25,359 bases of DNA, taken from positions 1-25,359 of the forward strand of contig JABXJU010000040.1 of NCBI GenBank assembly GCA_013375405.1. The letters are read 5' to 3'. Below, in pieces: positions 1-25,359 of this stretch; the first letter of the stretch is position 1, and each line of letters starts with the position of its first letter. A program made the position numbers and the translations under genes. Below the pieces are notes generated by a model. The model saw nothing but the letters and a program-made list of their open reading frames with translations, was not told the origin of the DNA and did not search any database. This DNA is from Candidatus Helarchaeota archaeon. Its GTDB lineage: Archaea; Asgardarchaeota; Lokiarchaeia; Helarchaeales; HEL-GB-A.

Positions 1-324
1 ATTTCGGATGGCTATAATGGGAGCTATTGGAATACAGGGAGTAGTCGGTTCCCCGCAATTGCAATAGATTATAATCAGACAATGCACGTGGTTTGGTATG
101 ATAGTACGGCTTGTAAATGGGGGACAGACAATGAAATCATGTATACTACCACTAGAATACCTACGATAGAAGATGGCTGGAATGGTGATACAACCAATTT
201 CGAATGGTTCTGGCTATCTATAATATCCCTTCTAATTGTAATTCCTATCCTGATTGTTTATAAAAAATTCAAGAAAATGAAGAAAAAGAAACAAGAAAGT
301 TCAATAATTAAAACTATCTTATGA
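1..324 (+). CDS. C-terminal end of a membrane-anchored Asp-box/propeller-like repeat protein (5' truncated)
   Basis: The frame is open from base 1 to the TAA at 322-324, giving 107 residues; the true start lies outside the window, so the first internal ATG (82) should not be taken as a start. Residues 1-50 look like one sialidase/BNR-like repeat unit (ISDGYNGSYWN, then FPAIAIDYNQTMHVVWYDST, then WGTDNEIMYTT). Such units occur in long arrays in secreted archaeal proteins and are expected to form beta-propeller blades. A linker leads to one hydrophobic segment (about residues 72-88, FWLSIISLLIVIPILIVY) and a lysine-rich tail (KKFKKMKKKK). This topology means an extracellular repeat domain held by a C-terminal membrane anchor with a short cytoplasmic tail. 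Ligand and enzymatic activity cannot be told; a sialidase activity is not implied. Confidence 0.75.
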   Translation: MSDGYNGSYWNTGSSRFPAIAIDYNQTMHVVWYDSTACKWGTDNEIMYTTTRIPTIEDGWNGDTTNFEWFWLSIISLLIVIPILIVYKKFKKMKKKKQESSIIKTIL

Positions 325-408
325 GATTTTTGCTTGGTAATGCAAGGTATAATTAAGAATTTTAAGAATTTTCAACTTTAAAATTCAATCTATAGGTGTT
401 ATTTTAAG

Positions 409-437
409 AAATAAGCTTGAAATAAACTTATTTTTTT
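409..437 (+). terminator. Hairpin plus T-tract downstream of the surface-protein gene
   Basis: AAATAAG (409-415) pairs with CTTATTT (427-433) across an 11-nt loop, and the 3' arm runs into a T-tract (431-437). It sits about 85 bp after the stop at 324. The stem is AT-only and therefore weak; the T-tract is the part most likely to matter in an archaeon. Confidence 0.4.
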
Positions 438-524
438 AAAAAAAGAGAGGAAATTGGTTTTCTAATTTATTATGGCAAACTTTTCTACTTTATTTTGACT
501 TTTTCTAATTTATTCTGTCACTTT

Positions 525-736
525 ACATTAATTGAAAGGATTAAAGAAAATCCTAAACAATTTACTTTTTGAAAGACTTACCATTTATCGATTCCAAAGA
601 ACTTATTGATCCCTCTAAAAATAAGAAAGGGATGATACTTTATGAGTTTTGGAAAAATACTGACCTAAGATTTAAGCAATATTCAGATTGTGAAGCTTAT
701 AATATGTTATTGATTGCCAAAAGATTGATTGAATAA
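525..736 (+). pseudogene. Possible remnant of a small gene, frameshifted near 566-572
   Basis: Between 325 and 826 there is no intact gene, but 569-736 is open for 55 codons from a TTG with protein-like composition (it includes LPFIDSKELIDPSKNKKG and ILYEFWKNTDLRF, ending IAKRLIE). In a neighbouring frame 525-569 reads TLIERIKENPKQFTF and hits TGA at 570-572. One extra T in the T-run at 566-570 would join both pieces into a single reading frame. No Shine-Dalgarno site precedes the TTG. It may be a decayed gene, a real small gene with a TTG start, or chance. No family was recognised. Confidence 0.25.
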
Positions 737-746
737 CTCTAATATC

Positions 747-764
747 AAAAAAAAGTACAAAAAA
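747..764 (-). terminator. U-tracts ending the minus-strand Nudix operon
   Basis: On the minus strand this reads as two runs of T (8 at 754-747 and 6 at 764-759), 63-80 nt beyond the stop codon at 827-829. Oligo-U runs of this kind are the usual archaeal termination signal. No stable hairpin was seen. Confidence 0.4.
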
Positions 765-826
765 TATAATTAAATGACGTAAAAGCCATATTTCACGACA
801 TTAGATTACTCATAGTTGTTCAAATA

Positions 827-2539
827 TCAAGCTCTTTGAGATTTAGGCCACTTTCCCAAGAATTTTTCCACGGCATCTTTAATAATTTGTTCATGATCAA
901 AGGCTAAATCTACTCCTTTCAATTCGGTTAAGGGTACATATTTTACCTCTTTTGATTCATCGCTTGGTCTTACCTTTGTACTACCGATTATGGAACATAA
1001 GAACGCAGTTGATACAATTCTCCCCCGCGGATCACGTTCTGGGGTATCATAAATGCCTATTTTTCCTTCAACCGCTAGATCTAAGCCAGTCTCCTCTTTT
1101 CCTTCTCTGATCACAGCTTCTCTATTAGATTCGCCCTTCTCAACAAATCCTCCAGGGAGTGCCCACTGATTTTTAAAAGGCGGATATGTTCGCTTTATTA
1201 AAACAATATTTTCCTTACTCTCATCTAAAATGACGCCATCTACAGTTTTCCGGACTTTACCCTTTTTTGCGCTACGCCGACCTCCTATGATAGCCCTCGT
1301 TGTATAAATTAAAATGAAAGCAAGAATTATTAGAATGGTGGCATTAAAAGCAATATTGAAAGGGGTTACTATATTTAAGATATATGAAACTACATCGACT
1401 ATAACACTAATGATAAAGATAATATTCAAATAATTCATACCCCGCTGTGTTCTGGTTTGGATTTCGTGATTTACACTTTGATAACGAAGATCCATTGAAT
1501 CTTGGATTACATCAAATTTCCCTTCAATTCGTTCTAAAATATCTTTTAGATTAAACTGATCTATTAAATGAGTCAAAACGCTCGTATAATGTTGTCGTCT
1601 ATTAAAATCTAACTCGTTATAGATTAAGCTCATCCTAGTTTGTATCATTCCACGAGTATTCCTTAAATTTTCAATTTTCTTTTCTAATGTATCTAAATCC
1701 ATGAAATCCTTTATTGAAAAAAGGGCGTCTAGTGATTCATTTATCGAAATCAATGCAAAGAGCATCGCCCGGACTTGGGCTGTTGGCTCGAGGACAGAGT
1801 CCATCATATATTGTTCAAAAAAATTCTCAAAATTTTCCTTCGCCATGTATATAAAACCAGAATTCCTATAGATGAAATGAAGTTCTGACAAGCGATTCGA
1901 TAAATTATTTTGGACACGTTTGATATATAATGTGTCGGAGTAATCTGGCCATTGTCCAGAATAGATTACAGTCCAAGGTCCCAGAACTTTTTTATATTTC
2001 TGTATGTTATCTTCTGTCCATTCAATCTCAATCTTTTTGTTTTGGGTATTTTTTATAGTGTCAGATACTCCAAAGACGAAAATAGGGCTCTCGCGGTCAA
2101 TATTTAGATATTGATTCACATATTTCCCACAAAATTCTTTCAAGATATTCAAGGCTACCGTTGGGATTTGTTGTATTTGTGCAGGGATTATTGATTCTTT
2201 CTTCGCAGGATCTCCCTTGAAATACTCAATGGAAACTTTGAAATATCCTAAAGTATCAAATCTTAATCCAGTATTCTCATTATAATACGGAAAGTAATCA
2301 ATGAACGGAACCCATTCACACTTCAAGCTCATATTCCTTCCAAGTTCTATAACTTGTTTTATTAATTCTGGGCTCCAACGTATTTTTTGTAAATCTGCTT
2401 CTGTAAGGTTGGTGAGTTTATCTATTAATTTCTTTTCTATTTCATTAGTCGTTTTCTCACAATCAACCCTTTCATCATTAATGAGGGCACTAATAAACCA
2501 GACTTCTTTTTTATAAATAAATCGGATATCCTTTTCCAT
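827..2539 (-). CDS. Membrane-anchored coiled-coil protein with C-terminal Nudix hydrolase domain
   Basis: 570 residues. The ATG at 2539 is chosen because AGGAGG lies 7 nt upstream; an in-frame ATG at 2572 would put that SD inside the gene. Residues 1-350 are a domain I cannot assign, ending in long charged helices (about 265-365) likely to be coiled coil. Two hydrophobic segments follow (about 370-391 and 395-418), then a basic stretch (GGRRSAKKGKVRK). Residues about 430-565 are a Nudix domain: the Nudix box at 464-486 (GFVEKGESN...REGKEETGL) keeps the Gly, the distal Glu and the REx2EE core; the hydrophobic residue after RE is Gly. Nudix enzymes cleave nucleoside diphosphates linked to X (ADP-ribose, NADH, dNTPs); the substrate here is unknown, though the box resembles ADP-ribose pyrophosphatases. 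Helices followed by two closely spaced membrane passes recall CorA-type layouts, but no CorA GMN signature is present. The catalytic domain probably faces the cytoplasm. It lies 78 nt downstream of the 56-residue gene. Confidence 0.8.
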   Translation of the reverse strand: MEKDIRFIYKKEVWFISALINDERVDCEKTTNEIEKKLIDKLTNLTEADLQKIRWSPELIKQVIELGRNMSLKCEWVPFIDYFPYYNENTGLRFDTLGYFKVSIEYFKGDPAKKESIIPAQIQQIPTVALNILKEFCGKYVNQYLNIDRESPIFVFGVSDTIKNTQNKKIEIEWTEDNIQKYKKVLGPWTVIYSGQWPDYSDTLYIKRVQNNLSNRLSELHFIYRNSGFIYMAKENFENFFEQYMMDSVLEPTAQVRAMLFALISINESLDALFSIKDFMDLDTLEKKIENLRNTRGMIQTRMSLIYNELDFNRRQHYTSVLTHLIDQFNLKDILERIEGKFDVIQDSMDLRYQSVNHEIQTRTQRGMNYLNIIFIISVIVDVVSYILNIVTPFNIAFNATILIILAFILIYTTRAIIGGRRSAKKGKVRKTVDGVILDESKENIVLIKRTYPPFKNQWALPGGFVEKGESNREAVIREGKEETGLDLAVEGKIGIYDTPERDPRGRIVSTAFLCSIIGSTKVRPSDESKEVKYVPLTELKGVDLAFDHEQIIKDAVEKFLGKWPKSQRA

Positions 2540-2617
2540 GGTTCCGCCTCCTTTACAAAAAGTATATTTCAAAATTAAAATTAATTATTTATTTTTTTTC
2601 TATTTTATCAATTACAC

Positions 2618-2788
2618 TCATTCTGTATCTTTATCTGTATCTTTCTCTTCCTTTTCGAATATAAATTCTGGAGATCTCATTGGATGTGCAGTTTGATGCT
2701 CGATTGGAATATTATAGGATGCGTCATTAGTATTAAACTTCGGTTTTCTCGAGCGAGCGCGCTCTTTTTCGTCTTTTTCTTCACTCAT
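2618..2788 (-). CDS. Small acidic/basic hypothetical protein, 56 residues
   Basis: ATG at 2788 to TGA at 2618-2620. A GAGGT Shine-Dalgarno site (plus-strand complement at about 2794-2798) precedes the ATG by 5-6 nt, which is the main evidence that it is real. The protein starts MSEEKDEKERARSRKPKF, has a middle with His and Pro (IPIEHQTAHPMRSPEFIF), and ends in an acidic EKEEKDTDKDTE tail. There is no membrane segment, no cysteine and no recognised domain; both ends are probably disordered. It lies 78 bp upstream of the Nudix fusion on the same strand, so the two are likely co-transcribed from the divergent promoter region at 2789-2908. Role unknown; a small partner of the Nudix protein is an inference from position only. 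Confidence 0.6.
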   Translation of the reverse strand: MSEEKDEKERARSRKPKFNTNDASYNIPIEHQTAHPMRSPEFIFEKEEKDTDKDTE

Positions 2789-2908
2789 ACGTCGACCTCT
2801 ATTAAAATGTGTATTTAATTATAAAATGAGTTTTGATATAAAACTGCTTCTTATAAAAAACAAGCTAGGAAAAAACATTTTAATATTCGAGACCTTGAAA
2901 AGGTAACA
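2789..2908. promoter_or_regulatory. Divergent promoter region between the Nudix operon and the dehydratase-like pair
   Basis: On the plus strand a TATA-like run (CTTATAAAA, about 2850-2858) lies some 55 bp before the ATG at 2909, and AAGGT sits 5 nt upstream of that ATG. On the minus strand the complement of 2816-2829 reads as a TATAAT-rich run about 30 bp before the ATG at 2788. Assignments are by eye. Confidence 0.4.
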
Positions 2909-4018
2909 ATGGACTCAAAGTTAATCAGCGAGGCAATCGAGGTTCTCAGTGGTTATAAAGAAGAGGGTATCAAAATTGTGGGAATCGTGCCACATGGCAT
3001 GTTTCCAGATGAATTAGTTGTAGCTGCTGGTGCGATTCCTATCCATCTCATTTTAGGGGGGAAAGATGAACAAGAACTAGGAGATCAATATTTGTCAGCT
3101 ACAACATGTCCCTATGGTCGATCAACCCTAGGATTTCTTGAGAAAAAACATCCACTTTATTCTTTAATTGACGCTTTAATTGTTGGTACCTTTTGTAACG
3201 GTGTCCAAAATGTCGCAAATTATTTGTATTACTTCCAAATTCCCGGTGTACATATAATTCTACCCCATGATCGTAGGGATTCCAGTTTTAATTTCTATAT
3301 GAATGAACTTAGAAAAATTCAGACCTATCTTGAAAACTTGACCGGGAATCAATGCACTTCTAAAACTTTTTCAAAAGCAATTCAGGCTTATAACCAGATG
3401 CGAGCACTTTTAAGAAATATCAATGATTACCGAAAATTGGATAATCCTCCTGTCCGTGGAATGACTATTCACCAATTAATTTGCCAGGCCTTTTTGCTCG
3501 GTCCAAAAACAATGATATCACGATGTCAAGAATTTTTAGAAGAATTAAAAAATAACCCCCCTCAATATTCAGGAACCAGAGTTTTCTTAACAGGAAGTGG
3601 AATCACTCTTGGCGATTCCATTCTTGAAATCATTGAAGATGACTGTGGCGGCGTAATCGTGGCGGATGACCTCTGGTCTTCTATGGATTACTTTCTAGAG
3701 GATGTAAACAACACATCTTCAAATCCGCTCAGCGCTCTTACTGACAAATATCTCCGTAGATGTCTATGTGGGCGCATGATTCCCGAATCAGAAATACGAA
3801 TTCCAAAAGTACTAGAAATATATCACTCATTTCACGCTTCTGGAGTGATAAATCATACTTTGAAATTTTGTGATTCCTACTCAAATTTGAAACCGGAATT
3901 TAAAAAAATTATGAATCAACACAATATACCTGTGCTCGATTTGGATAGAGATTATGCGGAGTCGAATGTTGGCCAAATCCAAACTAGAGTCGAGGCGTTT
4001 CTGGAGATGATTGCTTGA
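2909..4018 (+). CDS. 2-hydroxyacyl-CoA dehydratase/benzoyl-CoA reductase (HgdB/BcrB-type) subunit 1
   Basis: 369 residues, usual length for the HgdB/FldC/BcrB family. These subunits bind a [4Fe-4S] cluster and, in an activated heterodimer, carry out radical dehydration of 2-hydroxyacyl-CoA or reduction of aromatic acyl-CoA. Visible support: an N-terminal helix followed by KIVGIVPHGMFPDELVVAAG, which matches the family opening; cysteines at C67 (TTCPYGRS), C96 (TFCNGV) and C321 (KFCDSY), spaced as the three cluster ligands of characterised subunits; and the C-terminal GQIQTRVEAFLEMI motif. The AAGGT site 5 nt upstream supports this start. The stop overlaps the next gene's start by 4 nt, so the two subunits are translationally coupled. 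The substrate cannot be read from sequence; the ATPase activator (HgdC-type ASKHA protein) is not in the window. Confidence 0.85.
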   Translation: MDSKLISEAIEVLSGYKEEGIKIVGIVPHGMFPDELVVAAGAIPIHLILGGKDEQELGDQYLSATTCPYGRSTLGFLEKKHPLYSLIDALIVGTFCNGVQNVANYLYYFQIPGVHIILPHDRRDSSFNFYMNELRKIQTYLENLTGNQCTSKTFSKAIQAYNQMRALLRNINDYRKLDNPPVRGMTIHQLICQAFLLGPKTMISRCQEFLEELKNNPPQYSGTRVFLTGSGITLGDSILEIIEDDCGGVIVADDLWSSMDYFLEDVNNTSSNPLSALTDKYLRRCLCGRMIPESEIRIPKVLEIYHSFHASGVINHTLKFCDSYSNLKPEFKKIMNQHNIPVLDLDRDYAESNVGQIQTRVEAFLEMIA

Positions 4019-5328
4019 TCAACTACCAAATTGAAGATTTTACCTTACAGCCAATTCTCGATCTTGGTATCAAGTACTTACTAGGGCCCATTCAGATCGC
4101 AAAGGCACAAAAACGCGGTAAAAAAGTTGTTGCAGGGTTTCTCCCTCCCATGGAATTAGCTTTTGCAGCAAAGAACACGGTGCCCCTCTTTCTCCCAAGA
4201 CTCACCGAATTTCCTTTCAGTCAATACATCAGCGTTGTGAATATTATTAATCGCCTCCATCTCCTCAAACCTATAGTTTCCTATTATATTAAAAACCGGG
4301 AACGTTTTTCTGTAGGATTTTTCGAGAGTATTAACCAAGACGAATTCTCAAAAATATTCACTAGTCTCATTAATGTCGCTGAGAAAGCCGAATTCTATAT
4401 GGATACTTGTGTTCAGACACGGATATGTTATGGAGCTTTGGTTAAAAACTTTCACCTTATCGATCTAATTGTAGGAGGACTAGAGGGCGATTATTGCCTG
4501 CATTTCGCCAAATTTTACGAACGGATGTCAAATTTTAAGCCAGTCTTTTATTTTGAGAAACCCTACGGAGATCAATCGAACCGTTCCTTAGTCGATGTAG
4601 TTACTTCTGAACTTCACCGCTATATTGCTACTTTGGAAAACCTTTCTGGATCACCGGTTACAGATGCAAGGATGCGAAAGATTGCCATGATTAATAATGA
4701 AATTCGAAGTCTAATTCGGGAACTTTATATTTATTACATAAAAGGTTATGTCCCTCTCCATACTGCGGCCCTCCTATTAATACACGGTTGCTATGTGGAT
4801 TTTTTAAGTGATGCATCTTTCTTTCGGAATAAATTAAAAAATCTTGTTTATAAAATTCGACGAAAATTTAAGAAAGGCCTTCCTAATTATCGAAAGGAAG
4901 GAGTCCACCGTGTTGTCATCGCTGGCAGTCCTGGGTTCGATCCCATCCTCCCCTCAACCTTTGAAAAGGCGGGAGCTGTCCTATTATATCTCGACATTTT
5001 TGAGAATTGTGTCAGAACTCCATCAATCAAAATTTCTGGGGATATGATTGAAAATTATGCGAAATACCTCGTTGATCTAAATATAAAAGTGGGCATTCAG
5101 GATTTACTTGACAGTTGGATGGGAATCGCAAAACGGATCAAAGCTGATGCCATCCTCTTTTCCCATGTCTGGGGTTGCCGATTTACCACGCCCGCCTATC
5201 GAAAAATGAAAGATCTGGTGATGGATGAGCTTGGCATTCCCATTATCCCGCTTGATTTTTATTCCCCTGGAGACAATATCGGCCAAATCCAGACACGCGT
5301 TGGCGCCTTTATTGAAATGTTAAAATGA
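4015..5328 (+). CDS. 2-hydroxyacyl-CoA dehydratase/benzoyl-CoA reductase (HgdA/B-like) subunit 2
   Basis: 437 residues, starting with TTG in a TTGA overlap with the upstream stop codon. It is a divergent relative of subunit 1 with the same C-terminal ending (GQIQTRVGAFIEML against GQIQTRVEAFLEMI). Cysteines C132 (DTCVQT), C161 (GDYCLHF) and C388 (VWGCRF) reproduce the subunit 1 spacing (29 then 227 residues, against 29 then 225), so a second [4Fe-4S] cluster is likely. The extra length lies in an N-terminal extension and in an insertion around 255-300 (basic RNKLKNLVYKIRRKFKKG). It probably forms an Fe-S heterodimer with subunit 1. Immediately after the TGA the same frame continues open for 27 codons (see separate entry). 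Substrate unknown; 2-hydroxyacyl-CoA dehydration, aryl-CoA reduction or another double-cubane-like reduction all fit. Confidence 0.8.
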   Translation: MINYQIEDFTLQPILDLGIKYLLGPIQIAKAQKRGKKVVAGFLPPMELAFAAKNTVPLFLPRLTEFPFSQYISVVNIINRLHLLKPIVSYYIKNRERFSVGFFESINQDEFSKIFTSLINVAEKAEFYMDTCVQTRICYGALVKNFHLIDLIVGGLEGDYCLHFAKFYERMSNFKPVFYFEKPYGDQSNRSLVDVVTSELHRYIATLENLSGSPVTDARMRKIAMINNEIRSLIRELYIYYIKGYVPLHTAALLLIHGCYVDFLSDASFFRNKLKNLVYKIRRKFKKGLPNYRKEGVHRVVIAGSPGFDPILPSTFEKAGAVLLYLDIFENCVRTPSIKISGDMIENYAKYLVDLNIKVGIQDLLDSWMGIAKRIKADAILFSHVWGCRFTTPAYRKMKDLVMDELGIPIIPLDFYSPGDNIGQIQTRVGAFIEMLK

Positions 5329-5412
5329 ATTAAAGAGGAAGATTTATTAAAACCTATTGATTGGGAATATTTCAATTCGCTTTCAAAAAGAATTCAAGAT
5401 GTTTTAAAGTAA
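5329..5412 (+). other. 27-codon open extension in frame after the TGA of the subunit 2 gene
   Basis: After the TGA at 5326-5328 the frame continues with protein-like codons (IKEEDLLKPIDWEYFNSL, then SKRIQDVLK) to TAA at 5410-5412. There is no ATG, GTG or TTG in this frame to start it independently. It could be the remnant of a longer C-terminus or of a lost small gene; TGA readthrough is possible but unsupported. The upstream protein already ends in the normal family motif. Confidence 0.3.
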
Positions 5413-5414
5413 AA

Positions 5415-5441
5415 ACCATTTATAATTAAATACTAAATGGT
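5415..5441 (+). promoter_or_regulatory. U32 gene promoter: TATA box inside an inverted repeat
   Basis: ACCATTT (5415-5421) and AAATGGT (5435-5441) are perfect 7-bp inverted arms around a TATA-like run (TTATAATTAAAT, 5420-5431). The TATA run is about 30 bp before the ATG at 5454, so the transcript is probably leaderless. AATGGTAAAAAT occurs at 5436-5447 and again at 5453-5464, adding a third half-site over the start codon. A dyad over TATA would suit a repressor or activator, but the arms are AT-rich. Confidence 0.4.
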
Positions 5442-5453
5442 AAAAATAATTTA

Positions 5454-6749
5454 ATGGTAAAAATGCGAAAGGTAGAACTCTTAGCTCCTGCAAAAAATTT
5501 CAAAGTAATCAAGGCAGCCCTCCCCTATGCAGATGCCTTTTATTTCGGAGTCCAAGCCTTCAACATGCGAATGCAAGCGGACAATTTTCAGGAGCAAGAT
5601 CTCCCTAAAGTGACCAAACTTCTTCATGATAATGGGTTAAAGGCGATCCTTGCCACGAACATTGTTATATACGAGAATGAGTTAAATTCACTCCGGAATT
5701 TGTTACAGAAAGTGCAAGAAGCTGAAATGGATGCCGTGATCGTCCATGATTTCGCAACTATTCAATTTGCAAAGGAAATTGGGCTCCCTTTTCATATTTC
5801 TACCCAATGCAATGTGTCCAATTCTGCGGCAGCCAAATTTTATGAACAATTAGGGGCCGCCTGCATCATTCTTGCCCGGGAATGTTCGCTCGGGCAAATA
5901 AAAGAAATCAAATCTAAACTGACTACGGCTGAGATTGAGGTGTTCGTCCATGGCGCTATGTGTACATCCATTTCGGGACGGTGTTACTTCTCTCAAGATA
6001 TTGAAGGCAAATCAGCGAATCGCGGGGAATGCACCCAACCATGCCGTCGGCAGTGGTGGGTTTATGATGAAACCAACAGGGAATACATCTATAATGGGGA
6101 GCGATTCCTCAACTCTCGGGACCTCTGCATGATTGACCATATTCCGGAATTGATTGAAGCCAACATCGACTGTTTCAAAATTGAAGGACGCATGAGGGAT
6201 CCACATTACGTGGAAGTTGTAACCAAAACCTATCGAGAGGCGATTGAAGCCTATTATGAAGGAATTTATTCCAAAAAGAAGGTAAAGCGCTGGCTAAAGG
6301 ACCTCAAAAAAGTCTATAACCGCGGGTTCACAAAAGGCTTTTACTTTCAGCGGCCTACCGAAAAAGACCATCAGCATAAATCCCCCTCAAATCTTTCACA
6401 TTTTAGAATGATACAACTCGGAACTGTTACCCATTATTCCCCGGATTCACAAACCGCTACCATTGACTTGACAAATGGAAAGTTACGAGTGGGAGATGAA
6501 ATAACAATTATGGGGACTAAAAAATCAGAAACATATTTTCACCAAATCCTCAAATCAATCATGATAGATGGGAAAAATGTTACTATTACACCTCCTGCTA
6601 CTTTAGATACGCTCCTTTCAGTAGATCTCCATATGAATGAACACGTCAACCCCGATGATAAAATTTATATTTTTACGGACAAAACTTATCGCCATCGCAG
6701 ATCCAAACAAAAATACCGAAAGAAATCTGATTACTATCGCCTTACTTAA
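5454..6749 (+). CDS. Peptidase U32 family protein (TrhP/RlhA-like Fe-S protein)
   Basis: 431 residues. The U32 signature is clear: EVFVHGAMC at 162-170 followed by SGRCYFS and GECTQPC, giving four cysteines (C170, C177, C193, C197) that bind a [4Fe-4S] cluster in this family. The N-terminus (VELLAPAKNFKVIKAAL) is the typical first strand of the barrel, and residues about 330-415 form the U32 C-terminal beta domain. Bacterial members TrhP/YegQ and RlhA hydroxylate tRNA U34 and 23S rRNA C2501 from prephenate-derived chemistry; others were named as collagenase-like proteases. RNA hydroxylation is the more likely role, but the RNA target cannot be told. The start is the ATG at the expected leaderless position; an alternative ATG is at 5463 (MRKVELL). 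The gene stands alone behind its own promoter. Confidence 0.88.
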   Translation: MVKMRKVELLAPAKNFKVIKAALPYADAFYFGVQAFNMRMQADNFQEQDLPKVTKLLHDNGLKAILATNIVIYENELNSLRNLLQKVQEAEMDAVIVHDFATIQFAKEIGLPFHISTQCNVSNSAAAKFYEQLGAACIILARECSLGQIKEIKSKLTTAEIEVFVHGAMCTSISGRCYFSQDIEGKSANRGECTQPCRRQWWVYDETNREYIYNGERFLNSRDLCMIDHIPELIEANIDCFKIEGRMRDPHYVEVVTKTYREAIEAYYEGIYSKKKVKRWLKDLKKVYNRGFTKGFYFQRPTEKDHQHKSPSNLSHFRMIQLGTVTHYSPDSQTATIDLTNGKLRVGDEITIMGTKKSETYFHQILKSIMIDGKNVTITPPATLDTLLSVDLHMNEHVNPDDKIYIFTDKTYRHRRSKQKYRKKSDYYRLT

Positions 6750-6794
6750 ACTAACCAAACTAACTTACCTTGTAAAAATTAAAAGGGGCGAGAG

Positions 6795-6803
6795 TTATAT
6801 TTA
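6795..6803 (+). promoter_or_regulatory. TATA box (TTATATTTA) of the 604-residue gene
   Basis: TTATATTTA lies 81-89 bp before the ATG at 6884, leaving a leader of roughly 60 nt. The identical 9-mer occurs upstream of hsp20, the CocE-like gene and the alcohol dehydrogenase, which supports it as a promoter element. Confidence 0.45.
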
Positions 6804-6883
6804 CTAAATGAGATAGACGTTTTAAAAAAGAAGAAATTTTTAGATGGGGAATTTTTTCCGTTGGTTTTGAAAGGTGCCCAGTA

Positions 6884-8698
6884 ATGAATGAGGGGATACC
6901 AGAAGATAGGAACAAGTTAATCGAAAAAAAAGAACAAATATTGAAAACAGCTCAGAAGCTTCTTGAAGCTAAAAGTTATCGAGGAGTCCCCGAACTATTC
7001 ACTTATCTTGCCAAAATATCTCAGAGTTTAGATGAACACTATGAAGCCGAAGAATTTATAAATATTGCTCATCAAATCCGTCTAAAACTAGCTATACCAA
7101 GCGAAACTACTGAAACCCTCCCTACACAAGATGTTCTTTCTAGAACAGTGGCTACCTTAATCTCCCATAAACGTAAGAAACGAGGAACACCTCTCAAATC
7201 AGGAATTATCCCGGTTATCGTTAAAGATGAAAAGGAAGTTTTATTTGAAAGTCTTACAGAGGTATTACCCTATCTTCCGAACAGTGAGAAGCAGCTCATA
7301 ATTAACAAGCTATTGAAGCAACCATTCGGCTCCAAAAGAGATCAATTGTTAAATACTTTCATTCAAGAATACAAGTCATATGGCATTGAAGAGTTAGACC
7401 GAGCTCTAATAAAAGAGAAACTTCACGAAGTAATTGAATGGTTTAATTTAAGTTCTGCTAGAAAATTAAGAGATAAAATGGGAATTTTTGATCCCCTTCA
7501 AATAACTGAAAGTTTAACGTTCGATGAACTATCAGCCTTCATCGGACTTTCGAGTAAATCTCACTTTTTTCGAATGAAAGATGATATATTATTAAAATTT
7601 TACTATAAAATCCAGTCAGATTTCAAGAATTTTCCAGAATACCAAGATGGATTTGGCAATCCTCTCAATTATTTAGGTTATTTTTTATATTCGGATCCCT
7701 CTTTACGAACTCATTTTGAAAAATATGATTTCATTTCTAAATATGAATTGATGGAAGTTTTTGCTAATTTCTGTGCGGATAACGAATTCACAGTTTTCGA
7801 CTTAACAAAAGATTCTCACTTTCTGGGAGATTTGTATTTGATCCAAAAGACTCCAAGAAAAGTAGGAATCGCTTGTGTATTAAGAGGCTATGAAATTCAG
7901 GCGAGATTTGAAGAAACTATTGAAAAATTGAAAAATAGTATGGAATATAGTGATTGGTTATTCTTTATTACCACACCGTATGGTGTTTTGAATCTTGGCT
8001 TGAATAAATTAAGACGCTCTTTGAACGAAATTGGAGCTTGGTGTTATATCGTGGATCCAGTTCGTAGCCTCATATATGGACTCCTAAAAGGAAGCGATTC
8101 TTCAAATAAATTGAAAGAAAAGGAAGAAGAAGTAATAAAGCAATTAAGATCCCCCCTAAGAAGTCCTGCTTCTCAACAAAATCTTTCCAAATTTTATTTT
8201 GATAAGAAATTCCAATACAAATCCCAGAATTTTGTCCTTTTTGGTAAAAATGAATATCCCATTCGTAGATTACAGTTTGAATTTATTGAAAAAGATATCT
8301 TAAATTTGCAATACTTACTCCTTTTCTATAAGAAAAGCGGCATGCGTTTGGATTTTTTTGAGTGGACTGATGAACCTATGGATCCAATTCTACTATCGGG
8401 ATTGATTTCTGCGCTCAATGGTTTTGGAGCCTCTCTCAGAGAAAGTTATGGGTTACAACAAATCGACTATAAAGGATTTTCGGTCACTTTTGCAGAAGGT
8501 GCATATATTAAAGCCTGCTTATTTCTAAAAGAATCCCCATCACTTCGCTTAAAAGAACTTTTAAAATTTAGCGTGAAAAAGTGGGAAGCTAAATTCGAAA
8601 ATGAACTTAAAAAATTCGATGGAGATCTAACTATTTTCGCTAATAATCATTCGGACTCCGAAAAGTTATTTGATCAAATATTTCTAAGTAAAACCTAA
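6884..8698 (+). CDS. Multidomain hypothetical protein with C-terminal longin/roadblock-like domain
   Basis: 604 residues, no signal peptide or membrane segment. Residues 5-75 are helical and TPR-like in look (KEQILKTAQKLLEAKSYRGV, then EHYEAEEFINIAHQIR). Residues about 175-235 may hold a winged-helix-like segment. Residues about 290-410 alternate strands and helices with FLGDLYLI, then VGIACVL, then a helix, recalling a PD-(D/E)xK nuclease layout; the Asp of GDLYLI is present but the ExK position reads IAC, so an active nuclease is unlikely. Residues about 475-604 (LQYLLLFYKKSGMRLDFFEW, then LLSGLISALNGFGASLRE, then ELLKFSVKKWEAKFENELKK and GDLTIF) match by eye a longin/roadblock-like domain frequent in Asgard archaea and linked to small GTPase modules. 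GAAAGGTG lies 7-14 nt before the ATG. The function is unknown; a regulatory or scaffold role is inference. Confidence 0.65.
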   Translation: MNEGIPEDRNKLIEKKEQILKTAQKLLEAKSYRGVPELFTYLAKISQSLDEHYEAEEFINIAHQIRLKLAIPSETTETLPTQDVLSRTVATLISHKRKKRGTPLKSGIIPVIVKDEKEVLFESLTEVLPYLPNSEKQLIINKLLKQPFGSKRDQLLNTFIQEYKSYGIEELDRALIKEKLHEVIEWFNLSSARKLRDKMGIFDPLQITESLTFDELSAFIGLSSKSHFFRMKDDILLKFYYKIQSDFKNFPEYQDGFGNPLNYLGYFLYSDPSLRTHFEKYDFISKYELMEVFANFCADNEFTVFDLTKDSHFLGDLYLIQKTPRKVGIACVLRGYEIQARFEETIEKLKNSMEYSDWLFFITTPYGVLNLGLNKLRRSLNEIGAWCYIVDPVRSLIYGLLKGSDSSNKLKEKEEEVIKQLRSPLRSPASQQNLSKFYFDKKFQYKSQNFVLFGKNEYPIRRLQFEFIEKDILNLQYLLLFYKKSGMRLDFFEWTDEPMDPILLSGLISALNGFGASLRESYGLQQIDYKGFSVTFAEGAYIKACLFLKESPSLRLKELLKFSVKKWEAKFENELKKFDGDLTIFANNHSDSEKLFDQIFLSKT

Positions 8699-8767
8699 CT
8701 CCAATTTCCGATAAATTAATCCTATTAATAAGAATTAATAAAACCACCTTTTATTACTCACAAAAGG

Positions 8768-8779
8768 TTATATTTAAAT
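8768..8779 (+). promoter_or_regulatory. hsp20 promoter TATA box
   Basis: TTATATTTAAAT, preceded by purine-rich CAAAAGG that could act as a BRE (factor B recognition element). The predicted transcript start is near 8797, about 60 nt before the ATG at 8858, so the transcript carries a leader that holds the hairpin at 8808-8847. Confidence 0.55.
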
Positions 8780-8807
8780 ATTATGTTGCATTACGGATTA
8801 TCAAACA

Positions 8808-8847
8808 ATCTCAATTAGAATTTAAAATTATTAATTTAAATTGAGGT
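8808..8847 (+). promoter_or_regulatory. Leader hairpin covering the hsp20 Shine-Dalgarno site (candidate RNA thermometer)
   Basis: Bases 8808-8816 pair with 8839-8847 (9 pairs, one G-U), which locks the GAGGT of the SD in double strand. After an A-A mismatch the stem continues with five pairs (8818-8822 with 8833-8837, the first G-U), then a U-U mismatch, one further possible pair (8824-8831) and an A/U-rich loop. An AU-rich, mismatch-bearing stem over the SD of a small heat-shock gene has the layout of bacterial thermometers. It is not a recognised ROSE or fourU element, and AT-rich DNA can form such stems by chance. Confidence 0.45.
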
Positions 8848-8857
8848 GAATAATGTA

Positions 8858-9343
8858 ATGAGTCTTATCCGTAGAGGCAGGAATTGGCCATTTCGAGTAT
8901 TCGATGATATCTTTGAAGATTTTTGGGAACCATTCGACTTTAGTATCGTAAGAACACCTCGAGTGGTGTTCCCGAAACTAGATATTAAAGAAGAAGAAAA
9001 TGAATACAGGATCACGGCTGAGGTACCAGGATATGCAAAAGAAGAAATCAATATTGAATTACATGACGATACACTGACCATTTTCTCAGAACATAAAGAG
9101 GAGACAGAAGAAGAGAAAGAAGGGTACCTCTATCGAGAACGCTCTCACCGTTCATTTACCCGCTCATTCAAAATTCCAGATAAAATTACCCATGAAGAAA
9201 TTGTTGCAAAATTAGAGAATGGTTTATTAACTCTTCGTATCCCGAAGAAAGAGCCAGAACCGCCTAAGAAAGTTGAAATTAAGGAACATGAGTTACTCGA
9301 AGACATGGAAGTTAAGGAAACCGAAACAGAAGAAAAGGAGTAA
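8858..9343 (+). CDS. hsp20: Small heat shock protein (Hsp20/alpha-crystallin family)
   Basis: 161 residues, normal for archaeal sHSPs. The ATG at 8858 is preferred because GAGGTGA (8843-8849) is 8 nt upstream; an in-frame GTG at 8846 lies inside that site. N-terminal arm 1-43 is aromatic-rich (FDDIFEDFWEPFDF). The alpha-crystallin domain spans about 44-135, from PKLDIKEEENEYRITAEVPG to the hallmark ENGLLTLRIPKK. A short acidic tail carries VEI, a possible I/V-x-I motif that docks into neighbouring subunits during oligomer assembly. The protein is an ATP-independent holdase that keeps unfolding proteins soluble in the cytoplasm. It is monocistronic: own TATA box, own leader, and a T-tract terminator right after the stop. 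Control may be both at the promoter and through the leader hairpin. Confidence 0.95.
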   Translation: MSLIRRGRNWPFRVFDDIFEDFWEPFDFSIVRTPRVVFPKLDIKEEENEYRITAEVPGYAKEEINIELHDDTLTIFSEHKEETEEEKEGYLYRERSHRSFTRSFKIPDKITHEEIVAKLENGLLTLRIPKKEPEPPKKVEIKEHELLEDMEVKETETEEKE

Positions 9344-9372
9344 TCCAATAATTCCTTTTTTTTCCTTTTTTT
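9333..9372 (+). terminator. Hairpin and T-tracts after hsp20
   Basis: AAAAGGA (9333-9339) can pair with TCCTTTT (9353-9359), followed by more T (9360-9363) and a second T-run (9366-9372). The stem includes the last codons and the stop. It looks like an intrinsic terminator; in archaea the T-runs alone would suffice. Confidence 0.55.
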
Positions 9373-9457
9373 AATTTTAATAAAAATAAACACAAGTAAG
9401 TTTGAGGGCATTAGGAAATTCTTGCCGTTTTCTTTAATTTTAAATAACTGAATAAGA

Positions 9458-9467
9458 ATATATTAAA
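9458..9467 (+). promoter_or_regulatory. TATA-like box of the flavoprotein reductase gene
   Basis: An ATATATTAAA run some 45-50 bp before the start codon; transcription would begin near 9486, leaving room for the AGGAG site at 9498-9502. Confidence 0.35.
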
Positions 9468-9508
9468 TCAATTTTAGTAAGTTATTTTTCACGAAATAGG
9501 AGTAAGTT

Positions 9509-11026
9509 TTGACAATGAAAGAATATGATTTAGTTTCGATCGGAACAGGTGTGGGATTGACGCTTGCCAATGCAGGATTAAGACGGAATTTAAAGGTTGC
9601 GCTCATTGAGATGGGGAAAGTCGGAGGAACTTGTTTAACAAGGGGATGCATCCCATCAAAGGTGTTGGTTTATCCAGCCGATATTATTAGAGAAGCGCAA
9701 CATGCGCAAAAAGTTGGCGTACATTTCAAGGTGGATAAAATCGACTGGGAGCTTATTGGTAAGCGCATGTGGTCGCAAATTGATGAAGGGAAGGGAATGG
9801 AGCAAGGGATTAAACATGTCCCTGGACTAGATTTCTATCAAGGTGTTGGTAAATTTACTGGTGATTATAAAATGGTAATTGAGCTTGGAAATAAAACGGA
9901 GGAAATTACTAGTGAAAAATTTGTCATTGCTTCGGGTGCTCGATCACTTATTCCGCCAATAAAAGGGCTTGAAGAAGCAAATTATGTGACTAATGAGAAC
10001 TTCTTCGGCGAAAAATTTCCCAAAAAACCTTGGAAAAGTCTTGTAATAATCGGTGGTGGTATTATTGCAGCAGAGTTCGCGCATGTTTTTGCAACTTTCG
10101 GGACTGAGGTCACGATTATTGAAATGTTACCGCGTTTGGTGACTACTGAAGAACCAGAGGTTTCACGATTTCTCGAAAGGGGATTTCGGAACCATATGAA
10201 AGTGTTGCTTAATCAGAAAGCAGTTGCAGTTGAAGCAAAAAAAGGACTAAAAGTCATTACGGTGGAGGATATGAACACCGGTAAGCAATCCCAAGTTAGT
10301 GCCGAGGAGATTTTAGTAGCCACCGGACGGCGTCCAAATTCAGATATCTTACAGGTCAAAAAAACTGGAGTCGAAACCGATAAACATGGATGGATCATCA
10401 CGAATGAATATCTAGAAACCTCCAAGAAGAATATTTGGTGTATTGGCGATGCCAATGGAAAATATCAATTTCGTCATACTGGTAATTATGAGGCAGAGGT
10501 TGCATCTACTAATGTTTTTGTTGGGGACGATGAACGAATTCCAGTGAATTATAATTCAGTTCCGTGGGCTATTTATACTTATCCACAAATTGGACATGTG
10601 GGCCTGACTGAAGCCGAAGCCATCAAAAAAGGCCATAAAATTTACATAGCAATCAACAATTACTCTTCTGTGGCCAAAGGATTCGCCATGGGAATTGATG
10701 AAGGAGCGGAGGATGATGGATTCGTGAAACTGGTGGTTGATCAGTCACGATCACTTTTGGGAGTCTCGGTCATTGGGCCTCATGCAGCGCTCCTCGTTCA
10801 GCCATTTGTTTATCTTATGAATGCCGGATTCGTTTGCGAACTTCGTATGCCTCATAAAGAAGAACCCATTGAACTGTATGGAAAAACCTGTCCTGAGGCA
10901 GGTTCTGTTATGCCTATTTACCGCTCCCAAATCATCCACCCCTCATTAAACGAAGTACCAGGTTGGGCTCTTGGCTCACTACGCCCTGTTAATATCGAAC
11001 ATCACCACGGGCATGATCACAGCTGA
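9509..11026 (+). CDS. FAD-dependent pyridine nucleotide-disulfide oxidoreductase (dihydrolipoamide dehydrogenase/mercuric reductase-like)
   Basis: 505 residues. N-terminal FAD Rossmann motif reads GTGVG at 12-16; the redox-active disulfide GGTCLTRGCIPSK (39-51, C42 and C47) is intact; the NAD(P)H-binding motif GGGIIAAEF lies near 184; the second FAD segment is ATGRRPN and later CIGDANG. The C-terminal interface motif reads IHPSLNE (H477, E482), the position of the HPTxxE active-site His-Glu pair of dihydrolipoamide dehydrogenase. So a dithiol/disulfide or related substrate is reduced with NAD(P)H. It differs from typical members in the GTGVG motif and in a histidine-rich tail (HHHGHDHS) that could bind metal. 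No 2-oxoacid dehydrogenase or lipoate genes are nearby, so a stand-alone reductase is likelier. TTG at 9509 is 6 nt after AGGAG; ATG at 9515 is the alternative start. Confidence 0.88.
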   Translation: MTMKEYDLVSIGTGVGLTLANAGLRRNLKVALIEMGKVGGTCLTRGCIPSKVLVYPADIIREAQHAQKVGVHFKVDKIDWELIGKRMWSQIDEGKGMEQGIKHVPGLDFYQGVGKFTGDYKMVIELGNKTEEITSEKFVIASGARSLIPPIKGLEEANYVTNENFFGEKFPKKPWKSLVIIGGGIIAAEFAHVFATFGTEVTIIEMLPRLVTTEEPEVSRFLERGFRNHMKVLLNQKAVAVEAKKGLKVITVEDMNTGKQSQVSAEEILVATGRRPNSDILQVKKTGVETDKHGWIITNEYLETSKKNIWCIGDANGKYQFRHTGNYEAEVASTNVFVGDDERIPVNYNSVPWAIYTYPQIGHVGLTEAEAIKKGHKIYIAINNYSSVAKGFAMGIDEGAEDDGFVKLVVDQSRSLLGVSVIGPHAALLVQPFVYLMNAGFVCELRMPHKEEPIELYGKTCPEAGSVMPIYRSQIIHPSLNEVPGWALGSLRPVNIEHHHGHDHS

Positions 11027-11046
11027 AATTCACTTTTAATTCTCCA

Positions 11047-11054
11047 TTTTTTTT
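11047..11054 (+). terminator. T-tract after the flavoprotein reductase
   Basis: Eight consecutive T starting 20 nt after the stop at 11026, without a stable upstream stem; fits an archaeal oligo-T terminator. Confidence 0.4.
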
Positions 11055-11121
11055 CTTAAAAGAAATTAATTCATTAAGAAAACTATTAAATTAAAAGATC
11101 GTTTTTTTTCTATGAACAAAA

Positions 11122-11541
11122 ATGTTTGATGACGATGAATATGTAAGATGGATGAGGGAAGCTGAAAATACTTTAAAATCGGCTATTACTGATAAAGAAA
11201 ATGAATTTTATAATTGGTGTTGCTTTAAATGTCAACAAGCAGCTGAATTTGGTCTAAAAGCTTTTTTATATGGCATAGGATCAACTCCTTTTGGACATTC
11301 ATTGATAAAATTAGCTGATACTCTTGAGAGTCAAGATATTGATGTTTCTTCAATTTTAACTATTTGTAGAAGGCTAGATTTATTTTATATTCCCTCCCGC
11401 TATCCAAATGCTCACTCCACTGGGTCACCTTATGAATACTATGATGATGATATTGCACAAGAAGCCTTGGAAAACGCGCAAAAAATACTCAATTTTGTTA
11501 AAGGGCTTAAGAATGATAGGTTACCTAAAGAAAATAAATGA
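11122..11541 (+). CDS. hepT: HEPN domain toxin of a HEPN-MNT toxin-antitoxin pair
   Basis: 139 residues, all helical. The HEPN signature is seen as WMREAENTLKSA near the N-terminus, CFKCQQAAEFGLKAFLY at 34-50, and the catalytic R-x4-H motif RYPNAH (R93, H98). HEPN toxins of this group cleave RNA. The partner nucleotidyltransferase follows and overlaps by 29 nt. In characterised HepT/MntA pairs the MNT protein neutralises the HEPN protein by adding AMP to a Tyr next to the R-x4-H motif; here Y94 lies directly after R93, which suits that mechanism by analogy. No SD precedes the ATG; a TTAAATTAAAA run about 30 bp upstream suggests a leaderless transcript. Confidence 0.88.
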   Translation: MFDDDEYVRWMREAENTLKSAITDKENEFYNWCCFKCQQAAEFGLKAFLYGIGSTPFGHSLIKLADTLESQDIDVSSILTICRRLDLFYIPSRYPNAHSTGSPYEYYDDDIAQEALENAQKILNFVKGLKNDRLPKENK

Positions 11542-11938
11542 CGGGCTAGATAAATTTTGTAAGATAGCTATTAAGAAATTGTCTCCTAAATGCATTATCT
11601 TGTATGGTTCTTTAGCTAGAGGCGATTTCAATGAAAGAAGCGATGTCGATATAATTATAATTACTTCAAATTTACCCAATAAATATTTTAAAAGGGCTAA
11701 ATTACTCTACGATCTTATTGAAACTGCGGATCCTATCGAACCTCTCGGATTTACCCCAGAAGAATTTAGCAATATGATTCAAAAAAGAAATTGTACCAGT
11801 TTATTTGCGATGGAAGAAGGAAAAGCATTGTACGGCGAAAAATATTTTTCCTTTTTAAAAAAAATCTATGAAAAAATCGTAAACAAATATCAACTTGTTA
11901 AGAGCGTAGCTGCGTGGATTCCTAAAAGCAAATTTTAA
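11513..11938 (+). CDS. mntA: MNT-type minimal nucleotidyltransferase (antitoxin of the HEPN pair)
   Basis: 141 residues from the ATG at 11513, inside the end of the HEPN gene; the frame is open further upstream (from 11408) but that part shadows the HEPN coding sequence. The polymerase-beta-type motif is complete: GSLARGDFNERSDVD (G32, S33, D44, D46), i.e. GS-x10-DxD, the metal and nucleotide site. The rest (LLYDLIETADPIEPLGFTPE, then TSLFAMEEGKALYG) matches MNT proteins. It probably transfers AMP from ATP to the HEPN toxin and so silences it. A weak AAGGG lies 7 nt before the ATG; overlap with the toxin gene implies coupled translation, which keeps the ratio of the two proteins fixed. Confidence 0.88.
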   Translation: MIGYLKKINDGLDKFCKIAIKKLSPKCIILYGSLARGDFNERSDVDIIIITSNLPNKYFKRAKLLYDLIETADPIEPLGFTPEEFSNMIQKRNCTSLFAMEEGKALYGEKYFSFLKKIYEKIVNKYQLVKSVAAWIPKSKF

Positions 11939-11945
11939 TCGTCGA

Positions 11946-11954
11946 TTATATTTA
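11946..11954 (+). promoter_or_regulatory. TATA-like box (TTATATTTA) upstream of the CocE-like gene
   Basis: The same 9-mer as at 6795, 8768 and 22017, some 80 bp before the ATG at 12026. A second candidate is the TACATATAG run at about 11987-11995. Confidence 0.35.
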
Positions 11955-12025
11955 CAAGTTTCTTAGAACTTTTTTTATTGGATAATTACATATAGTAAAA
12001 ATAATTTCTCAGAGGTATGAATTTC

Positions 12026-14080
12026 ATGAGAAGAATAAAACACCCACTTACTAGTTCTGACATACAATTAATTGCGACACTGCCAGATTTTCTAAAAACG
12101 GGAAGGGCAGAAAAATTTATGAATAGAATGATACGCCGTTCCATGCTCATGATGAATTATATTCAAGCTCCGCTACTTAAACTGTTTAAATATTTTGGGG
12201 GTGGCATCGGGCGGTTATTGGGGATTGGCACTCCAGAGAATGCTGTCGTCCGGTTGAAAGAGACATTAATTACTTTTCAAGATGGGGCCAAATCTCCTAC
12301 AGATGTTTACCTCCCCAAAGATGTTTTTGAAAATAAAAGCAAGGCACCTACCGTGTTAGTTCGACTCCCTTACTGGAAAAATGCGCTCGCCATTTTGGGC
12401 TATTTATTTGCCTCAAAGGGATACGTATGTGTTCTTCAAGATATGAGAGGAACTGCATCTGCGAATCAATATGGGACTATGGGGGTCACCTTTTTCGTAC
12501 GACCAGATGGTCTAGAAACGCTCAAATGGATTACGAAACGGTTTTGGTATAATGGGAAAATTGGGATGTGGGGCATTTCATTCCTTGCGCTTACCCAATT
12601 GAGTATAGCTTGGGATAACGGCGGTTTACTCACCTGCTTGTTCCCCTGTCAATGCTGCTTTCAGAATATTATAAAGCATCCCGGTGGTTTAACACCGCTC
12701 GTAACAGCACTCTTTATATATAGTCTATTTTTAACTATTACACAAAATGAAAATCCCAATATGGGCGACATGCTCATGGATCAAGATGGGATCTGTGATA
12801 CTTTATACCATAATCCATTGGCGAGCTTATATAATGACCCGATTGACGACAGCGGCAGATATTTAATTGATATAGCAGAAATGGCTAAAATACGAGACGT
12901 CGAGAAATTGACTAGTATTATTAATGAAAGATTTGATTTGAACGCAAAATTTAATGAAAAGGATACAGGTGATAATCTTAAAAAATTTATGAGAAAAGTG
13001 ATCATTGAGAGGCGGGGTAAACTCACCTCTGATGCATTACCATACGGTTTTGGCTTTACTGGGGAAAAAATGGATACGCCCATGTACTGGGTAGGCAGTT
13101 GGTACGATTTTTTAACTAGCACCGAATTATTCGAGGACGTGAAGCGAATCCAAAAGAACTCACCCGAATCCTTTAAAAAAAATATTAAAATTATCATGAC
13201 ACCAGGCGCACACGGAGGCTTAGATTTTATGCCTCTTGGCGCATCTTTCCCCCCGAAGGGCATCCCTATGAAACAAATGATGGCTATGTATCAAAACTTC
13301 ATGCGAATGGACTGGTTTGAATGTTGGCTTAAAGATAATCCAAAACAAATAGATGTATCAAAAATTCCACCTATTCGGTTATGGATTATGAATAAAGGGA
13401 TCTGGCGGAATTTTAGTGAGTGGCCGCCCAGAACGAAGGAAATGACATGGTATATCCATTCGAATGGGAGTGCAAATTCTAGATTTGGAGACGGGACATT
13501 TACCACAGCAACACCACAAACCGAATCACCTGATGAATACGACTTTAATCCAGCAAATCCTGTGCTTACGAGAGGCGGGCGATTTGTCTATATTAAAAGT
13601 GGGCGAGTTAATCAGATAAAGAACGAAGGAAGGAAAGATATTTTAGTCTATACCTCCGAGAAATTAGAACAAGGTATGGAGATAATCGGAGAACCTAAAT
13701 TTGTACTTTATGCCTCATCTTCCGCGAAAGATACTGATTTCATGGTTAAACTAGTTGAAGTCTTCAATAATCGGAAGGCATTAAATATCATTGATTCGGG
13801 CGTACGGGCGCGGTTTCGCAATGGTTTCGACAAGTCGGCCGCACTAAATCCCAATGAAGTCTATAAGTATGAGATTTCCTTGGGTGCCACAGGCATTTAC
13901 ATTCCTAAAGGGCATAGTCTTCGAATAGAAATAACTTCAAGTAATTTTCCCTGTTTTACCGTTAATTCTAATCTTGCAGGCAAACAGAATAAAAAGGGGT
14001 TCATAATTGCCAATCAAAATATTCTCCATGATTCCCAATATCCCTCCCACTTAATCCTACCCGTATTTAAAAGGTATTAA
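12026..14080 (+). CDS. CocE/NonD-type (S15 family) serine hydrolase
   Basis: 684 residues. ATG at 12026 is chosen because GAGGT ends 9 nt upstream; the ATG at 12017 abuts the SD. Residues 1-70 are an N-terminal helical extension without a match. The alpha/beta hydrolase core runs from about 78 (LKETLITFQDGAKSPTDVYL) with the nucleophile in GMWGISFLA (S185), catalytic Asp in GSWYDFLTS (D361) and His in PGAHGG (H396). The usual helical cap lies between 200 and 330, and a C-terminal jelly-roll domain from about 425 (the IIGEPKFVLYASSSAKDTDF stretch and HSLRIEITSSNFPCF) is the standard CocE/X-Pro dipeptidyl-peptidase C-terminal domain. These enzymes cleave esters, acyl groups or dipeptides; the substrate here is unknown. 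No signal peptide is visible. It has no close partners and sits behind its own promoter. Confidence 0.88.
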   Translation: MRRIKHPLTSSDIQLIATLPDFLKTGRAEKFMNRMIRRSMLMMNYIQAPLLKLFKYFGGGIGRLLGIGTPENAVVRLKETLITFQDGAKSPTDVYLPKDVFENKSKAPTVLVRLPYWKNALAILGYLFASKGYVCVLQDMRGTASANQYGTMGVTFFVRPDGLETLKWITKRFWYNGKIGMWGISFLALTQLSIAWDNGGLLTCLFPCQCCFQNIIKHPGGLTPLVTALFIYSLFLTITQNENPNMGDMLMDQDGICDTLYHNPLASLYNDPIDDSGRYLIDIAEMAKIRDVEKLTSIINERFDLNAKFNEKDTGDNLKKFMRKVIIERRGKLTSDALPYGFGFTGEKMDTPMYWVGSWYDFLTSTELFEDVKRIQKNSPESFKKNIKIIMTPGAHGGLDFMPLGASFPPKGIPMKQMMAMYQNFMRMDWFECWLKDNPKQIDVSKIPPIRLWIMNKGIWRNFSEWPPRTKEMTWYIHSNGSANSRFGDGTFTTATPQTESPDEYDFNPANPVLTRGGRFVYIKSGRVNQIKNEGRKDILVYTSEKLEQGMEIIGEPKFVLYASSSAKDTDFMVKLVEVFNNRKALNIIDSGVRARFRNGFDKSAALNPNEVYKYEISLGATGIYIPKGHSLRIEITSSNFPCFTVNSNLAGKQNKKGFIIANQNILHDSQYPSHLILPVFKRY

Positions 14081-14094
14081 TCACACATTCATTC

Positions 14095-14101
14095 TTTTTT
14101 T
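14095..14101 (+). terminator. T-tract after the CocE-like gene
   Basis: Seven T beginning 15 nt after the stop codon; oligo-T terminator without stem. Confidence 0.35.
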
Positions 14102-14214
14102 CTTCATAATTAGATTCATTCCAGTATTTTTCACAAAAACTATAAGCAAATTTGTCTTAGAAATTTTAATAGATTTGTGTTTTATTTTGAAAATGTGTTA
14201 ATTGAGGCGTGTTT

Positions 14215-16611
14215 ATGGCGTCTAAGATCTGTGATTCGAAAATAAAAATATGGAGCCCTCAGAATCTCACTCCCCGTATAAAAAAGTTGAGAGATGAGTA
14301 TTACAATTATGATGAACGGGAATTTCGGAACGAGGTGGAGGGTTATACTACAGGCACAGACTGGGATCAAGTCTGGAATTTACCAAAATTCGGTGTGGTG
14401 CCCGAAATATACATGTTCGGTAAATGTTTTGAGACGAGTATTCTCGCGACCGCAAAAAAAGTTGAATTACCTGAGGGATTTTGGGACCTCCCAATTGTTC
14501 TTAGAAAAGCTACCTTCTTCAATAAAGTGATGACGGAAGTAATTTCAGTGGATATTTTAGAGGGGGAATTAATTATTGGTGGCAAGTTCAATCCTTCTCT
14601 TTCTAAGTGTTTAACAGAAGAAGAACAGAAAGATTATAAAAAGACTGAAGTAAAGTTTATGCGCCAATTAACAGAAATAAGTAATATGGCGGTGGGAAAT
14701 TGCGGACCTACGCCAGGGCATCTCATTCCAAACTATCCAAAAGTTTTGAAAATTGGCTTTAAAGGAATTAAGGGGGAAATAGAGAAGGAACTTTCTAACA
14801 CGAAAGCCGAAAACACGCAAAAGATTAATCAATTAAAAGCGATGCGTCTTTGTTGTGATACTGCTCGAAAATTTTCACAACGTTATTCCGAGAAAGCCCA
14901 AGCTTTAACAGAAAAAGAGCAGAACACGACTCGGAAGGAAGAGTTACAGGAACTTGCTAGGATTTGTGCTAAGGTGCCATGGGAACCCGCTGAAACCTTT
15001 TGGGAAGCACTTCAAAGTCTTTGGTTTACACATATTTTGATAATGGCAGATGAATCGTATCCTGGCCCCGGATTGTCCTTTGGGCGCATTGATCAGTTTT
15101 TACATCCCTTTTACCAAAAAGATCTCGAAGCAAAACGGATGACTCGTGTGGAAAAGAAGGAATTACTGGAATGCTTTTGGATCAAATGCAATTATGTATA
15201 TGATTATCAAGGGCGACTTGGAAGTAATCAGGGTATCAATTCTGGTTTCGGACAATTAATAACTCTATCTGGGATGGGGCCAAATAGAGAAGATTTGACG
15301 AACGATCTTACTTATCTCATGCTTGATGTTATTGAAGATATGAATATGTTAGAACCGAAACCGAACGTCCGTCTTCATAAGAATACACCGGACAAATTAC
15401 TAGATCGCATTGTAAAAATGCTTGCGAGGGCACAAGGGTCTCCTTTTCTTTTAAATTTTGATGAAAAATCTATTGAAGGATTACGATTTCAAGGTCTTCC
15501 AGAAGACCAACTTTGGAATTACGCGCCAGTAGGATGTCTGGAAAATACACTCCAAGGATGTGATCGATCCGGGACTGTTGATGTGAATTTAAATATTTCC
15601 AAAGCTATTGAATTTGTCTTATACAATGGCAAGGACCTTCAAACTGGAGTTCAATTCGCTCCAGAAACTGGAGATCCTTTGCAATTCGAGACTTGGGACC
15701 AATTCTTTAAGGCTTATCAAACACAAGTAAAATTCACGGTTCAAAAAATTATAGAAATTTATAATATAAGTGATGTCAACCGGGCGACCTATGAACCCAC
15801 TCCATATCTCTCCTTACTTGTAGATGGTTGTGCGGAAAAAGGTTTAGATATAACACAAGGAGGCGCCATTTATAATTTTATAACCGTTGAGGGTATAGGG
15901 TTTGCTACAGCAGTTGATTCATTGCTCGCCATCAAGAAGCTGGTATATGAAGATCAAAAAGTTTCTTTGAAAGAAATAATAGAAGCTATTAAAGTAAATT
16001 ATGAAGGGAATGAAACGCTCCGGCAAACGTTGCAGAATAAAGCTCCGAAATTTGGTAACGATGATGATTATGCAGATTCATTGGCACATGAAGTAAACGA
16101 TCTCTGGACACGTGAGGTCACAAAGTTTGAAACCCCAACTCATAAACGCTATAGAGCGGGATATCTCAGTTGGAATTACTGGGTAGTCTATGGGGCGCTC
16201 CAAGCAGCAACCCCAGATGGACGAAAACAAGGAATATATTTATCTAATGGCATCTGTCCGTCGACTGGTGCAGATCTTCATGGACCTACAAGTGTCATTA
16301 AATCTGTGGGTAAAGTAGGACTTGAAACTGCGCCTAATGGAGCCAGTCATACAATATCGTTTAATCCTTCACTTTTACAAGATGCAGAGCACCTTGAAAA
16401 ATTTAAAGCCCTTCTACGTGCTTATATCGAGGTCGGAGGTACCGCCCTACAGGTTAACTGCATCGATGCAGATACTCTTAAAGATGCTCAAAAACATCCC
16501 CAAGCCTATAGCAACTTACTTGTCCGTGTGACAGGCTATAATGCCTATTTCACCTCAATTGGCAAACTTTTACAAAATGATATTATTAATCGGATAGCTC
16601 ATGACATTTAG
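14215..16611 (+). CDS. Glycyl radical enzyme (pyruvate formate-lyase/diol dehydratase-like family)
   Basis: 798 residues, usual size. ATG at 14215 is chosen: TTGAGG (14202-14207) is 7 nt upstream; GTG at 14209 is too close to it. The C-terminal glycyl radical motif RVTGYNAYF (G774) is intact and 24 residues from the end, and the thiyl cysteine lies in PVGCLEN (C441, with E443 two residues on). The GCxE form is typical of dehydratase and C-N/C-O lyase members (glycerol or propanediol dehydratase, choline lyase) rather than of pyruvate formate-lyase itself, which has adjacent cysteines. The stretch WEPAETFWEALQSLWFTHIL and the HxxGATPDGR-like WVVYGALQAATPDGRK confirm the family. The enzyme is oxygen-sensitive and needs a radical-SAM activase, which is not found in this window. 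It is followed after 8 nt by the split-barrel flavoprotein, whose SD overlaps this stop codon. The substrate is unknown. Confidence 0.92.
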   Translation: MASKICDSKIKIWSPQNLTPRIKKLRDEYYNYDEREFRNEVEGYTTGTDWDQVWNLPKFGVVPEIYMFGKCFETSILATAKKVELPEGFWDLPIVLRKATFFNKVMTEVISVDILEGELIIGGKFNPSLSKCLTEEEQKDYKKTEVKFMRQLTEISNMAVGNCGPTPGHLIPNYPKVLKIGFKGIKGEIEKELSNTKAENTQKINQLKAMRLCCDTARKFSQRYSEKAQALTEKEQNTTRKEELQELARICAKVPWEPAETFWEALQSLWFTHILIMADESYPGPGLSFGRIDQFLHPFYQKDLEAKRMTRVEKKELLECFWIKCNYVYDYQGRLGSNQGINSGFGQLITLSGMGPNREDLTNDLTYLMLDVIEDMNMLEPKPNVRLHKNTPDKLLDRIVKMLARAQGSPFLLNFDEKSIEGLRFQGLPEDQLWNYAPVGCLENTLQGCDRSGTVDVNLNISKAIEFVLYNGKDLQTGVQFAPETGDPLQFETWDQFFKAYQTQVKFTVQKIIEIYNISDVNRATYEPTPYLSLLVDGCAEKGLDITQGGAIYNFITVEGIGFATAVDSLLAIKKLVYEDQKVSLKEIIEAIKVNYEGNETLRQTLQNKAPKFGNDDDYADSLAHEVNDLWTREVTKFETPTHKRYRAGYLSWNYWVVYGALQAATPDGRKQGIYLSNGICPSTGADLHGPTSVIKSVGKVGLETAPNGASHTISFNPSLLQDAEHLEKFKALLRAYIEVGGTALQVNCIDADTLKDAQKHPQAYSNLLVRVTGYNAYFTSIGKLLQNDIINRIAHDI

Positions 16612-16619
16612 GTGTGTTT

Positions 16620-17444
16620 ATGACAACTCCTCAAGTAACTAATCGTCTAGCTGACGAAACAATTCCTCAATTTCAACCTGAACTGATGGTAAAACTCTTA
16701 GCTACAATAGACAATATTCAACATCCCAACCTTGTCTTAATTGTTTCCCTTGAAGCCAAAGATAATGTAACTCTAATGTTCGCAGAATTCCTCAAAGGTA
16801 AAACTAAGAAAAATGTTGAATTGAATCCGAAGTGTACAGCGGCATTCATGAATCTGGGATTTGATTATTGGGTGGTGAAAGGTGATTTCACCCATTGGGG
16901 TTATGAGGGGGCCGAATATGAATATTTTAATGAAAAAAGTTTGTTTAAGAATAATGCTTATTTGGGTATAACCAGAGTGGGGTTTATCGATATTAAACAG
17001 GTGTTTCCGAAGCGGAAAATTAAGATGAAACGCCCTCTTCTTCGTCTAATAAAGGGTTTTATCAAGGAAGGGAACAGTAAAACCGAAAATCCAGAAATAT
17101 TGCCATCTATTGTTGAAAAAATTTTTCGAGCTCCCTCAAACCTAAAATATATTACATTCATTGACGATGACGGGTATCCCTTAATCGTCCCTACAATGCA
17201 TCTTCTCCCAGCAAATGCGAATCAATTGATTTTCACACCCGCTGGATTCAAGGAAGATCTTACTCGCATGAAATCGGGGATGTTTGTCGCAACATTTGCC
17301 ATGAATATTGAAGAACTTATTATGTACCAAATAAAAGGAACATATCAAGGTATGCAGAAATACCAGGAAACTGAACTCGGCGTCATCAATATAGAAGAAG
17401 TGTATTGCTGCATGCCCCCAAAAGCGGGAGATAGGATTATTTAA
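16620..17444 (+). CDS. Tandem pyridoxamine-5'-phosphate-oxidase-like (FMN/F420 split-barrel) protein
   Basis: 274 residues from the ATG at 16620; AGGTG (16610-16614) is 5 nt upstream and overlaps the TAG of the glycyl radical gene, so translation is coupled. Two split-barrel units are visible: residues about 20-130 (HPNLVLIVSLEAKDNVTLMF, then NPKCTAAFMNLGFDYWVVKG) and about 160-265 (SNLKYITFIDDDGYPLIVPT, then MKSGMFVATFAMNIEELIMY). Members bind FMN, F420 or haem and act in redox or as cofactor-binding proteins. The linker between the units is basic (KRKIKMKRPLLRLIKG). No function is assigned; the tight pairing with a glycyl radical enzyme suggests it supports that enzyme, for instance with reductant or protection against oxygen, which is inference. 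The in-frame GTG at 16614 is the alternative start. Confidence 0.75.
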   Translation: MTTPQVTNRLADETIPQFQPELMVKLLATIDNIQHPNLVLIVSLEAKDNVTLMFAEFLKGKTKKNVELNPKCTAAFMNLGFDYWVVKGDFTHWGYEGAEYEYFNEKSLFKNNAYLGITRVGFIDIKQVFPKRKIKMKRPLLRLIKGFIKEGNSKTENPEILPSIVEKIFRAPSNLKYITFIDDDGYPLIVPTMHLLPANANQLIFTPAGFKEDLTRMKSGMFVATFAMNIEELIMYQIKGTYQGMQKYQETELGVINIEEVYCCMPPKAGDRII

Positions 17445-17590
17445 TTTCTTTTTGATCGTATTTTGTTATAAAGACGAATTTTAGAAAATATTACTAGGTT
17501 TTGATCTCGTATTACTTTTCGATAATTCTTATCCGACTGATTTAAATAGGACCCTGTTTTTTTGATTACAAATTTTTGAAATTTTTCATT

Positions 17591-17747
17591 TGGGGAACTC
17601 CACATGGAAACCGCCAGATAGCGATTTAGAAAATCAATAGAGGTCTGCGTTTAGGACCACATTGCATGTGGATATTAGGTTTGTAATGAAAGGGAAATAC
17701 GAAATCCTTCAGAGATTTGTAAGAGTAGAATTCTATCTCATACAAAT
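17591..17747 (+). ncRNA. Candidate structured RNA with four hairpins
   Basis: Visible stems: GATTT/AAATC (17623-17627 with 17631-17635, loop AGA); CCACAT/ATGTGG (17657-17662 with 17666-17671, loop TGC); TACGAAATC/GATTTGTA with one bulged G (17698-17706 with 17714-17721); and a near-perfect 33-nt inverted repeat at 17715-17747 with TAGAATTCTA at its centre. The last two share 17715-17721, so they exclude each other, like a switch. CCACATGG at 17600-17607 could also compete for 17666-17671. It did not match tRNA, SRP or RNase P by eye, and the strand is uncertain because stems read on both. Confidence 0.3.
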
Positions 17748-17886
17748 AATAAAATATAGGATTAACTTACTTAGATGGTATTAATCATATAATTTAATTG
17801 TAGGAACTATTTCTCATCATACTAGCTAACAAAGTAGTGGATAGTGAAGCTTTGCTCAGCATTTCTATCTAATCTCGCCTGAAAGA

Positions 17887-17894
17887 TTTATATA
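17887..17894 (+). promoter_or_regulatory. TATA box of the small membrane coiled-coil gene
   Basis: TTTATATA starts 30 bp before the ATG at 17917, which predicts a leaderless or nearly leaderless transcript and argues for ATG 17917 over the TTG at 17905. Confidence 0.5.
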
Positions 17895-17916
17895 TGATGG
17901 AATTTTGTATAGCCAC

Positions 17917-18360
17917 ATGATGGACGAATCTCTTATACTGATTATAGTAGTCTTGGCAATGGTTTATCTTTTCTTTCGAATTGTACGAGACAGTGAGTAC
18001 TATGTTCGTCAAATCATAAGAAAACATAATTATGGATTCTATCGAGATCCAATTTACAATAAAATTTTGGGACTATTAGATGAACTAGATTCTCTGGAAT
18101 ATAGAAAAAGAGAACTCCGCGATGCTCCAAACAAATTATGCAACCAAAACTGCACGAGCAGACAAAAATTTTTGATAAAATTATATGAAGAAAATAATCA
18201 AATGCTTACTCATATTCAAACGACCTTACTAATTCAATTAAATGAAAAATTGAAGAAATTGAACCTTAAATATAAAAAATATTATGATAAACTTAAAAGG
18301 AAATATAATCTCCCAGATGATATTCAAAAATGGGAAGCAAAATTAAAACAATATGGATAA
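17917..18360 (+). CDS. Small membrane-anchored coiled-coil protein, unknown function
   Basis: 147 residues. An N-terminal hydrophobic segment (residues 5-20, SLILIIVVLAMVYLFF) followed by arginine and charged residues makes an anchor with the remainder in the cytoplasm. The remainder is almost wholly helical: DPIYNKILGLLDELDSLEYR, then a cysteine pair (CNQNC, about residues 69-73), then a lysine-rich helix (LNEKLKKLNLKYKKYYDKLK) likely to form a coiled coil. No domain was recognised. The two cysteines three residues apart could bind metal or form a disulfide. It lies alone between the gene-free stretch and the TetR unit, with its own TATA box and a T-tract after the stop. Confidence 0.65.
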   Translation: MMDESLILIIVVLAMVYLFFRIVRDSEYYVRQIIRKHNYGFYRDPIYNKILGLLDELDSLEYRKRELRDAPNKLCNQNCTSRQKFLIKLYEENNQMLTHIQTTLLIQLNEKLKKLNLKYKKYYDKLKRKYNLPDDIQKWEAKLKQYG

Positions 18361-18375
18361 ATAATTTAATATAAA

Positions 18376-18385
18376 TTTTTTTTTT
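18376..18385 (+). terminator. T-tract after the small membrane protein
   Basis: Ten T starting 16 nt after the stop codon at 18360. Confidence 0.45.
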
Positions 18386-18504
18386 AAAAGTAGTTTCTTT
18401 TTATGTTATTCACAAAAAAAACATATGTTTCCCATTTATAAAAGGACTAATAATTTCGGAATTCATTGTGATATACTCGTTCTGTTAGAATTTTGATCAA
18501 AAAC

Positions 18505-18512
18505 TTTAAAAG
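18505..18512 (+). promoter_or_regulatory. TATA-like box of the TetR operon
   Basis: TTTAAAAG, placing transcription start near 18532, just before the palindrome at 18536-18558, so a bound repressor would block the start site. Confidence 0.4.
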
Positions 18513-18535
18513 CTTTCAATTACTTATTCTAGGCA

Positions 18536-18558
18536 AGCAGACCGACGGTCGGTCTGCT
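18536..18558 (+). promoter_or_regulatory. TetR-type operator: perfect 23-bp palindrome
   Basis: Two exact 11-bp arms (AGCAGACCGAC and GTCGGTCTGCT) flank one central G. It is GC-rich in AT-rich surroundings and ends 5 bp before the ATG of a TetR-family gene. Size and symmetry fit operators of TetR repressors, so autoregulation of the TetR-methyltransferase operon is likely. As RNA it would also be a very stable hairpin, but no T-run follows and the gene begins at once, so it is not a terminator. Confidence 0.8.
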
Positions 18559-18563
18559 AATTA

Positions 18564-19292
18564 ATGGTGAAGAAAATGGCAATATCTAATCAGTTTGACC
18601 AGAAAAAGGCAGATTTGAAAACGCGTATCATGAAATCAGCCATGAAAAAGTTTTCTGAGACCAGTTATGAAAAAACCACAATTGAAGCTATTATTAACGA
18701 TTGTAGTACATCGAAGGGCGGATTCTACCACCATTTTCAATCAAAGGACGATCTGTTACGAACAATAATTACAGAGTATGCTGAAAAATTGAAGATTATA
18801 GTACAAAAAATCGTCTTGAACAAGAAATTAAAAGCTTTGGAGAAGATTAATAAAATTATTCAAAAAACCCAAAGATTTAAACTATCGCAACAAGATTTCA
18901 ATCTCATGCTTGTAAAGATATGGCAGCGAGATTTAATATCAATCATCCGCTCTATGTATCTTGATAAATTAGTAGTAGAAATCAGACCGTTATGGCAGCA
19001 AGTTATCGAACAAGGAATTGACGAAGGAGTTTTCAATACCTCATTTCCAGAAGAAGTAGCAGAATTGATTGTCCATACTTCTTCGTTATTTAGTAAAAAG
19101 GTAGATATAGCCGTTTTTAAGGAAAATAGCCCCGATAAATACGAATATGTAATACGGAAAATTGAATTTATTGAAGATCTCATTACCAGATTGTTGGGGT
19201 TACCAAAAGGCGCGATTATTTTGGCAGATGTTTTGCGAAAGAACCTAAATATCTTCAAAAAAATGCTGAATGATGAAAATATTATTCTTTAG
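18564..19292 (+). CDS. TetR/AcrR-family transcriptional repressor
   Basis: 242 residues. The N-terminal DNA-binding domain is canonical: TRIMKSAMKKFSETSYEKTT then IEAIINDCSTSKGGFYHHFQ and SKDDLL (helix-turn-helix about residues 38-57). The remainder is helical and variable, forming the dimer and ligand-binding domain; the ligand cannot be told. It probably binds the 23-bp palindrome immediately upstream and represses its own operon. The next gene, a membrane methyltransferase-like protein, starts 2 bp after the stop, so it is the likely regulated target. ATG 18564 is used; ATG 18576 (MAISNQ) is a possible alternative with GGTGA just before it. Confidence 0.9.
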   Translation: MVKKMAISNQFDQKKADLKTRIMKSAMKKFSETSYEKTTIEAIINDCSTSKGGFYHHFQSKDDLLRTIITEYAEKLKIIVQKIVLNKKLKALEKINKIIQKTQRFKLSQQDFNLMLVKIWQRDLISIIRSMYLDKLVVEIRPLWQQVIEQGIDEGVFNTSFPEEVAELIVHTSSLFSKKVDIAVFKENSPDKYEYVIRKIEFIEDLITRLLGLPKGAIILADVLRKNLNIFKKMLNDENIIL

Positions 19293-19294
19293 AT

Positions 19295-20050
19295 ATGGAT
19301 TTCTTCACCTTACTTAAAAAAGAATTGAGAAGGTGGTGTGAAGTGGCTGAATTAGCAGAAAAAAGTGAGGAATTAAAAAAGGCCTTAGTTCAGATGACTG
19401 TACGTACAATTATTGGGCTTGCGTTAATGAGCCTGGCTTTGTTCCTATCGGTCGGACACCTTGATGTACCACGGGGATGGCTTACATTAGGGCTTTATCT
19501 GGGTTTTGCTATAACAGAAATACTGATTTTTTATAAATGGAACCCCGATTTGATTATAGCGCGCATGCAGAGAAGAATTGGACCGTATAAATGGGACAAA
19601 GTCTTCATGGTATTGCTCGGAGTCTTCTTATATGGGATGTTCGTGGTGTATGGCTTGGATATTAGATTTCAGTGGTGGAGTCTCAATAAATATTACATAA
19701 TAGTTGGACTTGTGTTGTTTCTTGTAGGAGGTATCCTCCTAACCTGGTCAATGGTAGTAAATCGCTATTTTGAAAATATTGTACGTATTCAAACGGATAG
19801 AGCGCATAAGGTGATTTCAGCTGGGCCATATAGTGTAATTCGTCATCCAGGGTATCTCGGGGCGGGTGTTCAGATGATAGCCTTTCCATTTATCATAGGA
19901 TCTGGAATAGGGTTGTTTATAGTGATAGCTATAATAATTATGATGGTTGTGCGCACTTCGTTAGAAGATAAGACTCTCCAAAATGAATTAGACGGTTACG
20001 CGGAGTATGCCAAACGGGTAAAATACAAGCTCATTCCATATATATGGTAG
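19295..20050 (+). CDS. Isoprenylcysteine carboxyl methyltransferase (ICMT/PEMT)-family membrane protein
   Basis: 251 residues. A polar N-terminus (1-33) precedes hydrophobic segments at about 36-53, 61-79, 103-120, 133-153 and 191-219. The catalytic C-terminal motif of the ICMT/PEMT family is present: SAGPYSVIRHPGYLGAG (175-191, with the H184-P185 pair) followed by RTSLEDKTLQNELDGYAEYA (220-239, E224) and a short end KYKLIPYIW. These parts bind S-adenosylmethionine in the family. Eukaryotic ICMT methylates prenylated C-terminal cysteine of small GTPases; PEMT methylates phospholipids; many prokaryotic relatives have no known substrate. A lipid or a prenylated protein are both open. Co-transcribed with the TetR gene, so expression is probably induced by a ligand. 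Confidence 0.85.
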   Translation: MDFFTLLKKELRRWCEVAELAEKSEELKKALVQMTVRTIIGLALMSLALFLSVGHLDVPRGWLTLGLYLGFAITEILIFYKWNPDLIIARMQRRIGPYKWDKVFMVLLGVFLYGMFVVYGLDIRFQWWSLNKYYIIVGLVLFLVGGILLTWSMVVNRYFENIVRIQTDRAHKVISAGPYSVIRHPGYLGAGVQMIAFPFIIGSGIGLFIVIAIIIMMVVRTSLEDKTLQNELDGYAEYAKRVKYKLIPYIW

Positions 20051-20066
20051 TTATACCATTTCTCTA

Positions 20067-20074
20067 TTTTTTTT
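20067..20074 (+). terminator. T-tract after the ICMT-like gene
   Basis: Eight T starting 17 nt after the stop at 20050, in the 50-bp gap before the convergent gene end at 20101. Confidence 0.45.
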
Positions 20075-20100
20075 AAGAAAATCAGTTCAGCGCTAGCTTT

Positions 20101-21888
20101 TCAACTGATCTGATGCCGGATTTTCATCGTTATTAGAATTACCGCTACTATAATTATTGATACTATTATACTAATCGAGGCAACAAACGATAAATTTGGG
20201 ATTGTGAGGACAATGCCTAACATGGCGATGATAATGATCATGACAAAGTCGGTGAATTCGCGTTCTACAGGATTCATTGCAGTTCGTCTAATTCTGACGG
20301 CATCACAAAACCCGACTCGTAGTTTATCCCGCATTTCCTTATCCATGTAAATAGGAGGTATATCCTCGCCTTCTAGGGTTAAATTGAAGTAACTTGTACA
20401 ATCAATGTCAAAAATACCGCCAGCAGTTCCTGCAGCCTTTGCCTCTAAAAATGCTTTTGAAGATTTCTTTTCTAACTCAATCCTCTTTTTAACTGCGTCC
20501 ACAGAGATTTCAAAGGCGCGATTTTTCACCGATTCGAATTCGCTTTCAATAACAATGATATCTCCAGGTTCGATCCCAATGATTTCCATTGTATCCTGAA
20601 AAATCCGTACCATTCTCTTTTCCATATCGACTATTTCTGATCGCTTGACCCTACAAAACACATACTGATAATTAAAAAGGCGTTCATAAAATGGAGGTTT
20701 TTTTAATCTACTTTTGACAATTCGAATTCCTTCACCTTTTTTTAATCCAAGAGCATCACGGATACTCTGATCAACTCGAATTTCATTACTTTTAAGAAAA
20801 TCATTCTTTAAACAGTTAGCTTGAATGGCAAATATCCGATGTTTATCAAGAAATGGATCCTCTACTTCATTTAACAAGAGTACATAAGACCCATTTGCGA
20901 TGTCATTATTCTTCAAGATACTCGAGTTTAATTCACAGATGTAATTTGAACCCGCATCAGAGCGGATACTTGTCCCCAAAACTTGAAAAGAACCTTCAAT
21001 TATTGGACTTGGGGTAAAAAAGGAGAATATTTTTTCTTTTTCAGAAGATGTATTAGTAAAATCAAAAGATTTGGAGTACTTATCAGTGATTCTTTGTTGG
21101 ATTTTTTGAATTCTTGAGTCTTTTTTAGTAATTGGTTTATTAAAAAGATTTAAAGCAAGATCTTTGCTCTCCTCTTCACTGAAAAAATTTCTAAAAATAT
21201 ATTCTAAAACTTCCTTCTGATTAAGTCCTTTAAATTTTTCATCTGATGCCTTAAGTGCCTCCAATCTGATAGGCTTTTTATCTTCAGTTACTAGGAATGG
21301 TTTTTTTGGAATATATGTATAAATTGGATACAGATATTCCCCATTCGCTAATTTACAACTTTCCTTGATTTCCACTAGGTCATAATAGGTCCCACGGCTC
21401 TCCGTTTTATCCACGAGCTTCAATTGATCTGCAGTTAAAAACAAAACAAATGCCTTCAAGGTAGTTCCTGGAGATTGAATAATACCCGCTGGAAGTGACC
21501 CATAAAACGCTAATTCAGCCAAATAAGCAGAATCTACATTTGAACATTCACATTCAATTGCAAAGATTGGTTCGTTCTTCAAGTCAGTTGGCTTAAATTT
21601 ATGTTTTAGTTGCGCCGGATTACAGTTAGAACCGTAGCTTAAAATTGCAACACGGCTGAATAAATTGGGAATCCCTTTTTCAATACAAAAATCATAAATA
21701 GCAATTTTATTTCCATGACTGGGTAAATTTAAGCCTTCTATGATACTTTGATCTAAAGGTTTATTTTTCTCAATGTTAATTTCATAAAATTCCTCACCCT
21801 CAATCATGAAGGAAAACTTTGGTATTTTTCCTGGGTAAGTAATCGGTTTTTCTCTTGGAGCAATAAACCCTTCGTTATCGATATTCAT
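20101..21888 (-). CDS. Fusion protein: gamma-glutamylcyclotransferase-like domain, double-psi-barrel-like repeats, two C-terminal membrane segments
   Basis: 595 residues; AGGAG 8 nt before the ATG (21888) supports the start. Residues about 78-205 look like a gamma-glutamylcyclotransferase (GGCT)-like fold: VAILSYGSNCNPAQL carries the YGSN ligand-binding loop (85-88), and the glutamate in VDKTESRGTYYDLVEI (E163) is at the usual catalytic-acid position. Residues about 318-393 (CELNSSILKNNDIANGSYVL, then IRVDQSIRDALGLKKGEGIR) and 425-535 (RMVRIFQDTMEIIGIEPGDI, then YMDKEMRDKLRVGFCDAVRI) repeat the pattern R/D-x-(h)-R-x2-LG(h)x3-GD-x-(h)x(h), as in the N-domains of Cdc48/VAT AAA ATPases. Two membrane segments end the protein (about 547-564 and 567-588). 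GGCT enzymes release 5-oxoproline from gamma-glutamyl compounds, but the true substrate here is unknown. No AAA domain is attached. It points toward the ICMT gene and is divergent from the alcohol dehydrogenase. Confidence 0.7.
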   Translation of the reverse strand: MNIDNEGFIAPREKPITYPGKIPKFSFMIEGEEFYEINIEKNKPLDQSIIEGLNLPSHGNKIAIYDFCIEKGIPNLFSRVAILSYGSNCNPAQLKHKFKPTDLKNEPIFAIECECSNVDSAYLAELAFYGSLPAGIIQSPGTTLKAFVLFLTADQLKLVDKTESRGTYYDLVEIKESCKLANGEYLYPIYTYIPKKPFLVTEDKKPIRLEALKASDEKFKGLNQKEVLEYIFRNFFSEEESKDLALNLFNKPITKKDSRIQKIQQRITDKYSKSFDFTNTSSEKEKIFSFFTPSPIIEGSFQVLGTSIRSDAGSNYICELNSSILKNNDIANGSYVLLLNEVEDPFLDKHRIFAIQANCLKNDFLKSNEIRVDQSIRDALGLKKGEGIRIVKSRLKKPPFYERLFNYQYVFCRVKRSEIVDMEKRMVRIFQDTMEIIGIEPGDIIVIESEFESVKNRAFEISVDAVKKRIELEKKSSKAFLEAKAAGTAGGIFDIDCTSYFNLTLEGEDIPPIYMDKEMRDKLRVGFCDAVRIRRTAMNPVEREFTDFVMIIIIAMLGIVLTIPNLSFVASISIIVSIIIVAVILITMKIRHQIS

Positions 21889-22011
21889 TTCTTTGTCTCC
21901 TATAGTGTCTATGATTTATACCAAAGTAGGTTTGAAGTTTTTAATCCTTTTTCCCCCTAATAAATTACGAGACATTACATTTATACAAAAATAGAACCAA
22001 AAAAAAGTTTA

Positions 22012-22030
22012 GTGGATTATATTTATCCAC
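22012..22030 (+). promoter_or_regulatory. ADH-AOR operon promoter: TATA box inside a GTGGAT/ATCCAC inverted repeat
   Basis: GTGGAT (22012-22017) and ATCCAC (22025-22030) are exact inverted arms; between them and overlapping them lies TTATATTTA (22017-22025), the 9-mer also found at three other promoters here. Transcription would start near 22045, 20 nt before the ATG. A protein binding the dyad would cover the TATA box. Confidence 0.5.
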
Positions 22031-22065
22031 AACTATTTATGTAAAAATAATTTGGTGAGACTTAT

Positions 22066-23367
22066 ATGTCTGATGAGGAAATGAAAACGGCATGGTATGA
22101 AGAACCAGGCCTAAAAGAAACTATGGGTATGATGAGCGGTAGAGCCATACGAGGCATTATGTGTAATATACATGGAAACATAGTCTTAGGTGGCAAAGTA
22201 GGTTTATTAATGGCATCCGTTCGATTATCAATGCTACTTCAAGGTGTCGAAAAAAATCTTTTAATAATTACTGACTCATTTACAGAAAAATTTGCACCTC
22301 AGGTTATTCAAGCTTTTAAAACCGCAGGATTCACCTGTAAAGTGTGGAACGGTGCTCAACCTGAACTACCTATCTCTACGATCGAAGAAGGGCGTCAAGT
22401 TTGTGAAGAATTTAAGCCAACCTTACTTCTCGCAATCGGTGGTGGGAGCGTGATGGATTCTGGGAAAGCTATATGGATTAAATATGAAAGACCTGACGTA
22501 GAATTTACAAAACTTGATCCTATGACTTCATTTTTAGGATTGGGTCAAAAAATAAAACGCTATGTAGTAATTCCTACAACCTCTGGAACGGGGTCCGAAG
22601 CAACCGCGGTTTCTGTAGTGACAGATACGCGAAGAACCCCTCCCATGAAGATCCCCGTTGTGAGTAATGAGACAGTTCCGTATATGGTCATCTTAAATAC
22701 GGATTTTGTGAAAGACATGCCACCATTTCTGACAATGGCAACTGGATTGGACGCTTTAGCACATTCAATTGGGGCGTATATTTGTAATTGGAGCACTCCC
22801 TACACGGATGCAATGAATGAAATAGCTATAAAAGAAACTATAAAATACCTTGGGCGTGCCGTTAAGTATGGCGCAAAAGACTTGGAAGCAAGGGAACACA
22901 TGCAATGGGCTGCTTATTATGCAGGATTGGGATTTGGAAATGCAATGGCAGGAATCGATCATGCATTAGGACATAGTCTTGGAGCCGTGTTTCATGTTCA
23001 TCACGGTCTCGCAGTTGGATTATTTACCCCTCAATCAATTGCTTATCAGGCGAAGATCACAGATAGGTGGAAAGGATTATGTCCACTCTTTGGCATAGAT
23101 CCTAAGAAAAATGTGCCTAGAAAGGATCTTCGGGATGAATTGCTTGATGCAGTGAAAATATACATTAAATCGGTTGGTGGAATAACCGCTGTAAAAGACT
23201 GTAAAAATCCTGAAATAGACAAGGAAAGCTATAAGATAGAACTTGACACATTAACCAAATATGCTGTAACAGACATTGATGCACTCGTTTCAAATCGTCA
23301 TGTCACATATGATGAATTTAAGAAAATATATGAACTTGCTTGGGAGGGCGAAGAGTTATTTTTCTAA
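22066..23367 (+). CDS. Iron-containing alcohol dehydrogenase (group III)
   Basis: 433 residues. NAD(P)-binding motif GGGSVMDSGKA at 125-135 and PTTSGTGSE at 170-178 are typical. Metal ligands fit FucO-type enzymes: D229 and H233 in TGLDALAHSIG, H299 in GIDHALGHSLG, and H313 in FHVHHG; the H299-H313 gap of 14 equals that of FucO. The enzyme interconverts alcohols and aldehydes or ketones with NAD(P)H in the cytoplasm. GGTGA 7 nt upstream supports the ATG. An aldehyde:ferredoxin oxidoreductase gene follows after 23 bp, so the pair links alcohol, aldehyde and carboxylate pools to NAD(P)H and ferredoxin. An N-terminal extension of about 30 residues (KETMGMMSGRAIRGI) is slightly longer than usual. 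Substrate chain length is unknown. Confidence 0.93.
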   Translation: MSDEEMKTAWYEEPGLKETMGMMSGRAIRGIMCNIHGNIVLGGKVGLLMASVRLSMLLQGVEKNLLIITDSFTEKFAPQVIQAFKTAGFTCKVWNGAQPELPISTIEEGRQVCEEFKPTLLLAIGGGSVMDSGKAIWIKYERPDVEFTKLDPMTSFLGLGQKIKRYVVIPTTSGTGSEATAVSVVTDTRRTPPMKIPVVSNETVPYMVILNTDFVKDMPPFLTMATGLDALAHSIGAYICNWSTPYTDAMNEIAIKETIKYLGRAVKYGAKDLEAREHMQWAAYYAGLGFGNAMAGIDHALGHSLGAVFHVHHGLAVGLFTPQSIAYQAKITDRWKGLCPLFGIDPKKNVPRKDLRDELLDAVKIYIKSVGGITAVKDCKNPEIDKESYKIELDTLTKYAVTDIDALVSNRHVTYDEFKKIYELAWEGEELFF

Positions 23368-23390
23368 TTGAACTATAGGAGGATTTAAAA

Positions 23391-25271
23391 TTGAGTGAGA
23401 AACTTTTAGGATATAATGGAAAAATTGCTTATATTAATCTAAGTGACAAAAAACTCGAAATAGAGGATCTAGATCCACGGATCGCAAGGGATTATATTGG
23501 AGGGACCGGATTAAGTGCAAAATTAATCCATGATTTGTTATCAAATGACGATTATGCCACTTTAAAAAAGGATATTTATTCAGAAATTAACCCACTTGTA
23601 TTTGCAACCGGGCCTCTCACAGCAACTATAGCTCCCTCCTCAGGGCGATATTCAGTCTCTGGGCTTTCGCCCCTCACGTACCACTGGGGCGAGGGTACTT
23701 CTGGGGGACATTTTTGCATCTCCTTAAGGAAATGCGGCTATGATGCGATAATTTTTACAGGCAAGGCAGAGTCTCCAACTTATCTTTATATCAATGATGG
23801 AAAAATCGAGTTTAAGGATGCCAACAAGGTATGGGGGAAAGATTCTTACCAAACTCAAGAGATTATCAAACAGGAATTAAATATGAAGGCCCTTAGGGTT
23901 GCCTGCATTGGAGTTGCTGGCGAGAATTTGGTAAAATATGCCGCAATAATGAATGATGATGGCAGAGCTGTAGGACGATGCGGATTAGGCGCGTTAATGG
24001 GCTCCAAAAAGCTAAAAGCATTAGCCATTCTTGGAAGCAATAAAGTCGAATTAGCCAAACAGGAAAAAATGAAGGAATTGAGAGGAAAAATTGAAAGTAG
24101 CACCGCTATGGATGTAATGAGGAATGTAAATACCAACGTTAGGAATTTATTTGGAACCAATAGTTATTTCGATATGGGAGTGGCGGCGGGCGACGTACCC
24201 GGATATTATTTCACTGATACAGAATTTTTAGCAGAAAAATTAACGGCAAAAACGATAAAAGAAGAATACCCTGTATTCATTACTGGTTGCGCTATGTGTA
24301 CAATACGCTGTGCGAAACAAACCATCATACCCGATAATGGAGAAGAAATTCAGGTTGATGGACCCGAATATGAGTCTGTAGCTGCTCTGGGAAGTTTGTG
24401 TGGGGTATTTGATTCAAAGCCCGTAATCTTGGCACATCATAAATGCAATGTTCATGGAATCGATGTAATCTCTTGTGGTGTTTCCATTGCTTTTTTGATT
24501 TACCTGATTGAAAATAAGATAGGTATTAGCGAAATTAAGAAACATCTGAATGAAATCAAAATTGAGGATATCCATTGGGGTAATGGAGAATTAGTTTTAG
24601 ACTTAATTGATAGAATTGCCAAACGAGAAGGCATTGGAGACCTTTTAGCTGAAGGCGTGAAAGTTATGGCTGGGAAATTAAATGTCGATCCCAATTTAGC
24701 TGCTCATGTGAAAGGTTTAGAAATACCTATGCATGAACCACGTGCATTCGCTGGACAAGCCTTATCTTATATGACTAGTTGCACGGGGGCCAATCATAAT
24801 AAAGGAGATTGGTTTTCTGTTCAAATGGGCACGCTTTCCCTTCCAAAATATAACGTTGTAAGAGCCCCTAAAGACCTCATCACAGGATATGAAGGAGCCA
24901 TTATTGCATTACAAGATTTCAGAGGATTTGAAGATTCCGCAGTTGTTTGCAATTTCGCAACTCCTCCTAATCAAAATCAATCAGCCAGATACCTCTCTCA
25001 TGCCACTGGGATTAAATACAAAGGAGTCGATATTATCACTTGCGGGGAACGAATGAATAACTTAAAACGGCTTATATCTTGTAATATGGGAATCACCCGA
25101 AATGATGATTACTTACCGAAGCATGTGCTCGAAGTTCTCGAATATGGCGGAGCTGCGGGAATTAAACTTGATTTGGAAGAGAATTTAAAAAAGTATTATG
25201 AACTTAGAGGCTGGGAATGGGAAAGTGGTCGTCCAACAGAAGATAAATTAAAAGAATTGGGAATTATCTAA
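23391..25271 (+). CDS. aor: Tungsten-dependent aldehyde:ferredoxin oxidoreductase
   Basis: 626 residues, standard AOR length. TTG start, with GGAGG (23378-23382) 8 nt upstream. The N-terminal domain opens GYNGKIAYINLSDKKLEIED and contains the family motif RDYIGGTGLSAKL. The [4Fe-4S] ligands are C300, C303 and C307 (ITGCAMCTIRC, C-x2-C-x3-C) and C520 (AVVCNF). Pterin-binding segments such as DGPEYESVAALGSLCG and HVKGLEIPMHEPRAF are present. AOR oxidises aldehydes to acids and reduces ferredoxin, using tungsten bound to two pterins; it can also run in reverse with strong reductants. In operon with the alcohol dehydrogenase, it probably clears or uses the same aldehyde. Within the large AOR family, substrate groups (AOR, FOR, GAPOR, WOR) cannot be separated safely by eye. 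Confidence 0.92.
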   Translation: MSEKLLGYNGKIAYINLSDKKLEIEDLDPRIARDYIGGTGLSAKLIHDLLSNDDYATLKKDIYSEINPLVFATGPLTATIAPSSGRYSVSGLSPLTYHWGEGTSGGHFCISLRKCGYDAIIFTGKAESPTYLYINDGKIEFKDANKVWGKDSYQTQEIIKQELNMKALRVACIGVAGENLVKYAAIMNDDGRAVGRCGLGALMGSKKLKALAILGSNKVELAKQEKMKELRGKIESSTAMDVMRNVNTNVRNLFGTNSYFDMGVAAGDVPGYYFTDTEFLAEKLTAKTIKEEYPVFITGCAMCTIRCAKQTIIPDNGEEIQVDGPEYESVAALGSLCGVFDSKPVILAHHKCNVHGIDVISCGVSIAFLIYLIENKIGISEIKKHLNEIKIEDIHWGNGELVLDLIDRIAKREGIGDLLAEGVKVMAGKLNVDPNLAAHVKGLEIPMHEPRAFAGQALSYMTSCTGANHNKGDWFSVQMGTLSLPKYNVVRAPKDLITGYEGAIIALQDFRGFEDSAVVCNFATPPNQNQSARYLSHATGIKYKGVDIITCGERMNNLKRLISCNMGITRNDDYLPKHVLEVLEYGGAAGIKLDLEENLKKYYELRGWEWESGRPTEDKLKELGII

Positions 25272-25296
25272 TTAGTTTATGATAAAAAAAACCCAG

Positions 25297-25321
25297 TCTG
25301 TAGATACAGAGCGATTTTTTC
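25297..25321 (+). terminator. Short hairpin and T-run after aor
   Basis: A 14-bp palindrome (TCTGTAGATACAGA, 25297-25310; as RNA the CTG/CAG stem with a small loop is most realistic) followed by T6 at 25315-25320, 26-50 nt after the stop. The remaining bases to the window end show nothing further. Confidence 0.4.
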
Positions 25322-25359
25322 GTCGGTACTATTTGTTGAAAGCTATTTTTAAATGTTTT

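Follow-up and report, generated by a model that had tools for sequence, protein, structure and literature searches.

Known RNA thermometers combine a strong Shine-Dalgarno (SD) sequence with a closed hairpin, and hsp20 is a known target of such elements in bacteria. Thermometers of the FourU and hsp17 types consist of one short AU-rich hairpin that lies over the SD and carries a mismatch, the SD of FourU being placed opposite four U residues. The ROSE element of E. coli ibpA (RF01832) also belongs to a small heat shock gene and pairs the SD within the leader, but it is longer, being described by a 73-position model, and has a conserved sequence of its own.

In archaea, the hsp20 gene Mpsy_0075 of Methanolobus psychrophilus is reported to be transcribed with a 65-nt leader, favoured at 8 °C and predicted by Mfold to bury the RBS, or with a 12-nt leader, favoured at 18 °C (PMC5378194). 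When a bacterial dnaJ thermometer was introduced in Methanosarcina mazei, the amount of reporter protein is described as increasing 2.8-fold between 30 and 40 °C; the elements of Synechocystis hsp17 and Salmonella agsA were unresponsive in the same host, and the authors call the work the first use of a thermometer in an archaeon (PMC11549558). In Sulfolobus acidocaldarius, nine proteins encoded by leadered transcripts are reported to increase after a 30 min heat shock, and five of them, HSP20 included, have leaders of 11–20 nt (PMC10653856). The Phr and HSR1 systems likewise control archaeal hsp20 genes near the transcription start, but are described as acting on DNA (PMC9133787). The original prediction for the locus considered here, a hairpin over the SD of an archaeal hsp20 gene, held that no archaeal case of this layout is established: as regards proof this stands, since the matches listed in the open-licence literature include no natural RNA thermometer with experimental proof in an archaeon, but the layout itself had already been predicted for M. 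psychrophilus hsp20 (PMC5378194).

The hsp20 gene, its relatives and SD use in the window

The gene lies in a stretch of 25,359 nucleotides (hereafter the window; 36.4% G+C) from a Candidatus Helarchaeota archaeon (contig JABXJU010000040.1) and encodes, at 8858–9343 of the plus strand, a small heat shock protein of 161 aa whose match to PF00011 (E 4.8e-27) confirms that a genuine hsp20 follows the leader. Its start was set at the ATG at 8858 because M1 and S2, the conserved MS N-terminus, are nearly invariant across an alignment of 22 Hsp20 proteins. The other 21 rows are close relatives (P0002–P0022, 56–70% identity), among which four (P0002, P0007, P0011 and P0015, with 61–70% identity) are named Helarchaeota and two Promethearchaeota, in agreement with an archaeal host; one is named after the bacterium Deferrimicrobium and perhaps derives from a mis-binned contig. 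The C-terminal tail VWKKLAEDTK, or a sequence near to it, is common to seven of the 22 aligned proteins (P0005, P0008, P0010, P0012, P0017, P0018 and P0019) and is absent from the Hsp20 of the window. Wider Hsp20 searches returned two distant loci in genome contigs, both from records that carry bacterial names (40% and 36% identity), and eight loci in viral contigs with the profile of the 22 proteins (best 33% identical); hsp20 is also present in 16 of 28 relatives of one of these bacterial genomes, all of them distant. No archaeal relative with a usable hsp20 leader was among the bacterial and viral loci recovered by these searches.

The window also encodes two HGD-D (2-hydroxyglutaryl-CoA dehydratase) proteins, a U32 peptidase, a pyridine nucleotide oxidoreductase, a HEPN/nucleotidyltransferase pair, a pyruvate formate lyase-like enzyme, a TetR regulator, an iron alcohol dehydrogenase and an aldehyde ferredoxin oxidoreductase. 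The HEPN (11122–11541) and MNT-like nucleotidyltransferase (11408–11938) genes are adjacent, an arrangement that we take to be that of a HEPN/MNT toxin-antitoxin pair. An inverted repeat of 23 nt at 18536–18558, AGCAGACCGAC-G-GTCGGTCTGCT, is perfect apart from its central base and stops 5 nt upstream of the TetR-family gene (18564); it is probably the regulator's own operator.

The use of SDs was scored with an assumed anti-SD sequence. Exact matches of at least 5 nt at −18 to −4 occur at 8 of 17 window gene starts, a count biased toward SDs because the positions of four starts (NUDIX 2539, PNDR 9515, PFL 14215 and orf276 16620) were changed from those in the ORF list with knowledge of the SD; the 17 do not include the nucleotidyltransferase ORF that overlaps at 11408. 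In the controls, such matches are present in 1.8% of 612 segments farther upstream and in 3.3% of 15-nt segments overall, and the unadjusted starts, hsp20 included, are still above them (5 of 18 with a match of at least 5 nt). SD motifs are therefore clearly enriched at the gene starts of the window, in contrast to reports describing them as rare or not prevalent in Lokiarchaea (PMC12993045, PMC7531240), and this genome, judging from the sequence, makes use of SDs.

Promoter, leader and predicted hairpin

The hsp20 promoter is marked by a TATA-like box, TTTAAATA, at 8773–8780 of the plus strand, the sole 8/8 match in 8721–8857 to TTTAWATA, which we take to be the archaeal TATA consensus. The TATA-to-start spacing presumed to be usual in archaea would put the transcript start at about 8797–8804, in agreement with the start near 8797 that had been proposed, and the predicted leader would thus measure 54–61 nt, with the hairpin 4–11 nt from its 5′ end. 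We also considered a second promoter, from which transcripts would be nearly leaderless; the only other near TATA match, TTTAAATT at 8835, was set aside because its transcript would begin past the hsp20 ATG. The locus resembles Mpsy_0075 in being an archaeal hsp20 with a similar layout and a predicted structure that buries the RBS; it differs in that the choice of start site is reported to alter leader length with temperature in Mpsy_0075 (PMC5378194), while the TATA scan of 8721–8857 revealed no short-leader promoter here.

No other of the 17 gene starts examined has an SD match as long as that of hsp20, GAGGTGA (7 nt, plus strand 8843–8849), and the 45 bases preceding this match contain only 5 G+C. 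In the predicted fold, the pair list gives on the plus strand a 5′ arm at 8808–8822, whose CUC (8810–8812) faces the GAG of the SD, an AU-only loop of 10 nt at 8823–8832, and a 3′ arm at 8833–8847 that terminates in the SD core GAGGU. The basal stem, in which 8808–8816 pairs with 8839–8847, has 9 bp and is separated by an A8817/A8838 mismatch from an upper stem of 5 bp (8818–8822 with 8833–8837). The fold thus reproduces the proposed hairpin at 8808–8847, with its 9-bp basal stem pairing GAGGU; the proposed A-A mismatch is likewise present, but the single G-U pair that had been described becomes two among the 14 pairs (U8809-G8846 and G8818-U8837). GAGGU (8843–8847) is predicted to be fully paired in both the minimum-energy and the centroid folds, G8848 and A8849 of GAGGUGA being left unpaired, and the SD core is 0.009–0.025 unpaired across four fold contexts. 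At 37 °C the segment 8808–8848 folds with −9.3 kcal/mol on the plus strand versus −6.4 kcal/mol on the minus strand, as expected if the RNA matters.

The hairpin resembles the FourU and hsp17-type thermometers in being single, short and AU-rich, in containing a mismatch and in covering the SD; its SD, however, lies opposite AUCUC rather than four U, and no sequence relation to either type is evident. It shares with ROSE the small heat shock gene, a leader that pairs the SD and a fold modelled as shut, but the ROSE sequence is not matched by the window. No Rfam family, ROSE and FourU included, reaches its gathering score in the window, and at E values up to 10 the matches in 8750–8920 were limited to three families of microRNA, all at chance level.

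The inverted repeat might instead act as DNA, either by itself or through an adjacent site that binds a heat-shock repressor, the RNA hairpin being a by-product. The sequence CTCAC-N5-GTTAT at 8757–8771 differs at two positions from the Archaeoglobus HSR1 site, and is the best match near hsp20 to the HSR1 operator CTAAC-N5-GTTAG. This HSR1-like site abuts the TATA box, and Phr and HSR1 are described as repressing archaeal hsp20 genes by binding at or near the transcription start (PMC9133787), which speaks for such an element; sites with at most two mismatches are nevertheless fewer in the window than chance would give (3 observed against 7.1 expected). The Phr operator, sought as TTTA, TGGTAA and AAAA round the transcription start, has no match in the window, and TGGTAA does not occur between 8247 and 9757. 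Moreover, the two G-U pairs of the 14 are paired in RNA only, and the outer arms of the repeat are 22 nt apart. A DNA operator is thus unlikely, and less likely than either a chance hairpin or a functional one in the RNA.

Hairpin stability and SD occlusion compared with chance

The original prediction had made folding better than that of same-composition shuffles a point of comparison, and the outcome depends on the segment. The leader alone (8797–8857) folds with −9.7 kcal/mol, a value equalled by 4.1% of 1000 dinucleotide shuffles, and for leaders from start sites 8800 and 8803 the shuffles folding as well fall to 2.3% and 1.5%; in the hand-picked segment 8808–8848 they are 0.4%. The leader by itself folds only modestly better than its shuffles (1.5–4.1%), and the margin shrinks when coding sequence is added, with 13.5%, 16.9% and 8.5% of shuffles as stable for segments extended to 8870, 8887 and 8917, respectively, and 33 of 200 for 8797–8900.

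A hairpin without function, arising in a very AT-rich leader from one CTC opposite GAG together with A/T runs, is a real possibility and is nearly as likely as a functional one. Stem length was dropped as evidence for function and is unremarkable, because 18% of controls (3697 of 20,000 shuffles and 674 of 3634 real AT-rich segments) also form a stem over GAGG that is 9 bp or longer. When the SD was held and only the upstream bases were shuffled (2000 shuffles in each of three contexts), the SD was at least as well hidden in 8.1%, 4.4% and 11.5% of the shuffles, and 5.1%, 14.6% and 3.4% were as stable; stability and occlusion were matched jointly by only 2.3%, 2.1% and 1.6%, which argues against chance. 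When 198 real AT-rich segments taken from the window replaced the shuffles, 12 hid the SD as well, 16 were as stable and 5 did both. In addition, among 2508 AT-rich windows of 41 nt from both strands, 9 fold as well, the hsp20 hairpin included.

A comparison of SD occlusion across genes depends on the choice of measure, since hsp20 ranks first or ninth with a 5-nt or an 8-nt SD. With the 5-nt core it is the most occluded (0.009, the next being 0.195) among 11 window genes, which were chosen by the analyst as SD-like from the 17, with the omission of HGD-D1, U32, HEPN, orf151, TetR and ICMT; with the earlier 8-nt measure, which extends beyond the stem, it is ninth of 17 (0.346). In a set defined by a fixed rule, none of the seven other window genes whose SD is at least 5 nt long is as occluded as hsp20 in any of four contexts, a result that stands against chance; when 4-nt cores are allowed, one of ten (PFL, 0.003) is more occluded in the leader-only fold and none of ten in the other three contexts. 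Phage T4 was used as a further comparison (first 50 kb, 34% G+C, 87 starts): among its 64 starts with an SD of at least 4 nt, 3, 2, 2 and 5 (about 3–8%) are as occluded as hsp20 in the four contexts, as are 2 of the 32 with an SD of at least 5 nt and 1 of 17 in a narrower set, counts that speak for chance.

Support for the hairpin over chance is therefore modest, at 2–12% by most tests and of the order of 2–8% overall. Its weight comes chiefly from the identity of the gene, since hsp20 is where such an element would be sought in advance, the hairpin being located on the one gene class in which a thermometer would be expected.

Temperature behaviour and the overlapping start-stop

The reading tentatively preferred is a zipper-type occlusion of the SD in the hsp20 leader that is opened by heat. 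At low temperature, 8808–8816 would pair with 8839–8847 and bury GAGGU, so that the small ribosomal subunit would rarely bind the leader; warming would melt the AU-rich stem and expose the strong SD, with the consequent synthesis of more Hsp20. The fold, the occlusion of the SD and a steady drop of the opening cost with temperature are computed: opening the SD costs 8.6 kcal/mol at 28 °C, 6.1 at 45 °C and 4.8 at 55 °C in the model, and the energy of the SD:anti-SD duplex is −13.2, −9.9 and −8.0 kcal/mol at the same temperatures. The energy of the hairpin crosses −6 kcal/mol near 47 °C (interpolated), and, according to de Smit and van Duin, translation in E. coli reportedly begins to suffer at a hairpin energy of about −6 kcal/mol. 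Where transcription starts, whether the leader folds in this way in vivo, how translation responds and that heat is the signal are matters of inference.

In the nearest-neighbour model the SD core is less than 0.05 unpaired per base at 42 °C and less than 0.13 at 55 °C, and becomes half-open between 80 and 85 °C. The modelled opening is thus high and broad, whereas melting over a modest temperature range had been expected. The same model, however, keeps the E. coli ibpA ROSE element (RF01832) shut from 25 to 70 °C, with at most 0.18 unpaired per SD base; as this proven thermometer is also modelled shut, the model cannot place the transition of the hsp20 hairpin. The first two Helarchaeota bins are reported from sediment at about 28 and 10 °C (PMC6478937).

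A hairpin predicted to remain shut through the whole mesophilic range, with less than 0.05 unpaired per base up to 42 °C, would also suit a translational element other than a thermometer, namely a constant damper on hsp20 translation opened by a helicase, a protein, a small RNA, or initiation at an ATG-TAA at 8853 followed by re-initiation at the hsp20 ATG. The hsp20 ATG begins with the last A of this start-stop (plus strand 8853–8858), whose own ATG is separated from the SD core by 6 nt, against 11 nt for the hsp20 ATG; the spacing is 7 or 8 in 6 of the 11 SD genes, and 11 in PNDR as well. Within ATGTAATG (8853–8860), the start-stop therefore has an SD spacing nearer the usual one than that of the hsp20 ATG. 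These spacings favour the re-initiation variant; nevertheless, ATGTAATG occurs elsewhere in the window at 24112 (plus strand) and 21980 (minus strand), so the start-stop may be accidental, and no partner that would open the hairpin is indicated. Such a non-thermal role of the hairpin is unlikely.

The thermometer reading of the hsp20 hairpin, which rests on modelled folds, is plausible but unproven. A fuller version, in which a natural Asgard RNA thermometer would free the strongest local SD from a heat-labile hairpin and the ribosome would meet AUG-UAA and be handed to the overlapping hsp20 AUG, is very improbable. Asgard archaea are considered to stand near the ancestors of eukaryotes and are reported to make little use of SDs, and archaeal heat-shock control beyond the Phr and HSR1 lineages is largely open; if the hsp20 thermometer is confirmed, it would mean that SD-based RNA switches operate in the Asgard lineage.
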